Assembly (NCBI GenBank): GCA_021775005.1
Contig: JAJFIK010000065.1
Span: 1 to 64,000 of the forward strand
Reading direction: 5' to 3'
DNA from: Rhodospirillales bacterium
GTDB lineage: Bacteria; Pseudomonadota; Alphaproteobacteria; JAJFIK01
Length of the DNA: 64,000 bases
Part shown: in pieces, positions 1 to 64,000 of the stretch
Position numbering within the stretch: the first letter of the stretch is position 1
How the letters are laid out: each line of letters starts with the position of its first letter
Program-made: the position numbers and the translations under genes
Notes under the pieces: generated by a model
What the model saw: only the letters and a program-made list of their open reading frames with translations
What the model was told of the DNA's origin: nothing
Database searches by the model: none

Positions 1-251
1 TGCTGCTGCTCTCGGAGAAAAAGGATATGCCGTGCGATGAGGCCGACCGCATCGCCTCGCTTCATCTGCAAGAGGTGGAAACCAAGATCGAGGCGCTGAC
101 CCATTTACGCGGGGAACTTGCCACCATGGTGGCAGGCTGCCGCGGCGGGCGCATTTCTGATTGCCGCGTCATTGAAGTACTGAGCGATCATCGCAAATGT
201 CAGCACGATGCGCATTTGCCGAAGAAGAAAAGCGGTGTTGCACTAAGTTAG
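1..251 (+). CDS. MerR-family metal-responsive regulator, C-terminal part (5' truncated by window)
   Basis: The frame is open from base 3, so the gene begins outside the window. What remains is the dimerisation helix and metal-binding end of a MerR-type activator; the DNA-binding wing is missing. Three cysteines follow the MerR/CadR/ZntR layout: one in MPCDEAD, one 35 residues later in AGC, and one 8 residues after that in SDC, followed by RVIEVL. These positions bind soft metals in the family. The 8-residue gap between the last two is closer to CueR/CadR than to the 9 of Tn501 MerR, so the metal cannot be named. The stop overlaps the stop of the convergent barrel gene by 2-3 bases. The regulator's target must lie to the left, or be the regulator itself. 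Confidence 0.8.
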   Translation, partial: LLLSEKKDMPCDEADRIASLHLQEVETKIEALTHLRGELATMVAGCRGGRISDCRVIEVLSDHRKCQHDAHLPKKKSGVALS

Positions 252-1441
252 AAGTAACGCGCGACCCGTACTTGCAGAAAGTCATCATCTTCAAATGAAA
301 ACACCGGGTCGGTGGCGGGCACGTCAAAGAAGAAGCGCCCTTCGATGGTGATGAAGTAATCACCCCCCAAGCGCCGTTCGGCCTCAACGCTGGCGGAAAA
401 CCCATTGCCGTCCAGATCCACAATCCCGCCGGCAAGAACCGCCGTGCTGTCGATATCATTGGCGGTCCAGCGCGCGCCCACAAAGGCGTCGTTCTGGAAC
501 GGAAAGAACCCAGCCTGCCCACGTTCATCCCAAATGTATTCTGCAACGATGCCCAAGTCCGCATCGCCGCCGGTGGCTTGATAGAAGGTGTATTCAATGC
601 CGCCGGAGGCTTGCAGCCAGCTATCGCCCAATTGCTCGCGGCGAAAGCCTTCGAACTTGAACAGCATCGGGCCAAAGGTGGCTTGTGCGTCCACGGATGT
701 TTGATCGATGCGCGGATACATGGGCGCAAGCACCAAGTTGAAATTCTTATCCAACATAGGCGTTAGCACCGGATCGCGTCCGGTGCCGCTGAAATGCGCA
801 ATCCCGAAATCAAACGCCCCATAATAGTGCGACCAGCGCACCGCGAAATCTTCCAGGGTTTCCTCATTGCCTTCCTCATAGAAGGCAAGACCTTCAGAGA
901 CGGGGATATTTACGCGCGGACGCCCACGAATGCCTTCAAAAGTGCGCTCCCGAAAATAGGGCAGCCAGTAAAAGTCAAACAGGCCAAAGTCGGTGGGAAC
1001 AGATATATTGACCATGGGCTGGCCCAGCTTGTCTTCGCCATCGACGCCTTCAACCGCATCTGTTTGGTTGATGATGTCGATCAAGTGGACCGCTTCGGTG
1101 CGCCCCCAGAAGACTTTGTGCAATCCGACACGCAATTCAAAAAGGTCAAACACGCGCTCATAGTAGGCCGCGCGCAGGTCATAATGCGTGCGCTCGTCAT
1201 CCTGGTAGTCGAGCCGCGCAAACCCGGTAACAACAAGGGTTTGTTCATAGTCAAAGAAAGCCTCGAACTCGATCTCACCGGCGATGGACATATTGGCGTC
1301 GGGCTGCCGGGGATCGCTTGGCTCCTGCACGAAAACGCGCAACTCCGGCTCAATGTAGCCACTGACGTCAAGTTCCGTCTCGCCGCGCGCGGGAAGCGCA
1401 GCAAGGCAGATGAGTCCGCCAATGACTAGTAAATGTCGCAC
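248..1441 (-). CDS. Outer-membrane beta-barrel protein of the RND/LolA-like operon
   Basis: About 397 residues. I chose a GTG start at 1441 because GGGAGGAGG sits 7 bases before it and translation from there gives a clean signal peptide (MRHLLVIGG...LPARG). Longer TTG/ATG starts upstream would overlap this ribosome site. The mature part has alternating short hydrophobic and charged strands, and the last residues end in ...VRVARYF, a typical C-terminal barrel signature with terminal Phe. WGRTEAVHLIDIINQTD is the most distinctive stretch and resembles DUF1302-type porin-like proteins, but I do not recognise a named family with certainty. It is the last gene of the operon after the lipoprotein-sorting protein, so a role as the outer-membrane partner of the transporter is likely. 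That is inference from context. Confidence 0.8.
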   Translation of the reverse strand: MRHLLVIGGLICLAALPARGETELDVSGYIEPELRVFVQEPSDPRQPDANMSIAGEIEFEAFFDYEQTLVVTGFARLDYQDDERTHYDLRAAYYERVFDLFELRVGLHKVFWGRTEAVHLIDIINQTDAVEGVDGEDKLGQPMVNISVPTDFGLFDFYWLPYFRERTFEGIRGRPRVNIPVSEGLAFYEEGNEETLEDFAVRWSHYYGAFDFGIAHFSGTGRDPVLTPMLDKNFNLVLAPMYPRIDQTSVDAQATFGPMLFKFEGFRREQLGDSWLQASGGIEYTFYQATGGDADLGIVAEYIWDERGQAGFFPFQNDAFVGARWTANDIDSTAVLAGGIVDLDGNGFSASVEAERRLGGDYFITIEGRFFFDVPATDPVFSFEDDDFLQVRVARYF

Positions 1442-1492
1442 GCGTCGCCTCCTCCCCATCAGGCAGCCAATCAAGTTATGCTAAACGCTCCG

Positions 1493-2311
1493 TTAACGGG
1501 CGCGGCGCAGGGACGCTTGGGTGAAGTCGCTTTCATCCAACCCGCTCTGAAACTCAAAGCTGACCCACTCCAGCGTCGTTTCCTTGCCGGTCAAGTGATT
1601 GACCATCAAAAGCTCATGGGCGCGCCAGAACTGGTCAAGGTAGAGGCGATAGTCGAGCAACTGCAGCGTCTTGAGAAGATCGTCGCCGCGATTGTAGTAC
1701 TCAACCTGGCGGCCAAGATAGTCCGTCGTGTCAGTCCAGGTGATCTGGCGGGTGTAGCCCGAGTTTTCATAAAGCGGCACACGTTCCGTCACATGGCAGG
1801 TCAGGGCTTCATTGGGGGTCGGGCAGGGTTCATCGCGCAGCCAGGTATAGGAGTACTTGCCAACTTCTGTGGAGGAAAAATCCTCGAACGCGAATTCGGA
1901 CCCCAGGAAGGGGCCAGATTTGTTTGACGATGAAATTCGGCGCACGCGCGCGATAGCTGGCAAGTAAAGCCATTGATCATCGTCTTCCAGAAGATGCGCA
2001 TGGGTCAGAAGGGCCGTGCCCTCCACATCGCGGGGGCGATCAAATATGATCATGCTCAAGTCGCCGTCTTCAGGGTCAACATTTTCTAAAGTGCGCTGAC
2101 GCAATTCGCGCACGCTTTCTTCCCCTTGGCTGTTGCGCAGAACCATGCGCATTTCAGCTGAGCTATCACCAAATCCCAGATCGCGACGCTCAGTTTCCAT
2201 GGCAATGGCGCGGCCGCGCTCGGTGGGGTCCTCAGGCAATTCGATTTGCGCAAAAGCCGGGGCAGCGAAAATCAATGCTGCGGTGGTTAAGGTCACTATA
2301 CGGATCATCAT
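1493..2311 (-). CDS. Outer membrane lipoprotein-sorting protein (LolA-like, PF17131 type)
   Basis: 272 residues from the ATG at 2311, which has AAGGGAG 4-5 bases upstream; a second ATG follows directly. Residues 1-20 are a signal peptide (MMIRIVTLTTAALIFAAPAFA). The rest fits the periplasmic LolA/LppX-like half-barrel family annotated as outer membrane lipoprotein-sorting protein: typical elements are DRPRDVEGTALLTH, the DQWLYLPAIARVRRI strand and GSEFAFEDF. Known members sit beside MMPL transporters and are thought to carry lipids or lipoproteins across the periplasm. Here it lies between the RND gene and the barrel gene on the same strand with short gaps, so the three are probably co-transcribed. 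The actual cargo is unknown. Confidence 0.9.
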   Translation of the reverse strand: MMIRIVTLTTAALIFAAPAFAQIELPEDPTERGRAIAMETERRDLGFGDSSAEMRMVLRNSQGEESVRELRQRTLENVDPEDGDLSMIIFDRPRDVEGTALLTHAHLLEDDDQWLYLPAIARVRRISSSNKSGPFLGSEFAFEDFSSTEVGKYSYTWLRDEPCPTPNEALTCHVTERVPLYENSGYTRQITWTDTTDYLGRQVEYYNRGDDLLKTLQLLDYRLYLDQFWRAHELLMVNHLTGKETTLEWVSFEFQSGLDESDFTQASLRRAR

Positions 2312-2349
2312 CAAACTCCCTTGATGGATAGGTCTCAAAACAAAATAGT

Positions 2350-4761
2350 CTACGCTTTGGCAGCGGCCTTCTTAGCTTTTCTCTCGGCCCCGTCGAAGAA
2401 TATCAACAGTGCTGGCAGCAGAAGAAAATCAAGTACAAGCGCCGTGGCAATGGTTGCGGCCACCATAATGCCCAACATGGCATTCACCTTGAAATAGCTG
2501 AAGGCAAGTACCGAAAATCCAGCCACGAGCACAAACGTGGAAACCCACAGGGGCAAGCCAACTGTTGTAAAGGCGTAGAGCACCGCGTCTTTGGCATCCA
2601 ATCCCTTTTCATCTCGCGCCCGCTGATACTTGGATAGAAAGTGCACGGTTGCGTCCACAATAAGGCCAAGGGCGGTTGCCACCACGAAAGAGGCCCAGAA
2701 CCCGATCTCTGTCACGAACACCGCATATATGCCGAACGCCACAAGCGGCGGCATGATGTTAGGAATGAGACTGATGATCCCGAGGCGAATGTTGCGTAAG
2801 GCGAGCACCAGAATGAGCGATATCAAGATCAGCGCGATGGCCGTCCCAACCCGCATTTGGGCGAAGTTCGATGTCCCGATATAGGCGAACATCACGAACT
2901 GACCAGCGGGACGAACCTCTTCGCCGTCCTCGCGGGTCATCATGTATTCCGGGAAGTTGTCCCCCATCCACTCACTGGCGCAATCGCGCAGCACGGAAAA
3001 CTCTTCCGTCGAAAGGTCGTCCAACGTGACCACAAGGCGCGATGCTGATTTGTCCACATTCAACTGGTCGTTGAGGTCGAGCCCATATGGAAGTGAGAAC
3101 TCATAAAGCAGCACATATTGCGCGGCTTCCTGGCGACCATCGGGTATGCGATAATAACTTGGGTCGTCTTCATGCATAGACTCGTTCAACTGTTTGATGA
3201 CATCAGTAAACGTTGCCACATGCACTATCCCGTCTTGTTCGCGATACCAATTGGCAAAAGCTTCAAGGTTATTGAGGTATTCAGGTTCCTGAATACCGCC
3301 GCTGTCCGCTGCCGGAATGGAATAGCTCACTTGATAAATGCCGGTGAGGTTATCTGCGGCGAAGTCACTATCAACGCGGAAGTCCACCCGATCATCGAAG
3401 TATTCAACAAATCGGTCATTGAAGGTAAGATTGGGCAGCATGGCGATGGAGGCCACCGCGCCGATGGCGATGATGCCAAACAACGGCACGCGCAAACGAA
3501 TTACGGCTCTACCAAACTTTTCCATGAAGCGCGATTGATTTTCCACCGCGCCATACGCCCGGATCGGCAATACCGCCAGCAGCGCCGGCAATAGTGTCAC
3601 CGATCCAAACCAGGCGTACATTGACCCAATGGCCGCAAGAGTGCCCAAGTCGCGGAACGGTTGGGCGTCGGCGAAATTCAAACTGGCAAAACCAATGGCC
3701 GTGGTGGCTGAGGTCAAGAATACCGGCGTCCAATTGATCCGCAGGCTCTCTTCCAATGCCTCGTTTTTGCTTTGCCCGCGATGCATTTGAATAAGCATCG
3801 TCACCAATATGTGGATTGAATCCGCGACCGCCACTGTCAGGATCACTGTAGGCGTGGATGCAGATGGCGGCGACAAGGGAATGCCGAGCCAGCCCGCGGT
3901 GCCCATGGCGGCGGCGGCAGATGTGATAACAATAACAATTGCCGCAAACGTGCCGAAGATCGACCGCGTTAGCAGCAAGATCGTAAAGATCAAGATGCCC
4001 AGCATAATGGGTATGAGAGTTGAAAGATCGGAACGCGCGGCTTCGGAGAAGGCATTGCCGAGCAGGATCGATCCGGTCAAGGCAAAATGCACATCGGGAT
4101 ATTCATCGACATAGCGTGCTTCAACTTCGCGGGCGAAGGCGGAAAGCTCTCCGACGGCGGCACGGGTTGCCGCTAGCTCCTCCGCCGTTTCGGCGTCTTG
4201 CTCCTTGGGCATGGCAAGGGTGGCCACAATCGCCGTGGTGCGGCCGTCCTCTGAGATCAGGCGCAGGTTGATAGCGGGCTCACCCCATGCGGTCTCCAAT
4301 ACCCATCGGCCTTCTTCGTCGGTCACGTTTTCGGGGTCTTGCACAAGGTCGCGGACAAAGATGTCATCGCCCTGAGCTGTTGTGTGTTGATAGTTGGTGA
4401 GCGAATCAACGCGCGTCACATAAGGGGCCTGCCAGGCGTCTTCCGTCATCTGCGCGATGAGGTTGAGCATGCGCGGCGACGTCGCAGAGCCTTCATCGGG
4501 CTGCAACACCCAAAGGATCGTGTCCGGCGCGGAATAGGTATTTTGTATGCGCTCGAAGTCTACCAGATTGGGATTTTGTGCATCGAAAAAGTAGCGATAG
4601 TCGGTGGTGAAGCCGATTTTGCTGCCGCCACTGGCAATAGCCAATAGAGCCGCAAGCGATAACAAGATGACGACAAAACGAAATCGAATAACAAATCGCG
4701 CATAGGCGCGAACGGCATTTGAAAAAGCGGTCCCGCCGCCATTACCACTTGTACGTGCCAT
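2350..4761 (-). CDS. RND/MMPL-family transporter
   Basis: 803 residues from the ATG at 4761 (CGGGAG at good spacing); the open frame extends to 4854 but without a ribosome site. Topology is the RND pattern: one N-terminal helix, a large periplasmic loop, five helices, a central cytoplasmic stretch, then the same again. Each half carries an acidic residue in the fourth helix of its bundle (VADSIHILVT and IVDATVHFLS), the positions that carry the proton relay in RND proteins. The C-terminus is Lys/Ala rich. MMPL/HpnN-like members move lipids, hopanoids or sterols. Genes on either side (tetR upstream, LolA-like and barrel downstream) suggest a dedicated envelope lipid-transport or efflux unit. 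The substrate cannot be read from sequence. Confidence 0.92.
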   Translation of the reverse strand: MARTSGNGGGTAFSNAVRAYARFVIRFRFVVILLSLAALLAIASGGSKIGFTTDYRYFFDAQNPNLVDFERIQNTYSAPDTILWVLQPDEGSATSPRMLNLIAQMTEDAWQAPYVTRVDSLTNYQHTTAQGDDIFVRDLVQDPENVTDEEGRWVLETAWGEPAINLRLISEDGRTTAIVATLAMPKEQDAETAEELAATRAAVGELSAFAREVEARYVDEYPDVHFALTGSILLGNAFSEAARSDLSTLIPIMLGILIFTILLLTRSIFGTFAAIVIVITSAAAAMGTAGWLGIPLSPPSASTPTVILTVAVADSIHILVTMLIQMHRGQSKNEALEESLRINWTPVFLTSATTAIGFASLNFADAQPFRDLGTLAAIGSMYAWFGSVTLLPALLAVLPIRAYGAVENQSRFMEKFGRAVIRLRVPLFGIIAIGAVASIAMLPNLTFNDRFVEYFDDRVDFRVDSDFAADNLTGIYQVSYSIPAADSGGIQEPEYLNNLEAFANWYREQDGIVHVATFTDVIKQLNESMHEDDPSYYRIPDGRQEAAQYVLLYEFSLPYGLDLNDQLNVDKSASRLVVTLDDLSTEEFSVLRDCASEWMGDNFPEYMMTREDGEEVRPAGQFVMFAYIGTSNFAQMRVGTAIALILISLILVLALRNIRLGIISLIPNIMPPLVAFGIYAVFVTEIGFWASFVVATALGLIVDATVHFLSKYQRARDEKGLDAKDAVLYAFTTVGLPLWVSTFVLVAGFSVLAFSYFKVNAMLGIMVAATIATALVLDFLLLPALLIFFDGAERKAKKAAAKA

Positions 4762-4784
4762 GAATGGCTCCCGATCAGATTGAA

Positions 4785-5414
4785 CTAGTGTTCTGTAGGT
4801 GAAGAATTGGCTGGACGAAGTGAATCCAGATAAGCAAAAAACGTTGTCGCGCATTTGCCCGGAATGGACATGTCGCGCGCGACTTTGGCCTGGCTTAAGA
4901 CGCCGTGGCGCACAGCCATGATCAACAGTGCCACCCCTTCAGGGTCGACATCGTCGCGCAGATTGCCAACAGCCTGGGCGCGGCGAAGGGCGCCGACCAT
5001 TGACGTGCGCCACTTCCCGTTGATCTCTTCCACCAGGTCGCGAAAGCCTTCGTCGCGCTGGCTCATCTCTTCTGTGAGATTGACCAGCGGGCAGCCATGT
5101 TTCAGCCCGTCTTCCATGGCGCCGCAGGAATGGGCGAAGCCGATTATGGCCTTCAGGGTGGTGATGGGGTCGTCGGTGTTCTCAAAGGGCGCGATCCACA
5201 CATCATGGAGATCGCTTTCAAAGAAGTGCCGCATGGACGCCAGCGCGAGGCTGCGTTTGTCCGCAAAGTGGTGATAAAGCGCGCCTTTGGTAGCGCCTGC
5301 CCGCGCCAAAATGTCAGATAGCGAGGCCGCCTGGTAGCCGTTCTCATAAATCTCAAAGGCGGTGGCCTGCATTAGGCCCATGCGCGTGCGTGCCGCGCGG
5401 CTCAGTCCTGCCAT
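4785..5414 (-). CDS. TetR-family repressor, probable regulator of the RND operon
   Basis: About 209 residues from the ATG at 5414; the longer frame begins with TTG at 5498 and another ATG lies at 5438, neither with a clear ribosome site. The N-terminal HTH is canonical: LSDILARAGATKGALYHHFADKRSLALA. The C-terminal ligand domain has Cys residues in AHSCGAM and KHGCPL, as in the TetR_C group that follows the LTEEMS motif. It ends 23 bases before the transporter start, so it is the first gene of the operon and probably represses it. Two inverted repeats upstream (5522-5535, 5543-5560) are candidate operators. Confidence 0.9.
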   Translation of the reverse strand: MAGLSRAARTRMGLMQATAFEIYENGYQAASLSDILARAGATKGALYHHFADKRSLALASMRHFFESDLHDVWIAPFENTDDPITTLKAIIGFAHSCGAMEDGLKHGCPLVNLTEEMSQRDEGFRDLVEEINGKWRTSMVGALRRAQAVGNLRDDVDPEGVALLIMAVRHGVLSQAKVARDMSIPGKCATTFFAYLDSLRPANSSPTEH

Positions 5415-5521
5415 GTTCACCGACCGCGGAAAGCGCATATCCTCTGCGCCAATGCCGCCAGGGTGTTGATACTGTTCGGGAAAGGGAGAGGGGGGCAAAG
5501 CGATACCTTGATGGCAATTAA

Positions 5522-5560
5522 ACCGACCGTTCGGTATGCTTTACAGACCGCGTGGTCTGT
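5522..5560. promoter_or_regulatory. Two inverted repeats in front of tetR (candidate TetR operators)
   Basis: ACCGA-CCGT-TCGGT at 5522-5535 has 5-bp perfect arms. ACAGACC-GCGT-GGTCTGT at 5543-5560 has 7-bp perfect arms. Both lie about 110-145 bases before the tetR start, between tetR and the divergent gene at 5745, so one protein could control both directions. The rest of the 5415-5744 gap shows no other gene. Confidence 0.55.
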
Positions 5561-5744
5561 TGTCAACGGCAGGGGTCTTTCCGGTCGGAAAATGTTACGA
5601 ATCAGCGGAAAATGCTTAGGAAAGTGAACTTGGTAAGACCTTGTTAAGGGGGGCCACGGCACCGTCTCAGCTGCGTTTGGCGTGTGACGGGACCCGCATC
5701 TGGACCGGCTCGCCTCGCGTCTTGGGACAAAGAGCGAGCAGGCC

Positions 5745-6428
5745 ATGAGCACGATTGATTTTTCTGAAACCTTTGGACCAACAACGCCGACATGGCGCGC
5801 GCGGGTGCGATTTGTGCGCGACCTTGCCCCGGCGGGCCTTGGCATCTTTATGGCGCCGGACCGCTCAATGGTGCTGCGGCTCAACGATCATCTTTATGTC
5901 CGGGCGCCGTTTTTGTTAGCGGTGGTCCCTATCGCCTGGGCGGCGGTGCTGCTGATGCTCTGGCCTGTAATCTCGCCCGTCGGATTTGCGGTATGGACGC
6001 TGTTGCTTGCCGGATCATGGGGGCTGGTTCTTATGGGTCGGCTCAATGGATCCCGCCCCATGCACCGCCCAGGGGCTGCGACCGCGTGGGCGAGCGAGCA
6101 TATTTTCAAGCTTTGGCTGCTTTTTCTGGCTCTCGGTATTAGCGCGCTATTGCTGTCCCCAGAGGCTGGCTTTTCCCACCAACGGGTGCTTTGTCTGATA
6201 TTGATCGGCGCCGGGGCGGCGGGGGCGTTGTTTTCATCGTCGTCCGTGCGCGGGCTCGCCGCCACATTGGGGCCGACCATCGGGCTGCCGACTATGATCC
6301 TCATCGCCAAAGGCCAGTTGGATCTCGCCGCATTTATGGCTCTCACAGGGGGGATTGTGGTGCTCGCGGGGCTGGCGGTTTTCCACCTCTCCAATGAGCG
6401 TGCGCGTCATGACGTCGAGAGCGCCTAA
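5745..6428 (+). CDS. Membrane protein resembling the sensor half of a diguanylate cyclase, without catalytic domain
   Basis: 227 residues. After about 45 soluble residues there are about six hydrophobic segments in pairs (LYVRAPFLLAVVPIAWAAVLLML, PVGFAVWTLLLAG, FKLWLLFLALGISALLL, VLCLILIGAGAAGALF, then two more), ending in HLSNERARHDVESA. This layout resembles membrane input modules that normally run through a short helix into a GGDEF domain. Here a stop follows at once, and the 150 bases to the next gene are too short for one. I do not recognise a named family. It is divergent from tetR and may share its operators. The start is ATG after AGCAGG. Confidence 0.7.
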   Translation: MSTIDFSETFGPTTPTWRARVRFVRDLAPAGLGIFMAPDRSMVLRLNDHLYVRAPFLLAVVPIAWAAVLLMLWPVISPVGFAVWTLLLAGSWGLVLMGRLNGSRPMHRPGAATAWASEHIFKLWLLFLALGISALLLSPEAGFSHQRVLCLILIGAGAAGALFSSSSVRGLAATLGPTIGLPTMILIAKGQLDLAAFMALTGGIVVLAGLAVFHLSNERARHDVESA

Positions 6429-6504
6429 ATCATTATCACTTTGATTGAAAATCAGGTCTAGATCGCTCTTGCAGGGCGCTTATGTATGCGTGTAATCGAA
6501 GGCT

Positions 6505-6510
6505 TATAAT
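6505..6510 (+). promoter_or_regulatory. Possible -10 element of the glutamate dehydrogenase gene
   Basis: A perfect TATAAT lies 72 bases before the chosen start. No good -35 sits 16-18 bases upstream. A 12-bp palindrome GGGAGGCCTCCC follows at 6524-6535 and would fall in the leader. Weak support. Confidence 0.3.
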
Positions 6511-6582
6511 AAAGTCGAATTTGGGGAGGCCTCCCGCAGGGCCATCGGGTCCGCGGGCGTGCTCTGGAAAAGGGAAACCGCC

Positions 6583-9500
6583 ATGGCCGATGCGCCGACA
6601 AAGTCGGAGGCGAACGGGCCCACCCGTAAGGACACGCGCGCCGCGGTTGGCGCACCCCAAATGGCTCCAAAACTTCTCAGTACATTTCAAGACATCTTGG
6701 CGCATCGCGCCGAATTCGATGACGCGAGCACATTTCAAGGCCCTGCCTTGGAGGCAGCGGCAAGCTCATTCTTGGCATTCATTGCGACGCGCCCATCTGG
6801 TGCAACCTTGGTTCGGGTCCTCAACCCCGAAGAGAGTACCCATGGCTGGCGCTCGAACAAAACCATCGTCGAGATTGCCATCGAAGACATGCCGTTTTTG
6901 GTGGATTCGGTGCTCGGCGAAATCAATGACATGGAACTTACCATCGACGGGATTTTGCATCCGGTCCTGTTCGTCAAGCGCAACAAAGACGGTGTTGTCG
7001 AAGACATTCTAAGCTCTGCCAAAGCCGCCAAAATAAAAGCCGGTAGCATCGGCGTGCCGGCCAGCCATGCGCCTGAGTCCGTCATGCACATTGAGATTGA
7101 GCGGCAGGACGACAAAGAAGTCCTCATGTGGGTGCGCCAGCGCATTGAACAGGTGCTTGCGGATGTGCGGGTGGTCACGTCTGATTGGCGCGACATGCGC
7201 GCGCGCCTCACTGAGGTTGCCGCAGACATACTTGAACATCCTTCAAGGGTGGCCCCATCTGCCGAGCTGGAAGAGACCGCGGAATTTCTCAAATGGCTGG
7301 CACATGATCATTTCGCATTTTTGGGTGCGCGGGATTATGAATTTGTTGGCGGCTTTGAAGATGGGGAGCTAAGGGCTGTTAGCGGTTCCGGCCTTGGGCT
7401 GCTACGCGATCTTTCGACCCATGTGGTGCGCCGGGGCTCTGGCCCCCTTGCCATGTCGCCCATGTTGCGAGCGTTCTTGCAAAGCCCTCAGCTCACCATT
7501 GTGACCAAAGCCAATTCGCGCAGCCGCGTGCATCGCCGCGTGTATATGGATTACATCGGTATCAAGACCCACAACAAGAAGGGTGCTGTGATCGGGGAGC
7601 GGCGCTTTGTCGGGCTCTTTACCGCATCGGCTTACAACCGCAATACGCTCACTATTCCCATGCTCAAGGAAAAAGTTGAGCGCGTCGTAAAGCGAGCAAA
7701 CATTACGCCCGATGGCCACGACAAAGCAGCCATGTTCAACATCCTGGAAAACTTTCCACGCGACGAGTTATTCCAGATCACTGAAAACGAGCTGCTGGAT
7801 ACGTCGCTGGGGATTTTGCGCCTGCAAAAGCGCCCGCGTACAAAAGTGTTTTTGCGCTTTGATCCGTTTGATCGGTTTGTCTCCGCCTTGGTGTTCGTGC
7901 CAAGGGAGCGCTATTCGACAGAGCTGCGCTCGCGCATAGCAGAAATTCTAGTGGACGCGTTTGATGGCCGGCCCTCGGCCTTCTACCCTTCCTTTGGCGA
8001 CGGCCCTCTGGCGCGTGTGCACTTTATTATTGGCCGCAATACGGGGCCGCGACCGGATGTCGATGTTGCCGAACTGGAAGCCCGGATTGCGGCGGCGGCG
8101 CGTAACTGGGGTGACGGTCTGCGCGAAGCGTTAAGCACACGGTGGGGTGACAAAGAAGGCCGTTTGCTCACCAAACGCTATGGCGCGGCGATCCCTACCA
8201 GCTATCGCGAAATGAATACTCCTCAGGCAGCATCCATTGACATTGAACGAATGGAGCAGCTGCCCCCTGCACCTGATGTCTCTCTGCTTCCTTATCGTGA
8301 GCTTGGAGATACGGACGACATCCTGCGCGTGAAGCTCTACAATTGGGATGAGCCGGTGCCCCTCAGCGATGTGTTGCCGGTGTTTGAAAATATGGGTCTA
8401 CGGGTCCTGGATGAGTCCCCCCATGACATCCATTTCGTCAATACGGTGGGGGCCACTGCGGCAGGCGAAGACTGCGCTAATCGGCACCTCTATGTGCATG
8501 AATTTTATGCGCGGCATAATACCGGGCAATCGATCGATCTTGAAGCTATTGCGGAGCGTTTTGAAGATGCTTTCCGCGCGGTGTGGCGGGGGGAAGCCGA
8601 AGACGATGGCTTCAATCGCTTGGTCATTGAGCAGGGTCTTGCCTGGCACGAAGTATTAATCCTGCGCATCATCGCCAAATATTGGCGCCAAACGGGCTCC
8701 GCCCTCAGCCAACAGTTGATGGAGCGCACATTTTCGCAGCATGGCGACATTGCACGCATGTTGATCGAATTATTTGAGGTGCGTTTGTCACCGCAAGCTG
8801 CCGAGACTACAGAACAACGCCATGAGGCAGAAGAGGCGCTCTCGAACAAAATTACCACCTCACTTGATGAGGTTGACAGCCTCGATGCGGATCGGATCAT
8901 ACGTCGCTTCCGCAATGTGCTGCGCTCGATCATGCGCACCAATTTCTATCAGCGCGACAGAAACGGCCGCCGCAAACCCAATGTTGCGATCAAACTCAAT
9001 AGTCAACGGGTGCAGGAATTGCCCGAACCAAAACCCTGGGCCGAGGTGTTTTTATATTCGCCCCGCGTCGAGGGCGTGCATTTAAGGTTTGGCAAAGTAG
9101 CGCGGGGTGGCCTGCGGTGGTCAGACCGCGCGGAAGATTTCCGTACCGAAGTGCTCGGGCTTGTGAAAGCCCAGAAGGTCAAGAACTCGCTCATCGTGCC
9201 GGTGGGGGCCAAGGGCGGCTTTGTGCCAAAGCACCTGCCTGAAAATGGCAGCCGTGAAGAAATTCAAGCCGAGGCGATCGCGTGTTACGAGTCATTCGTC
9301 TCTGGCCTGTTGGACATCACAGACAACATTGTCGCCGGCGAGGTCGTCCCGCCGGACCACGTGGTTCGCCACGACGAAGATGATCCCTATCTTGTGGTGG
9401 CAGCGGATAAGGGCACCGCAACCTTTTCTGACATTGCCAATGAAATGGCTGCGTCCTACGGCTTTTGGCTGGGGGATGCGTTCGCCTCTGGTGGCAGCCA

Positions 9501-11544
9501 GGGCTATGACCACAAGAAAATGGGCATCACGGCGCGCGGCGCATGGGATGCGGTGCAGCGCCATTTCCGCGAGATGGGTCGCGATATCCAGTCCGAGCCC
9601 TTCACCGTTGTTGGCGTCGGCGATATGTCGGGGGACGTTTTTGGTAACGGGATGTTGCTGTCAAAAGAGACCCAATTGGTGGCGGCTTTTGACCATCGCG
9701 ATATTTTCATTGACCCCTATCCGGACCCCCATTCATCGTGGGAGGAACGCAAACGCCTGTATGAGCTGCCGCGCTCCAGTTGGGCCGACTATAACAAGGA
9801 CTTGATTTCGGAAGGCGGCGGTGTGTTTTCCCGCTCGCGAAAATCCATCACCTTGACCGATCAAATGCGCAAAGCGCTGGGCATTGATGAGACGGAAATT
9901 TCACCACAGGAATTAATGCGTCATATTTTGCGCGCGCCGGTGGACCTTCTGTGGTTTGGCGGCATTGGCACTTATGTCAAAGCCAAGAGCGAATCCCAGT
10001 TTGACGTCGGCGACCGCTCAAACGATGCCATCCGCATCAATGGTCGGGAGCTGCGGGCGAAAGTCATAGGCGAAGGCGCCAACCTGGGCACGACGCAACG
10101 CGGCCGCACAGAATTTGCCAAAAATGGCGGTCGCATCAATACAGACTTTATCGACAACGTATCCGGCGTTGATACCTCTGACCATGAAGTCAATATCAAA
10201 ATTCTGCTTGATGGTGTGGTCGCCGAGGGCAAATTGAGCGTCGATGAGCGCAACACAGCGCTCGCCAGCATGACTGACGAAGTTGCTGCGCTTGTTTTGC
10301 GCAACAACTATCGGCAAACCCTGGCGCTCTCTTTGGCCATGTCGAGTGCGCGCGCCGACCTTGATTCCCACAGCCGATTTATGCGGCTGCTTGAACGCCA
10401 AGGCAAACTTGATCGCGCGGTTGAGTTTCTTCCCGACGAAGAAGCCATTCGTGAGCTGAAGGATGCCGGCCAAGGCCTTGCGCGGCCAGAAGTGGCAGTG
10501 CTGGTATCCTACTCCAAGAACACAATGTTTGAGGAGCTTATGGCGTCAGACTTCCCTGATGATCCCTATCTGACGCGCGACTTACTGGCCTATTTCCCGG
10601 CACCCCTTTCGGAGCGCTACGCAGATTTTATTGAGCGTCACCAGCTGCGCCGAGAAATTATTGCGACCAAAGCCGCCAATGAGCTTGTGAACATGGGTGG
10701 GCTCACATTCATCAACCGCGTTAAAGAACATACAGGCAGCTCTACTGCCGAGATTGTAAAGGCGTTTGTGGCAGCGCGGGATGTATTTGGTCTTTCAACT
10801 TTGCGCCGCCGCATCAACGATCTTGACCTAAAGCTGGATGCCGACCAGCAAATACTGATGCAGCGCGACCTTGCCAACTTTATCCGCCGTCAGGTGCAAT
10901 GGTTCCTGCGCTATTATCCTGAAGGGGCGAGCATTGATGAGCTGGTCTCGACCTATCAGGAAAGTATTGCCGAGATTTCCGGCCGCATCGAAGACTTGAT
11001 TGGGGACTTTGAAGGTAACTTCCTGCAGACACGCATTAAGGCGCGAGTGGACAAGGGCGCAGATCCGCAGGTGGCGCGAGATGTGTGCGCGCTGGATCCG
11101 CTTTCCTCTGCCTGTGACATTGCCGATATTGCCCGCGCATTTTCATGGCCGGTGAATGAAGCCGCCCGCGCCTACACAGTGCTGGGGGATCTTCTCTCTC
11201 TGACAGAATTGCGAGCTGATGCAGCCCAACTCACCCCCGGAGATCACTTTGAACGCCTCTCGGTGAAACGGCTTATTGAAGATTTGTTCCGGCAACAACG
11301 GGAACTCACCTTCTCCGCTATCGCTCACGCGTCGCAAACCGGCAGCGATACCCCATCTGGCGCGGACGCTGTTGATCTTTGGGCGCAGGCGAATGCCGGT
11401 CCGGTTGATCGGACGAACCTGCTGGTGCAGGAAATGGAAAGCCACGGGCCCCTTACAAGTGCTAAGCTGACCCTTGCTGCCAGTCAGATTCGCGATCTTG
11501 CGTCTGCTGTTGGTCGGCGGCGATCAGAGGTATTAGGTGACTGA
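6583..11544 (+). CDS. gdhB: NAD-specific glutamate dehydrogenase, large (GDH-180) type
   Basis: 1653 residues from the ATG at 6583 (AGGGA 7 bases upstream; a GTG at 6559 is less likely). It catalyses reversible oxidative deamination of glutamate to 2-oxoglutarate with NAD, in the cytoplasm. The size is that of the 180-kDa class: about 700 N-terminal residues with ACT-like regulatory segments, then the catalytic core. Core signs are SLIVPVGAKGGFVPKHLP near residue 875, with the substrate lysine region, and the nucleotide-binding part GVGDMSGDVFGNGML followed by WFGGIGTYVKA near 1125. A long helical C-terminal region completes the family layout. The stop overlaps the start of the MFS gene, so the two are translationally linked. 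The enzyme feeds amino-acid carbon to the TCA cycle. Confidence 0.97.
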   Translation: MADAPTKSEANGPTRKDTRAAVGAPQMAPKLLSTFQDILAHRAEFDDASTFQGPALEAAASSFLAFIATRPSGATLVRVLNPEESTHGWRSNKTIVEIAIEDMPFLVDSVLGEINDMELTIDGILHPVLFVKRNKDGVVEDILSSAKAAKIKAGSIGVPASHAPESVMHIEIERQDDKEVLMWVRQRIEQVLADVRVVTSDWRDMRARLTEVAADILEHPSRVAPSAELEETAEFLKWLAHDHFAFLGARDYEFVGGFEDGELRAVSGSGLGLLRDLSTHVVRRGSGPLAMSPMLRAFLQSPQLTIVTKANSRSRVHRRVYMDYIGIKTHNKKGAVIGERRFVGLFTASAYNRNTLTIPMLKEKVERVVKRANITPDGHDKAAMFNILENFPRDELFQITENELLDTSLGILRLQKRPRTKVFLRFDPFDRFVSALVFVPRERYSTELRSRIAEILVDAFDGRPSAFYPSFGDGPLARVHFIIGRNTGPRPDVDVAELEARIAAAARNWGDGLREALSTRWGDKEGRLLTKRYGAAIPTSYREMNTPQAASIDIERMEQLPPAPDVSLLPYRELGDTDDILRVKLYNWDEPVPLSDVLPVFENMGLRVLDESPHDIHFVNTVGATAAGEDCANRHLYVHEFYARHNTGQSIDLEAIAERFEDAFRAVWRGEAEDDGFNRLVIEQGLAWHEVLILRIIAKYWRQTGSALSQQLMERTFSQHGDIARMLIELFEVRLSPQAAETTEQRHEAEEALSNKITTSLDEVDSLDADRIIRRFRNVLRSIMRTNFYQRDRNGRRKPNVAIKLNSQRVQELPEPKPWAEVFLYSPRVEGVHLRFGKVARGGLRWSDRAEDFRTEVLGLVKAQKVKNSLIVPVGAKGGFVPKHLPENGSREEIQAEAIACYESFVSGLLDITDNIVAGEVVPPDHVVRHDEDDPYLVVAADKGTATFSDIANEMAASYGFWLGDAFASGGSQGYDHKKMGITARGAWDAVQRHFREMGRDIQSEPFTVVGVGDMSGDVFGNGMLLSKETQLVAAFDHRDIFIDPYPDPHSSWEERKRLYELPRSSWADYNKDLISEGGGVFSRSRKSITLTDQMRKALGIDETEISPQELMRHILRAPVDLLWFGGIGTYVKAKSESQFDVGDRSNDAIRINGRELRAKVIGEGANLGTTQRGRTEFAKNGGRINTDFIDNVSGVDTSDHEVNIKILLDGVVAEGKLSVDERNTALASMTDEVAALVLRNNYRQTLALSLAMSSARADLDSHSRFMRLLERQGKLDRAVEFLPDEEAIRELKDAGQGLARPEVAVLVSYSKNTMFEELMASDFPDDPYLTRDLLAYFPAPLSERYADFIERHQLRREIIATKAANELVNMGGLTFINRVKEHTGSSTAEIVKAFVAARDVFGLSTLRRRINDLDLKLDADQQILMQRDLANFIRRQVQWFLRYYPEGASIDELVSTYQESIAEISGRIEDLIGDFEGNFLQTRIKARVDKGADPQVARDVCALDPLSSACDIADIARAFSWPVNEAARAYTVLGDLLSLTELRADAAQLTPGDHFERLSVKRLIEDLFRQQRELTFSAIAHASQTGSDTPSGADAVDLWAQANAGPVDRTNLLVQEMESHGPLTSAKLTLAASQIRDLASAVGRRRSEVLGD

Positions 11545-12925
11545 CATTAGTGCCAGGCCACGTCCCGCTTCCAAGCTGGGGCAGTACAGCTGGGGGTTTT
11601 TTGATTGGGCTAATCAGCCATATTTCACCATCGTAGGTGTTGCAGTCTTCGCGCCCTATTTTGCCACCACCTTTGTGGGCGATGCCGTGCGCGGGCAGGA
11701 GCTATGGGGCTATATCGGCGCTGCCGCCGGGTTTATCATTGCTATGTTCAGCCCCATCGCGGGCGCGATTGCTGATGCCGCAGGGCGGCGCAAGCCCTGG
11801 CTCATTGCCGGGTCTATCGGATTTTTCATCGGTGCCATGCTGCTTTGGTTCGCCTATCCCGGTGCGCCGCATGGCGTTTGGTTTATCGCCGCCGCACTGG
11901 TGCTGGCGGGCATCTCCATGGAACTCAACGTAGTCTTCAACAATGCCATGTTGCCCGACATCGCGCCGCCGAACCGTCTTGGGTATCTCTCGGGCTTTGG
12001 CTACGGCATCGGTTATGTCGGCGGGTTTGTGGCGCTGGCCTGGGTCATTTATGCGTTCATTGGCCCGGTGGAATACGACATCGCATTCTTTCCAGAGGTT
12101 CCTTGGTGGGGCCTTGATGGCGCTGCTCATGAGCACAATCGCATCGTCGGGCCCATCGCGGCGGTGTGGTACGCCATTTTCGTCTTGCCGTTATTTTTGT
12201 TTACGCCTGATCGCCCGAGCCAAAAACTCAAAGCCGGTGTTGCGATCCGTCAGGGCATTTCAACTTTTGGGCAGACCCTGCGCAAAGCCGGTCGCTATGG
12301 CAACATTCTCAGGTTCTTGATTGCGCGCATGATCTACAATGACGGCTTGGCCGCCATGTATATGTTTGGCGGTATCTATGCAGCGGGCACCTTTGGCTGG
12401 TCCACCGGGCAAACCTCTGCCTTTGTTGTCATTCTGATTGTGTTCGCCATGATCGGCGCCTTTCTGGGGGGTGTCTTGGATGATCGTATTGGCTCCAAGC
12501 GAACGCTCTACATATCGATAAGTTTCTTGATTATTGGTGCCGTGGGATCAGTTTCCATCAATGCAGACTCGATATTGTTCTTTATCCCCGTCGGGGCAGT
12601 AAACCCGGACGCACCGTTCCAAAGTGTGCCGGAGCTGATGTATTTGTTTTTCGGCGTCTTCGTTGGTATGGGCGGCGGGCCCACGCAATCCGCCAGTCGC
12701 AGTTTTATGGCGCGGCTATCGCCCAAAGGCATGGAGACGGAATTCTTCGGGCTCTTTGCGTTTTCCGGCAAGGCGACAGTGTTTATCGCACCGCTGCTGG
12801 TGGCGCTTGTGACCAATATTTATGACAGCCAAAGGGCAGGGCTGGTCGTGGTGACGGCCTTGTTGTTTGTAGGTTTGTTCCTGCTTATTCCTGTGCGCAA
12901 TGAACGGGCCGAAGCATTGCATTAG
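11537..12925 (+). CDS. MFS transporter, UMF1/Atg22-like family
   Basis: 462 residues, GTG start at 11537 with AGAGG 6 bases before it, overlapping the last codons of the dehydrogenase by 8 bases. WGFFDWANQPYFTIV near the N-terminus is the hallmark of the UMF1 group related to yeast Atg22 vacuolar amino-acid effluxers. About 11-12 hydrophobic helices follow. Between helices 2 and 3 there is the MFS loop-like DAAGRRKPWL, and the second half has FLGGVLDDRIGSKRTL. The substrate is not known. Overlap with a glutamate-degrading enzyme suggests amino-acid related transport, which is inference. Its stop overlaps the convergent hydrolase gene by 4 bases. Confidence 0.9.
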   Translation: MTDISARPRPASKLGQYSWGFFDWANQPYFTIVGVAVFAPYFATTFVGDAVRGQELWGYIGAAAGFIIAMFSPIAGAIADAAGRRKPWLIAGSIGFFIGAMLLWFAYPGAPHGVWFIAAALVLAGISMELNVVFNNAMLPDIAPPNRLGYLSGFGYGIGYVGGFVALAWVIYAFIGPVEYDIAFFPEVPWWGLDGAAHEHNRIVGPIAAVWYAIFVLPLFLFTPDRPSQKLKAGVAIRQGISTFGQTLRKAGRYGNILRFLIARMIYNDGLAAMYMFGGIYAAGTFGWSTGQTSAFVVILIVFAMIGAFLGGVLDDRIGSKRTLYISISFLIIGAVGSVSINADSILFFIPVGAVNPDAPFQSVPELMYLFFGVFVGMGGGPTQSASRSFMARLSPKGMETEFFGLFAFSGKATVFIAPLLVALVTNIYDSQRAGLVVVTALLFVGLFLLIPVRNERAEALH

Positions 12926-13770
12926 TCGCCGCTTAGCTGCTCAAGAAATTCAAGAGATAGCTGCTGGGCTTGCCCCGTCGCAACGGGGTCGTAGGACCCT
13001 TGATGCATGAACGCACCATGGCTCACATCGAATGCATGAGTGGCGTCATCAAATAGATCAAACTGGATCTCTGTTCCGGCGCTCCTTTGAAACGCAAAAG
13101 CGCTGGTGATGTCATCGGGGTCAGCGACCCGGTCCGCCGCCCCCACAAAGGCGATCACTGGAAAGTTTGTTAGCCACATCGCCTGTCTGCTGCGGGCGGG
13201 AAATCCGGCATAGGGGTAAATCAAGATCGCGCCACGCACACCGCCCAAGGCATCTGCATTTACCTCTGTCAAATTAGGCGGCGGGGAGGCCTCTAAATCA
13301 AGTGTCATTAAATCCATGATGGCCCAGCCCCCGTGGGACCATCCGGCAATGAAAAGCTGCGTGGTATCAACCTCTGCCCGCCCGCGCGCATAGGCGAGCC
13401 CGGCAATAACGTCGCCCGCTCGCTCCCGCCCCGGCAGCTGCAACGCGGTGCAAACCGTTCCCATGGCCCCAAGACGGTCGATGTTGCGTGGGGCCAAGCT
13501 GTCCACAATGATCGCGCCATATCCCTGGGCCACCAAAAATGCGGCCCAATCATCCTGGCTCGCAATGGCGCTGCCGCACCCATGAAATTGCACCACGGTC
13601 GGAAATGGCCCATCGCCATCTGGAAAATGCGCGCGAATGTGAGGAGCCAAAAAGGCCACGTGATCTTCAACGCTGCGCACTTGCACAAAGAACCCGCCAA
13701 GATTGGCAATCCCGTAGGCCAAAAGCAGCACCATCAGGCTGCCAAGAATGGAGAGCGTCCGAATGATCAT
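12922..13770 (-). CDS. Membrane-anchored dienelactone-hydrolase-like alpha/beta hydrolase
   Basis: 282 residues. One N-terminal hydrophobic helix (about 5-27) acts as signal anchor, so the enzyme is probably periplasmic. The alpha/beta-hydrolase elements are the oxyanion region VVQFHGCG near residue 62, the nucleophile elbow AGWSHGGWA near 143, and the catalytic His in DDATHAFDV near 247; the Asp lies in FVGAADRVADPDD. This combination is the dienelactone hydrolase family (PF01738). The substrate is unknown. It is convergent with the MFS gene and apparently alone in its transcription unit. Confidence 0.85.
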   Translation of the reverse strand: MIIRTLSILGSLMVLLLAYGIANLGGFFVQVRSVEDHVAFLAPHIRAHFPDGDGPFPTVVQFHGCGSAIASQDDWAAFLVAQGYGAIIVDSLAPRNIDRLGAMGTVCTALQLPGRERAGDVIAGLAYARGRAEVDTTQLFIAGWSHGGWAIMDLMTLDLEASPPPNLTEVNADALGGVRGAILIYPYAGFPARSRQAMWLTNFPVIAFVGAADRVADPDDITSAFAFQRSAGTEIQFDLFDDATHAFDVSHGAFMHQGSYDPVATGQAQQLSLEFLEQLSGD

Positions 13771-13824
13771 GGTTGAACCGTGCGGGCCGAATACGGCGCG
13801 AATAAGGGCGCGGGCGGCTTATGG

Positions 13825-15417
13825 TTAGTGCCTGAAGTGGCGCATGCCGGTGAAGACCATGGCCAGCCCCGCCTCGTCAGCGGCGGCAATCACTTCATCA
13901 TCGCGCATGGACCCGCCGGGCTGAATGACGGCAGTGGCACCTGCTTCGGCGACCACTAACAGTCCATCAGCAAAGGGAAAGAACGCATCGCTGGCGGCAA
14001 CAGAGCCGTGGGTCAGCGGCGCGGATAGTCCCGCCACTTCTGCTGCGTCGGCCCCTTTGCGAGCGGCAATACGCGCTGAATCAATGCGGCTCATCTGGCC
14101 CGCGCCCACGCCCACAGTGGCGCCGTCTTTCACATAGACAATGGTGTTGGACTTCACATGTTTGCCCACACGGAAAGCGAACAACAAGTCGTTGAGTTCC
14201 TGTTCACTCGGCGCGCGTTTGGTGACAACTTTGAGGTCCGGCAATTCAACGCGGCCATTGTCTTTTGATTGCACCAATAGCCCGCCTGCAACGGTCTTCA
14301 CCGTCCAGCCACCTGCTGCGGTGTCTGGCAATGCCCCGGTCACCAACAAACGCAGGTTTTTCTTTGCCGCGAAGACTTTGCGAGCGGCGTCATCAGCGGC
14401 GGGGGCAATAACGACTTCGGTGAACACTTTAGTGATCTCTTCCGCCGTCGCCCCATCAAGGGGTTGGTTTACCGCCACGATACCGCCGAACGCAGACGTA
14501 GGATCGCACCTGAGCGCCATCTTGTAGGCGTCAATAACGCTTGTGCCCAATGCGACGCCGCAAGGGTTGGCGTGTTTAATGATAGCAACGGCGGCGGTGT
14601 CGGTGGGATTGAACTCTGCCACAAGTTCAAACGCGGCATCGGTGTCGTTGATGTTGTTGTAGCTGAGGGCTTTGCCTTGCAATTGCTCCGCTGTGGCAAC
14701 ACCGGGGCGTTGCTCGCCGCTAAGATAGAGCGCTGCCTTTTGGTGCGGATTTTCGCCATAGCGCAGGGATTGTTTCAACGATCCGCCAAAGGCGCGAAAC
14801 GCTGGTGCATCTTCGCCAAGTTCATCAGCAAACCAATTTGAAATCGCCGCATCATAGGCGGCGGTGCGGGCATAGGCTTTTTGTGCCAGTGCTTTTCGCG
14901 TTGTCAGCGTGGTGGCACCATTGTTGGCGTCGAGATCTTCAAGTACGCGGGCGTAATCGTTTGGCTCAACAACGACGGCGACACCGGCGTGGTTTTTTGC
15001 CGCCGCGCGGATCATGGCTGGGCCGCCAATATCGATGTTCTCAATTGAAGTGTCGTAGTCAGCACCCTTCGCTACCGTTGCCTCAAACGGGTAGAGGTTG
15101 ACCACCAAAAGATCGATGGCATCAATGCCGTGATCAGCCATGGACTTTTCGTGTTCCCCATTGCCGCGCACCGCAAGAAGACCTCCGTGAACTTTGGGGT
15201 GCAGCGTTTTCACGCGCCCATCCATCATTTCGGGAAAGCCGGTGTATTCGCTCACGTCAATGACGGGGATACCCGCTGCCGCAATGGCCTTGGCGGTGCC
15301 GCCGGTGGACAAGAGCTCCACGCCGCGTGCGTGTAGCGCCTTGGCAAAGTCCTCAAGACCAGTTTTGTCAGAAACGGAAAGCAGCGCGCGGCGCACGGGC
15401 ATTGGGTGATCGACCAT
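13825..15417 (-). CDS. purH: Bifunctional AICAR transformylase / IMP cyclohydrolase
   Basis: 530 residues from the ATG at 15417 (AAAGG 8 bases upstream; the open frame begins at a TTG 6 codons earlier). It performs the last two steps of purine synthesis: formylation of AICAR with 10-formyl-THF and ring closure to IMP. The N-terminal MGS-like IMP cyclohydrolase domain shows [11 protein letters not shown] and [15 protein letters not shown]. The transformylase domain shows [14 protein letters not shown] and the catalytic KHANPCGVA. The C-terminus [15 protein letters not shown] is standard. It lies downstream of the heparinase-like gene, as in many alphaproteobacteria. Confidence 0.98.
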
Positions 15418-15521
15418 GGAGGAAGCCTTTTTCAAGCATCGGATGTTGGGCGGGGCGTAGCATGATTGGGGCAGGTGTCAAAGAGGGTCAAAGCGCCACG
15501 CCGCGAGGGCAGCGGACGAGG

Positions 15522-17270
15522 TCAGGCCGGTTCTTTTTTGGCCGGGGCGTCGCCGGTTCGCGCCAGCCGCTTGAGGGCCCATTTCACCGTTGGCCGATCA
15601 GACCGCACGAGCCCGGCAATGACGATTTGCTCTGTGCGGCGGAACTCGCCGCCTTGCCCCAGATAAGCGCTCGGCTCCAACGTGATCGCACCGCCAGTGG
15701 CTTTGAACTGCCAGCCGTCCCCATTGGACAGCAGCAGGATCACCCGCGCCCCATCGCGGGCCAGCGAGGCCCGCACATCGGGGTGCAGATGGAAGCGCAC
15801 GGCAAAGGTCAATGGGGGCTTGTCGCGCCCGGGCGGGGTCCAGCCATGCTTGGGGATCAAGGCGTCCTCACCGCGAAAGTCTTCGCCTCCGGCCATGACA
15901 AAGACTTTGCGCTGATGGCGCAGGCCAAAGCGCCCGAGATAACCATCATGTATAGCTTCGATGAAGCTGCCTTGGTCTTCGTCCGTGCGCTGGACTTCCA
16001 CCTCGCGTGGACCACCGATCACCCGTTGGCCGAGGAGGTCAATGGCGGCTTTGCCGTGCAGGAACGAACAGGAAGATGCTTCGGCGAGGGTCAGCGTGGA
16101 ATGAGCCGCGGTGGCGCGGAACGCTTCTTGCCAGTCTGTGCCGCGCACATGGGTGGCGCCGCAATTCACGATCATGCGGCAACGCCCGACGCTCAGCTCC
16201 ATGGCAAGGCAACCCGCGTGGGCACTTGAAGAAAACGCGGGCGCAGGTGCCACGCCGGTGTCCATGAGGAATAAAGCGCGACCCGCGGCCACGCGCTGAT
16301 ACCCCGTATGGCGTAGTTGGCTGAGGGGTTTGCCATCAGTATCGTCCCGCTTGAGGACACCATCAACGGCACTTCGAGAAGATTCCGCGCCGCCATTGAA
16401 CAAGGCCAAGCCGCCGTCCCCGTGGCGAAAATATCGCACGCAGGGCATCATCCGGTCGATGGCATTTTGGATCACTTCGGGCACTGGTTTTTCGCGGGCG
16501 ATCAGCGCTTCTTTGAGAACCACCAGATCAGCCAAGGTTTCCAGAATGCGTTCCGGCGAGCGCGTAAGGTGGCCGCCATCGGGCAGGATCTGATCGCGGA
16601 TTTCCACGTCCAGCATTTGCAGACCGCGGCTCACCCGCCGTCCCGGGTGCGGCAGGCAAAGGCCGGACATGGTCAGGCCAATAGCACAAGTCAGCCGCTC
16701 AGGCCCTTCTGACACCCAGCTTGCGGTGTGCTGCAAATGCTTGGCTTGCCGCGCGATAGAAACCAGCAAACGCGAGCGCCAGATCAAGTCAGAGCCTTCA
16801 ATGATCAGCCGCCCGTGGGCGAACCACGACATCAAGCGCCGGGCGATGACATGGGGGCGCCACGATAATTCGTCCCAGCGCCCGTGTTGCGCCAGCCATG
16901 TGGTGATGAGCCAACGGGTATGAGACGGCACGCCTTCGTGATTGGCCGCCAGCGCGGAGAGATGCCGCAGCCATGAAAACCCGTTGAGGTCTTCGGCATA
17001 GGCGCGACAGGGGCTGCGCTCATCCCATGGCGCGCCCCCTGCGGCACGCACAGTGCCGCCGGTAAGGGTGAAGGTGCCTTCCAAAATGCGCTCGGCTTCG
17101 GTCACATCGCCGGGGATCAGATCTGCTGGATAGTGCAAAATGCGGTCCGGCATGGGCCCTGTAAGCGACAAAAGGTCGGCGGCAGACAGGGTGGTTTGCG
17201 CGCGCGCAGCACGAAGCGCGTTGGCAAGACTTGCCCCCGTCATCTCCGCCAGGTTCGCGATCCGCGCCAT
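15522..17270 (-). CDS. Heparinase II/III-family protein
   Basis: 582 residues. The first half is alpha-helical (toroid region, WLRHLSALA, RWLITTWLAQHGRW). The second half is the beta-sandwich with the PF07940 pattern: DGTHVRGTDWQEAFRATAAHSTLTL (here beginning NCGATHVRGTDWQ) near residue 375 and HDGY..RFGLRHQRKVFV near 440. No signal peptide is visible. In alphaproteobacteria this gene is regularly placed between rpe or rsmB and purH, but its substrate there is not established; a role in polysaccharide or peptidoglycan-related turnover is only a suggestion. The start is ATG at 17270, 24 bases after the rpe stop, so it is probably co-transcribed with rpe. Confidence 0.88.
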   Translation of the reverse strand: MARIANLAEMTGASLANALRAARAQTTLSAADLLSLTGPMPDRILHYPADLIPGDVTEAERILEGTFTLTGGTVRAAGGAPWDERSPCRAYAEDLNGFSWLRHLSALAANHEGVPSHTRWLITTWLAQHGRWDELSWRPHVIARRLMSWFAHGRLIIEGSDLIWRSRLLVSIARQAKHLQHTASWVSEGPERLTCAIGLTMSGLCLPHPGRRVSRGLQMLDVEIRDQILPDGGHLTRSPERILETLADLVVLKEALIAREKPVPEVIQNAIDRMMPCVRYFRHGDGGLALFNGGAESSRSAVDGVLKRDDTDGKPLSQLRHTGYQRVAAGRALFLMDTGVAPAPAFSSSAHAGCLAMELSVGRCRMIVNCGATHVRGTDWQEAFRATAAHSTLTLAEASSCSFLHGKAAIDLLGQRVIGGPREVEVQRTDEDQGSFIEAIHDGYLGRFGLRHQRKVFVMAGGEDFRGEDALIPKHGWTPPGRDKPPLTFAVRFHLHPDVRASLARDGARVILLLSNGDGWQFKATGGAITLEPSAYLGQGGEFRRTEQIVIAGLVRSDRPTVKWALKRLARTGDAPAKKEPA

Positions 17271-17294
17271 AATGTTATGCCCCCTCAGGCCGTT

Positions 17295-17957
17295 CTAACT
17301 GCCGCGCAACGCGGCGATATTCTTCCTATAGGCGTCCGGTCCGCCTTTAAACGTGGCCGTGCCAGCCACCAATACGTCCGCGCCTGCCGCGATCACCCGT
17401 GGCGCGGTGGACCGATCCACACCGCCGTCCACTTCCAGATCAATGGCCTTGCCCAGGGCATCAATGCGTTTGCGGATCGCTTCAATCTTGCGCAATGAGC
17501 TCTCAATAAATTTTTGCCCGCCAAAGCCGGGATTGACGCTCATGACCAGCACCAGATCGAGGTCTTCAAGCACATCATCAAGCACGGACACGGGCGTCGC
17601 GGGGTTGAGCGAGACCCCGGCGCGCTTGCCCAAGGCTTTGATGGTTTGGATCGAGCGGTGCAAATGTGGCCCCGCTTCAGGGTGCACGGTCAAAATGTCC
17701 GCCCCCGCGTCCGCAAAGGCCTCAAGGAAGTTATCGGCAGGCGAAATCATCAAATGGACGTCAAAAACCAGCTTTGAATGGGGCCGAAGCGCCTTCACCA
17801 CCGCTGGGCCAATAGTCAGGTTTGGCACAAAATGGCCGTCCATCACGTCCACATGGATGTAATCTGCCCCCGCATCGGTGATCGCGCGCACCTCACGACC
17901 AAGATCGGCGAAGTCAGCGGACAGGATGGAGGGGGCTATGCGAATCGCTTGGGACAT
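17295..17957 (-). CDS. rpe: Ribulose-phosphate 3-epimerase
   Basis: 220 residues, the usual length. It interconverts ribulose-5-phosphate and xylulose-5-phosphate in the pentose phosphate and Calvin pathways. The TIM barrel carries [14 protein letters not shown], the metal-binding [31 protein letters not shown] and the phosphate-binding [10 protein letters not shown]. The first gene of a leftward rpe - heparinase pair running towards purH. Confidence 0.98.
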
Positions 17958-18042
17958 AGGTCAAATAAGTATCATTCCCCGCTGATTCTACGCAATATCT
18001 ATGGTGTGAGCAGATGCACAAACACAAGACCTTCGGGTCTGA

Positions 18043-18801
18043 TCAAAGCCAGGCGAACAATAGTGTCAGTGCCCCATTGTTGAGCCCATGGGCAATAATT
18101 GCTGCGCCCAGGCCATATCGCATGCGGGCGAAGCTAAAAATCACCGCCGCCACAAACTGGGGCAGGACCAAAACCGGCACCAGCAGCCAAACCCGTTCAA
18201 GCTCCATGCCGCTATAGCGCGCCAAATGAGCGAGGGCGAAGGCGAAGATAGAGACCCAATAGAGCGGCGCGAAAACATGCGGCCATAGCTTGGCGAATTG
18301 GCCTGACCAAAGATCTCTGGCGGCTGCGAAAAACGCGAGGCTTCCAAGTAAGATGGCAACCAGCGTTTGCGTCGACAGTTGCACCAGGCCTGCTGACCAT
18401 TGGTAGGCCGTGAACGAGCCGTCGGGATAAAGCCCGGCGATCAGGTACCCCCACGCCGCCGCAGCCAACCCCAGTGTGAATGGGCGCGGGCGCAAAAGAG
18501 CACGAAAGGCGCACTCCTCAACAACGGGCACCAACAGTGCCCCCACAAGAAGCAGCACGAGCAGTGGCTTGGCCGCACTTACCGCCCCGGCGGGCAGCCT
18601 TGCAGATCCGCCTATTTGCTGTAGCGCGATCAACGGCATTGTCGCCAATAGCGCCAGCACAACACCGGCAATGACGAGGGCGAGAAACGGCAGCGGCGCA
18701 CGCGCAAGGGGGATCTGCTCTATATCCGCGCGAGGGCGCAAGAAAAAGCCGAACGCCGCCGCCGCCTGATTGCGATAGATTGTGAGATCAAAAAGCGACA
18801 T
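18043..18801 (-). CDS. CPBP-family intramembrane protease-like protein
   Basis: 252 residues from the ATG at 18801; two GTG codons directly upstream could also start it. About seven to eight hydrophobic helices. The CPBP (ABI, PF02517) motifs are present: VVEECAFRALLRP (EExxxR), FAFALAHLARY (FxxxH) and AAIIAHGLNNG (H and N). In related Rce1-type proteins these residues form the active site for cleaving prenylated CAAX proteins; in bacteria the substrates are mostly unknown. It follows the lipoprotein gene with no gap, so the two are one unit. Confidence 0.85.
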   Translation of the reverse strand: MSLFDLTIYRNQAAAAFGFFLRPRADIEQIPLARAPLPFLALVIAGVVLALLATMPLIALQQIGGSARLPAGAVSAAKPLLVLLLVGALLVPVVEECAFRALLRPRPFTLGLAAAAWGYLIAGLYPDGSFTAYQWSAGLVQLSTQTLVAILLGSLAFFAAARDLWSGQFAKLWPHVFAPLYWVSIFAFALAHLARYSGMELERVWLLVPVLVLPQFVAAVIFSFARMRYGLGAAIIAHGLNNGALTLLFAWL

Positions 18802-18807
18802 CACCAC

Positions 18808-19143
18808 TTAGTTGTCATTAACAACGCGGGTTTCTGGACCATAGACAATCATGACACGGTCCCCTTCGCTAAATGCGCTCGCGCCTTGTTCGGTAATCTC
18901 AATGATCTCCCCGCTGCCGGCCTCGCGAATGAGAAACGCTGTTGCTGCCACGTGGCGAACTTGGCCGGCATCATAAATCGCCAATTCAGTGGGCCTCGCG
19001 GTCAGCACGACACCCCGTTTGGTTTCAAACACAGCAGCGTAATCGGGGCCGGTGGGGCCCGGGGTTGAAACGGTTGGCCCGCATGCCCCCAAAAAGCCGA
19101 CGAGAACAAAGACTGTCAAAGCTTTGATCCAACCCGTATTCAT
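18808..19143 (-). CDS. Small lipoprotein
   Basis: 111 residues with a lipoprotein signal peptide: basic MNTGWIKA, hydrophobic stretch, and lipobox LGAC with the Cys at about residue 21. The next residues are Gly/Pro/Thr rich and lack Asp at +2, so outer-membrane targeting is expected. The C-terminal half is a small beta-rich domain (IIEITEQGASAF, GDRVMIVYGPETRVV) resembling the end of Pcp/SlyB-like lipoproteins, but similarity is too short to name it. It is the first gene of a unit with the CPBP protein. Confidence 0.75.
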   Translation of the reverse strand: MNTGWIKALTVFVLVGFLGACGPTVSTPGPTGPDYAAVFETKRGVVLTARPTELAIYDAGQVRHVAATAFLIREAGSGEIIEITEQGASAFSEGDRVMIVYGPETRVVNDN

Positions 19144-19313
19144 AACCGACTCCCCAAATTCAAATGCACCCCATTAAGGCCGAAGTTTACTCTGCCACTG
19201 ATGCTGAGTCGATGTGCGGCGGGTGCGGCGCACAATGGAAATACGGTTGTCGCCAGCCCCAAATCAGCAAATTATGCGCCATCCGGGCTCTATCCGGACT
19301 TAGGGAGGGAAAT

Positions 19314-19700
19314 ATGCAGAACGTTGAACGCTTGTTTATTTTGACCGGACTTGGTTTTTTGCTGATCGGCATGTCGTTGGGCCTGAAGATGGGGATGACC
19401 CAAGACTTCACGCTCCATCCTTTGCACGCGCATCTTAACTTGCTCGGCTTTGTTTTGATGACGCTGTTTGGGCTTGTCTATCACACCTGGCCCACCATGA
19501 AGGAGGGGCCCTTAGCGAGCGTGCATTATGTTCTGCACACGGTGGTTACGGCGGTGTCGCTATCGCTGCTCTATTTTGTATTGTCCGATCCGGTGGTCAA
19601 TGGCCCCAAATACGGCATGATCCTGGATATCACATTGATGGGCGCGGTGGTTGGCGTGTTGATATTTGGCTGCCTTTTCTGGACGCGGGCGAAGCCTTAA
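19314..19700 (+). CDS. Small four-helix membrane protein, haem-copper oxidase subunit I-like
   Basis: 128 residues from the ATG at 19314, which has GGGAGG 4 bases upstream; the longer open frame to 19164 lacks a ribosome site. Four hydrophobic helices. FTLHPLHAHLNLLGFVLMTLFGLVYH holds three conserved histidines plus H-x-N in the style of cytochrome-oxidase subunit I fragments and NnrS-like proteins; small proteins with the HAHLNLLG motif are widespread in proteobacteria and are usually annotated as cytochrome-oxidase-like. Haem or copper binding is plausible but not shown. No evident operon partner; rsmB is convergent. Confidence 0.72.
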   Translation: MQNVERLFILTGLGFLLIGMSLGLKMGMTQDFTLHPLHAHLNLLGFVLMTLFGLVYHTWPTMKEGPLASVHYVLHTVVTAVSLSLLYFVLSDPVVNGPKYGMILDITLMGAVVGVLIFGCLFWTRAKP

Positions 19701-19710
19701 GACTTGCGGC

Positions 19711-21024
19711 TTAGGTCTTGCGAATAAGGCGGGCGGCGTAAAATCCATCAAGCCCGCCTTTATCGCTCAGGTGTGAGGGCAAGGTGCGTAAATCGCCTTC
19801 CGGGGTGATCAGTTCAACCAGCCCTTTGACCTCTTCAGCCGTGACCGCAACGCGCTCAAAGTCATCTTGTCTTTGCAGGAAGGCGTTGATCTGATCAGCG
19901 CCTTCTTCTTGTTGCAGGGAGCAAACGCAATACACCAGCGTGCCGCCCGGAGCGAGCATCTTTGCGGCATTGTCGAGCATCTTGGCTTGTAACGGCAGCA
20001 AGGTCTTTAGATCATCAGGGGATTTGAGCCGCGCCACATCTGGGTGGCGACGCATAGTGCCGGTGGTTGAGCAGGGTGCATCAAGCAAGACATGGGACAC
20101 CGGCTCATTCGGTTGCCACTTGGTGGCATCGCCTTCGGTCAACGCGGCTTTAAGCTCTGTCCGTTTGATGTTGCGGAACATTCGTGCAAGGCGCTTGGCA
20201 GATTTGTCTACGGCAATCACATCGCCGCCCCTTGCAGCAAGCTGCATGGACTTGCCGCCGGGCGCTGCACAAAGATCAACAACTTGTTTGCCGGTAACAT
20301 CGCCGAGCAGCAATGCGGGCAGCGCGGCGGCGGCGTCCTGCACCCAAAACGCGCCGCTTTTGAACCCCGGCAGGTCTTCAATGCGCCCGCCACCTATGCG
20401 CCGTAACGTGCCAGTGGGAAGGATCTCAGCTTCAAGGGCCTCAGTCCAATCCGCCGGATCGCCTTTCGCGCTTAGATCAAGGGGCGGCTCTGCCATGTGC
20501 GCAAGGGCGATGGCGCGCGTCACATCTTCGCCATAGCTCACAACCCAGCTTTGCCAAAGCCACTCCGGGGTGTTCAGCTTGGCGGCGTCCAGGGTCTCGG
20601 CTTCGGCTTGGCCCTCTTCAGCAATACGCCGCAGCACGGCGTTCACAAGGCCTTTGTAGCGATAGCCGGTCTCTCCTTGGGAGGCGAGGGTCACAGCAAC
20701 CGACACAGTTGCGTGGTGCGCGCTGCCAATAAACACAAGTTCAGCGATGGCGAGGCGCAAGATGGTGCGAATGCGGTGTGCCGCGCTTGGCAGCGGATTG
20801 CGTAAGCGCGTTGCCAGCAGTTCATCGATCTGGCCCAGGCGGCGCAATGTTGTTGCTGCAATAAGTCGTGTAAACGCGCGATCTCGCGGCTCAAGAGCTT
20901 TCATGGGCCCCTTCTCAAGGCTCCATGCCAGGCGATCATCAAAGGGTACTTTGCGGATCAAGACAGATTCAATGAGATCATGGGCCGCAAGACGCGCAGC
21001 CTCACCTTTAGATGTCGCGTTCAT
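19711..21024 (-). CDS. rsmB: 16S rRNA (cytosine-967-C5)-methyltransferase
   Basis: 437 residues. The N-terminal NusB-like RNA-binding domain (about 1-150) is followed by the SAM-dependent methyltransferase domain with [32 protein letters not shown] (the DAPCS motif that contributes a catalytic Cys) and [15 protein letters not shown] with the second Cys. It modifies the small-subunit rRNA. ATG at 21024 overlaps the htpX stop by 4 bases (ATGA), giving translational coupling. The pairing htpX-rsmB is typical of alphaproteobacteria. Confidence 0.96.
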
Positions 21025-21890
21025 ATTTGTGTTGGCCTGCTGCGCGCGGGGCCTCGTTCGCGCTCAATTTGCTGGAGCCGCACAATGCGCTCGTCGGTAT
21101 CAGGGTGGGTGGAGAAAAGCCGCGACATCGATCCGCCATGAAGCGGATTGATGATGAACAGATGCGCCGATCCGGGATTGCGCTCGGCGGCGGTATTGTC
21201 AATGCGCGCCGCGCCATTGCGGATTTTGTCCAAGGCTGAGGCAAGCCACAGGGGCCGCCCGCAAATTTCTGCACCAATGCGGTCGGCTTCATATTCGCGC
21301 GTGCGGCTAATGGCCATTTGCACCAGCGCGGCGGCAAGAGGCGCCAAGATCATCAGCGCAAGCAACCCGATGATACCAAGCCCGCTGTTGCGATTGCCGC
21401 CAAAGAACAAAGCGAAGTTTGCAATCATAGAGATCGCGCCCGCAAGAGTGGCAGTGATAGACATGGTGAGCGTATCGCGGTGTTTCACATGAGCAAGTTC
21501 GTGTGCCATAACACCCGCAACTTCTTCGGCCGTGAGCACCTCCAGCAATCCCGTTGTTGCGGCCACGGCGGCGTGCTCAGGATCGCGCCCGGTGGCGAAG
21601 GCGTTGGGTTGCGGGTTGTCCATGATATAGACTCTTGGCATGGGCAAGCCGGCATTGGCGGCGAGTTGCCTGACGGTGCGAAAATACTGCCCGCCGCTGG
21701 CTTCATCCACTTGCCGCGCGCCGTACATGCGCAGCACCATTTTATCTGAGTTCCAATAGGCAAAAAGGTTCATGGCCAGCGCAAACACCAAGGCAATGGC
21801 AACACCCACGGGGCCGCCGAGCAAAAAGCCGATGGTGAGGAAGATCGCCGTCAGGGCGGCCATCAACATTCCGGTGCGGAGCAGGCTCAT
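21021..21890 (-). CDS. htpX: Membrane zinc metalloprotease HtpX
   Basis: 289 residues from the ATG at 21890 (the frame opens 2 codons earlier at a TTG). Two N-terminal helices, then the M48 catalytic domain with [15 protein letters not shown] (HEXXH plus third zinc-region residues) and the downstream glutamate in [15 protein letters not shown]. Two further hydrophobic helices lie between them. It degrades misfolded inner-membrane proteins with FtsH. The C-terminal [18 protein letters not shown] is characteristic of the family. First gene of the pair with rsmB. Confidence 0.97.
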
Positions 21891-22072
21891 TTTCAAACGT
21901 CCTCGAAACTCTTGGTGCCTTCATATTTGGGGGATATTGCCCAGAATTGAAGGCCTCGCAAGTGTTCTTCACATCTCTGTCAGAGGGGCTGCTCTCGCGC
22001 AACCCTGAAGGGGCCTGCGGCATCACAATTGACAACCCGCAAGGGAGCAAGCATTGCACTATTGGAGCCCCC

Positions 22073-22300
22073 ATGAGGAATATTCTGATGAACGGCTTTA
22101 AACGCCTGCCCAAGAATGCGGCCAAGAACAAGCGCCTGTGTGAGGCGGCTCTTTCTGCTTTGCGAGAAGCCGAAGCGCGGGAAAAAGCCCGTCTTGCAGC
22201 GGCAAACGCGCTGCCCAGCGAGCAAGGCGGGCGCAAAGACGGATTGGAGCCCACGCGTTATGGCGATTGGGAAGTCGCAGGGCGCGCCTGCGACTTCTAG
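22073..22300 (+). CDS. Succinate dehydrogenase assembly factor 4-like protein (DUF1674)
   Basis: 75 residues from the ATG at 22073 (GGAG 5-6 bases upstream). A Lys/Arg and Ala rich N-terminal half is followed by the invariant family ending EPTRYGDWEVAGRACDF, which defines DUF1674/SDHAF4. In mitochondria this factor binds flavinylated SDHA before assembly of complex II; bacterial members are thought to do the same. It sits divergent from htpX, a position typical of alphaproteobacteria. Confidence 0.9.
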   Translation: MRNILMNGFKRLPKNAAKNKRLCEAALSALREAEAREKARLAAANALPSEQGGRKDGLEPTRYGDWEVAGRACDF

Positions 22301-22313
22301 TTGGCACGGGGGT

Positions 22314-24272
22314 TTATTGGACCCACGGGTCCATGGATTGCACGGCCGCCACCATTTGCGCATCTGATAGCAAATCGAATTGCGGCAATAGGGGCGCTGT
22401 CGCATCAAGTCCATCAATGTCATCTTGATGCACACCCATCCACGCAATCAATCCGGTCACCACGCGCTCATTTGCCGTGCCATGGGATGTGCCATTGCCC
22501 AGCGTCGCATTGATAATGGCGCCAAAGGCCAAGCGCGGATAAGGCGCGAATGCGACCTCGGACAGCTTGGCGCGAAACTCCAGCTCAGCGCTTGAGAGGT
22601 TGGTCCCCTGTTCGTCTTCGACGAAAGTTTTGTCGAGGGCGTGACGGCCTTCGTGCGCAAAAATGGAATGCTCGCGTATGGCGGTTCCCAATTGCGTTAC
22701 GAATTCAGATCGCAGTTGATCGGGCGCAACCTCCTGCCGCAACCGCTCATAGAGATCACGTTGTCCTTGAACGCGGAGCGAAAGTGCAAGACCGGGCAGG
22801 TGTACCGCCTCACCGTCTGCCGCTAAATCGGCATCAGCGAGGCGCAGTTCAGCAATGCGTTCGTCCAGCTCGGTACGCAATTCCGGCTCAGTGATTTGCC
22901 GCCAAGTATCAAGCGGTCCGCCAGCATAAGCATCGCGCACCTGGTAGATGGTGTCCGAGCGGGCCCATCCCCCATGCTGTTGTGTGCCATCCCAAATCCA
23001 GCTTTCATAGCCATTGGAGACCATGCGCCCCACTACGATGTAGCGCATTTCAGCCTCATAGCCGTATTGCGATACTGGCTGCTGCGCATCAAGGGTGATG
23101 TGCCCCATATGCAGATCGAGAACGCCGCTGGTCATTCCGATAGAGCCATAGGTTTGAAATTCGTCTTCGAGGCGCTCGAGGAATTGTTCCGATGTAGCGA
23201 TGCTAAAGTTTTCACCCGGGTAAAGGTGTTCGCCGTGTATCGCTAAAAGCTCCGCAACCGCGGCTGTGTATTCGCCGCCAGTCGCACCTTCCACCGCATA
23301 ACCGCGATAGTAGTCGATGGTTGTTGTTCGCATTGCGTCGATAAAGTCATTGTAGAGATGATTGCGGACAAGGACGGCATTGCTTGCAAGGCCGGGCACA
23401 TGATCGGTCATAAATGCCGCAAGGCCATGAAAGTGTGAGCCCGCAAAAGCCTCAGCGACACGTGCCTGGGTGCTTGTGGCTGCATCCCATGACCAACCTG
23501 GCAGGTCGGCTGCGAGAGCGTTCGCTTGATCGCGGACATCGGCCAAGGCTGAAATCCCTGAGGCGTGGTGGTAATAGGATTGCCACGCCGTTAGCGCCAA
23601 CGGTCCATTGCCAAGGCGGATTGCCACAGCCAGCGCCAATTCAGAAGTTGCGAGGTCAACAGGGGGCTCTTGCAATGCGATGGCAAACGCGGCGTCAGCA
23701 TCTTCAAGGGCTGCCCGTTGCGCAGGCGTGAACTCACGCGGCGCTGTTTGTCCAGCAAACGCAAGCGCCGCAGTTCCCAGCGCGCGCCGGGCATCACCCA
23801 TCTCTGAGCTGTCGCCGGCTAAACGAATCGCCAGACGCGCTGCGTCCACGGCATCTGCCAAGCGGCCTTCAGCAATGAGCGCGTAGGCCCGTTGCGCAAA
23901 AGTGTCGCTGTTGCCCGGATCGATGGCGTCGGCTTGGCGAAGAAAGTCCAGCGCCATTTCGGGCTCATCCCAAAGCCGCCACGAGACGCGGGCGAGATGG
24001 CGCAAAGCGTCGCCGCGATCTTCCGCCTCAGTGCTTTCATCTTCCGCGACAGCGCGCCAAATGGCGCGGGCGTCATTGAACTCAAGCGAGGTATAGGCGG
24101 CTTGACCTGCTGCAACGCTTACGCCTTCGTCATCGGATGGGACGGGTAGCTCCGCCGCCAGGGGCGGTCGCCCAAAGACAACGCTCCAGTAACCGCTCAC
24201 GGAGAGGGCGTAGAGGCACGCGCCCCCCAGAACAACCACTGCTATCGTCGTAATCCCGAACCACTTTTTCAT
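22314..24272 (-). CDS. TPR protein with gluzincin-like HEXXH motif (putative membrane-anchored metallopeptidase)
   Basis: 652 residues from the ATG at 24272 (GGGAG 6-7 bases upstream; an earlier GTG at 24296 is less likely). An N-terminal helix (about 5-25) anchors it, with the rest periplasmic. Residues about 55-220 are TPR-like helices (RAIWRAVAEDES, ALDFLRQADAIDPGNSDTFAQRAYALIAEGRLADAVDAA). The C-terminal 300 residues include SIFAHEGRHALDKTF with H540-E541-x-x-H544 and glutamates at 563 and 565 (SSAELEFRAKLSE), the spacing of a gluzincin zinc site. I do not recognise a named family. It is a single gene, convergent with the DUF1674 gene; a 12-bp palindrome lies upstream. Confidence 0.75.
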   Translation of the reverse strand: MKKWFGITTIAVVVLGGACLYALSVSGYWSVVFGRPPLAAELPVPSDDEGVSVAAGQAAYTSLEFNDARAIWRAVAEDESTEAEDRGDALRHLARVSWRLWDEPEMALDFLRQADAIDPGNSDTFAQRAYALIAEGRLADAVDAARLAIRLAGDSSEMGDARRALGTAALAFAGQTAPREFTPAQRAALEDADAAFAIALQEPPVDLATSELALAVAIRLGNGPLALTAWQSYYHHASGISALADVRDQANALAADLPGWSWDAATSTQARVAEAFAGSHFHGLAAFMTDHVPGLASNAVLVRNHLYNDFIDAMRTTTIDYYRGYAVEGATGGEYTAAVAELLAIHGEHLYPGENFSIATSEQFLERLEDEFQTYGSIGMTSGVLDLHMGHITLDAQQPVSQYGYEAEMRYIVVGRMVSNGYESWIWDGTQQHGGWARSDTIYQVRDAYAGGPLDTWRQITEPELRTELDERIAELRLADADLAADGEAVHLPGLALSLRVQGQRDLYERLRQEVAPDQLRSEFVTQLGTAIREHSIFAHEGRHALDKTFVEDEQGTNLSSAELEFRAKLSEVAFAPYPRLAFGAIINATLGNGTSHGTANERVVTGLIAWMGVHQDDIDGLDATAPLLPQFDLLSDAQMVAAVQSMDPWVQ

Positions 24273-24346
24273 GACCGTCTCCCATAATTTGTTCACAACA
24301 TGTGGGAAGGCAGGCGGCCCGGTTGCAACGCAACAGATCGTGGTTT

Positions 24347-24358
24347 TGTTCTAGAACA
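24347..24358. promoter_or_regulatory. Perfect 12-bp palindrome upstream of the TPR metallopeptidase gene
   Basis: TGTTCTAGAACA lies 75 bases before the start at 24272 and just after the acsA stop. It could bind a dimeric regulator. It is not the direct-repeat GTTC-N7-GTTC LexA site of alphaproteobacteria. Confidence 0.35.
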
Positions 24359-24382
24359 TTGGCGTTGGGGTGGTCGGGGGCC

Positions 24383-26332
<1,950 letters not shown>

Positions 26333-26459
26333 GTCTCGGCCTCGCTGAATTCTTTGAGGGCTTTCATAGCAGGGCGCGGCGCGGGCCGCAAAACCGGTTG
26401 CGGCGCCTGCCTGTGACGGCTTAGGCTCCCCCGCGCGACCAAGCAACGAGGGGCTTCCC

Positions 26460-27206
26460 ATGCAACTGCACCAATCCACCTGGCAGGAAATTGACAAGTA
26501 TTTGGAAACCTCCAAAGGCATTGTCATCCCCGTGGGCTCGACCGAACAGCATGGGCCCAATGGCCTTTTGGGCACTGACGCGCTCTGCCCGGAAATCATT
26601 GCCAAACACGCGGGAGACGCCAGCGGCATTTTGGTGGGGCCAACCTTTAACGTTGGCATCGCGCAACATCACATGGCGTTTTCAGGAACCATCACCCTTC
26701 GCCCCTCCACCATGATCGCGGCCATGCACGATTGGGTTTCGAGTTTGCGTCGCCATGGCTTTGAAAAGATTTATTGGCTCAACGGTCATGGCGGCAATAT
26801 CGCCACCATCAACGCCGCCTTCGCTGAGATTTATACAGACGGCAGTCTTGATACCAGCGGCCACAACGGCCCGCCCTTGGTGCTCAATCTCAAGAACTGG
26901 TGGGAGCTGCCGGGCATCATGAAGATGTGCACCAAAATGTATCCCGAAGGCCACGGCAGTCACGCCACGCCGTCGGAAGTTGCCATCACCTATTTTGGCT
27001 ATCCGGAGTCGGTAAAAGACGTAGCAATGTCGCCAAAGATTGCGCCCCACGGGCCGATCCATGATGCGGAAGACTATCGCCGCCGCTTTCCTGATGGGCG
27101 CATTGGGTCTGATCCTGCGCTTGCCACGGTTGAAGACGGCGGGAAGCTGGTGGATGCCACCTCCAAAGCGTTGATTGCAGATTTTGGTAAGTTCCTCGCC
27201 ACGTAA
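26460..27206 (+). CDS. Creatininase-family amidohydrolase
   Basis: 248 residues. Family motifs (PF02633) are [19 protein letters not shown] near residue 22, with the metal-binding Glu, His and Asp, [15 protein letters not shown], and [16 protein letters not shown] near 108. The group includes creatinine amidohydrolase, a riboflavin/F420 step enzyme (ArfB) and the peptidase MftE, so substrate cannot be assigned. [16 protein letters not shown] with another His and Glu completes the site. It is divergent from acsA. A hairpin after the gene is a likely terminator. Confidence 0.88.
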
Positions 27207-27223
27207 ATGAGCAGCCTTAACCA

Positions 27224-27248
27224 AACAAAGCATTGGCTCTGCTTTGTT
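27224..27248 (+). terminator. Hairpin after the creatininase gene
   Basis: AACAAAGCA and TGCTTTGTT form a perfect 9-bp stem with a 7-base loop, 18 bases past the stop. It is GC-poor and followed only by GTTGTG, so it is a weak terminator or a 3'-end stabiliser. Confidence 0.45.
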
Positions 27249-27337
27249 GTTGTGCGTCCCTAGCCCCGCCCCCATCTCTTAGGGCAGACTAGGGCTCCCG
27301 AGCATTTGCAATCGGGGCCGTTTTGCGCGGGGCATGC

Positions 27338-28282
27338 ATGCGAACTCATTATTGCCAGAACTGCGGGACGCCGGTGCGTGGCGACTTTTGCCACATCTGC
27401 GGGCAGAAGGATGATGATTATCGCCGCCCCATCTTGTCCCTGAGCAATGAGTTCTTTGGCGATGCGTTCCAGTGGGACAGCCGCATTCTCAGATCGTTCA
27501 TTCCGTTCTTGTTTGTTCCGGGCGTGTTGACGCGATCTTACGTGCGCGGACGGCGACAGCAATACGTCTCGCCCATCCGGTTTTATTTTGTCCTGACGTT
27601 TGTGTTTTTCCTCGCCTTGGGATTTACCGGGCGCGCCATTATCGGCCTTGAAAAGCGCGACTTGCTGGAGGATTTCCCCGATCTCGCCGGTGAACTTGAG
27701 GGCATTGACGAAGAGTTCTTGCGCTATGACCGCGACCCGCACCTGGCGTTTTTCGTCAATCCTGATCACCTTGGGAAACTTCCCACTATTCCCATAGCGG
27801 TCCTGGTTGAGCGCGCAGCAGATTTTCCCATTCCGCCAGCGGTATTGGCGGCGATGGAAGGATATAATCTCGCGGCGGCGGACAGCCGCGTCCTCAATGG
27901 CGTGATCAAGAACGCGGTGCCGTGGTTGATGGTGATCTTGGTGCCGTTTTTTGCGCTACTGCTAGGTGCCTTATTTGTACGGCGACGAACTTATTTGATC
28001 GACCACATCGTGTTTGCGCTGCACTATCACAGCTTCATGTTTGCATTACTGCTCATTGTGCTTGCCATATCGGCGACCTTCGATGTTGCAGTAACAAGCG
28101 CCGGCCTTGGCGGCGTCATGATGCTTATCTTGGCGATCTATCTCTATGTTGCCATGCTGCGCGTTTATCGCGGCGGCATCATCAAGACGGCGTTCAAGCT
28201 TTTCATTCTTGCGGCTGTCTATACCAATGTCTTTATGACCGGGCTCTTGGCCTTCACCATTGTCGGCCTGACGCAGCTTTAG
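27338..28282 (+). CDS. DUF3667-family membrane protein with N-terminal zinc ribbon
   Basis: 314 residues from the ATG at 27338. The first 25 residues are a zinc ribbon, YCQNCGTPV...FCHICGQKD (two CxxC pairs). Then comes the family segment SRILRSFIPFLFVPGVLTRSYVRGRRQQYVSPIRFYFVLTFVFFLA, and about five transmembrane helices in all, with a soluble acidic insert between helices 1 and 2. Function of DUF3667 proteins is unknown. The stop overlaps the convergent EVE gene by 4 bases. Confidence 0.85.
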   Translation: MRTHYCQNCGTPVRGDFCHICGQKDDDYRRPILSLSNEFFGDAFQWDSRILRSFIPFLFVPGVLTRSYVRGRRQQYVSPIRFYFVLTFVFFLALGFTGRAIIGLEKRDLLEDFPDLAGELEGIDEEFLRYDRDPHLAFFVNPDHLGKLPTIPIAVLVERAADFPIPPAVLAAMEGYNLAAADSRVLNGVIKNAVPWLMVILVPFFALLLGALFVRRRTYLIDHIVFALHYHSFMFALLLIVLAISATFDVAVTSAGLGGVMMLILAIYLYVAMLRVYRGGIIKTAFKLFILAAVYTNVFMTGLLAFTIVGLTQL

Positions 28283-28698
28283 GCTTTGACGCCGCCCCGT
28301 TTGCAAATGTGCCTCCATTCCGCGGCTGAAATGGGTGTGACCGATAAGCGCGATTGGCGGATGAGCCACATGTCTTGCAGCTTAGGATCTGCCTTCATGT
28401 CAGCGAGGGTGATGGGGGTCTTGAAGGGCTCAACGGCCTCCACGCGCACCATGCCAAAAATACCTTTGGGATCGGTTGGGTCGGGGTGGTGCTCTTTGAT
28501 AATCTTCACAATGCCGACAATCTGTTTCTCATTGACCGAGTGATAGAAGAAGCCCTGATCGCCGACCTTCATGGCTTTCATATTGTTATTGGCTTGGTGG
28601 TTACGCACACCATCCCACGGCTCGCCCTTGGCGCCGCGTTTTACCTGGTCATCCCAGCCCCAGGTGCCGGGTTCAGACTTGAACAACCAATAATTCAT
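28279..28698 (-). CDS. EVE domain protein
   Basis: 139 residues starting MNYWLFKSEPGTWGWDDQ. This start and the motifs WDGVRNHQANNNMKAMKVGDQGFFYHS and GIVKIIKEHHPD are those of the stand-alone EVE domain (PUA-like fold), which reads modified bases in nucleic acids in some homologues. The start codon overlaps the YciI stop (ATGA), so the two are translated together; YciI-EVE pairs beside gpsA/tsaD are typical in alphaproteobacteria. The actual ligand here is unknown. Confidence 0.93.
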   Translation of the reverse strand: MNYWLFKSEPGTWGWDDQVKRGAKGEPWDGVRNHQANNNMKAMKVGDQGFFYHSVNEKQIVGIVKIIKEHHPDPTDPKGIFGMVRVEAVEPFKTPITLADMKADPKLQDMWLIRQSRLSVTPISAAEWRHICKRGGVKA

Positions 28699-28991
28699 GC
28701 TTCCACCTCCGGGTTGCCGATGACCCACTTCCAGGGGTGCACCTCCACTTGGGCGAACAACCCGGCGCGCGCGTAGGGATCAAGCTCGGCCCACTGTTTC
28801 GCGGCATCAAGAGAGTCCGCCTCAATGATGAGGATTGATCCGATCATGGTTGCACCGTCATCAGACAAAATCGGCCCGGCGATCTGCACCGGGCTGTCTT
28901 CGCTCATGGTGTAGTCAAGATGTTCCGTGCGCGTGGCAAGGCGCAGGGCCGAAGCATCTGGTTTGTCTTTGGCTTGAATGGCATAGAGCAT
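28695..28991 (-). CDS. YciI-family protein
   Basis: 98 residues of the dimeric alpha-beta ferredoxin-like YciI fold (PF03795). It begins MLYAIQAKDKPDASALRLATRTEHLDY with the conserved His near residue 24, and later SILIIEADSLDAAKQWAELDPYARAGLFAQVEVHPWKWV, with the Asp in DPYARAGLF. Biochemical role is not established for most members. Co-transcribed with EVE and probably gpsA. Confidence 0.92.
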   Translation of the reverse strand: MLYAIQAKDKPDASALRLATRTEHLDYTMSEDSPVQIAGPILSDDGATMIGSILIIEADSLDAAKQWAELDPYARAGLFAQVEVHPWKWVIGNPEVEA

Positions 28992-29002
28992 AAGCGGGCC
29001 TT

Positions 29003-29194
29003 CTAACTCTCTTCGTTTCTATGTCGCAGTGCGACCATAGCGATGACGGCAAAGATCCAAGTTACAATTGCGATCCACATATCACTTGCAGGCGTCAGGC
29101 TGGCAAATATTGTTGCAACAGCGCCCGCGAGTAGCGCGAATATCTGGGCGGTCAGCCGAACAATTTTTTCCGCCGAAGGGGATGGCTCTTGCAT
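29003..29194 (-). CDS. Small two-helix membrane protein
   Basis: 63 residues: a short acidic start, a helix (LTAQIFALLAGAVATIFASL), a brief turn with D, a second helix (MWIAIVTWIFAVIAMVAL) and a charged tail RHRNEES. It begins 2 bases after the gpsA stop and ends 11 bases before YciI, so it belongs to the same operon. No family recognised. Confidence 0.6.
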   Translation of the reverse strand: MQEPSPSAEKIVRLTAQIFALLAGAVATIFASLTPASDMWIAIVTWIFAVIAMVALRHRNEES

Positions 29195-29196
29195 AT

Positions 29197-30216
29197 CTAC
29201 TCCGCCGTAAACGGGCGCGACAGAAGTGCGGTGATTACAGAGCTCACATCGCTTCGCTCACTGATGATGTGGGCGACCGCTTGGCAGATGGGCATTTCGA
29301 TATTGTGGGCTGCGGCAAGTTTTTCCACCGCCCCTGAAGTGGCCGCGCCTTCTGCAACAGAAGTTTTATCAGCCATATAATCCGCCATGGTCTGACCAGA
29401 GCCAAGAGCAAAACCGAGAGAAAAGTTGCGACTTTGATGGGACGTGCAGGTGAGGATTAAGTCTCCAAGGCCCGATAGCCCGGCCAGCGTTTCCGGCGCG
29501 GCCCCCAGCTTTTCCCCCAGCCGCGCCATTTCAGCAAATCCTCGTGCGATGAGCGCCGCGCGCGCGCTGTCGCCGAGCTTTTGTCCCTCAACGATGCCGC
29601 ACGCAATGGCCATGACATTCTTCACTGCCCCGCCAACCTGCGCCCCCACCACATCGCCGCTGAGATAGGGCCGGAAGGTGGGAAGGCCCAATGCTTGCGC
29701 CAAGGCTTGCCCGCGCGCGCGGTCGGCACAGGCTAACGTCACGGCGGTCGGGAGGTCCCTGGCTACATCAGCAGCAAAGCTGGGGCCAGACAGAACTGCG
29801 ACAAGCGCAGATGGCAATGTTTCACGCAAAACATCGCTCATGAGTTTGAGCGATGCCATCTCGATGCCTTTGGAACAAAGCACCGCAGGGGTGTCCGGCT
29901 TAAGATGCGGGCCAAGTTCACTTAGCACAGCGCGGGTATATTGCGCCGGCACCACAAGCAAAAGCGCGTCCGCCTCGGCAACGGTTTTCAGATCATCGGT
30001 GGCGCTGATTCGAGCGTCCAGTGTCACACCGGGAAGAAAGGGTGTGTTTTCGTGGTCACTATTGATGGCCTTAATGACCTCAGGCTCACGCGCCCAAAGC
30101 ACAGTTTCGCGACCAGCGCGCGCGGCCACAGAGGCGAGCGCCGTACCCCAGGCCCCAGCGCCAACGACCCCAATGCGGCGGATTTTTTCAGCCAACGTCA
30201 GCCACCCACAAGTCAT
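29197..30216 (-). CDS. gpsA: Glycerol-3-phosphate dehydrogenase [NAD(P)+]
   Basis: 339 residues. It reduces dihydroxyacetone phosphate to sn-glycerol-3-phosphate for phospholipid synthesis. The Rossmann motif [18 protein letters not shown] is at about residues 15-32, the substrate-lysine region [10 protein letters not shown] near 115, and [28 protein letters not shown] near 200 with the catalytic Lys. The first 13 residues before the Rossmann strand are longer than usual and the true start may be internal. First gene of gpsA - small membrane protein - YciI - EVE. Confidence 0.97.
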
Positions 30217-30243
30217 GGGTAGTGCTGCCAGGGGTTCGAATTA

Positions 30244-30289
30244 TGCTGCAGCGCAGCACAAAATTATTGAATGATTTATTGATCGTTCA
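30244..30289. promoter_or_regulatory. Two inverted repeats in front of the second tetR gene
   Basis: TGCTGC-AGC-GCAGCA at 30244-30258 is a perfect 6-bp-arm palindrome. TGAATGAT-N6-ATCGTTCA at 30268-30289 has 7 of 8 arm positions paired. Both lie between gpsA and the tetR start at 30314. The second shares TGAA/TTCA half-sites with the repeat at 31015-31047, as expected for one TetR dimer. Confidence 0.45.
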
Positions 30290-30313
30290 CTCCACTGGGC
30301 TTAGGTTTGTTGA

Positions 30314-30922
30314 ATGCTGTGCAAAGACACTATGCGAGACACGATTATTAGTGCGGCGATGGAGCGGTTGCTCCACTACGGCTATGCCAAGACGACGATG
30401 GCCGAGATTGCCTGTGACTGCAACATGTCGCCGGGCAACCTGTATCGATATTTTTCCGGCAAAATTGACATCGCGCTGGCCATTGCCGAGCGCCATGGCG
30501 AGGAACTGTTTGTCCATTTGCGCGAGATTGTGCGTGACAAAACTCTCTCAAGCTCTCAAAAGATCCGTGCGTTCTTCAGCGCCTATATGCACGATACCTA
30601 TGACAAGCTTGAGAATGACCCGCGCATCTATGAGCTAGCGCAGATTATCTCAAAGGAGCGGCCGGACTTTGCCAATGGCCAGATCGCCAAGAAGCGCGCC
30701 TTGCTGGTGGAGGTTCTTTCGGCGGGAAATGCGGCGGGGGACTTCAATATCCCGGATGTGGTCTTTACCGCAGAAATGATGCAATCGGCGCTGCTCAAAT
30801 TCAGCTACCCCCAGCTATGGACCCGATTGACTATCGATAAGCTGGAGCGAGAGCTTGACGGCGTGTTGGATATCATCGTCGCGGGGATCACCAACACCAA
30901 AAAATCGCCGGATGCGGCTTAA
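30314..30922 (+). CDS. TetR-family transcriptional regulator
   Basis: 202 residues from ATG at 30314 (a second ATG at 30332 is possible). HTH: MAEIACDCNMSPGNLYRYFSGKIDIALAI, residues about 34-62. The ligand domain has LAQIISKERPDFANGQIAKKRAL. This version of the HTH with LYRYFSGK is common in regulators of fatty-acid or lipid genes, but the ligand is unknown. Its target is not adjacent in an obvious operon; the small peptide gene at 31167 lies downstream behind a matching inverted repeat. Confidence 0.9.
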   Translation: MLCKDTMRDTIISAAMERLLHYGYAKTTMAEIACDCNMSPGNLYRYFSGKIDIALAIAERHGEELFVHLREIVRDKTLSSSQKIRAFFSAYMHDTYDKLENDPRIYELAQIISKERPDFANGQIAKKRALLVEVLSAGNAAGDFNIPDVVFTAEMMQSALLKFSYPQLWTRLTIDKLERELDGVLDIIVAGITNTKKSPDAA

Positions 30923-30930
30923 CCGGCGAT
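30899..30930 (-). terminator. Minus-strand intrinsic terminator overlapping the end of tetR
   Basis: ATCGCCGG (30904-30911) and CCGGCGAT (30923-30930) form an 8-bp perfect stem with an 11-base loop. On the minus strand it is followed by six T (the A-run at 30899-30904). It would end transcripts coming leftward from tsaD, and may hold tetR mRNA ends on the plus strand. Confidence 0.55.
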
Positions 30931-31014
30931 CCAAAAATGTTATATATGTCAGTTACTTAGAAATAATTTAACACCTTTTTGGCGGGCAATCTGTGGCCAA
31001 TGTCACAAAAATCG

Positions 31015-31047
31015 AATGAACAGTAAATAAAATCAATATTGTTCATT
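31015..31047. promoter_or_regulatory. Inverted repeat AATGAACA/TGTTCATT before the 30-residue peptide gene
   Basis: Perfect 8-bp arms at 31015-31022 and 31040-31047 with 17 bases between. A further TGTTCAA follows a few bases downstream. The half-site resembles that in front of the tetR gene. The surrounding 30931-31080 stretch is AT-rich and promoter-like. Confidence 0.4.
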
Positions 31048-31166
31048 GTTTTATGTTCAACCTCCTCCTATATTCAAATTCATCAGGCGGACGCATTGCC
31101 CGCCAAGTGCATCCTGAGCCCCCGCTTTATCGTGGACCCAAGGCTGCCCAGTCGAAAGGCAAGACT

Positions 31167-31259
31167 ATGGCTTACAGAATTACGACCTTTTTGGCCGGCA
31201 CGTCACTGGCAGTTTTTGCGGTGGCAGTGGTTTTTGAAGCGGCGTTTTACGCAATTTAA
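31167..31259 (+). CDS. Putative 30-residue single-helix membrane peptide
   Basis: MAYRITTFLAG, then a strongly hydrophobic run and a final AAFYAI: a short basic start and one transmembrane helix reaching the C-terminus. GAAAGG lies 8-9 bases before the ATG. The frame extends upstream to 31053, but that part has no good ribosome site and unremarkable composition. It lies between the operator-like repeat at 31015 and the nested hairpin at 31266. Such peptides are easily missed; translation is not proven. Confidence 0.4.
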   Translation: MAYRITTFLAGTSLAVFAVAVVFEAAFYAI

Positions 31260-31265
31260 TTAGTT

Positions 31266-31334
31266 CCCGGGCTGCCCGCTTGTCTCTCACCTCCCACCCT
31301 TGAGAGACATGAAGCCCCTCTAGGGCGGCCCGGG
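31266..31334. repeat. Nested inverted repeat (RNA structure) after the small peptide gene
   Basis: The outer arms CCCGGGCTGCCC (31266-31277) and GGGCGGCCCGGG (31323-31334) pair over 12 positions with one G-T pair. Inside, GTCTCTCA (31282-31289) and TGAGAGAC (31301-31308) pair perfectly over 8. No T-run follows on either strand, so it is not a standard terminator. Confidence 0.65.
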
Positions 31335-31350
31335 CCATCGTTTACATCCC

Positions 31351-32415
31351 TTAGGTCGCTTTGAGCTCCGTCAACGGCCACCGGGCTCTCGGCGGGGCAT
31401 CGAGCCGCTCTCCACCTCCCTCCGAACCCTCCTGGGAGAGCCGCTCAAGCCCCGCCCAGGCGATCATCGCTCCATTATCAGTACAAAGACGCGGCGGCGG
31501 CACAAAAAGGGCGGCCCCTCTCGCCTCGCAAAGCTCACCAAACCGCGCCCGAAGGGCTTGGTTGGCGGCAACCCCCCCCGCCACAACTAGCTGCATCGGC
31601 GCATCGGCAAAGCGCGCGGTAAATTTATCGAATGCGCGCGCGGTCCGGTCCAGCAAGCTCGCGGACACCGCCGCCTGAAACGAGGCACAAAGATCTGAGA
31701 CATCTTGCGGGCTTAATGTGCCAGCCTGCTCTGCTGCACGGCGCACCGCGGTCTTTAGTCCCGAAAAAGAAAAGTCGCAATTGCTCCGGCCCTTGAGCGG
31801 CGCGGGCAGTAAAAAGCGCCGCGGGTCCCCCCTCTCGGCGACGGCCTCAACCGCCGGCCCGCCGGGAAAGCCAAGGCCCAATAGTTTCGCCGTCTTGTCA
31901 AAGGCCTCACCTACGGCGTCATCAATGGTGGAGCCCAGAACCTCATAGCGGCCAACCCCTGCCACATTGATAAGCTGGCAATGCCCGCCAGACACCAAAA
32001 GCAGCAGGTAGGGAAACGCGACCGCTTCGGTGAGGCGCACACTTAAGGCATGGCCCTCAAGATGATTGATGGGGACAAAGGGTTTGCCTGCTGCGGCCGC
32101 CAGGCCCTTGGCAGTCATCAGCCCGACAATGACCCCGCCGATAAGACCGGGCCCCGCTGTCGCTGCCACACCGTCCACGTCTTTGAGCGCAATCCCTGCC
32201 ACCGACAATGCCTCGCCAACAATGGCGTCGAGCCGCTCGATATGGGCGCGGGCTGCGATCTCCGGCACCACGCCACCATAGGGCGCATGTTCGTCGAACT
32301 GGCTGAATACGATGTTGGAAAGAATGTCGGCGGGCCCGCCAGCACTGCCGCGCACCACCGCAGCGGCGGTTTCATCGCAGCTCGTCTCAATGCCTAAGAT
32401 GGTCATGCGATTCAT
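31351..32415 (-). CDS. tsaD: tRNA N6-threonylcarbamoyladenosine transferase
   Basis: 354 residues. With TsaB and TsaE it places the threonylcarbamoyl group on A37 of ANN-decoding tRNAs. Diagnostic motifs are [18 protein letters not shown], the metal-binding [14 protein letters not shown] (HxxxH), [12 protein letters not shown] and [17 protein letters not shown]. An ATG at 32406 is an equally good start. Divergent from hemC, an arrangement conserved in alphaproteobacteria; gpsA usually follows directly but here the tetR and peptide genes separate them. Confidence 0.97.
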
Positions 32416-32508
32416 GGCCGCTGCTTGCCTCGCTCGACAGAGCCCTCAAACCCGGCTAATCCAAGCGGGAACTCTTTGTACAAGCGATTTAGCTCTCGCA
32501 GGCCCTCA

Positions 32509-33444
32509 ATGCAATCACCCGTTCGCATCGGAACGCGGCGTAGTCCTCTTGCCTTGGTGCAAGCTCACATCGTGGCGGCGGCGCTTCAGGCGCAGGGCGC
32601 GTGCGACACAGAAATTGTGCCAATGACGACCAGCGGCGACCGGATTCAAGATCGCGCGCTGATTGAGGCGGGGGGCAAAGGGCTTTTCACCAAAGAAATT
32701 GAAGATGCGCTTTTGACAGATGCCATCGACGTGGCGGTTCATTCCATGAAGGATATGCCTACCACTTTGCCTGATGGGCTGGTTATTGGCGCCATGCTAC
32801 CCCGCGAAGATCCACGTGATGCCTGGCTCAGCCCGGTGGCGGCGCGCTTTGAGGACCTGCCTCAGGGCGCGAATGTCGGTACCGCGTCGCTGCGGCGTCA
32901 GGCACAAGTGTTGGCAGCGCGCCCGGATCTTAAGGTCTCGGTCTTGCGCGGCAACATAGGCACACGGCTTGAAAAACTGGCGCGCGGCGAGGTGGATGGC
33001 ACATTACTAGCGTTGGCGGGCCTCAAACGCCTTGGCTTTGAAGACCATGCAACTTGTGTATTGGAACCTGATGAAATGCTGCCTGCTGTGGCGCAAGGGG
33101 CTATCGGGTTGGAGATTCGCAAAGGCGATGGGGCGACGGCAGCAATAATCGCCCCCCTTCAGGACCTGGCGACAATGCGGGCCGTAGATGCCGAACGGGC
33201 CTTTTTGCGCGTTCTTGACGGCTCCTGCCGTACGCCCATTGCCGCCCTTGCCAGCATCGATTCTGAAGACATGCTCACGCTTAACGGGAAGGTCCTTTCC
33301 CCAGACGGCAAAACCATCTATGAAATCCGCCGGTTTGGTGCTTCCCAATTGGCGGAAGATATCGGCCATGATGCCGGGACAGCCCTTCGAGCGGAGGCAG
33401 GTGAAGCCTTCTTCAAAGCGCTAGCGACTGCCCTGGAACAGTAA
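32509..33444 (+). CDS. hemC: Hydroxymethylbilane synthase (porphobilinogen deaminase)
   Basis: 311 residues from the ATG at 32509; the open frame begins at 32425 but the family starts at VRIGTRRSPLALVQA. It joins four porphobilinogens into hydroxymethylbilane. Visible are FTKEIEDALL, VHSMKDMPTTLPDGL with the catalytic Asp region, TASLRRQAQVLAARPDL, and the cofactor-binding Cys in VLDGSCRTPIAAL. First gene of hemC-hemD-Mic60-hemY. Confidence 0.97.
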   Translation: MQSPVRIGTRRSPLALVQAHIVAAALQAQGACDTEIVPMTTSGDRIQDRALIEAGGKGLFTKEIEDALLTDAIDVAVHSMKDMPTTLPDGLVIGAMLPREDPRDAWLSPVAARFEDLPQGANVGTASLRRQAQVLAARPDLKVSVLRGNIGTRLEKLARGEVDGTLLALAGLKRLGFEDHATCVLEPDEMLPAVAQGAIGLEIRKGDGATAAIIAPLQDLATMRAVDAERAFLRVLDGSCRTPIAALASIDSEDMLTLNGKVLSPDGKTIYEIRRFGASQLAEDIGHDAGTALRAEAGEAFFKALATALEQ

Positions 33445-33466
33445 CTGAAGAGTTGGGGACAATAAA

Positions 33467-34198
33467 TTGCGGGTTTTGGTAACACGAGCAGAGAGCGATG
33501 CGCCGCCACTGACCAAGCGTCTTGAGGTGATCGGGTGCACAGCCCTATTGGCACCCATGATGGAAATCGAACACATTACAGATCCGTTTGATCCCGACCC
33601 CTGCCAAGCGGTGATCACCAGCAGTGGAAATGGTATTCGTGCTCTCGCGGATTCGACGGACAAACGGGACTTTCTTTTGTTTGTGGTCGGGCCGCAATCT
33701 GCCCGACTTGCAGAGTCCCTTGGTTTTACGAATCTCAAAGTTGCGGCCGGTTCGGGCAAGGCACTTGTTGGGTTCATCCACCGTACCATCAAGCCGACAG
33801 ATAAGCCTTTGGTGTATTTCCGCAGCGATGTGGTGCAAGTCCCCATCGGTCGCGAGTTGAAAAAAAGCGGTTTCAGGACAATCCCGCGTCTTGCCTATGA
33901 GACCAAACCGACGAAAACTTTTCCTGACAATGTGTTGGAAGAATTTGCCAAACCTACGCCGCCGGAAGTAGCAGTGTTCATGTCAATTCGCACTTACCGC
34001 CTATTCAGTAATGCCGTGGAAAAATGCGGCCTTGGCGACAAAACGAAATCCATGACCGCAATTGCCATTTCCAACGCGGTGGCTGATTTCGTGCGTGAGC
34101 GTCATTGGAAGAACGTGATTACGGCAAAAGAGACATCGGCGGCGTCCATCGTTGATTCCATTGCGGCGCTCAAAACTGCGGCTGACGCGGGTAGTTAA
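33467..34198 (+). CDS. hemD: Uroporphyrinogen-III synthase
   Basis: 243 residues from a TTG start at 33467 with TTGGGGA 7 bases upstream. It closes and inverts ring D of hydroxymethylbilane. Sequence conservation in this family is low; recognisable parts are RVLVTRAESDAPPLTKRLE, AVITSSGNGIRAL, FVVGPQSARLAESLGF and VMSIRTYRLFSNAV-like positions near residue 165-175. Position after hemC supports the assignment. Directly upstream of the mitofilin gene. Confidence 0.9.
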   Translation: MRVLVTRAESDAPPLTKRLEVIGCTALLAPMMEIEHITDPFDPDPCQAVITSSGNGIRALADSTDKRDFLLFVVGPQSARLAESLGFTNLKVAAGSGKALVGFIHRTIKPTDKPLVYFRSDVVQVPIGRELKKSGFRTIPRLAYETKPTKTFPDNVLEEFAKPTPPEVAVFMSIRTYRLFSNAVEKCGLGDKTKSMTAIAISNAVADFVRERHWKNVITAKETSAASIVDSIAALKTAADAGS

Positions 34199-34276
34199 TT
34201 TGCCCTTGCGAACCCTTTGGTGATGAACTGGCGGTACTTTGGCGGGCAGAAATCCTTAACAAGGGGTGTATGACTA

Positions 34277-35599
34277 ATGACCGACGAACCGGATGACGGC
34301 AAAGCTACCAAGCCAACGCCAGAAGCTACGACCCCCGCGCCCAAGGCATCCGCAAAGACAAGCGCAAAATCGAAATCCAAGCCTGTCGCAAAGGCAGCTC
34401 CAAAGCGCGCGGTGCCGAAAAAACCTGCAACTGAATCCAGCGCAAGCAGGACGGCGGTAAATGCAACGCCGAAGCCCGAAGCTTCAAGCGCACCAAAGCC
34501 GTCAGCCAAAACACCAGAGGCCCCATCAAAAGACCGCCATCAAGGCGAAACGCTTGTGACGCGTGCCTGGCCCGGGCTTGTCGCCGGGGTCGTCGGCGCG
34601 ATTGTCATTATTATCATATCTGGATTGTTGGGATTTGGGTCTGGCACGGGTGCCTTGCGGGCGGACCTCGACACGCTCAATCAGGAAACCGAGCGCTTGG
34701 CGCTGGCGGGCGGAGATGTTGAAGCCATCGGCCGATTGCAAGTGCGCCTTGACGGCATGGAGGAAGACTTACGCGCCCTCAATGCAGGCGTGGCGCGTTC
34801 CGCAGATTTAGTCGCGACAGAAACTGCAGTGCAAGATGCACGGGAGCGGCTGGCGGTTTTGGAAAATGGCGGTGCGCGCAGCGGCGGCGGCGGCGGCGGC
34901 CTAAGTGCCATCACCGCGTCGGTTGTGGCCATTGATGGCCGTCTTGCCGCCTTGAGCGGCCGGGTCAATGCCCTTGAAGCGGTTACCCCCTCGGACTTAC
35001 AGGCCCGCCTCAATGCGCTTGTGGCGGGAACAGACTTCGCCGCGCTTGAAGCCCGGGTCGGCATAATTGAAGACGATCAATTGGCGCAAGATATGCGACG
35101 GGCGGCGCTTGCCCTCGCATTGGCTCAACTCAGCCGCTCAACCCAAGGGTCTGGTCCCTTTGCAGCAGAGCTTGAAGCGGTGGCAGCCCTTCGCCCCACC
35201 GATCCTTACGTGGCGCAGTTACGCCCATCTGCGCAGAGCGGCGTTCCAACCCAAGCCATGCTGGCGAGCGAATTTAATGCCGTGCGTCGCCGGGTTATCG
35301 CCGCCGACCGCGCTGCGCAATATGATGGCTTCTTATCCGGCGTGTGGCACTGGTTTTCTGGACTGATAACGTTTCAGCGTACCGGCCAAATCGAAGGTAA
35401 TTCGGTGGATGCTGTTTTGGCGCGGGCGAACCTGCGCCTACAAGAAGACAATCTGCCTGCCGTCGTTGGGGAAATGGCGAGCTTGCCCGAAGCGGTGAGA
35501 GAACCCGCCAATGCCTGGCTGACAATGGCCGCCGCCCGTGTTTCACTTGACCGGTTGATTGCTGCGCTATCGACCGAGGTTATCGGAGAACTGGAGTAA
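34277..35599 (+). CDS. Bacterial Mic60 / mitofilin homologue
   Basis: 440 residues. Residues 1-90 are Lys/Pro/Ala rich and disordered (cytoplasmic). One transmembrane helix follows at about 97-120 (LVAGVVGAIVIIIISGLLGFG). The next 150 residues are coiled-coil (LNQETERLALAGGDVEAIGRLQVRLDGMEEDLRALNAG). The C-terminal signature FLSGVWHWFSGLITFQRT...VDAVLARANLRLQEDNLPAVVGEM is the mitofilin domain. In mitochondria Mic60 shapes crista junctions; alphaproteobacterial homologues bind the BamA/Omp85 system and shape intracytoplasmic membranes. Location between hemD and hemY is the known alphaproteobacterial position. Confidence 0.9.
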   Translation: MTDEPDDGKATKPTPEATTPAPKASAKTSAKSKSKPVAKAAPKRAVPKKPATESSASRTAVNATPKPEASSAPKPSAKTPEAPSKDRHQGETLVTRAWPGLVAGVVGAIVIIIISGLLGFGSGTGALRADLDTLNQETERLALAGGDVEAIGRLQVRLDGMEEDLRALNAGVARSADLVATETAVQDARERLAVLENGGARSGGGGGGLSAITASVVAIDGRLAALSGRVNALEAVTPSDLQARLNALVAGTDFAALEARVGIIEDDQLAQDMRRAALALALAQLSRSTQGSGPFAAELEAVAALRPTDPYVAQLRPSAQSGVPTQAMLASEFNAVRRRVIAADRAAQYDGFLSGVWHWFSGLITFQRTGQIEGNSVDAVLARANLRLQEDNLPAVVGEMASLPEAVREPANAWLTMAAARVSLDRLIAALSTEVIGELE

Positions 35600-35608
35600 G
35601 AGCCGCTC

Positions 35609-37192
35609 ATGATCCGCGCCTTGTGGGTGTTTACAATTGCAATGCTTCTGGGAGCAGCCGTTGTGTGGCTGGTCGATGTACCGGGCTATGCGGTTGTGGA
35701 CTGGCGCGGCTATCGCATTGAAACCAACGCATCATTGGCCCTGGTCCTGTTGCTTGGCATTGGCTATGGGCTTTACCTCGTGATTCGCTTTGTTCATTGG
35801 ATCGGTAGTGGCCCAAAGGCGTGGCGGCGTTTTTTCGCCCGGCTGCGCAATCAACGCGGGATGGGGGCCTTGGCTCAGGGCCTGGCCGCAGCGGCCGCTG
35901 GCGATACTGTTGAAGCGGGCAAGGCAGCAGCAAAGGCAGAGCGTCTTGTTGTGAAGGGCCCGCTTCCGGCCATCCTCGCCCTTGAAGCGGCAATCTTGTC
36001 ACAGAACGAAACCGACATTCAGGCCCAAGCGGCCGCGCTGACCAATGAGTCTCAAACGGCGCTGTTGGGATGGCGCGCACTCTACAATTTGGCGCAGGCT
36101 CATGGTGAGGACGCGCGCGCTACCGCTTGCGCTGAAGCCGCCTTTGGGCTCAGTGCAGGCGTTGGCTGGGCGGCTGAGGCCTTAATCGCCGACGCCTTGT
36201 CTGAAAAAGCCATTGATCGCGCCACCGCATCCCTTGATCGGGCTGATCGGGGCAAGGCGTTCCCCGCTGATCGGGTTCGAACCTTGCGTGCCTGTATCCT
36301 CACGGCGCAGGGGCGGCATGCCTTTGCCAGTGGTGATTTTGGCGTTGCGCGCGGCGCGCTGCGCAAGGCCACTACCCTTGTCCCCGGATTTACGCCCGCC
36401 GCCATTACCCGTGCGACGCTGCATTTTGAAACCGGCAAAGCAAAGCGTGCGGAAGAAATTATTCTTGAGGCCTGGCCACAGGGCCCTCATCCGGCTTTGG
36501 GACGGACCTATCTGAAATCGATTCGATCAACAGATGATGATGATCAGAAAAAGCTCCGCGCTTTGACGAACTTAAACGAACGCCATGTGGAGAGCCGGCT
36601 GCTTATCGCGACGGCAGCGCTTGATGCTGGCCAATACGTTGCGGCGCGGGAAGCGCTAAAAGAATTGCTCCTTACGGGGCGCACCGCGCGGGCCTGCGCT
36701 TTGATGGCGCGGCTGGCGCTGGCGGAACACAATGACCGTACAAGCGCCGATGATTGGATTGCTAAAGGGCTGGAGGCGCCGCGTGACAATGTTTGGGAGT
36801 GCGAAGGCTGCGGCCACGCTCAACTTGAATGGAGCGCGAGCTGCCCTCGATGCGGCAGCGTTGGGCGCGCGGTCTGGTTCACCCACCGCAGTCATGAGAA
36901 CGGCGATTTAATGCCCGACGGGGCCGAAGCCAGCACCCTTGTCTCGCCAGAAGATATTCTGCGCAGTCACGTGGACAGGTTGGCGGAGGACGTCGAATTT
37001 GAAGCTTTGCCCGCGCTCGAGGCGTCGCAAGAACGTGAAGCGCCCAGAACTGAGCGGCCTCTTGAAGAAGCGGTGCCCGCGGAGGATGCTGAACGCCTCC
37101 CCCGCCAGCCAGATGATCCCGGGGCCGCGGGGCGGGCTGAAAAAACGGGACCGAAAGGTGACGGTCCCAAGCGTAAGGAGTTCGGTGGGTGA
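35609..37192 (+). CDS. hemY: HemY-type TPR membrane protein of the haem operon
   Basis: 527 residues. Two N-terminal helices (about 5-25 and 40-60) with VDVPGYAVVDWRGYRIETNASLALVLL between them are the HemY_N domain. TPR-like helices fill about 85-380. A C-terminal zinc ribbon VWECEGCGHAQLEWSASCPRCGS (four Cys) is followed by a Glu/Pro rich tail. It is not protoporphyrinogen oxidase; this HemY is an anchored protein of unknown role linked to haem synthesis. It overlaps the next gene by 4 bases. Confidence 0.92.
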   Translation: MIRALWVFTIAMLLGAAVVWLVDVPGYAVVDWRGYRIETNASLALVLLLGIGYGLYLVIRFVHWIGSGPKAWRRFFARLRNQRGMGALAQGLAAAAAGDTVEAGKAAAKAERLVVKGPLPAILALEAAILSQNETDIQAQAAALTNESQTALLGWRALYNLAQAHGEDARATACAEAAFGLSAGVGWAAEALIADALSEKAIDRATASLDRADRGKAFPADRVRTLRACILTAQGRHAFASGDFGVARGALRKATTLVPGFTPAAITRATLHFETGKAKRAEEIILEAWPQGPHPALGRTYLKSIRSTDDDDQKKLRALTNLNERHVESRLLIATAALDAGQYVAAREALKELLLTGRTARACALMARLALAEHNDRTSADDWIAKGLEAPRDNVWECEGCGHAQLEWSASCPRCGSVGRAVWFTHRSHENGDLMPDGAEASTLVSPEDILRSHVDRLAEDVEFEALPALEASQEREAPRTERPLEEAVPAEDAERLPRQPDDPGAAGRAEKTGPKGDGPKRKEFGG

Positions 37193-38193
37193 TAATCAGA
37201 GTGGCAATGGGCTTTGTGCTCGGCGTTGCCAGTGTCGTGGGTTTGGCGGGCTTGCTTCTTTATGGCGCGCCATTTTCCCATACTCAGGCGGTTGCGCTTT
37301 ATGGCGGCGCACCGGGGCAATATCTCGACTTCCCCGATGGCACCCAGGCCCATTATCGCGACCAAGGCAATCCCGATGGGCCGCCAGTGGTCCTGCTCCA
37401 TGGCTCGGGGTCCTCGCTGCATACTTGGGAAGCGTGGGTTGATGTCCTTGGGGATCGCTATCGCATGATCTCATTAGATCTCCCCGGTCACGGGCTGACC
37501 GGGCGCACCGTGCGGGCGGAATATAACCGCCTCGGCATGACCAATTTTGTGCTGCGCTTTGCCCATGAACTTGATCTCGGTGAATTTGTGCTGGTGGGTC
37601 ACTCCATGGGCGGCAGCGTGGCATGGAACCTGGCGCGCTATCGCCCTTACCGGGTGAGCCATTTGGTGCTGCTGGCCCCATCAGGCATTGGGCGGGTCCC
37701 GCGCGAGCCGCCGCTGGCGTTTCGCCTTGCGGGCAATCCCATCACGCGGCCACTGCTCAATTGGATCGCGCCGCGCTGGCTCATAAAAAGCGCGCTCAAT
37801 GACAGCTTTTATGATGACAGTTTTGTCACGGCTGCGCGCACTGATCGATACTGGAACCTCAATCGCCTTGCAGGCAATCGCGCGGTGACCATGACGCGCT
37901 TTGGTCAGCGCCCGTGGATTGATCTGGCCGACCTTGATACGGGCATCGAAGTACCAACGCTGATCATGTGGGGGGCGGACGATGAGATCGTGCCTTATGA
38001 TCGCTATCGGGTGGAGTGGGACCTGCGCTCAAAATTTGAAGGCGGCCCGGCAGAAAACCCCGTTGAAGTTTTCGCCGCTACCGGGCACATGCTTCATGTG
38101 GAGCGGGCCCAAGAAAGTGCCGCAGTGTTCGACCGCTTTATCCAGGATCACCCGGCCGATATCCCACTTGCAGCGGATCGGGGAAATCCGTAA
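37189..38193 (+). CDS. Membrane-anchored alpha/beta hydrolase
   Basis: 334 residues from a GTG at 37189 with AAGGAG 8 bases upstream, overlapping hemY. One N-terminal helix (about 3-28) serves as signal anchor. The hydrolase fold shows VVLLHGSGSSLHTW (oxyanion), LVGHSMGGSVAWNLA (nucleophile Ser), MWGADDEIVPYDR (Asp) and ATGHMLHVERAQE (His), a complete triad of the epoxide hydrolase/haloperoxidase-like group. The substrate is unknown. Last gene of the hem operon, before a tRNA. Confidence 0.88.
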   Translation: MIIRVAMGFVLGVASVVGLAGLLLYGAPFSHTQAVALYGGAPGQYLDFPDGTQAHYRDQGNPDGPPVVLLHGSGSSLHTWEAWVDVLGDRYRMISLDLPGHGLTGRTVRAEYNRLGMTNFVLRFAHELDLGEFVLVGHSMGGSVAWNLARYRPYRVSHLVLLAPSGIGRVPREPPLAFRLAGNPITRPLLNWIAPRWLIKSALNDSFYDDSFVTAARTDRYWNLNRLAGNRAVTMTRFGQRPWIDLADLDTGIEVPTLIMWGADDEIVPYDRYRVEWDLRSKFEGGPAENPVEVFAATGHMLHVERAQESAAVFDRFIQDHPADIPLAADRGNP

Positions 38194-38214
38194 GGTCCGC
38201 GCCCGCATGGCGGA

Positions 38215-38290
38215 GCCGCTATAGCTCAGTTGGTAGAGCATCGCATTCGTAATGCGGAGGTCGGGTGTTCGAGTCACCCTAGCGGCACCA
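38215..38290 (+). tRNA. tRNA-Thr (anticodon CGT)
   Basis: Cloverleaf read by eye: acceptor GCCGCTA pairs with TAGCGGC over 7 bases; D-arm GCTC..GAGC; anticodon arm TCGCA/TGCGG around loop TTCGTAA, giving CGT (reads ACG, Thr); T-arm GGGTG-TTCGAGT-CACCC; discriminator A and encoded CCA. 76 bases. It decodes only ACG. No copy of its 3' end was seen elsewhere in the window. Confidence 0.96.
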
Positions 38291-38425
38291 CTTTTGTTTC
38301 ACGCCCACTCACTTCGTTCGCAGCTCCAAATGGCGCGCTAGTTGCCCGGCACCCTTTCGGGCGCTTGGTGCACGATGTTTGAAGTTTTCCCCTAAAGCGC
38401 ACCACCCTGCTTCGCAAGATGCCCC

Positions 38426-39556
38426 TTACGGCAGGTCGTTGGCGGTTTCTTCCACCAGATGCTTGGCCACTTCTCGGAATGCGTCCAGGCTTTCCAACCC
38501 GCTCTCCTTGGCCTCTTGAAACACTTTGATCTGACGGCATGCCGAGGTGCCGCGGTCCAAAATCGTGCGCACGTGAAGCAGTTCTTTTTCGCAATCAAGC
38601 GCCTTGGCATCGTCCATCAAAAGCTCAAGCATTTCTTCCATGAGTGATGAAAATGGCATGCATTCCTGACGGCCCAAGTCGATCAGGCTGCCGGAAATGC
38701 CGCTGCGTTGGGCGAGCCAGCGGTTTTCGCGCACCAGCACCCGCGGGTACACACGCCAGCGTTGGTTCAGGCGCTTGAGGCGCACCAGCATGCGCATGAG
38801 ACATTGATAGAACGCGGCGATGCAAAGGGCGTCTTCGACCTTGGTGCAGACATCGGTAATGCGCATCTCCAGCGTGGGAAAGCGTGAGGAGGGGCGCAAG
38901 TCCCACCAGATTTTGGATGAGTCTTCCAAGATGCCGGCGTTGATCAGGTTGCCCACCACGCGCTCGTATTCACTCCAACTTTCGTATTGATCCGGCAGCC
39001 CGGTGCGCGGCATGCCATCAAATACAGTCAAGCGGCACGACTTCATGCCCATCTCATGGCCGCCCCAATAGGGCGACGATGTGGAAAGCGCGAGCATATG
39101 CGGCAGGAAGTAGGACGCTTGGTTCATCAGGTCGATGCGCATGTCGGGGTCTTCAATGCCGACATGCACATGCATGCCGCAGATAAGCATACGCCGGATA
39201 GCGCCTTGCATATCGGTATCAAGATCATCATAGCGTTTGGCCGCGGTGTGATGCTGGCGGTCCCATTGCGCAAAAGGATGCGTGGACGCCGCCATGAGCC
39301 GCATATTATGGGCTTCGGCAATCTTCTTGAGCGTACGGCGATAGGCGATGAGATGCGGACGCGCGTCGGCAGGGTTGGTGCAAACCGGCGTGCCGATCTC
39401 AATCTGGCACTTGAGAAATTCCGGCGTCACATGCTGACCCAGCGCTTCGGTGCATTCTTTGAGAAAATCGTCCGGCGGCTCAGCCACCAGATCAAAGGTC
39501 TCCGGGTCGACCAGCAGATATTCTTCTTCAATGCCTATTGTAAGCGCGGCCTCCAT
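38426..39556 (-). CDS. YbdK-type carboxylate-amine ligase (GCS2 family)
   Basis: 376 residues from the ATG at 39556 (GTG at 39562 possible; GGAGGGGA lies upstream). The N-terminal TIGIEEEYLLVDPETFDL is the signature of the YbdK branch of glutamate-cysteine ligase family 2. Then CQIEIGTPVC, HPFAQW, MHVHVGIEDPDMRIDLMNQ, SSPYWGGHEMGMKSCRL and EMRITDVC. YbdK of E. coli has weak gamma-glutamyl-cysteine ligase activity; the true substrate is uncertain. It is followed on the same strand, towards the upstream side, by the N-formylglutamate amidohydrolase-like gene, a frequent neighbour. Confidence 0.93.
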   Translation of the reverse strand: MEAALTIGIEEEYLLVDPETFDLVAEPPDDFLKECTEALGQHVTPEFLKCQIEIGTPVCTNPADARPHLIAYRRTLKKIAEAHNMRLMAASTHPFAQWDRQHHTAAKRYDDLDTDMQGAIRRMLICGMHVHVGIEDPDMRIDLMNQASYFLPHMLALSTSSPYWGGHEMGMKSCRLTVFDGMPRTGLPDQYESWSEYERVVGNLINAGILEDSSKIWWDLRPSSRFPTLEMRITDVCTKVEDALCIAAFYQCLMRMLVRLKRLNQRWRVYPRVLVRENRWLAQRSGISGSLIDLGRQECMPFSSLMEEMLELLMDDAKALDCEKELLHVRTILDRGTSACRQIKVFQEAKESGLESLDAFREVAKHLVEETANDLP

Positions 39557-39587
39557 GGGCACGTCCCCTCCGTCGCGGTGTCAGTGA

Positions 39588-40322
39588 TCAGAGTAAATCG
39601 CGGATTGCTTTTTCGAGCAATGCACTGATGCGCGCAACACCGGCCGGATCGCTGATGAGGTCTTGGCGCACCTCTAATGTAAGATGTCTCTTCCTGAGGG
39701 GCTTGATGTGTCGATCAACGGTGTAGTTGAAACCACGCGCGTCATAGGGCTCGTTGTCGCCAACTTGGAACTGAGGGGCATATTGAGATAGCGCCGCCAT
39801 AAACTTGCGGGCGCTGGGCTCATCAAAGGCCCACAAAACAGCCATTTCCCATGGTCGCAATTCGGGTTCGGACAGCATTTTCGGTGTGAATGAATGCACA
39901 GAAACAAAAAGCGGGTCGGCAAATGACGCGCAGGCGGCATCAATTTCACGCGCAAGACAGTGATGATAGGGCTCAAAAAACCGATCTACGCGCTCTTCGC
40001 GTTCGCTCGCCTTCAAGTTCTCGTTGCCAGGGATGCGCACGCCATCGCTGACACAGGGAATGAAATCATCTCGATCCATAGATCTGTTTGGGTCGATCAA
40101 AAGTCGTGAATATTTTGCGAACGCGGCCCGCGTATGGAACGCCCGCGCAAGTGCGCGGGTAACTTCCCCCGCGCCAATATCGAGGGCGATATGGGAGTTC
40201 AGCTCCTGCTCCGAAAGCCCCAAGTTGTCGAAATCAGCAGGGATTTCGTTCGAAGCGTGATCGCAAAAGAACAACAGCGGGGTATCGGCGAAGGCGCCAC
40301 CTGTTTCAAAATATTCATGCAT
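39588..40322 (-). CDS. N-formylglutamate amidohydrolase family protein
   Basis: 244 residues. PF05013 motifs: LLFFCDHASNEIPADFDNLGL, HIALDIGAGEVTRALA, SRLLIDPNRS, HHCLAREID and VSVHSFTPKM with the conserved His. The final third carries GDNEPYDARGFNYTVDRH and LTLEVRQDLI. The family includes HutG-type enzymes of histidine breakdown, but no other hut gene is in the window. It lies 31 bases ahead of the YbdK-like ligase on the same strand, a pair seen widely, suggesting a shared modified glutamate-type substrate. Confidence 0.92.
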   Translation of the reverse strand: MHEYFETGGAFADTPLLFFCDHASNEIPADFDNLGLSEQELNSHIALDIGAGEVTRALARAFHTRAAFAKYSRLLIDPNRSMDRDDFIPCVSDGVRIPGNENLKASEREERVDRFFEPYHHCLAREIDAACASFADPLFVSVHSFTPKMLSEPELRPWEMAVLWAFDEPSARKFMAALSQYAPQFQVGDNEPYDARGFNYTVDRHIKPLRKRHLTLEVRQDLISDPAGVARISALLEKAIRDLL

Positions 40323-40423
40323 TGGAGGACACTAGGGCAGGAATCTCTGGATGGGAACGGGGAAGGGCAAAGGGCCCTCCAGATAGTTCTGGAAGGCCCT
40401 TCATGGGGCTGGATTGACGTCCA

Positions 40424-40729
40424 TCAGTACTTGTTGATGTCGTCATTGCCATCCTGGTTTCGGCCGCGATAGGGCATGTAGACGCGAATGCCCCACCAGT
40501 TCAACGCGGCCAGAATGCCCAGCATCGCCAAGGGGAAACTCACCGGAAAGCCGGTGGCGGCGATGCCGTCGCCAAAGAGCCAGATCACAGGTGCCAGCTC
40601 AATGGCAGCAAGGCCCACACCGAGGAAGAAGTACGTCGGCAACATTACCTCAATGAGGCCAAAGCCGATCCCCGCGATCAACCACGCGGCGGGGTCAAGA
40701 AACCAGCGGACGATTTGCTCCGTGGTCAT
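40424..40729 (-). CDS. NfeD-family membrane protein (short form)
   Basis: 101 residues with three hydrophobic segments (AWLIAGIGFGLIEVMLPTYFFLGVGLAAIELAPVIWLF, then SFPLAMLGILAALNWWG) and a short hydrophilic tail. This is the membrane part of NfeD without the usual C-terminal OB-fold, as in short NfeD1b forms. It starts inside the SPFH stop (ATGA overlap), the classic stomatin-NfeD pair that organises membrane microdomains. Confidence 0.85.
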   Translation of the reverse strand: MTTEQIVRWFLDPAAWLIAGIGFGLIEVMLPTYFFLGVGLAAIELAPVIWLFGDGIAATGFPVSFPLAMLGILAALNWWGIRVYMPYRGRNQDGNDDINKY

Positions 40730-41607
40730 GATGCTCCTCCTTCCTTGCGCTCAAGAAACATCTTGAACGGATCGCTGAACGCATCGCTCAAGCTACTCGG
40801 TACCAAAATGAACTTGGCATTGTCGGACGCGCCGATCGTTGAGATGCTATCCACTTGGCGTTTGGCGATCTCAAACTGAATCGCCTTCTCACCGTTATTG
40901 CGGATGGCTTCAGCGACAACTTCGGTCGCATAGGCATCTGCTTCAGCTTGAATGCGGCGCGCGTCGGCGAGTTTTTGCGCGGTGTAAAGTTCCGCATCCG
41001 CGTCAAGTTCTCTTGAGCGCTTGTCGCCCTCCGCGCGGGCAACGGTTGCCCGGCGTTCGCGTTCCGCGTTCAGCTGTTGCAACATGGCGTCCCGCGTTTG
41101 ACCATCCAGGTTGATGTCGAGGATCTCAGATCGCGTGATCATGATGCCCCATTCATCAGTGGCTTCGGCCAAGTGCTCGCGGATTTGCAGGTTAAGCGCC
41201 GCGCGGTTCGATTGCACTTCATCAAGCTCAATCTTACCAATTTCAGAGCGCACCAAACCAGCAACGGTGGTCTGCACCGCCGCATCGATATCGCGAATGC
41301 GATAGACCGAGTTTTCCGGTTTGATGACGCGATAGAACACCGCCACTTCAGCTTGAAGCGTTACGTTGTCCTTGGTGATCGCGTCCTGTGCCAAGTGCGG
41401 CAACTGCCGCTCCAGGATCGAAACCCGGTGGCGCACGCTATCCAGCAGCGGCATTATCAAGTTAAGCCCCGGCGTTAGCACCGAGCGATAACGCCCGAGC
41501 CGCTCCACCACCCAGTTTTCAGACTGGGGAACAATGCACACGGCGCGTAACAGGACGATGATCGCGCCGAAGCCGACGGCGACCCAAAGAATTGCCATAA
41601 TAGACAT
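40726..41607 (-). CDS. SPFH/stomatin-like (band 7) membrane protein
   Basis: 293 residues from the ATG at 41607 with AAAGGAG 7 bases before it. One N-terminal helix (about 4-22), then the SPFH domain: VPQSENWVVERLGRYRSVLTPGLNLIMPLLDSV, DNVTLQAEVAVFYRVIKPENSVYRI, ALNLQIREHLAEATDEWGIMITRSEILDINLD. A long coiled-coil with AERERRATVARAEGDKRSRELDADAE follows. The family forms oligomers at lipid rafts together with NfeD; E. coli QmcA is the nearest named relative. Its promoter should lie in the 41610-41700 stretch. Confidence 0.93.
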   Translation of the reverse strand: MSIMAILWVAVGFGAIIVLLRAVCIVPQSENWVVERLGRYRSVLTPGLNLIMPLLDSVRHRVSILERQLPHLAQDAITKDNVTLQAEVAVFYRVIKPENSVYRIRDIDAAVQTTVAGLVRSEIGKIELDEVQSNRAALNLQIREHLAEATDEWGIMITRSEILDINLDGQTRDAMLQQLNAERERRATVARAEGDKRSRELDADAELYTAQKLADARRIQAEADAYATEVVAEAIRNNGEKAIQFEIAKRQVDSISTIGASDNAKFILVPSSLSDAFSDPFKMFLERKEGGAS

Positions 41608-41724
41608 GAGGGGTCTCCTTTCGTTGTTGGTCCTCACCCATTACATATGGGATGCGCGCTATGGTTTTATTCTACAAATCCCGAAACCTAATTTGCCTTG
41701 TGTGGCCTTGGGAGAATTTTTGAA

Positions 41725-41778
41725 TTATCCCCAAAAAAAGGCAGAATACCGCGCTTTAGCCCTTTCTTCTGTGGATAA
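41725..41778. other. Two DnaA-box-like sequences in opposite orientation
   Basis: TGTGGATAA at 41770-41778 is a perfect DnaA box on the minus strand, and TTATCCCCA at 41725-41733 has one mismatch. They lie 36 bases apart in the gene-free stretch 41608-42404. No dnaA, parAB, hemE or rep gene is near, so an origin is unlikely; titration or regulation is possible. Confidence 0.3.
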
Positions 41779-42023
41779 GTCGGCAGCGCCAGTGGAAAAC
41801 CATGTGGGCGAGCAGTGAACAACCGCTGCGGGAGCCCTGTCCGCATTTGACACCTCTTTAGGGTAGCGTCAGGCTGCTCCCATCCGCACAGTCGGCCCTC
41901 CAAGACGGGGTGTTTAAGGGCCAGCGTTGACGGCGTTGATGGGGATGGGGGTGCATTTTTCATATTGCGTTCTGCACGCGCTCCGCGGGGATTTTTTCAG
42001 TTCATTTGAGTTTTGAATTGGCG

Positions 42024-42039
42024 TGGCACATGCGCTGCC
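42024..42039 (+). promoter_or_regulatory. Sigma-54-like promoter
   Basis: TGGCAC at 42024-42029 and CTGC at 42035-42038 place GG and GC exactly 10 bases apart, the -24/-12 rule of RpoN promoters (consensus TGGCAC-N5-TTGC). Start of transcription would be near 42050, just before the first stem of the structured region. Confidence 0.45.
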
Positions 42040-42049
42040 TAGCGTGAGC

Positions 42050-42351
42050 GAAGGAGAATTATCGGTTCGCGGTCGGGTCTCTTATCCCAAACTCCCTTCA
42101 CCACCGGAGGTCTGACCGCGTCCGTATGACTTTGGCCCAAATCCCTCCCTTTTTGCCTCGGGGGGCCCCCACACCAAAGTCATACGACAGCACGGAAGAC
42201 GAAGAACACGTCAGGGCCATACTCACGCCAATCCCCTGGCCCGCCAGCTGGCTTTAACCCGGTCCCTGGCAAAGAACGTGGTCTTCCGTATCCCAAAGGG
42301 CCCGGTCCACGGCATCGTTCCCCGATGTCTGCGCCGGGCCCCCCTTTTTTT
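42050..42351 (+). ncRNA. Candidate structured noncoding RNA
   Basis: No plausible gene lies in this stretch, yet it holds a chain of stems. (1) CGCGGTC/GACCGCG, 42068-42074 with 42114-42120. (2) CGTATGACTTTGG/CCAAAGTCATACG, a perfect 13-bp stem, 42123-42135 with 42174-42186. (3) A rod: ACGGAAGAC/GTCTTCCGT (42192-42200 with 42281-42289), CACGT/ACGTG (42207-42211 with 42276-42280) and CAGGG/CCCTG (42212-42216 with 42264-42268). (4) GGGCCCGG/CCGGGCCC (42298-42305 with 42334-42341) around GGCATCG/CGATGTC. A run of seven T ends it, giving a plus-strand direction. It does not show the core motifs of RNase P RNA, tmRNA or SRP RNA. Transcription is inferred. Confidence 0.55.
42298..42351 (+). terminator. 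Intrinsic terminator of the candidate RNA
   Basis: GGGCCCGG and CCGGGCCC form an 8-bp stem with an inner 7-bp helix, followed by CCC and TTTTTTT at 42345-42351. An outer ATCCCAAA (42290-42297) can also pair with TTTGGGAT (42349-42356), so two mutually exclusive folds around the T-run are possible. Confidence 0.6.
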
Positions 42352-42404
42352 GGGATGGCAAATTTTCCAAAGATCACTTGGATCGCCCGATGACTCTAAC
42401 GGCC

Positions 42405-43196
42405 TTAACGACCGATGGCCCGGGCACCGAGAAAGGTAACGGCAAATATCGCCGATGCGACCAACACAATAGATGGCCCCGTGGGAGTGTCCCATGTGAA
42501 CGACAACGCCGTGCCCCCAAGCACCGATGCGATGCCAATCAGCGTTGCCCCGATGGCCATACTGATCGCATCGGATGAAATTGGCCGCGCCGCCGCCGCT
42601 GGTACAATGAGCAAAGAGATAATCATCAGTATACCAACGATCTGCATGCCAAGAGCGATCACAAGGGTGACGATCAACATATAGATAATCCGAATGGGTA
42701 ATGTGGGGATGCCTTCGACGCGCGCAAGATCTTCGTGCACGGTCAGCGACAGCAGGGGCCGCCAGATAAATGCCAATACCGCCAGCACAACGATTCCCAG
42801 CGTCCATATGGCAATGACATCGCCGCGGCCGATAGCAAGCACATCTCCAAACAGGTAGCCCATCAAGTCCATACGCACGGACGGCATGAACGAAAGCGCC
42901 ACAAGGCCGCCGGCCAAAGTGGCGTGACCCAATATGCCGATGAGCGTATCGGTGGCGAGCAAGCGCTTGGTCTCAAGACCCACCAGCGTCAACGCCAACG
43001 CCATACCAACGGCGACAATTCCAAACGCTACATTTGTGCCCAACGCCAAACCGGCGGCGATCCCCAATAGCGATGCATGGCTGACCGCATGGCCAAAAAA
43101 CGCCATGCGGCGCCAGACGATAAAACACCCCACCGGCCCGGCGATGATCGCCACGCCGACCCCGCCCAGAAGCGCGCGCCAAATGAACTCATCCAT
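42405..43196 (-). CDS. znuB: Zinc ABC transporter permease
   Basis: 263 residues from the ATG at 43196; the frame is open to 43451 but that part overlaps znuC. About eight hydrophobic helices of the ABC-3 metal permease family. Typical are GPVGCFIVWRRMAFFGHAVSHASLLGIAAGLALG, LLATDTLIGILGHATLAGGLV with His, and GILMIISLLIVPAAAARPIS. It forms the inner-membrane channel of ZnuABC. It overlaps znuC by 8 bases, so the two are one operon. Confidence 0.95.
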   Translation of the reverse strand: MDEFIWRALLGGVGVAIIAGPVGCFIVWRRMAFFGHAVSHASLLGIAAGLALGTNVAFGIVAVGMALALTLVGLETKRLLATDTLIGILGHATLAGGLVALSFMPSVRMDLMGYLFGDVLAIGRGDVIAIWTLGIVVLAVLAFIWRPLLSLTVHEDLARVEGIPTLPIRIIYMLIVTLVIALGMQIVGILMIISLLIVPAAAARPISSDAISMAIGATLIGIASVLGGTALSFTWDTPTGPSIVLVASAIFAVTFLGARAIGR

Positions 43197-43971
43197 GGAC
43201 GCCGCCCCCATCGGCCTCATCACTCTCATGATGGTCTTCGTTATGGTCATGGACGTGATCGTGGTGCGAATAGACGGCGAGAGATTCGGCAATGCCCGCG
43301 CCAAAGGTGCCGCGAAAGAGGGGGTGGTTTGCCACTTGTTGCGGCGGCCCCGAGCACAGCACCCGGCGATTAAGGAAAACAACTTTGTCCGCCCGCGCCA
43401 TGACAAAGTGGATGTCGTGGGAGACCAGCAAGACCCCGGCGCCGGTTTCATCGCGAATGTCTGAAATGAGATTGTAAAGCTCTGCTTCGCCGGTCAGGTC
43501 AACGCCCGCAAGAGGTTCATCAAGAACCAGCAATTGCGGCTTGCGCAAAAGCGCCCGCGCCAGCAGCACCCGCTGCATTTCGCCGCCGGAAAGGGCCGCA
43601 AGCGGTGTGGCAGTGGTGGTTTTCGCTTCGACGCGGTCCAGCACCCGGGCGATCTCATCAGGTTCAAAGCGCCCGGCGAGGCGTAAAAAGGCCGCCACGT
43701 TGAGGGGCAGCGTGACATCGCGCTCTACATGTTGCGGGGTGTAACCGATGGTCAGCCCCGGGCGTCTTTGTGTGGTGCCCGTCGTGGGTGCCATAAGTCC
43801 AAGCAGAATGCGCACCAGGGTCGATTTGCCCGCACCATTGAGACCGATCAGTGTGACGATCTCGCCGGCCTCAATACGCAGATCCACCGCTTCAAGGAGT
43901 TGGCGACCTTGGGTTTCGAGCCCGACATTGCGAGCTTCAATAAGGGCTGAAAAAGGCACGGTGGGGGTCAT
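43189..43971 (-). CDS. znuC: Zinc ABC transporter ATP-binding protein
   Basis: 260 residues. Walker A GLNGAGKSTLVRI (near 42), Q-loop YTPQHVER, signature LSGGEMQRVLLARALL, Walker B QLLVLDEPLAGVD and the H-loop VSHDIHFVM. The last 25 residues are a His/Asp rich tail (YSHHDHVHDHNEDHHES) that could bind zinc and sense or buffer the substrate, a feature of many ZnuC proteins. It powers import through ZnuB. Divergent from znuA. Confidence 0.96.
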   Translation of the reverse strand: MTPTVPFSALIEARNVGLETQGRQLLEAVDLRIEAGEIVTLIGLNGAGKSTLVRILLGLMAPTTGTTQRRPGLTIGYTPQHVERDVTLPLNVAAFLRLAGRFEPDEIARVLDRVEAKTTTATPLAALSGGEMQRVLLARALLRKPQLLVLDEPLAGVDLTGEAELYNLISDIRDETGAGVLLVSHDIHFVMARADKVVFLNRRVLCSGPPQQVANHPLFRGTFGAGIAESLAVYSHHDHVHDHNEDHHESDEADGGGVHG

Positions 43972-43999
43972 ATAACCGGTTCGCTATTGCAGATGGCGT

Positions 44000-44012
44000 C
44001 CTATACCATAGG
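44000..44012. promoter_or_regulatory. Palindrome CCTATACCATAGG between znuC and znuA (possible Zur site)
   Basis: Five-bp perfect arms around ACC in the 89-base divergent promoter region. Zur usually controls such promoters. The sequence only loosely resembles known alphaproteobacterial Zur boxes, and an AACCGGTT palindrome also lies nearby. Confidence 0.35.
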
Positions 44013-44060
44013 TGTCGGCAGGGGTGGGGCCCATGACGCCCAAGAGATTGAACAGGTCAG

Positions 44061-44981
44061 ATGCGCTATATCCTCGCTGCGATACTTCACGCATGGCTAA
44101 TCGGTGTTCTACCGGCCCAGGCTGCCCCGAATGTTGTGGTCACCATCAAGCCGCTTTACGGCATCGCGGCCAGTGTCATGGAGGGCGTCGGCAGTCCTGA
44201 GCTTTTGATCGAAGGCGCGATCTCTCCCCACACATTTCAATTTCGACCCTCTCAAATGCAACGCCTGGCCGATGCAGATGTGGTTATATGGATGGGGGAA
44301 AATGTTGAGATGCCTCTTGCGGAAAGCATGGCCGCTTTGCCCGCGCGCGTTCACGTGATCGAGATGGCAACTCATCCTGCTCTTGTGCGTCTTGCCTATC
44401 GCACCGGCGGGGTTTGGCCTTCGGAAGCAGACGTCGAGCCCGCTGCGGCGCATGCGCACGAGGGTGCGCTCGACCCTCATCTTTGGCTCGACCCGCGCAA
44501 CGGCATTCTTATGGCGCGCATTATGGCTGAGGCGTTAAGTGCGGCGGATCCTGAACATGCCGCCCTCTATGCCGCGAACGCAGATGCCTTGAGCGCCCGG
44601 CTCAGCGCCATTGATGCCGGCATCCGTGAGCAGCTGGCACCCTTTGCCGGGCAGCCTTTCATCGTCTTTCACGATGGGTTTCAATATTTTGAAGCGCGCT
44701 ATGGGCTCACGGCCGCAGGCTCCATCGCCCTTGATCCTGAGCGCCCGCCGGGGCCGCGCACGGTGATGGAATTGCGCTATGAGATTATGGACCGCAATAT
44801 TTCTTGCGTCTTTTCTGAACCCCAGTTCGGCATGCAGTTGGTTGAAACCGTAGTGGAAGGAACCGCCGCCCGCGCTGCGACGCTCGATCCCATCGGCGCG
44901 CAATGGCCTGCCACTGCGGGCGTTTACGAACACCTGTTGCAGCACTTGGCAGATGACTTTGTGGCGTGCATGGGTGGCTGA
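44061..44981 (+). CDS. znuA: Zinc ABC transporter substrate-binding protein
   Basis: 306 residues with a signal peptide (MRYILAAILHAWLIGVLPAQA). Periplasmic cluster-A-I metal-binding protein: VVTIKPLYGIAASVMEGVG, ISPHTFQFRPSQMQRLADADV with the first His ligand, LDPHLWLDPRNG with the second and FIVFHDGFQYFE with the third. The His-rich loop that many ZnuA proteins carry is almost absent (only AAAHAHEGAL). Divergent from znuCB, completing the zinc importer; no Zur gene is in the window. Confidence 0.94.
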   Translation: MRYILAAILHAWLIGVLPAQAAPNVVVTIKPLYGIAASVMEGVGSPELLIEGAISPHTFQFRPSQMQRLADADVVIWMGENVEMPLAESMAALPARVHVIEMATHPALVRLAYRTGGVWPSEADVEPAAAHAHEGALDPHLWLDPRNGILMARIMAEALSAADPEHAALYAANADALSARLSAIDAGIREQLAPFAGQPFIVFHDGFQYFEARYGLTAAGSIALDPERPPGPRTVMELRYEIMDRNISCVFSEPQFGMQLVETVVEGTAARAATLDPIGAQWPATAGVYEHLLQHLADDFVACMGG

Positions 44982-45052
44982 TCAGGCCAAATGGGCGCGC
45001 ATGACGGCCTTAGGGGTATTATGGGGCAAAGAACAGTGGCGGTGGTCCGGGT

Positions 45053-45376
45053 ATGAAAGTCCTTCTCTATGCTGGCCGGGCCCTGGTTGCGGCGCTCGGT
45101 GCCGCACTTAGCTACATCGCAGTGGAGCGCGCGCTGGCCAGTGCGGCTCTCGCCCCATGGGCCGAAATGGCCTTTCCTGAACGCTTCTACAGTCAGAGCC
45201 TGATTATCTCCATTCCCGCGATCTCCATCGGTATCATTGGCATGGCCATTTGGCCCCGCAGCTGGCCCCTGCCCAGCATCGCCCTGCTATGGACGGTGGC
45301 CGCGACAATGCTCACAGATCCACAGCGCTTTGACTTTGTTTTTGAGGCTTTGTTGCAGCTCAGCGGCGGCAGGTGA
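45053..45376 (+). CDS. Small membrane protein, unknown
   Basis: 107 residues with three hydrophobic segments: VLLYAGRALVAALGAALSYIAVE, SLIISIPAISIGIIGMAIW and IALLWTVAATML. The start is ATG after GTCCGGGT. No family recognised, and no operon partner: znuA ends 72 bases before and the next gene begins 346 bases later. Confidence 0.55.
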   Translation: MKVLLYAGRALVAALGAALSYIAVERALASAALAPWAEMAFPERFYSQSLIISIPAISIGIIGMAIWPRSWPLPSIALLWTVAATMLTDPQRFDFVFEALLQLSGGR

Positions 45377-45453
45377 TTCGCCGAAATCGCACACGATAGG
45401 GGCGAGGGGGTCCCGCTTCCTCAATCACCGAATGCTGAGCAAGCGCAGCATAA

Positions 45454-45471
45454 TGTTGCTGCAGTGCAACA
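45454..45471. promoter_or_regulatory. Inverted repeat TGTTGC-N6-GCAACA upstream of DUF1302
   Basis: Perfect 6-bp arms, about 250 bases before the DUF1302 start. A TTGACA at 45539-45544 lies further down and may be a -35 element, with CTCTAA as a weak -10 19 bases on. The 45377-45722 gap holds no gene. Confidence 0.35.
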
Positions 45472-45722
45472 ATACCGCAAGAGCGTGACGTTTTTGCCAT
45501 AGCATACGCAACATGATTGCCAGTCAGTTATGAATACGTTGACACTTTTATAGGAAGCGTGTGCTCTAACTTGTTGAGGGATGCTGTCTTTTCGGGGGAA
45601 TTGTGCGCATTGCAGCGCAGTCGCATCCTCCGAGCAGCGAATTACTATTGGCCCGTGCGTTGGGGACATCGCGGGGATTTTCGGGGCCAATAAAAAGTAT
45701 GGGCTGAGGAGGAATACCTGCC

Positions 45723-48437
45723 ATGGCGAGTCGGACAAGCCTTATGTCGCGTGTGTTGGCGTTTGCAACAGGCGCTGGCGTAGCCGCCGGACTACTAGGC
45801 GCGACTGTTGCGCAAGCGGCGCAATATCAAGTCGGCGAATTTGAAATTTTTCTCGATACCACGATCAGTGTTGGTGCATCGTTGCGCACCGCTGAGCGGG
45901 AATCCAGATACCTGCCGTCAGGCAATGGCGGCCCGCAAGACACACGGCCGCTGCTAACAGGTCTTTTGTGTGACACACTTACATTCGCTGCCACCAGCGG
46001 TATGACTTGTGCGCCAATGGCATTTGGGGGGGTCTTCGACCCTTTTACCGGATTTGCCACGACAACAGTTCCGGACACAGATTTCAAAGACAATTTTGAC
46101 GGCTCCATCAATACCGATGATGGTCGGCTCAATTGGGATCAGGGCGACCTCATCGCAGGCGCTGCGCGGGTCATTCATGACGTTGAAGTTAATTGGCAGA
46201 ACTTCACGTTTTTCACCCGCTTCAACTATTTCTATGATGCCGTGCTTGATGATGAGAGCTCAGCGGAACGCTCACCGCTTAGCGAGGACGTGCGCAACGA
46301 CATTGGTCGCGGCTTCAACGTCCTTGATGCTTACCTCTCAGTGGATTTCGATATTCCCAACACCGGCATTCCCATTAACCTGCGCCAAGGCTACCAGGTG
46401 ATCAGCTGGGGTGAGAGCACGTTCATTCAAAACGGCATCAACATTATCAGCCCGATTGATGCCAATGCGTTCCGTAGTCCTAGCTCGGAACTTCGTGAAG
46501 CCTTTGTTCCGGTTCACGCCACCTATCTTCAGGCGACCCTGCCGTACAACTTGTCTGTCGAGGCATTTTATCAGTGGGAATGGGAAGCATTTAAGGTTGA
46601 CCCTGGGGGGTCGCCATTCTCCGGCTCCGACGTTATTCGTCCCTTCAGTTCGGGCGGCAGTGGTGGGACCAGTTTTATTGGTGGTTCGCAGAGCGCCGGC
46701 ACGTTCCGCCGGAATTGTGATTTTGGGGCGCCTTCGACAGTGGGCGTGCTGAACGCCATCGGCTTGGGCCTGGGCGCTATTGGGGCACCGGACCCAGCCC
46801 TCATCCCGGATTGCGCCAACCCGGCGGTAGATTTCCGTTATGACATTCCCATCGGCATGAACGAGGCTGTTCGCATCGCCAATGATGACCGCAACATTAT
46901 GCTGCGCACAGCAGATCGTGACGCAGATGACGGCGGCGAATACGGCTTTGCCGTTCGCTATTATGCCGATTGGCTCAACGCGACGGAATTTGGCGCCTAT
47001 TACGTTAACTACCATAGCCGCCTGCCGCTGGCATCCATCCAGCCGTCTGGCAATGCGCCTCGTGTGCATATCAGCACCATTGGTGCAAGCGCCGGTGCCC
47101 TTACGCGTCAGGTGTTGCCTGTCGGGTGTTTGACTGACGCGGCTCTTGGCCTAGCGAGTATTGATGCTGATTTTCTCGAATCTGTCGGTGCGCACCCGAA
47201 CACGTTTGCGGGTGTGGGCTTTATTGGCGGTGGTAACTTCCCGCTCTATGCGTTGACGCCTGCTGGCGGCACCACATATGAGAATTTGCTTGGGGCCTAT
47301 TCCATCACTGGCGCTAATGACCCCAACGGTCTAATGGCGGCTCTGGCCCCCATCGCGGAAGCTATCCTGTTTGCGACGGGTACGACATCATTTGCCACCG
47401 CGGGCGGGCAAGTTGCCCTTGCTCCTGGCGCATTTGTTGCCGCACCGGACTCCATGTTGAAAATCATGCAGATCAACTGTGCTTTGGCTGCCGTGCAGTC
47501 GGGCATCGTCGACTTCTCGTTTGATCCAGGTGCGGAAGGGGGCCTCAGCTCTCTTGCGCCGCAACTGGCAACAGGGGCAGAATTCCTTGGCTTCACCGCA
47601 CAACATCAAATCTTCCTTGAATATCCGGAAGACATCCGCATGTTTGGCATCAGCTTTAACACCACCATCGGCACTTGGGGTGTTCAGGGTGAAGTCACCT
47701 ACCGGGACAATCAGCCGCTGCAGCTTGATACCGATATGCTGACCATTACCTCGGCGTTGCAGCAATGCGCTTTCCCAGCGGGAACTGGTGACTTGGGTTT
47801 CATTTTTGAAAGCCTCGGCAATGCCGTGTCGGCAGGTGCAACGGGTAACTGTAACCCGGCGCAACAATTCACTGGCCTGCCGCGCGCACAAGATGGATAT
47901 GTTCGCGAAGAAGTGTTCACCGGCCAAGTTGGCACGACGGCGACCTATACAGCGTCCAATCCGCTCATTGGCTGGCTTGGTGCTGACTTGGGGATTTTCG
48001 TGACTGAAGTTGGCTTTGTTTACGTCCCGGATGTGCCTGATGAGGGCGATTTCTCGGTGCTGCAACTGGCATCAAACGGCTGTCAGGGCTCCGATCTGCC
48101 ACTGGGGGGGCTTTTGGCCCTCGATGGTCGGCGCGGTTGCCGGGTCACAGACTTCTCCTATGGCTATGTCCTGCTCGGTCGTCTTGATTACAACAACGTG
48201 ATGGGAGCCTTTACGGTTAGCCCCTTGGTGGCATTCTCACACAATGTTGAAGGGTACACACCGTCGCCTTTGGGTAACTATATGGAAGATCGGATGTCTG
48301 CGACCTTCCAACTCGGAGCGTCCTATCAGAATACCTGGCGGGCGAGCGTGGGATATAACACTTTCTTTGGTGCGGGCATCCGCAACAAGGCAAGTGATCG
48401 CGACTTTGCGAGCGTTAATCTCTCATACTCGTTCTAA
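45723..48437 (+). CDS. DUF1302-family outer-membrane barrel protein
   Basis: 904 residues with a signal peptide ending AQAAQ (about residue 38). GAGGAGG lies 10 bases before the ATG; an ATG at 45744 is an alternative. The family region includes FNVLDAYLSVDFDIPNTGIPINLRQGYQVISWGESTFIQNGINIISPID. The C-terminus alternates barrel strands and ends ASVNLSYSF. It is longer than usual, because loops are expanded, and these loops hold pairs of Cys (e.g. NCDFGAP...PDCANP, QCAFPAG...GNCNPAQ, NGCQ...RGCRV), probably disulfides outside the cell. DUF1302 proteins occur with DUF1329, YCF48 and MMPL genes in loci for hydrophobic substrates. Confidence 0.93.
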   Translation: MASRTSLMSRVLAFATGAGVAAGLLGATVAQAAQYQVGEFEIFLDTTISVGASLRTAERESRYLPSGNGGPQDTRPLLTGLLCDTLTFAATSGMTCAPMAFGGVFDPFTGFATTTVPDTDFKDNFDGSINTDDGRLNWDQGDLIAGAARVIHDVEVNWQNFTFFTRFNYFYDAVLDDESSAERSPLSEDVRNDIGRGFNVLDAYLSVDFDIPNTGIPINLRQGYQVISWGESTFIQNGINIISPIDANAFRSPSSELREAFVPVHATYLQATLPYNLSVEAFYQWEWEAFKVDPGGSPFSGSDVIRPFSSGGSGGTSFIGGSQSAGTFRRNCDFGAPSTVGVLNAIGLGLGAIGAPDPALIPDCANPAVDFRYDIPIGMNEAVRIANDDRNIMLRTADRDADDGGEYGFAVRYYADWLNATEFGAYYVNYHSRLPLASIQPSGNAPRVHISTIGASAGALTRQVLPVGCLTDAALGLASIDADFLESVGAHPNTFAGVGFIGGGNFPLYALTPAGGTTYENLLGAYSITGANDPNGLMAALAPIAEAILFATGTTSFATAGGQVALAPGAFVAAPDSMLKIMQINCALAAVQSGIVDFSFDPGAEGGLSSLAPQLATGAEFLGFTAQHQIFLEYPEDIRMFGISFNTTIGTWGVQGEVTYRDNQPLQLDTDMLTITSALQQCAFPAGTGDLGFIFESLGNAVSAGATGNCNPAQQFTGLPRAQDGYVREEVFTGQVGTTATYTASNPLIGWLGADLGIFVTEVGFVYVPDVPDEGDFSVLQLASNGCQGSDLPLGGLLALDGRRGCRVTDFSYGYVLLGRLDYNNVMGAFTVSPLVAFSHNVEGYTPSPLGNYMEDRMSATFQLGASYQNTWRASVGYNTFFGAGIRNKASDRDFASVNLSYSF

Positions 48438-48452
48438 CAGGCGGGGATCACA

Positions 48453-48479
48453 GGAAGCGAACCCATTGCGGGTTCGCTT
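48453..48479 (+). other. Intercistronic hairpin between DUF1302 and DUF1329
   Basis: GAAGCGAACCC and GGGTTCGCTTC pair perfectly over 11 bases with a 5-base loop, 15 bases after the DUF1302 stop. No T-run follows, so partial termination or protection of the upstream mRNA end is more likely than full termination. Confidence 0.6.
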
Positions 48480-48591
48480 CTACCAATCAGTTCTTTGCAG
48501 CGCGGGCCCCAGGACCCATCGCGGCCTACGCAGAGACAGACGGAAGAAGAGAGGGAGCGGCAACGCCCCTCACGTGCGGAGGAAAGTTACG

Positions 48592-49953
48592 ATGCACTTG
48601 AAGACCCTTACAGCCACTGTTCTGGCGTTAGGCTTCGCCTCGACCGGTGCTCTTGCGAGCGTACCGGAAGATGTCGCGGCCCGCATGGGACAAGACCTCA
48701 CACCGATGGGTAGTGAACGTGCCGGCAACGCAGACGGAAGCATTCCCGCTTGGACAGGCGGCATAGATACAGTTCCTAGCAATGTCACCTATGACCCTAG
48801 CCGGCCTTTGGAAAATCCATATGCCGGTGAACAATCAATGTTCACGATCAACGCTGGCAATGCGGACCAGTATGGTGACGCCGTTCTAAACGGTTATCGC
48901 GCCATGATGGATCGCTATGGCACGTTTGAAATGAACGTCTATCCGACCCATCGCTCCTGCGCATATCCAGACTTCGTATACGAAGCCAATGCGCGCAATG
49001 CCCGGGTTGGTACCCTCACGGCAGGTGGCGGCGGTGTTTCCGAAGCCATCATGGGCGCACCTTTCCCAATTCCATCTGCTGGTCTTGAGCAGGTCTGGGA
49101 TCACACCTTGCGCTATCGCTCCTACGCACTGACTCGGCAGTTTGCCGCCGCGCCTGTAACGCCCAGTGGCAACTACGTCATGACCATTGTGCAGGACGAT
49201 GCCTTGCTGATGTGGTCAGACCCTGCAGCGACTCGCGCTGAGGATCTCAACAACATTTCACTCTACTACATTTCGAGCACCATTGCTCCGGCACGTGCTG
49301 CCGGCAGCGTGATCTTGGTGCACGAAACCATCGACCAACAGGCCATGCCGCGACAGGCCTGGCAGTACAGCCCAGGTACACGTCGTGTACGTCGTGCGCC
49401 GAACATTTCCTATGACAACCCCGGCACCAACTCTGATGGCCTTTCGACGGCAGACGCCTTCGACGGCTACAATGGTTCACCGGATCGGTTTGATTGGCGG
49501 ATGGTTGGTAAGCGCGAAGCCTTTATTGCGTTCAACACCTATGATGCGCAATTGGTGCCATATGATGACTTGATTGGTGCTGGCCACTTGAACCCGGATC
49601 ACATTCGCTATGAGCGTCACCGGGTTTGGCAGGTTGAAGCGACGCTGCGCCCCAATACACGGCACGTCTACAGCCGTCGGGTGAAGTACTTTAACGAAGA
49701 CAGCCACGGGCTTGCTCTGGCTGAGCTTTATGACAGCCGTGGTGAGCTGTGGCGGGTGCAGGAATTGCACACGCTGCAATACTACAACGTGCCGCTTTGC
49801 GGTTCGGGCGGTGAAATTGTCTACGACCTTCAAAACGGTCGTTACCTGGCCCTGGCTCTTCGTAACGAAGAACCACCGGTTGACTATTTCGCTGAAGCGT
49901 TGACCCCGGCTCGTTATACGCCGTCAGCAATTCGGATCATGGGTACGCGTTAA
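48592..49953 (+). CDS. DUF1329-family periplasmic protein
   Basis: 453 residues from the ATG at 48592 (GCGGAGGAAAG upstream; the open frame extends back into DUF1302 but has no support). Signal peptide MHLKTLTATVLALGFASTGALA. Family features: LGQDLTPMGSERAGNADGSIPAWTGG-like start (here MGQDLTPMGSERAGN), YPTHRSCAYPDFVYEA, LEQVWDHTLRYRS, QAWQYSPGTRRVRRAPNISYDNPG, RFDWRMVGKREAFIAFN and RRVKYFNEDSHGLALAELYDSRGELWR. It is related in fold to LolA/lipoprotein-sorting proteins, so a lipid or hydrophobic-molecule carrier is likely. It follows DUF1302 in the same transcript. Confidence 0.93.
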   Translation: MHLKTLTATVLALGFASTGALASVPEDVAARMGQDLTPMGSERAGNADGSIPAWTGGIDTVPSNVTYDPSRPLENPYAGEQSMFTINAGNADQYGDAVLNGYRAMMDRYGTFEMNVYPTHRSCAYPDFVYEANARNARVGTLTAGGGGVSEAIMGAPFPIPSAGLEQVWDHTLRYRSYALTRQFAAAPVTPSGNYVMTIVQDDALLMWSDPAATRAEDLNNISLYYISSTIAPARAAGSVILVHETIDQQAMPRQAWQYSPGTRRVRRAPNISYDNPGTNSDGLSTADAFDGYNGSPDRFDWRMVGKREAFIAFNTYDAQLVPYDDLIGAGHLNPDHIRYERHRVWQVEATLRPNTRHVYSRRVKYFNEDSHGLALAELYDSRGELWRVQELHTLQYYNVPLCGSGGEIVYDLQNGRYLALALRNEEPPVDYFAEALTPARYTPSAIRIMGTR

Positions 49954-49981
49954 GTTTCGCGGATCTTGCGAGAATACTGAG

Positions 49982-50016
49982 CCGGGTCTTGCCATATGCG
50001 CGGGACCCGGTTTTTT
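49982..50016 (+). terminator. Intrinsic terminator after DUF1329
   Basis: CCGGGTC and GACCCGG form a 7-bp stem followed by six T at 50011-50016. A second hairpin, AACCCC-TTT-GGGGTT, follows at 50025-50039. It separates the DUF1302-DUF1329 mRNA from YCF48. Confidence 0.85.
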
Positions 50017-50119
50017 CATGATAAAACCCCTTTGGGGTTGTCTCGCCTCTTTGATGAGGCGACATTTAGGGTCGAGGGGAATGGCGCGCTGCCGCGCCGC
50101 ATTCAAGGGATAACGGGTC

Positions 50120-51181
50120 ATGATTGGATCAATTCGGGCGTATGGATTTGCACTGGCATTAGGCATGACGGCAACCGCCGGTCCGGTCGTTGCGGCCAAT
50201 GATGTTGACCTCCCTGAAGACCCAGCCGTCGCATCTCACATGGCACATGAAGCGCTGCTGCTCGGGATAACCCAGGCTGGAGACCGCTTGGTGGCGGTGG
50301 GCGAATATGGCCACGTCGTGCTTTCTGATGATGGCGGGGAAACTTGGGCACAAGCTGCATTTGTCCCCACACGCAAAACACTTACGGCAGTATCGTTTTC
50401 GGATAGTCAAAATGGCTGGGCCGTGGGTCACGACGCGGTCATCATCAACACGTCTGATGGCGGCGTTACTTGGGCGCGACAATACATTGATGTGATGGGC
50501 GAGGAAGATATCGACCCGGTAACTGGCGACGCCCCCCCCGACAATACGCTTTTGACGGTGCACTTTTTTGATGCGGACCACGGCCTGGCATTGGGTGCTT
50601 TTAGTCTTGTGCTTGAAACCTTTGATGGCGGCGCATCCTGGGTCCAGCGTGACCTTAACGTGCCGGTGGACACCTCTGACCCGTATTACTTCCCGGAAGA
50701 ATACCACCTCAATAGTATTTTCATGGGCCCACAAGATACCATCTTTGTGGCCGCTGAATTTGGCACCGTTTATCGCTCACTGGATGGCGGCGAAAATTTT
50801 GAAGAGCTGGTGACCCCTTATGAAGGGTCATATTGGGGCGGGATCACCACCGGCGACAGGGTGTTGGTATTCGGGATGCGCGGTAATCTCTATCGCACGG
50901 AAGACCTCGGCGACACCTGGTATGAAGTGGATAGCGACACGGTACAATCCCTCGGCGGCGGCGCGCTCCTGGATGACGGCACCATTGTGCTCGCCGGGCT
51001 TGGCGGTGCGGTGATCTATTCCACTGATGCCGGCATGTCTTTTACCTCCGTCATACGCCCTGAACGCCGGGGCCACTCCACGGTGGCGCAGGGCAGCGAT
51101 GGCCATGTGGTGGTGGTCGGTGAGGCGGGGGCGGAGCTGATGCCTGCCAGGGCCGCAGATTATTCCGCAGACCTCTACTAA
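50120..51181 (+). CDS. YCF48-like beta-propeller protein
   Basis: 353 residues with a signal peptide (MIGSIRAYGFALALGMTATAGPVVAA). The body repeats BNR/Asp-box units: LSDDGGETWAQA, NTSDGGVTWARQ, ETFDGGASWVQR, RSLDGGENFEE, RTEDLGDTWYEV and YSTDAGMSFTSV, about six blades. This is the propeller of photosystem assembly factor Ycf48, which in non-phototrophs accompanies DUF1302/DUF1329/MMPL genes. Periplasmic or outer surface. The MMPL gene expected next is absent here. Confidence 0.92.
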   Translation: MIGSIRAYGFALALGMTATAGPVVAANDVDLPEDPAVASHMAHEALLLGITQAGDRLVAVGEYGHVVLSDDGGETWAQAAFVPTRKTLTAVSFSDSQNGWAVGHDAVIINTSDGGVTWARQYIDVMGEEDIDPVTGDAPPDNTLLTVHFFDADHGLALGAFSLVLETFDGGASWVQRDLNVPVDTSDPYYFPEEYHLNSIFMGPQDTIFVAAEFGTVYRSLDGGENFEELVTPYEGSYWGGITTGDRVLVFGMRGNLYRTEDLGDTWYEVDSDTVQSLGGGALLDDGTIVLAGLGGAVIYSTDAGMSFTSVIRPERRGHSTVAQGSDGHVVVVGEAGAELMPARAADYSADLY

Positions 51182-51286
51182 GACAGCGCCTTAGTCCTTA
51201 CTACTGGCCGTGGGCCGGACCCCGTTTTCATCATCGCCTATCCGCGCTACGCTGATCTCTGGGCGGAGATGGAAAGGGGGCCGTGC

Positions 51287-52027
51287 ATGTTGGGACGGAT
51301 TATGTTTGCGGGCGGGTCGATACTATTGGCCATTGCTCTTTTTTTCGGGCTCCAGCCTCAGTCGCCCTATCTAAATTATGCACCATTGCCCGAACCAGAG
51401 AGCTATTTTCCGGTTACCCCAGAGGGTGAGGTGAAAGTCTGGTACGCGCGGCGCAATATCGCGCGCATGGGCTTGCTGCTTCAAGCCTTTGAGGAACCAA
51501 CGCTCTATTATACTATTGACGGTGAGGCGGAATGGGCTGTCCGATTTATTTTTGTTTCCCAGCACGGTGACCCGATTGTCGCCAGAGTGCGCCCGACAGA
51601 TGACGGCATTGCCCTTGTGGTCAAGCACGCCGCATTTGATACAGCGGGAAACATGGTTGGCCGGGTGACCGCGCGGGAGCGCCAACTCTCAGCAAGGGAG
51701 GCGACCGCGCTTCAAGATGAGCTGAACGCCCTTTCGTTTTTTGATCTTGCGGGACCCCTGCCGGAAACAGACGGCGTCTCATCGGGTCTTGGCACTGGCG
51801 GCGCGGGCCGCAGTCGCGGTGATCTTTGGGGCATTGAGTGGCGCAGCGGGCCAGAGGACGGCGCGTACCATCTTGTCATACGGGATAGCCGGGTTGACCT
51901 CACAAGGTTCGAAGCCCTTGCCTTAGATCTCTTTGGGCGTGCGGGGCTTGCGCCAACGTTCGCCGCGCACCCTGTCGTGGATTATGACGCGCCAAAAGAT
52001 ACCGCTTCGATTGAGGGTGCAGAATGA
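51287..52027 (+). CDS. Secreted or anchored protein of unknown function
   Basis: 246 residues from the ATG at 51287 (GGAAAGGGGG upstream; an ATG 6 codons earlier overlaps it). One N-terminal helix (about 3-20) followed by PQSPYLNYAPLPEPESYFPVTP. The remainder is mixed alpha/beta with EWAVRFIFVSQHGDPIVARVRPT and a Gly/Ser rich loop GLGTGGAGRSRGDLWGIEW. No family recognised. It overlaps the SDR gene by 4 bases, so both are made together. Confidence 0.65.
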   Translation: MLGRIMFAGGSILLAIALFFGLQPQSPYLNYAPLPEPESYFPVTPEGEVKVWYARRNIARMGLLLQAFEEPTLYYTIDGEAEWAVRFIFVSQHGDPIVARVRPTDDGIALVVKHAAFDTAGNMVGRVTARERQLSAREATALQDELNALSFFDLAGPLPETDGVSSGLGTGGAGRSRGDLWGIEWRSGPEDGAYHLVIRDSRVDLTRFEALALDLFGRAGLAPTFAAHPVVDYDAPKDTASIEGAE

Positions 52028-52797
52028 GCGGTCGGGTCGCGGGTAAATACGCTCTCATCACCGGGGCAGCCCAAGGCCTGGGGGAAGCAATTGCCAAACG
52101 ACTTGCCGCCGAGGGGGCGAAAGTTGCCATCACCGATATCAATAGCGATGGCGCCTCAGCGGTCGCCGCTGCCATAAACGAAGATCATCCTGGCGCTGCA
52201 GTTGCCTTCGGCCATGATGTGACATCGGCAAGCCAATGGCGCGCGGTGTTGAGTGATGCCCACGACGCCATGGGCGGGCTCAACGTACTGGTCAACAACG
52301 CGGGCATCGGCCCTTTTGCCAATGTGGAAGATGTCAGCCTGGAAGAATGGCGCAACGTTCACGCTGTTGACCTTGATGGGGTCTTCATGGGCTGCAAGTT
52401 TGCATTGCCGCTTATGCGCGCCCACGCGCCAGGGTCCATTATCAATATATCCTCCATTGCCGGATTGATCGCGGGCCACAACGTGGCGGCCTATAATTCC
52501 GCCAAGGCGGGAGTTTGGCTGTTCTCGAAGTCTGTGGCGCTACATTGCGCCAAACGCGGCTATGGCATTCGTTGCAACACCGTCCACCCTACATTTATTG
52601 ACACGCCCATTCTCGATGGCTTGAAAGAGGCCATGGGCACCGAGGTTGCGGTGGAAAAACTTGCCAAGCAGGTGCCCCTGGGGTGTTTGGGCGACCCCAA
52701 TGATGTCGCATTCGCAGTGCTCTATTTGGCAAGTGATGAGTCGAAGTTCGTCACAGGATCAGAGATAAAAATCGACGGCGGGATCAGCGCCATGTAG
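52024..52797 (+). CDS. Short-chain dehydrogenase/reductase
   Basis: 257 residues of the classical SDR type: cofactor motif YALITGAAQGLGEAIAKRL (TGxxxGxG), VAITDIN with an Asp after the second strand (NAD preferred), LVNNAGIGPF, ISSIAGL with the catalytic Ser, and AYNSAKAGVWLFSKS (YxxxK). The nearest groups act on cyclic alcohols or steroids, but substrate is not fixed. Coupled to the upstream secreted protein; a short gap separates it from the sorbosone-dehydrogenase-like gene. Confidence 0.92.
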   Translation: MSGRVAGKYALITGAAQGLGEAIAKRLAAEGAKVAITDINSDGASAVAAAINEDHPGAAVAFGHDVTSASQWRAVLSDAHDAMGGLNVLVNNAGIGPFANVEDVSLEEWRNVHAVDLDGVFMGCKFALPLMRAHAPGSIINISSIAGLIAGHNVAAYNSAKAGVWLFSKSVALHCAKRGYGIRCNTVHPTFIDTPILDGLKEAMGTEVAVEKLAKQVPLGCLGDPNDVAFAVLYLASDESKFVTGSEIKIDGGISAM

Positions 52798-52832
52798 TGC
52801 GGCGCGCAGCGCATTTGATTGGGTGTGAGTAG

Positions 52833-54065
52833 ATGAATTTCTTGCGTAAAGCGGCGTTGCTTGTGGCAACCATCAGCTTGATGCCTACGGCGGCGCTGGC
52901 GCAATCAGTGGAATTGCCGGGCGAGCAATTTTTCGTTCGCTTTGACGACTTGCCTCTTCCTGGCACTGGCTCCGGTTCCTTCAATCCCCCTGATGTCGTG
53001 CCGCGACGGGCCATTGATGCGCCGCTTGTGCCGGCGGGGTTTGAGGTCAATTTGTTCGCTGAGGGGCTTTCCCACCCGCGCTGGATGACCGTGGCATCCA
53101 ATGGGGATGTCATCCTGGCGGAAAGTTCAGAAGGCAAGCTCACGCTGCTGCGCGATGCCGATGGCGATGGCGTGGCAGAGCTCATCACCACGCTGGCGCG
53201 CGGCTATCAACGGCCCCATGGGCTTAGCATCCAAAACGGGACTTTATATGTGGCTGACGCGCAGGCCGTTTGGCGTGTGCCTTATGACGATGGCGCGACG
53301 CAGGTGCGCGGGCGGGTGCCCCATACGGCGCGCGGCGCGCTTGGCCCGTCGACCGGTCACTGGACGCGCAATATCATTTTTGCGCCAAACGTAGAGAGCT
53401 TCTTTGTTGCCATCGGCAGCAGGAGAAATCTTGAAATCGAGGCCGAGCCACGCGCGACGGTGCAGCGCTTCGATGCCGATGGGCAAGATCAAATTACTTT
53501 TGCCGGCGGTTTGCGCAATCCCGTTGGCATTGCATTTCACCCAGACACAGACGAGCTCTACGTGGTCGTCAATGAGCGCGATGGCTATGGCGACGATCTT
53601 GTGCCGGATTACCTCACCCGCATACAGCAAGGCGAGTTTTTCGGTTGGCCTTATGCCTATCTTGGTCCCCATGCCGATCCGGACTATGGTGATCGCCGGC
53701 CGGATTTGGTTGAGATCACCACGGTCCCGGATGTTTTGTTCCAAGCCCACTCAGCGCCCCTTGGGCTTGTGTTCTATGATGGCGAACAGTTTCCTGCGGA
53801 CTACAGCGGCGACGCTTTTGTGGCCTTCCATGGATCATGGAATCGGGGAGAGCCCACCGGCTATAAAATTGTTCGTGTGCCCTTTGAAAATGGGCGTCCC
53901 TTGGGCGGCTATGAAAACTTTGCCACCGGATTTTGGCGCGCAGGCGATAGCCGCGCTGAGGTTTATGGCCGCCCCGTAGGCCTGGCCATTGCTGCAGATG
54001 GCAGCCTTTTGGTCGCAGACGATGCCGGGCGCGCCGTGTGGCGTATTTCCTATGTCGGCGAATAG
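52833..54065 (+). CDS. Sorbosone-dehydrogenase-like PQQ-type beta-propeller protein
   Basis: 410 residues with a signal peptide (MNFLRKAALLVATISLMPTAALA). The six-bladed propeller of the GDH/L-sorbosone dehydrogenase group is seen in FEVNLFAEGLSHPRWMTVASNGDVILAES, the Ca-binding-like DADGDGVAEL, YQRPHGLSIQNGTLYVAD, GLRNPVGIAFHPDTDELYVVVNERD and VAFHGSWNRGEPTGYKIV. Such proteins oxidise sugars or alcohols with PQQ in the periplasm; cofactor and substrate are not provable here. Located after the SDR gene. Confidence 0.88.
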   Translation: MNFLRKAALLVATISLMPTAALAQSVELPGEQFFVRFDDLPLPGTGSGSFNPPDVVPRRAIDAPLVPAGFEVNLFAEGLSHPRWMTVASNGDVILAESSEGKLTLLRDADGDGVAELITTLARGYQRPHGLSIQNGTLYVADAQAVWRVPYDDGATQVRGRVPHTARGALGPSTGHWTRNIIFAPNVESFFVAIGSRRNLEIEAEPRATVQRFDADGQDQITFAGGLRNPVGIAFHPDTDELYVVVNERDGYGDDLVPDYLTRIQQGEFFGWPYAYLGPHADPDYGDRRPDLVEITTVPDVLFQAHSAPLGLVFYDGEQFPADYSGDAFVAFHGSWNRGEPTGYKIVRVPFENGRPLGGYENFATGFWRAGDSRAEVYGRPVGLAIAADGSLLVADDAGRAVWRISYVGE

Positions 54066-54071
54066 GGCCGC

Positions 54072-54782
54072 CTAGTTTCCAAAAAGATCACGCACCCGAT
54101 CAACAACGCTGCTATCTAACCCCAGCTGCCGTTCAACTTCGCTGCGTGCCACGGTTTCTGTGACGTGCCGGGTAAAGCGTTCGCCCACTTGCGCCGCTAT
54201 TTCCCCGGCCGTTTCCCCACCGGACGCGCGCCCAAGGTTTGTGAGGGTCAGGGGCGGCAAATCCACATTCACTTGCTCGTTGCCCGCTGTGGCAGTGACT
54301 GAGCCGCCAGTAAAGCGCAATCGATCAATGATGATCTTGGCACCATCGCCGTCGCTGCCGCCAGAGGCACCACCGCCAAGCCCACGTTGGTAGGCCTGAA
54401 TGTTGTCGCGGATGGCATCGATATTCGTGCCCCCTTCGCCGAACTCATAGAGCACTTGCGGGTTATCAATAATCACCTCGGTAAGCGTAATGAGGTCTCC
54501 AGACGAATTATCAGGGTCAATGACAACGCTGATTTGATCGAGTGAGAAAACATCGCCATTGGAAAAGCCTTGGGGGTTGTCGACGGTAAAACCATTGATG
54601 GCCGCGCGGCCTTGGACAATCTCCAAATCCACTGACTGCACCGCGACGGTGGTTCCGGTGGCTTCGGTCCCAACCTTCTCAATGACTCGTTCGACAATTG
54701 ATCCTGCATTCAAGAAAACAAATGCAACGACACCTACAAACGCGAGTACCAGCACAAACAAAATCCCAACAATGGCGCGCAT
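54072..54782 (-). CDS. AsmA-like membrane-anchored periplasmic protein
   Basis: 236 residues. An N-terminal helix (about 4-25) is followed by VGTEATGTTVAVQSVDLEIVQGRAAINGFTVDNPQGF and VVIDPDNSSGDLITLTEVIIDNPQVLYEFG, repeated beta-strand patterns like those at the start of AsmA/TamB-type lipid-transfer proteins. A Gly/Ser linker (GGGASGGSDGDG) lies near residue 135. Only one module is present, so it is a short relative. No operon partner; convergent with the PQQ-type gene. Confidence 0.7.
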   Translation of the reverse strand: MRAIVGILFVLVLAFVGVVAFVFLNAGSIVERVIEKVGTEATGTTVAVQSVDLEIVQGRAAINGFTVDNPQGFSNGDVFSLDQISVVIDPDNSSGDLITLTEVIIDNPQVLYEFGEGGTNIDAIRDNIQAYQRGLGGGASGGSDGDGAKIIIDRLRFTGGSVTATAGNEQVNVDLPPLTLTNLGRASGGETAGEIAAQVGERFTRHVTETVARSEVERQLGLDSSVVDRVRDLFGN

Positions 54783-54870
54783 GAGTCTTTCCTCCTCAAA
54801 TGGAATTTGCAGTGTAGGAGATCATCTGTGTCATCGGAAGGGTCCAGGAAAATCTATCAATTTGAATGAC

Positions 54871-56115
54871 TTAGGTGACTTTTGCGCGGGTTTGAAATGA
54901 CGGGTTGCGCCACAGCTCCTGCACCAACACGCGCTCAAGGATCATCGCTGCGCGGCCCACATCACCATAACCAATGTAAAGTGGGGTGAATCCAAAGCGA
55001 ATGACATCTGGCTGGCGGAAATCGCCAATGACGCCTTCACTGATCAAGGCCTGCATCACCGCGTAGCCATTGGGACAATGAAATGAAATTTGGCTGCCAC
55101 GACGTGCGCTGTCACGGGGGCTGGCAAGGTGAAGTCCAAACTTGCCGCAGCGCGCTTCAACTTCGGCGATGAAGAGATCGCAAAGGCCAATGGACTTTGC
55201 GCGCACCTCGCCCATGTCCACGTCGTCCCACACATCAAGGGCGGCATCGAGGGCCGAGAGACCAAGAATCGGAGGCGTGCCCACGGTCATGCGGCCAATG
55301 CCTTCGCTGGGGCGATAATCGAGATCGAAATCAAACGGCGCAGCGTGGCCCATCCAACCGCTTAAAAATGGTTCAATGTTTGCTTGAAGGTCAGGGCGCA
55401 CATAAACGAATGCGGGCGCACCGGGTCCGCCATTAAGATACTTGTAGCCGCACCCGACGGCGAGATCGATTTGTGTGGCACTCACATCCACCGGCACAGC
55501 GCCGGCGGAATGCGCCAGATCCCACAGTGCAACAGCGCCAACATTGTGGGCGCGCTTGGTCAGCTGCGCCATGTCATGCATGCGGCCGGTGCGATAGTCC
55601 ACTTGCGTGATCATCATCACGGCCACGGTTTCATCAAGCGCGCTTTCAACGTCCTCTGGCTCCACAAGCTTGAGTTTATACTCAGGCCCGAATACGCGAG
55701 CGATGCCCTGGGCAATGTATAAGTCTGCAGGAAAGTTGCCGCGATCTGACAGGATTACTTTGCGGTCCGGGCGCATCTGCAATGCGGCTGAGAGCGCTTT
55801 GGTGAGGTTTACAGAGGTGGAGTCCGCGGCAACCACCGTTCCAAGGGCCGCACCGATTAAGCGGCCGATCTTGTTACCCACAGAAACGGGCATGTCGATC
55901 CAATTGTGATCGTTCCAGCCCCGGATCAGACTGTTGCCCCATTCGACTGCGACGACATCCTTCATGCGCGTCACCGCCGCGCGCGGCAGGCAGCCAAGGG
56001 AATTGCCATCGAGATAAATCACGCCGTCGGGGATATGAAACTTGTCGCGCATAGATCCAAGCGGATCATTTTGATCAAGCGCGGCCCATTTATCGCTCAC
56101 TGTCCTATTCCCCAT
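54871..56115 (-). CDS. kynU: Kynureninase
   Basis: 414 residues. PLP enzyme that splits kynurenine to anthranilate and alanine. Start region LDGNSLGCLPRAA is typical, followed by RGWNDHNWIDMPVSVGNKIGRLIGA, STSVNLTKALSAAL, the Asp and His positions in VDYRTGRMHDM and ALWDLAHSAGAVPVD, and the Schiff-base Lys in VGCGYKYLNGGPGAPAF. Length is normal. Divergent from the formamidase-like gene 75 bases away, so the pair can share control. Confidence 0.97.
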   Translation of the reverse strand: MGNRTVSDKWAALDQNDPLGSMRDKFHIPDGVIYLDGNSLGCLPRAAVTRMKDVVAVEWGNSLIRGWNDHNWIDMPVSVGNKIGRLIGAALGTVVAADSTSVNLTKALSAALQMRPDRKVILSDRGNFPADLYIAQGIARVFGPEYKLKLVEPEDVESALDETVAVMMITQVDYRTGRMHDMAQLTKRAHNVGAVALWDLAHSAGAVPVDVSATQIDLAVGCGYKYLNGGPGAPAFVYVRPDLQANIEPFLSGWMGHAAPFDFDLDYRPSEGIGRMTVGTPPILGLSALDAALDVWDDVDMGEVRAKSIGLCDLFIAEVEARCGKFGLHLASPRDSARRGSQISFHCPNGYAVMQALISEGVIGDFRQPDVIRFGFTPLYIGYGDVGRAAMILERVLVQELWRNPSFQTRAKVT

Positions 56116-56189
56116 TGCGGTCGCATCCTAGGCCCTGTGATACCCGCTAGGCGCTTGCAATTAAAGGCCTTTTCAGCGCATGAAGAAGG

Positions 56190-56999
56190 ATGGATTGGGA
56201 CGACGCCTACGCCAATGGGAAGTATATCCCCAACGCCGACGCCATTGCCGCCCGGTGGCCGGTTGAAGCGGCTGCGTTTCGGGCACGTACCCCCGGCGAG
56301 CAGGATCTGGCCTATTGCACGACCGATGGCGCGACCGATCGCCAACGCCTTGATTTGTTCATGCCCTCGGGCCCTGCGAAAGGCCTCTTTGTGTTTGTCC
56401 ATGGCGGGTATTGGATGTCGTTTGATAAATCCACCTGGTCGCACTTTGCCGCTGGGGCGGTGGCTGCGGGATGGGCGGCGGCCGTGCCGAGTTATAATCT
56501 CGCGCCAGAGGTTTCCATTGGCGACATGGGCAAGGAAATTGCGCAAGCGATCACGCTGGCGGCGGGCCAGGTTGAAGGCCCTCTTGTTTTGTGCGGTCAC
56601 TCGGCGGGCGCGCATCTTGTGGCGCGCATGATGTGCGGGTCCGCGTTATTGCCTGAGGCGCTGGCCCAACGGGTGCGCCGTGTTGTGGGCATCAGCGGCA
56701 TTTATGATCTACGGCCGCTTCTCAAGACGGCCATGAACGATACCCTCAAACTTGATGCGGCCGAAGCGCAGCACGAAAGCCCAAGCTTGCATCACCCGCG
56801 CGCGGGGTTTGAGATGGTGGTGTGGGTTGGCGCAGATGAACGGCCTGCACTTATTGAGCAATCGGACGTTCTCAGCAAAACCTGGGCTGGCCAAGTGCAG
56901 ACCCGCTGCGTTCACGCAAAAGGCCGACATCATTTTGATGTCATCAATGATTTACAAGACGCAAACAGCGAACTGATGCAGATCGCTTTGGCAGATTAA
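56190..56999 (+). CDS. Alpha/beta hydrolase, probable kynurenine formamidase (AFMID type)
   Basis: 269 residues. LFVFVHGGYWMSFDKSTWSHFA holds the HGGYW motif of arylformamidases, and LVLCGHSAGAHLVARM the nucleophile. Asp and His occur in GADERPALIEQSD and AKGRHHFDVINDL. With kynureninase next door, hydrolysis of N-formylkynurenine to kynurenine is the likely job, although this is not the metal-dependent KynB type. No tryptophan 2,3-dioxygenase is in the window. Confidence 0.82.
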   Translation: MDWDDAYANGKYIPNADAIAARWPVEAAAFRARTPGEQDLAYCTTDGATDRQRLDLFMPSGPAKGLFVFVHGGYWMSFDKSTWSHFAAGAVAAGWAAAVPSYNLAPEVSIGDMGKEIAQAITLAAGQVEGPLVLCGHSAGAHLVARMMCGSALLPEALAQRVRRVVGISGIYDLRPLLKTAMNDTLKLDAAEAQHESPSLHHPRAGFEMVVWVGADERPALIEQSDVLSKTWAGQVQTRCVHAKGRHHFDVINDLQDANSELMQIALAD

Positions 57000-57280
57000 T
57001 CAGGCGGGGATTGCTCGTCTTCGCCCAATCCCTTGTCGGCGGTGAACGGGTTGAAACAAATGATGGTTTCTGTGTCGCGGATACCAGGGATTTTGTGCAC
57101 TGTCTCGTTGATAAATCGTCCGATGTCATGGTCGCCGGGCAAATGGTATTGCGCGATCAAATCATATTTCCCAGAGATGGAAAAAACGAACGGCACGACA
57201 TCAAAATCTTCAACTAGTTTTTCCGCCACACCGTAAGTGTGTCCCAGCTCGCACTTGATAAAGATGAAAAAAGTGCGCAT
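56996..57280 (-). CDS. Stand-alone Lrp/AsnC ligand-binding (RAM) domain protein
   Basis: 94 residues with no HTH: MRTFFIFIKCELGHTYGVAEKLVED, VVPFVFSISGKYDLIAQYHLPGDHDIGRFINETVHKIPGIRDTETIICFNPF. This is the amino-acid-binding half of Lrp/AsnC regulators, which forms dimers and octamers. It begins one base inside the protease stop and overlaps the end of the formamidase-like gene by 4. Such stand-alone domains may sense amino acids, possibly here aromatic ones. Confidence 0.9.
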   Translation of the reverse strand: MRTFFIFIKCELGHTYGVAEKLVEDFDVVPFVFSISGKYDLIAQYHLPGDHDIGRFINETVHKIPGIRDTETIICFNPFTADKGLGEDEQSPPD

Positions 57281-58662
57281 TAGTCGCTCCCTTGCTGCGC
57301 TTTTACAGGCTTATCGTCGCCACCACCCGCAGGCCGCACGCCGCCATTGGTCAGCGTTCCCGCTGTGAAGTCAGCAATCAGTCCAAGCCAATCCTCCGAC
57401 CTGGTGGCGATATTAGATGCGGGCACATTGGGGGCGAAGCGAAACGTCGAATCTGTGGCAATGACAAAGTACAGATCGCCTTCGCGCGACATGATGGGGG
57501 AGCCGGAATCGCCCGTGGTCGTATCGCAATTGTGGACAATGCGATTTTGATCTTCAATGTCGACAACCTCGCACGCGATATTGCCGGACAGATGATCGCC
57601 GGTATCGTGGCTATATCCTGCTTGATAGAGCGCATGCCCCACAGCGCCGCGCTCCCCTTGCTGGTCAACCAGCCCGCGAACGCCGACAAAACCAAGCTCC
57701 CGCCCGATAGGTTGATCAAGCCGCAAGAGCGCCCAATCAGTGCCGGCGGCTTCGTCATTGTTGGCGTTGTCCGCCGCGCGATCAGGCGAGACCCAGAAAT
57801 CAATCACTTCAGCGCTCAAGGAGCCCCCGCGCCGATCAAACGCGGTTTCAAACGTGCCGGTGGCGTCCACGCCGGTGTCGTACTCAATACAATGGGCAGC
57901 GGTGACAAGAATGTTTTCGCCCACCAGTGTGGCTGTGCACTGGCCACCATTTGCATCTGTCAGTGTGCCCACCACCGACCAAGGCAACACGCTGGTATCC
58001 ATGAAGAGCCGGTCATCGCGGCCAAAAAAGTGATCGCTGATTTGCATAGGCCGCTCACGACCAAGACAGTCAGCGCGGTCGGTGCCCGCCTCGCAGCTGC
58101 CGTCGCCTTGCCCCGGCTCGTTGCAGACACCATCAAAAGCCGTGGTGCAGCTGTCATTTTGAAATCTCAAATAGGCGACATCGCCGCAGTCCGTCGTGTC
58201 TGTTGCTTGAGTGCAGGCACCGGTGCCAAGGCGCGGTTCGTCACATTCCCCATCGTTGGCGTGTTGGCAGCTGTCGTCTTCAACCCCAGTGGCAATGCGC
58301 CAGCAATCGGAATAGTCCGTGCCTTGGCTGCACGCCCCGGTGCCAAGGCCGGGGTCGTCGCACTCACCATCGTTGGCCCATTGGCAGCTGTCATCGCCGC
58401 GATAATTGGCGTCGGATGCTGGCTTGCCCGCAGGCCCGTCAATGCCTGGCACTTGGGCCAGCTCGTCGACAATGCGGCCCGTGTCCTCAACGCTCAGGGG
58501 GTCGTTGGCACTCTTGCTTGCCAGGTCAGTGGATTCTTGCTCCGGGGCTCCAGTGGTTTCCCCGTTCACTGGGCCAGAGCCGGAAAACGGCCATTGCGTG
58601 CCCAAGCCGAAGGAAATAATCGCGACCGCCAAAAGCGTCACAACACTCAACAATACTCTCAT
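57280..58662 (-). CDS. Secreted trypsin-like serine protease with three Cys-rich repeats
   Basis: 460 residues. N-terminal helix (4-22) as signal or anchor, then an acidic linker. Residues about 92-200 carry three copies of a Cys-rich unit of the form DxxCxxAxDGxCxxPxxGxGxC...T-DxxDC: DDSCQWANDGECDDP, DDSCQHANDGECDEP, NDSCTTAFDGVCNEP, probably calcium-binding or disulfide modules. The chymotrypsin-like domain follows (about 215-440): NILVTAAHCIEYD (His), GTDWALLRLDQP (Asp) and TTGDSGSPIMSREGD (Ser). Single gene, preceded by a 402-base gap. Probable secreted protease of unknown target. Confidence 0.87.
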   Translation of the reverse strand: MRVLLSVVTLLAVAIISFGLGTQWPFSGSGPVNGETTGAPEQESTDLASKSANDPLSVEDTGRIVDELAQVPGIDGPAGKPASDANYRGDDSCQWANDGECDDPGLGTGACSQGTDYSDCWRIATGVEDDSCQHANDGECDEPRLGTGACTQATDTTDCGDVAYLRFQNDSCTTAFDGVCNEPGQGDGSCEAGTDRADCLGRERPMQISDHFFGRDDRLFMDTSVLPWSVVGTLTDANGGQCTATLVGENILVTAAHCIEYDTGVDATGTFETAFDRRGGSLSAEVIDFWVSPDRAADNANNDEAAGTDWALLRLDQPIGRELGFVGVRGLVDQQGERGAVGHALYQAGYSHDTGDHLSGNIACEVVDIEDQNRIVHNCDTTTGDSGSPIMSREGDLYFVIATDSTFRFAPNVPASNIATRSEDWLGLIADFTAGTLTNGGVRPAGGGDDKPVKAQQGSD

Positions 58663-58792
58663 AATCTATCCCAAATTACTCATGAATCTGCCCGCGGCAG
58701 TGTTAGCAGCCGCCGCTGCCATAGCATAGTGACGTGGAGGCGAATTGTCAGGATTTGTGGGCGCGGGCCGGGTTTTGCCGAGAGTCCAACGA

Positions 58793-58909
58793 TTGGTAGA
58801 CCTGACAGGAGAAACCTCGAACCAATTACTCGACACTTTAGAGGAATGGAACGGCGTTCTTCAGCATACTTCGCTCGGTCCAAATAACCCGCCCGACCTG
58901 AACATTTGA
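58793..58909 (+). CDS. Micro-ORF, partner of the one at 60381 (left copy)
   Basis: 38 codons from a TTG (open frame begins at 58733, other TTG/GTG starts possible): VDLTGETSNQLLDTLEEW, then VLQHTSLGP...PPDLNI. It matches the micro-ORF at 60381 at 19 of 28 aligned residues; 9 of those 19 use different codons, suggesting selection on the peptide. No strong ribosome site. It may be a small protein or the remnant of a longer gene's end. Confidence 0.35.
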   Translation: MVDLTGETSNQLLDTLEEWNGVLQHTSLGPNNPPDLNI

Positions 58910-58940
58910 CCAGAGGTTACACCTCTCATACAAAATAGTT

Positions 58941-59032
58941 AATTTCACGGCATATAAAACAGTAATAACACGGTACTACTAATTGCAATTACACGGGCAG
59001 TTGAGTTATAATTACACGGAAATCGCTAAACC
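58941..59032. repeat. Four direct repeats at an exact 23-bp period
   Basis: AATTTCACGG (58941), AATAACACGG (58964), AATTACACGG (58987) and AATTACACGG (59010). The starts are 23 bases apart each time. The 13 bases after each core are not conserved. The last copies overlap a promoter-like TATAAT at 59007-59012. This is an array of regulator or initiator sites. Confidence 0.75.
58983..59012 (+). promoter_or_regulatory. Promoter of the DUF4143 ATPase gene
   Basis: TTGCAA at 58983-58988 and a perfect TATAAT at 59007-59012 with 18 bases between. It lies within the 23-bp repeat array, so a protein bound there would block or steer transcription. The gene's ribosome site AAGGAG is 4 bases before the ATG at 59065. 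Confidence 0.6.
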
Positions 59033-59064
59033 CCGCATTCAACCACACACGAATAAGGAGACAC

Positions 59065-60294
59065 ATGAAAAAGCACATCAACCGTTGGCAAAAAACTCGA
59101 TTGGAGGAGGCGTTGGCGGAGCGCCGCGTTGTTCTTCTCTCCGGTGCCCGGCAATGCGGCAAGACAACACTTGCGCGCCAGCTTCAAACCGCAGATGTGG
59201 AATATCGTACTTTGGATGATCAAAATTTTCTGCAAGCCGCATTGGCTGATCCGCAAAGCTTCGTTCGGCACAAAGGGACCACGCTCATAATCGATGAGAT
59301 CCAGCGTGCGCCAGATCTTCTTCCAGCGATCAAGATAGCGGTTGATCAGGATACGGCCCCGGGGCAATACCTTCTCACTGGTTCAGCAAACATCAATGCG
59401 ATTCCTACAGCCAAAGAATCCCTTGCAGGAAGGGTTGCTAAAGTCCGACTCCGGCCTTTGGCGGAAGGTGAGATCAACGGTTCCACACCCGATTTTCTGA
59501 TCCATGCCTTTGAAGGTGAATTTGATGACACTGTATCGGAAGGCAATCGTGATGCGCTACTTGAGTTGGGTTTTCGCGGTGGCTACCCCGAAGCAATTGA
59601 GATGTCCTCACGCGCCCGCACAAGTTGGTACCGCGACTATGTCAGCGCTTTACTGGAACGTGATCTGCAAGATATAGCGCGTGTTCATCGCATAGACGCC
59701 ATGCGAAAACTGGTCGAGGTTCTTGCCGCCTGGTCCTCGAAATACATAGATATTGCCAACATCACGTCAAAGCTGTCGATCAAACGACCCACTGTAGAAG
59801 CCTACATCAATGCGCTTGAAGCGCTTTACATCGCGGAGCGCGTGCCGCCGTGGACCAAAACAGATTACCAGCGCGTTGGTACCAAGGATAAACTTTTCAT
59901 GACGGATTGCGGTATGATGGCCGCAATTTTGAATTGGCAGATTGATCAGATTCGGTTTGATGTAGATCGATCCGGCAAGCTCGTAGAAACCCTTGCCTTC
60001 AACGAACTCAAAGCTCATGTGGACAATTCAGATATTTACAAACTTTATCATTATCGGGATTGGGAACAGCGGGAAATAGATTTTCTAATCGAGCGCAATA
60101 CCGATGGTGCGCTTCTTGGCGTTGAGGTCAAAGCCTCGGAAACAATAGGCAAGGGTGATTTTAAACACCTCGCGTGGTTCCGCGACAACCTTGCATCGGA
60201 GCGTTCTTTCAAAGGCACCGTCATCTACTCCGGAACGCACACTTTGAGCTTCGGAGAAAACCTATGGGCTGTGCCATTTGGTGCGTTGTGGTAA
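59065..60294 (+). CDS. P-loop ATPase with AAA_14 and DUF4143 domains
   Basis: 409 residues, ATG with AAGGAG. Walker A VVLLSGARQCGKTTLARQL (residues about 23-41), Walker B TLIIDEIQRAPDLLPAIK, sensor GQYLLTGSANINAIPTAKESLAGRV. The C-terminal DUF4143 part has a winged-helix-like stretch (ANITSKLSIKRPTVEAYINALEALYIAERVPPWTK) and the nuclease-like ending REIDFLIERNTDGALLGVEVKASETIGKGDF, where Glu-Val-Lys and the upstream Asp fit a PD-(D/E)XK-like pattern. Function of these ATPases is not known; they are common in accessory DNA. Flanked by two related micro-ORFs and preceded by the repeat array. Confidence 0.9.
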   Translation: MKKHINRWQKTRLEEALAERRVVLLSGARQCGKTTLARQLQTADVEYRTLDDQNFLQAALADPQSFVRHKGTTLIIDEIQRAPDLLPAIKIAVDQDTAPGQYLLTGSANINAIPTAKESLAGRVAKVRLRPLAEGEINGSTPDFLIHAFEGEFDDTVSEGNRDALLELGFRGGYPEAIEMSSRARTSWYRDYVSALLERDLQDIARVHRIDAMRKLVEVLAAWSSKYIDIANITSKLSIKRPTVEAYINALEALYIAERVPPWTKTDYQRVGTKDKLFMTDCGMMAAILNWQIDQIRFDVDRSGKLVETLAFNELKAHVDNSDIYKLYHYRDWEQREIDFLIERNTDGALLGVEVKASETIGKGDFKHLAWFRDNLASERSFKGTVIYSGTHTLSFGENLWAVPFGALW

Positions 60295-60380
60295 GCGGAA
60301 TTGAACCGCAAATCCTGCGCTTTCAATGACTTGGCCTACCACCAAATTCGAGAGCACTGCTAACCCATTGAAATAGTTGA

Positions 60381-60500
60381 ATGGTGGACCTGACTAGAGA
60401 ATTCTCGAACCAAGTCCTAGACGTTCTGATTGAGTGGGAAGAGGTTCTCAAGCATACCTCTTTGGCCAATCTGAAACCGCCGGGGCCCAGTCAGTTTTAG
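60381..60500 (+). CDS. Micro-ORF, partner of the one at 58793 (right copy)
   Basis: 39 codons from ATG: MVDLTREFSNQVLDVLIEW, then EEVLKHTSLANLKPP and a short tail. A stop lies directly before the ATG and there is no good ribosome site. It resembles the left copy (19 of 28 residues; 57 of 84 aligned bases). The rest of the 60295-60581 gap shows nothing else. Confidence 0.4.
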   Translation: MVDLTREFSNQVLDVLIEWEEVLKHTSLANLKPPGPSQF

Positions 60501-60581
60501 ATTGTCACATCAAAGTGGATGCATCGAAAACAGGCATATGCTACTAAACACAACCGATTGTGAAACTGCATCAGGGCCCAA

Positions 60582-61904
60582 ATGAGTGAAACCGACCGAC
60601 GCCTAAAAGACCATCTGAATACGAACCAAGCCAAACGAGAGCGAATGTGCCTTGAGGTGCTATCCATTCAGCCTGGGTATTTTGACATACGACCTCGCTT
60701 GCCCAAAGGAGGGCCGGACGGTGCTCGGGATTTGGAGGGTCGGCACAAAACGGAACTATGTTTCGGCGCTGTTGGCTTTGTAAACGATGCCACCGATACC
60801 GCGGAACATCGCAAACAAGCAAAGAAGAAATTCAAGGAAGACCTGTCGAACGCGCTGGAGGAGCGGAGAGCGGAGGCTACAAAGCCATCATCATTTGCCT
60901 TTTTTACAAATGTTGGGCTGACACCTGGAATAGTCGATGACCTTACAAAACACGCCTACAAGAACGGCATTGGACACTGCGAGATCTTTGATCGAGAGCG
61001 GCTCCGGGTAGCGCTCGATTCCAATCGTGGATACGCCATCAGATTGCGATATTTGGACATTCCGTTGAGCGACGCGGAACAAAAAGATTTCTTCAGCGCT
61101 TGGGGTGATGAGATCAGTGCCGCTATTGGTGCAAAGTTTCGCGGCATCGACCAAACGACAAAGCGAATCCAATTTCTTCTTGAATCTGGAATGCCACTAG
61201 ATCATTTGAGTACACGTGTGAAACTCAACGCTTCGATCTGGAGTGTTTGTCGCGGCGAGTTCTTCTTCCAAACATCTCTATCTCTACGGGTTCACTCTGA
61301 AGGTCTTTTAGGGATTACTTATGGTGGGGGCACCAATGAAATCGAAGAAACCCCCGTGGAGCTGAACGCTCACAAGACGAGGCACACACGAAACTCGCAA
61401 TATGGGTTCGGATTTAGCTCGATCTTGCCGGGAATGCCATGCCACAAGCAGTTCGTAGACGACGTGGAAGGAATCGAGCGCCCCAAGAATCATGGAAATG
61501 AAAGCGCGCACGAGAAGGTACGAACTTTTAGTTCCTCAGCCATCTTAGAGGTTGACCAAACACATCTTTTCTTCCGCGCACTCTCGGAGCCTTTCCTTTT
61601 CCGGGTCAACCCAACCTGCAGACTACGCGAGTTGAACGGGTGCTGGATCCTATTTGAGTGCAACCGAAAAATTGCTGAACACATTGAGGAGATTTCGATC
61701 TTCGGGGGAGGCTACGAGTTGCTCACGATCCCCAAAGAAGAGTTTCGGATTGAGAATGGTAGTTTCGACCGCCTTAGCATTCCTACGGAAGGGAAACAGC
61801 AATCTGACAGCCATAGTTGGGCCACACTACGTCCATCTGGCATGGCTTCGTGTTTTACAATTGATCTGATGGGGAAGACGCCAAATCGCTACGATTGGCA
61901 ATAG
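60582..61904 (+). CDS. Nuclease-like protein of unknown function (possible defence protein)
   Basis: 440 residues, ATG. The N-terminal 160 residues look like a PD-(D/E)XK-type domain: RMCLEVLSIQPGYFDIRP with Glu25, KGGPDGARDLEG with Asp46 and Asp50, and AVGFVNDATDTAEHRKQAKKKFKEDL. No clear ExK motif follows, so the active site may be altered. Then SFAFFTNVGLTPGIVDDLTKHA and HCEIFDRERLRVAL resemble domains joined to nuclease cores in defence-related proteins. The second half is beta-rich and unfamiliar. Codon use and composition are less GC-rich than the core genes, in line with transfer. I do not recognise a named family. Confidence 0.6.
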   Translation: MSETDRRLKDHLNTNQAKRERMCLEVLSIQPGYFDIRPRLPKGGPDGARDLEGRHKTELCFGAVGFVNDATDTAEHRKQAKKKFKEDLSNALEERRAEATKPSSFAFFTNVGLTPGIVDDLTKHAYKNGIGHCEIFDRERLRVALDSNRGYAIRLRYLDIPLSDAEQKDFFSAWGDEISAAIGAKFRGIDQTTKRIQFLLESGMPLDHLSTRVKLNASIWSVCRGEFFFQTSLSLRVHSEGLLGITYGGGTNEIEETPVELNAHKTRHTRNSQYGFGFSSILPGMPCHKQFVDDVEGIERPKNHGNESAHEKVRTFSSSAILEVDQTHLFFRALSEPFLFRVNPTCRLRELNGCWILFECNRKIAEHIEEISIFGGGYELLTIPKEEFRIENGSFDRLSIPTEGKQQSDSHSWATLRPSGMASCFTIDLMGKTPNRYDWQ

Positions 61905-61977
61905 CAAGTAGGTTCCTGCCTAGCGGCTTTGTCTCTCTAGACTCGTCAATATTGGCCCAAACCTCCCGCACATCATG

Positions 61978-62009
61978 ACCCGTTCCGACATAGTCGGGGC
62001 GGGTTTTTT
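61978..62009 (+). terminator. Intrinsic terminator before the mob genes
   Basis: ACCCG (61978-61982) and CCGAC (61985-61989) pair with GTCGG (61993-61997) and CGGGT (62000-62004), followed by six T. It ends the transcript of the nuclease-like gene just before mobC. Confidence 0.8.
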
Positions 62010-62039
62010 CGTTTCAACCAAGAGGAATCGCACAAAACC

Positions 62040-62396
62040 ATGGCATCCAAGCGTCCCGCTCCATTTTCTGTTCGTATGACAGCGGAAGTGCGTGCGCGTT
62101 TGGAGTGTCTGGCCGGGGACATGGCCTTGGGAGCCTACCTAATCGCCTGCGGCTTGAATGCGGAGATCGCCAAGCGGGTTCGCGGAGTGCCCAAGAAAAG
62201 TGTCGCGCAAATGCTAGCCCAGATATTGGCGTTGCTTGGTGGTGTTGCGACGGTTCTGCGGGGACTTGCTAAGGGCGCTCGCGATGGAACACTGGATTTC
62301 AGCCCAGAGACAGAAACGGCCATCCGAAACGCATGCAAAGATATCACGGTCATGAAAGCGTTGCTCATGCGCGCACTGAACCTCAAGGAGCATTAG
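62040..62396 (+). CDS. MobC-like plasmid mobilisation protein
   Basis: 118 residues. Starts FSVRMTAEVRARLECLAGDMALGAYLIACGLN, a ribbon-helix-helix style DNA-binding N-terminus, then a helical region QMLAQILALLGGVATVLRGLAKGARDGTLDFSPETETAIRNACKDI. This is the layout of MobC accessory proteins that open oriT for the relaxase. It ends 2 bases before the relaxase start, the usual MobC-relaxase order. Confidence 0.78.
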   Translation: MASKRPAPFSVRMTAEVRARLECLAGDMALGAYLIACGLNAEIAKRVRGVPKKSVAQMLAQILALLGGVATVLRGLAKGARDGTLDFSPETETAIRNACKDITVMKALLMRALNLKEH

Positions 62397-62398
62397 AT

Positions 62399-63784
62399 AT
62401 GATCCTTGTTGCCTCTCAGCGCGGGGGAGCCAAGCAATTGGCGCAACACCTTCTCCGCACCGATGAGAATGAGCATGTAGAGCTCCATGAAATCAGAGGG
62501 TTTGTCTCTGAGGATGTTGTTGGGGCTCTCAAGGAAGCCCAAGGCATCGCCAAAGGCACCCGCTGCAAGCAGTTCTTGTTTTCCCTATCAATGAACCCTC
62601 CGCTGGATGCTGATGTTGGTGTCGATGTCTTTGAAAACGCTTTGGATCGTATCGAAGAAGCCAACGGTCTAAACGGTCAGCCCCGCGTCGTGATCTTTCA
62701 TGAGAAGGAAGGCAGGCGGCACTGCCATGCTGTTTGGAGCCGGATTGACCCAGAGACAATGACGGCCAAGCACCTGCCTTACTTTAAGACAAAGCTGCAA
62801 GGGATCGCGCGGGAGCTTTACTTGGAGCATGACTGGAAAATGCCGCGCGGCTTCCTGAATGCCCATGAAACTGATCCCCGCAACTTCTCGCTCGCCGAAT
62901 GGCAGCAAGCCAAACGCATGGGGCTTCATGGCGCCGACCTCAAAGAGATCATCCAGGATTGCTGGGCGGTCTCGGATAGCCGCGCGTCGTTCGCAGCAGC
63001 ACTTAAGGAATGCGGCTTCCTGCTGGCAAAGGGAGACAGGCGGGACTTCGTAGCGGTTTCGCTTGAAGGCGAAGTCATGTCCGTGGCCCGGAAGACGGGC
63101 AAGAAGGCCAAAGAGGTGCGCGCCAAGTTGGGCGAGCCAGAGGGCCTTCCCAGCGTAGATGAGGCGAAAGTTCAGATCGCCAATGAACTGACAGCCGTCG
63201 TTCGGGGTTACATTGACGAGGTCGAACAAGCTGCCAGGCAGGACTTACGGCCCCTTGCAGCCCGTCGCCGCGCCATGGCTGAGCGCCACAGGAACGCGCG
63301 GCAGACGCTCGCAGAAAGCCAACGCAAGCGCCAAGCCTTGGAAACACAGGCTCGGTTAGCGAGGCTTCGTAAAGGTGTTCTGGGGCTATGGGACTGCCTC
63401 ACAGGCCGCCGCCGGGATACTCTGCGCCAGAACGTCGAAGAATTGGCCAAAGCAACACGGAGAGATCAGCAGGAGCGCCAAGACCTAACCGAGTTACAAC
63501 TTATTGAACGCAGGCGGTTGCAATCAGAGTTTCAAAAGCTCAGAGCGCATCACCTGGAGATCATGGCTGAGGTCAAGCGCGAACTGGCTCACCTGACAGC
63601 AATCAGCGGGGAACCGGAAGAAAGTCTCCAACAGACATTCCAACATGCCAGCCAAAAGCCTCAGATACTTCGCCAAACGTTTAAGCGGGCAACCAACAGC
63701 CAGTCAGCACCCCAACAGACTCCCCAACCGCAGGACTCCCAGGCAAAGCCCACCCGCCGCCCCAAGCCTGAAATTGAAATGTAA
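62399..63784 (+). CDS. Relaxase/mobilisation nuclease (MobA/VirD2-like)
   Basis: 461 residues from the ATG at 62399. The N-terminal 250 residues are the relaxase domain: MILVASQRGGAKQLAQHLL, DENEHVELHEIRGF, and the HUH-type metal motif IFHEKEGRRHCHAVWSRID with H101, H108 and H110. In classical MOBP/MOBQ relaxases a Tyr near residue 20 nicks DNA; here no Tyr occurs before about residue 128, so the nucleophile differs or the protein is an altered class. The C-terminal half is a long charged coiled-coil (about 280-420) ending in a Pro/Gln rich tail. A structured inverted repeat lies downstream. Confidence 0.85.
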   Translation: MILVASQRGGAKQLAQHLLRTDENEHVELHEIRGFVSEDVVGALKEAQGIAKGTRCKQFLFSLSMNPPLDADVGVDVFENALDRIEEANGLNGQPRVVIFHEKEGRRHCHAVWSRIDPETMTAKHLPYFKTKLQGIARELYLEHDWKMPRGFLNAHETDPRNFSLAEWQQAKRMGLHGADLKEIIQDCWAVSDSRASFAAALKECGFLLAKGDRRDFVAVSLEGEVMSVARKTGKKAKEVRAKLGEPEGLPSVDEAKVQIANELTAVVRGYIDEVEQAARQDLRPLAARRRAMAERHRNARQTLAESQRKRQALETQARLARLRKGVLGLWDCLTGRRRDTLRQNVEELAKATRRDQQERQDLTELQLIERRRLQSEFQKLRAHHLEIMAEVKRELAHLTAISGEPEESLQQTFQHASQKPQILRQTFKRATNSQSAPQQTPQPQDSQAKPTRRPKPEIEM

Positions 63785-63841
63785 CAAGGGCTGCAATCCC
63801 CTGCAGGCCGTGAAAACAATCCCAAAAATGGGGTGAGCGCT

Positions 63842-63904
63842 ATCAAGGATCAGTGCGGCGGGCGCAGGGCCACCGGCCCGAGCCTCGGGAACCGCACCCT
63901 TGAT
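63842..63904. repeat. Large inverted repeat after the relaxase (candidate oriT or structured element)
   Basis: ATCAAGG (63842-63848) and GTGCGG (63853-63858) face CCGCAC (63892-63897) and CCTTGAT (63898-63904), interrupted by 4 bases on the left. Inside, GGGCC-ACC-GGCCC forms a small hairpin. No T-run follows. Confidence 0.55.
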
Positions 63905-63928
63905 CAGCGTGAGGGGTGACGACCCGCT

Positions 63929-63998
63929 AACCAGCCCAAACACACCTGCATTACCAAATTCAAGTTCTACGGAATGCAGGCTATGGTAGAGGTTGGTT
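63929..63998. repeat. Second inverted repeat at the window end
   Basis: CCTGCATT (63945-63952) and AATGCAGG (63973-63980) are perfect 8-bp arms with 20 bases between; AACCA and TGGTT sit outside them at 63929-63933 and 63994-63998. The function is unknown; the element may continue past the window. Confidence 0.45.
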
Positions 63999-64000
63999 TA

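Follow-up and report, generated by a model that had tools for sequence, protein, structure and literature searches.

The spacer between qmcA and znuB in the window, by which we mean the whole 64,000-nucleotide stretch of DNA analysed, raises the question of whether it encodes a structured RNA of its own. A first-pass annotation had proposed here an undescribed structured RNA, or several RNAs in tandem, with a sigma-54-like promoter and nitrogen or stress control, and had named folding against shuffled sequence, a scan with Rfam models and a search for compensatory changes in related spacers as checks. The folding exceeds that of shuffles, no Rfam family was matched, and compensatory changes are present in the related spacers. 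We therefore regard it as nearly certain (probability about 0.95) that positions 42068-42352 are the gene of a working, undescribed structured RNA of about 290-300 nt.

Folding, layout and borders of the element

The 321 nt from 42040 to 42360 fold at -134.3 kcal/mol, compared with -112.0 +/- 5.4 kcal/mol for shuffles (z -4.17), while the shorter stretch 42068-42352 on the plus strand reaches z -6.21, with 0 of 200 shuffles folding as well, so that the stems lie beyond chance as had been claimed. For the reverse strand the excess is smaller (z -2.76). Besides, 19 of the 184 paired cells in a structure-guided alignment of three species are G-U pairs. Such pairs would turn into mismatches on the other strand, and together with the weaker reverse-strand value they support the plus strand.

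The element is single-copy in its own genome, and homologues were found at the corresponding chromosomal place in two other species of the same genus, here called G001 and G002. Folded separately, the three copies adopt essentially the same layout, consisting of hairpins A and B, a helix D that encloses hairpins C and E, and hairpin F, with z -6.21 for the window copy and -5.36 and -4.67 for the two relatives. The features of the window copy and its upstream region are as follows.

42024-42038, plus strand: sigma-54-like TGGCAC-N5-CTGC, a probable chance match
42051-42057, plus strand: purine-rich leader AAGGAGA just 5' of hairpin A, read from the sequence
42068-42352, plus strand: structured RNA gene, minimum extent, based on z -6.21, the fold shared with G001 and G002, and 17 covarying pairs
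42068-42120, plus strand: hairpin A, arms 42068-42082 with 42106-42120; 3 pairs changed on both sides
42083-42105, plus strand: loop A, UAUCCCAAACUCCCUUCACCACC, identical in the three species save one C/U; candidate interaction site
42123-42186, plus strand: hairpin B, 13 bp stem 42123-42135 with 42174-42186; 7 pairs changed on both sides
42137-42165, plus strand: apex of B, with a C-rich internal strand and a CCUCCC/GGGGGG helix (42144-42149 with 42160-42165); sequence conserved
42192-42289, plus strand: helix D enclosing C and E, outer arms 42192-42200 with 42281-42289, inner arms 42207-42211 with 42276-42280; 6 pairs changed on both sides
42214-42242, plus strand: hairpin C, GGGCCA/UGGCCC stem and loop UACUCACGCCAAUCCCC; ACUCACGCCAA invariant
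42243-42270, plus strand: segment E, variable hairpin in the D-enclosed junction; unaligned and excluded from the covariation count
42298-42341, plus strand: GC-rich hairpin F, GGGCCCGG/CCGGGCCC conserved; 3' border of the conserved element
42345-42351, plus strand: run of seven T after F, intrinsic-terminator-like, in the window copy only

Several stems had been located correctly at the outset: the perfect 13 bp stem was exact, and the proposed rod is present with 9+5+5-6 bp. The first stem, given as 7 bp, does exist but is longer, with 15 bp including wobbles, and closes a 23-nt loop. The consensus of loop A in all three species is UAUCCCAAACUYCCUUCACCACC; in the apex of B the loop ends in UUGCCUC, with CCUCCC and UUGCCUCGGG kept across species, and in loop C ACUCACGCCAA is followed by UCCCC in the three species. 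The hairpin of segment E is clear in the folds of G001 and G002 and weak in that of the window. Overall, the stems diverge while the loops stay nearly invariant, loops A and C above all.

At the 5' side, the RNA gene may include a leader from about 42051. An AGGARA-like leader upstream of hairpin A is common to the three species, and the AAGGAGA of the window is possibly the 5' end of the transcript. This leader and CUCCCUU of loop A (42092-42098) are complementary in part, and in G002 the leader AAGGAA likewise matches UUCCUU of loop A; the leader may form a pseudoknot with the loop or mask it, with a pairing register that shifts between species. Regarding the 3' side, the intrinsic terminator proposed earlier stands in so far as a hairpin followed by TTTTTTT is present and GC hairpin F is conserved in the three species, whereas the T-run belongs to the window copy alone.

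The promoter fared less well. TGGCAC-N5-CTGC had been placed exactly and is the only perfect match in the window, but sites with at most one mismatch number 22 in 64 kb versus 15.8 expected, neither relative keeps the matching sequence, and RpoN, which the window's genome and G001 encode, was not found in the G002 genome (91% complete). Sigma-54 control was thus rejected, as the site is at chance level and not conserved, which leaves nitrogen control unfounded and stress control unsupported. No conserved promoter was recognised across the three species. A short TTGCGT-containing stretch lies 5' of the RNA in all three at varying distance (41965-41970 in the window, 5030-5035 in L084 and 4310-4315 on the minus strand of L085) and is a possible promoter element.

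Compensatory changes, gene context and distribution

MAFFT alone shifts the stems by 1-2 columns, and the sequences were therefore aligned by hand along the structure, with rows matched to the genomic sequence. In this alignment, which comprises three sequences and is fitted to the structure, 184 of the 189 scored cells in all aligned helices are paired, and 17 pairs are changed on both sides with pairing kept, compared with 5.7 +/- 1.9 after shuffling of partners (0 of 5000 as high). Within the A-B-C core, 96.6% of cells are paired and 11 of 40 pairs are changed on both sides, a number reached by 0 of 500 shuffles and reduced to 0 to 3 when the partners were slid by 1-3 columns. The three single-sequence folds were obtained independently and agree without recourse to any alignment. 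From the plain MAFFT alignment, RNAalifold missed hairpin A but did recover the B apex together with parts of B, C and F. What the three species share is a conserved secondary structure with compensatory changes, as expected of a bacterial structured non-coding RNA. Given the same architecture in three species and the 17 covarying pairs, one folded unit is most likely, rather than the RNAs in tandem that had been suggested.

The gene order around the element differs between the species. In G002 it reads gcs2-like gene, N-formylglutamate amidohydrolase, RNA and znuB, with qmcA and nfeD missing, while G001 lacks the znu genes here, and its gcs2-like and amidohydrolase genes are followed by nfeD, qmcA, the RNA and then a small ORF and the gene of an outer-membrane-type protein, both of which sit beyond znuA in the window. 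That the RNA stays while either flank comes or goes argues for a gene of its own, and, being kept without qmcA-nfeD in G002 and without znuBCA in G001, it is not the leader or tail of either neighbour. The outer neighbours are conserved both where the nfeD-qmcA segment of the window (40424-41637) is not beside the RNA, in G002, and where znuBCA (42405-44981) is not beside it, in G001, and gene gain or loss has occurred repeatedly on both sides.

The stretch had also been described as free of open frames on the plus strand. This needs qualification by a mechanical 43-codon ATG frame at 42126-42257 within the element, but holds in that the shared motifs change frame with respect to each other from species to species; they are thus not kept for the sake of a protein, and the element is not coding. 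A small protein product was ruled out on the same grounds.

In 59 genomes drawn from the genus and the class, which contain no other genus of the same family or order, DNA matches were confined to the two other genus members. The best matches of qmcA point to Alphaproteobacteria as the class. A covariance model of the core scores the three copies at 128-165 bits and gave no credible further match in 385 genomes of the class, a 29.7-bit match of model R1 in G366 being rejected as it lacks loop A. Allowing the loop A pattern as many as 3 mismatches gave one further match, in a dUTPase-like coding gene whose fold is unremarkable (z +1.24), and this was likewise rejected. Chance-level or no matches were obtained from the 38 nearest genomes by PurH under permissive filters and from the whole order of one near family, nothing credible from 80 Rhodobacterales-type qmcA loci, and no match from viral contigs or from 72,556 plasmids. 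The RNA seems confined to one genus, as far as homologues within reach of the covariance model are concerned. Rfam 15 yielded nothing at the gathering thresholds; relaxing the limit to E = 10 added only a chance match of 12.1 bits to a ribosomal leader with a cut-off of 37.8. Identity with 6S RNA was ruled out, as a 6S gene scoring above the cut-off lies on other contigs in each of the three genomes.

Possible modes of action

On the analogy with described alphaproteobacterial RNAs, we give roughly even odds to a trans-acting regulatory RNA whose C-rich loops would pair with mRNAs. This reading is favoured because fixed C-rich loops on drifting stems resemble alpha-r14 RNAs, AbcR RNAs are similar, and Hfq is encoded in all three genomes. 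An autonomous non-coding RNA gene would be transcribed on the plus strand from about 42050 to 42352, giving a product of about 290-300 nt; its hairpins A and B, the D-enclosed junction (C and E) and the terminal hairpin F would hold several C-rich loops open. The fixed loops ACUCCCUUCACC (A), AUCCCUCCC (beside the apex of B) and ACUCACGCCAAAUCCCC (C) would bind several mRNAs at their purine-rich ribosome-binding regions and, probably with Hfq, reduce translation, while stem F would protect the 3' end or end transcription. In a comparison over 30 gene starts in the window, loop A and the B strand showed better pairing to initiation regions than to coding sequence, but composition-shuffled loops did equally well. 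For its part, CCUCCC in B is largely engaged in a helix, which counts against mRNA pairing. Extended complements of loops A and C gave matches at control level and no specific target. A complement of loop A with 3 mismatches, GGTGGAGGAAGT, occurs inside the same recR-like coding sequence in two species, in L117 (G000) and L113 (G001), and is probably a coincidence arising from a conserved protein stretch.

The main rival to the trans-acting reading is a structural or protein-binding role, in which the invariant loops and the junction would dock proteins and mRNA pairing would not be the main action. We entertain it tentatively, and equally its more specific form, an RNA that serves as a sponge or scaffold in the manner of 6S or CsrB. 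Loop A, with 23 nt and one change in three species, is longer than a typical seed, the compact multi-helix fold with its enclosed junction is conserved, and the failure of the complements of loops A and C to reveal an mRNA target also fits protein docking. Nevertheless, C-rich single strands are typical of the mRNA-pairing sRNAs of this class (PMC10746234, PMC8844928), no partner protein gene travels with the RNA, and the element is not 6S itself, which is encoded elsewhere in each genome. Somewhat doubtful is an unknown multi-domain RNA class of one deep lineage, in which the three ultraconserved loops and the D-enclosed junction would form a defined 3D device; that this device would be a protein dock, a ligand sensor or a multi-target hub unlike described alphaproteobacterial sRNAs is an equally doubtful part of it.

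It is improbable that the element acts in cis, as part of a neighbouring transcript (its long leader or tail, or a structured terminator region). A cis role would suit the same-strand ORF of G001 (L085 3559-3930, minus strand), which starts just downstream of the element, and hairpin F, which lies just past the end of znuB; yet the next gene, znuB, is on the opposite strand in the window and G002, qmcA points away in the window and G001, and the flanking genes differ between species while the RNA is kept. We attach very little probability to a DNA-level inverted repeat, whether mobile or REP-like, or to chance hairpins in a GC-rich spacer, despite the spacer location and the strong perfect inverted repeat: the element has one copy in the genome and the same locus in three species, its G-U pairs and strand asymmetry speak for RNA, the plasmids searched hold no match, and chance hairpins are already refuted by the covariation.

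Comparison with known RNAs

The tests made place the element outside alpha-r14, alpha-r15, 6S and every Rfam 15 family. It constitutes a new, firmly supported RNA family whose structure and boundaries are defined and which offers three candidate interaction loops, ready for experiment or for an RNA family library. Besides, a folding signal from a single genome is seen to be confirmable with as few as two relatives if the stems diverge and the loops do not, and a case is added of a large lineage-specific RNA outlasting change in both neighbouring gene sets. Covariation in intergenic sequence is the evidence here as it is for the candidate RNAs from comparative genomics (PMC2864571, PMC2704228); those of them that are in Rfam 15 do not match the element. 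Like 6S RNA (RF00013), the element is structured, without coding sequence and untied to a neighbour, but each of the three genomes has a separate 6S gene.

The AbcR sRNAs (alpha-r15, AbcR1/AbcR2) repress translation through similar C-rich motifs, CUCCUCCC and UUCCCCUC, which pair near ribosome-binding sites (PMC8844928). C-rich motifs in loop or linker positions are shared with the element, for which pairing with ribosome-binding sites is likewise proposed, whereas the architecture differs, no Rfam match is found, and CUCCUCCC and UUCCCCUC, by which alpha-r15 membership was judged, are absent from the element sequence. The anti-Shine-Dalgarno sRNAs of alpha-r14 carry fixed C-rich loops on changing stems (PMC10746234), as in NfeR1 of Sinorhizobium meliloti, where three hairpins within 115 nt each bear an identical unpaired CCUCCUCCC (PMC10746234; PMC8844928). 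In common with them, the element has several hairpins, variable stems, fixed C-rich unpaired motifs and Hfq in the genome; it differs in its length of about 290 nt, its enclosed junction, its three different loop sequences and the lack of an Rfam match, and CCUCCUCCC, the mark of alpha-r14, is absent from its sequence. With its junction, the element exceeds alpha-r14 and AbcR RNAs in size and complexity, and its long, near-invariant loops could equally bind protein.
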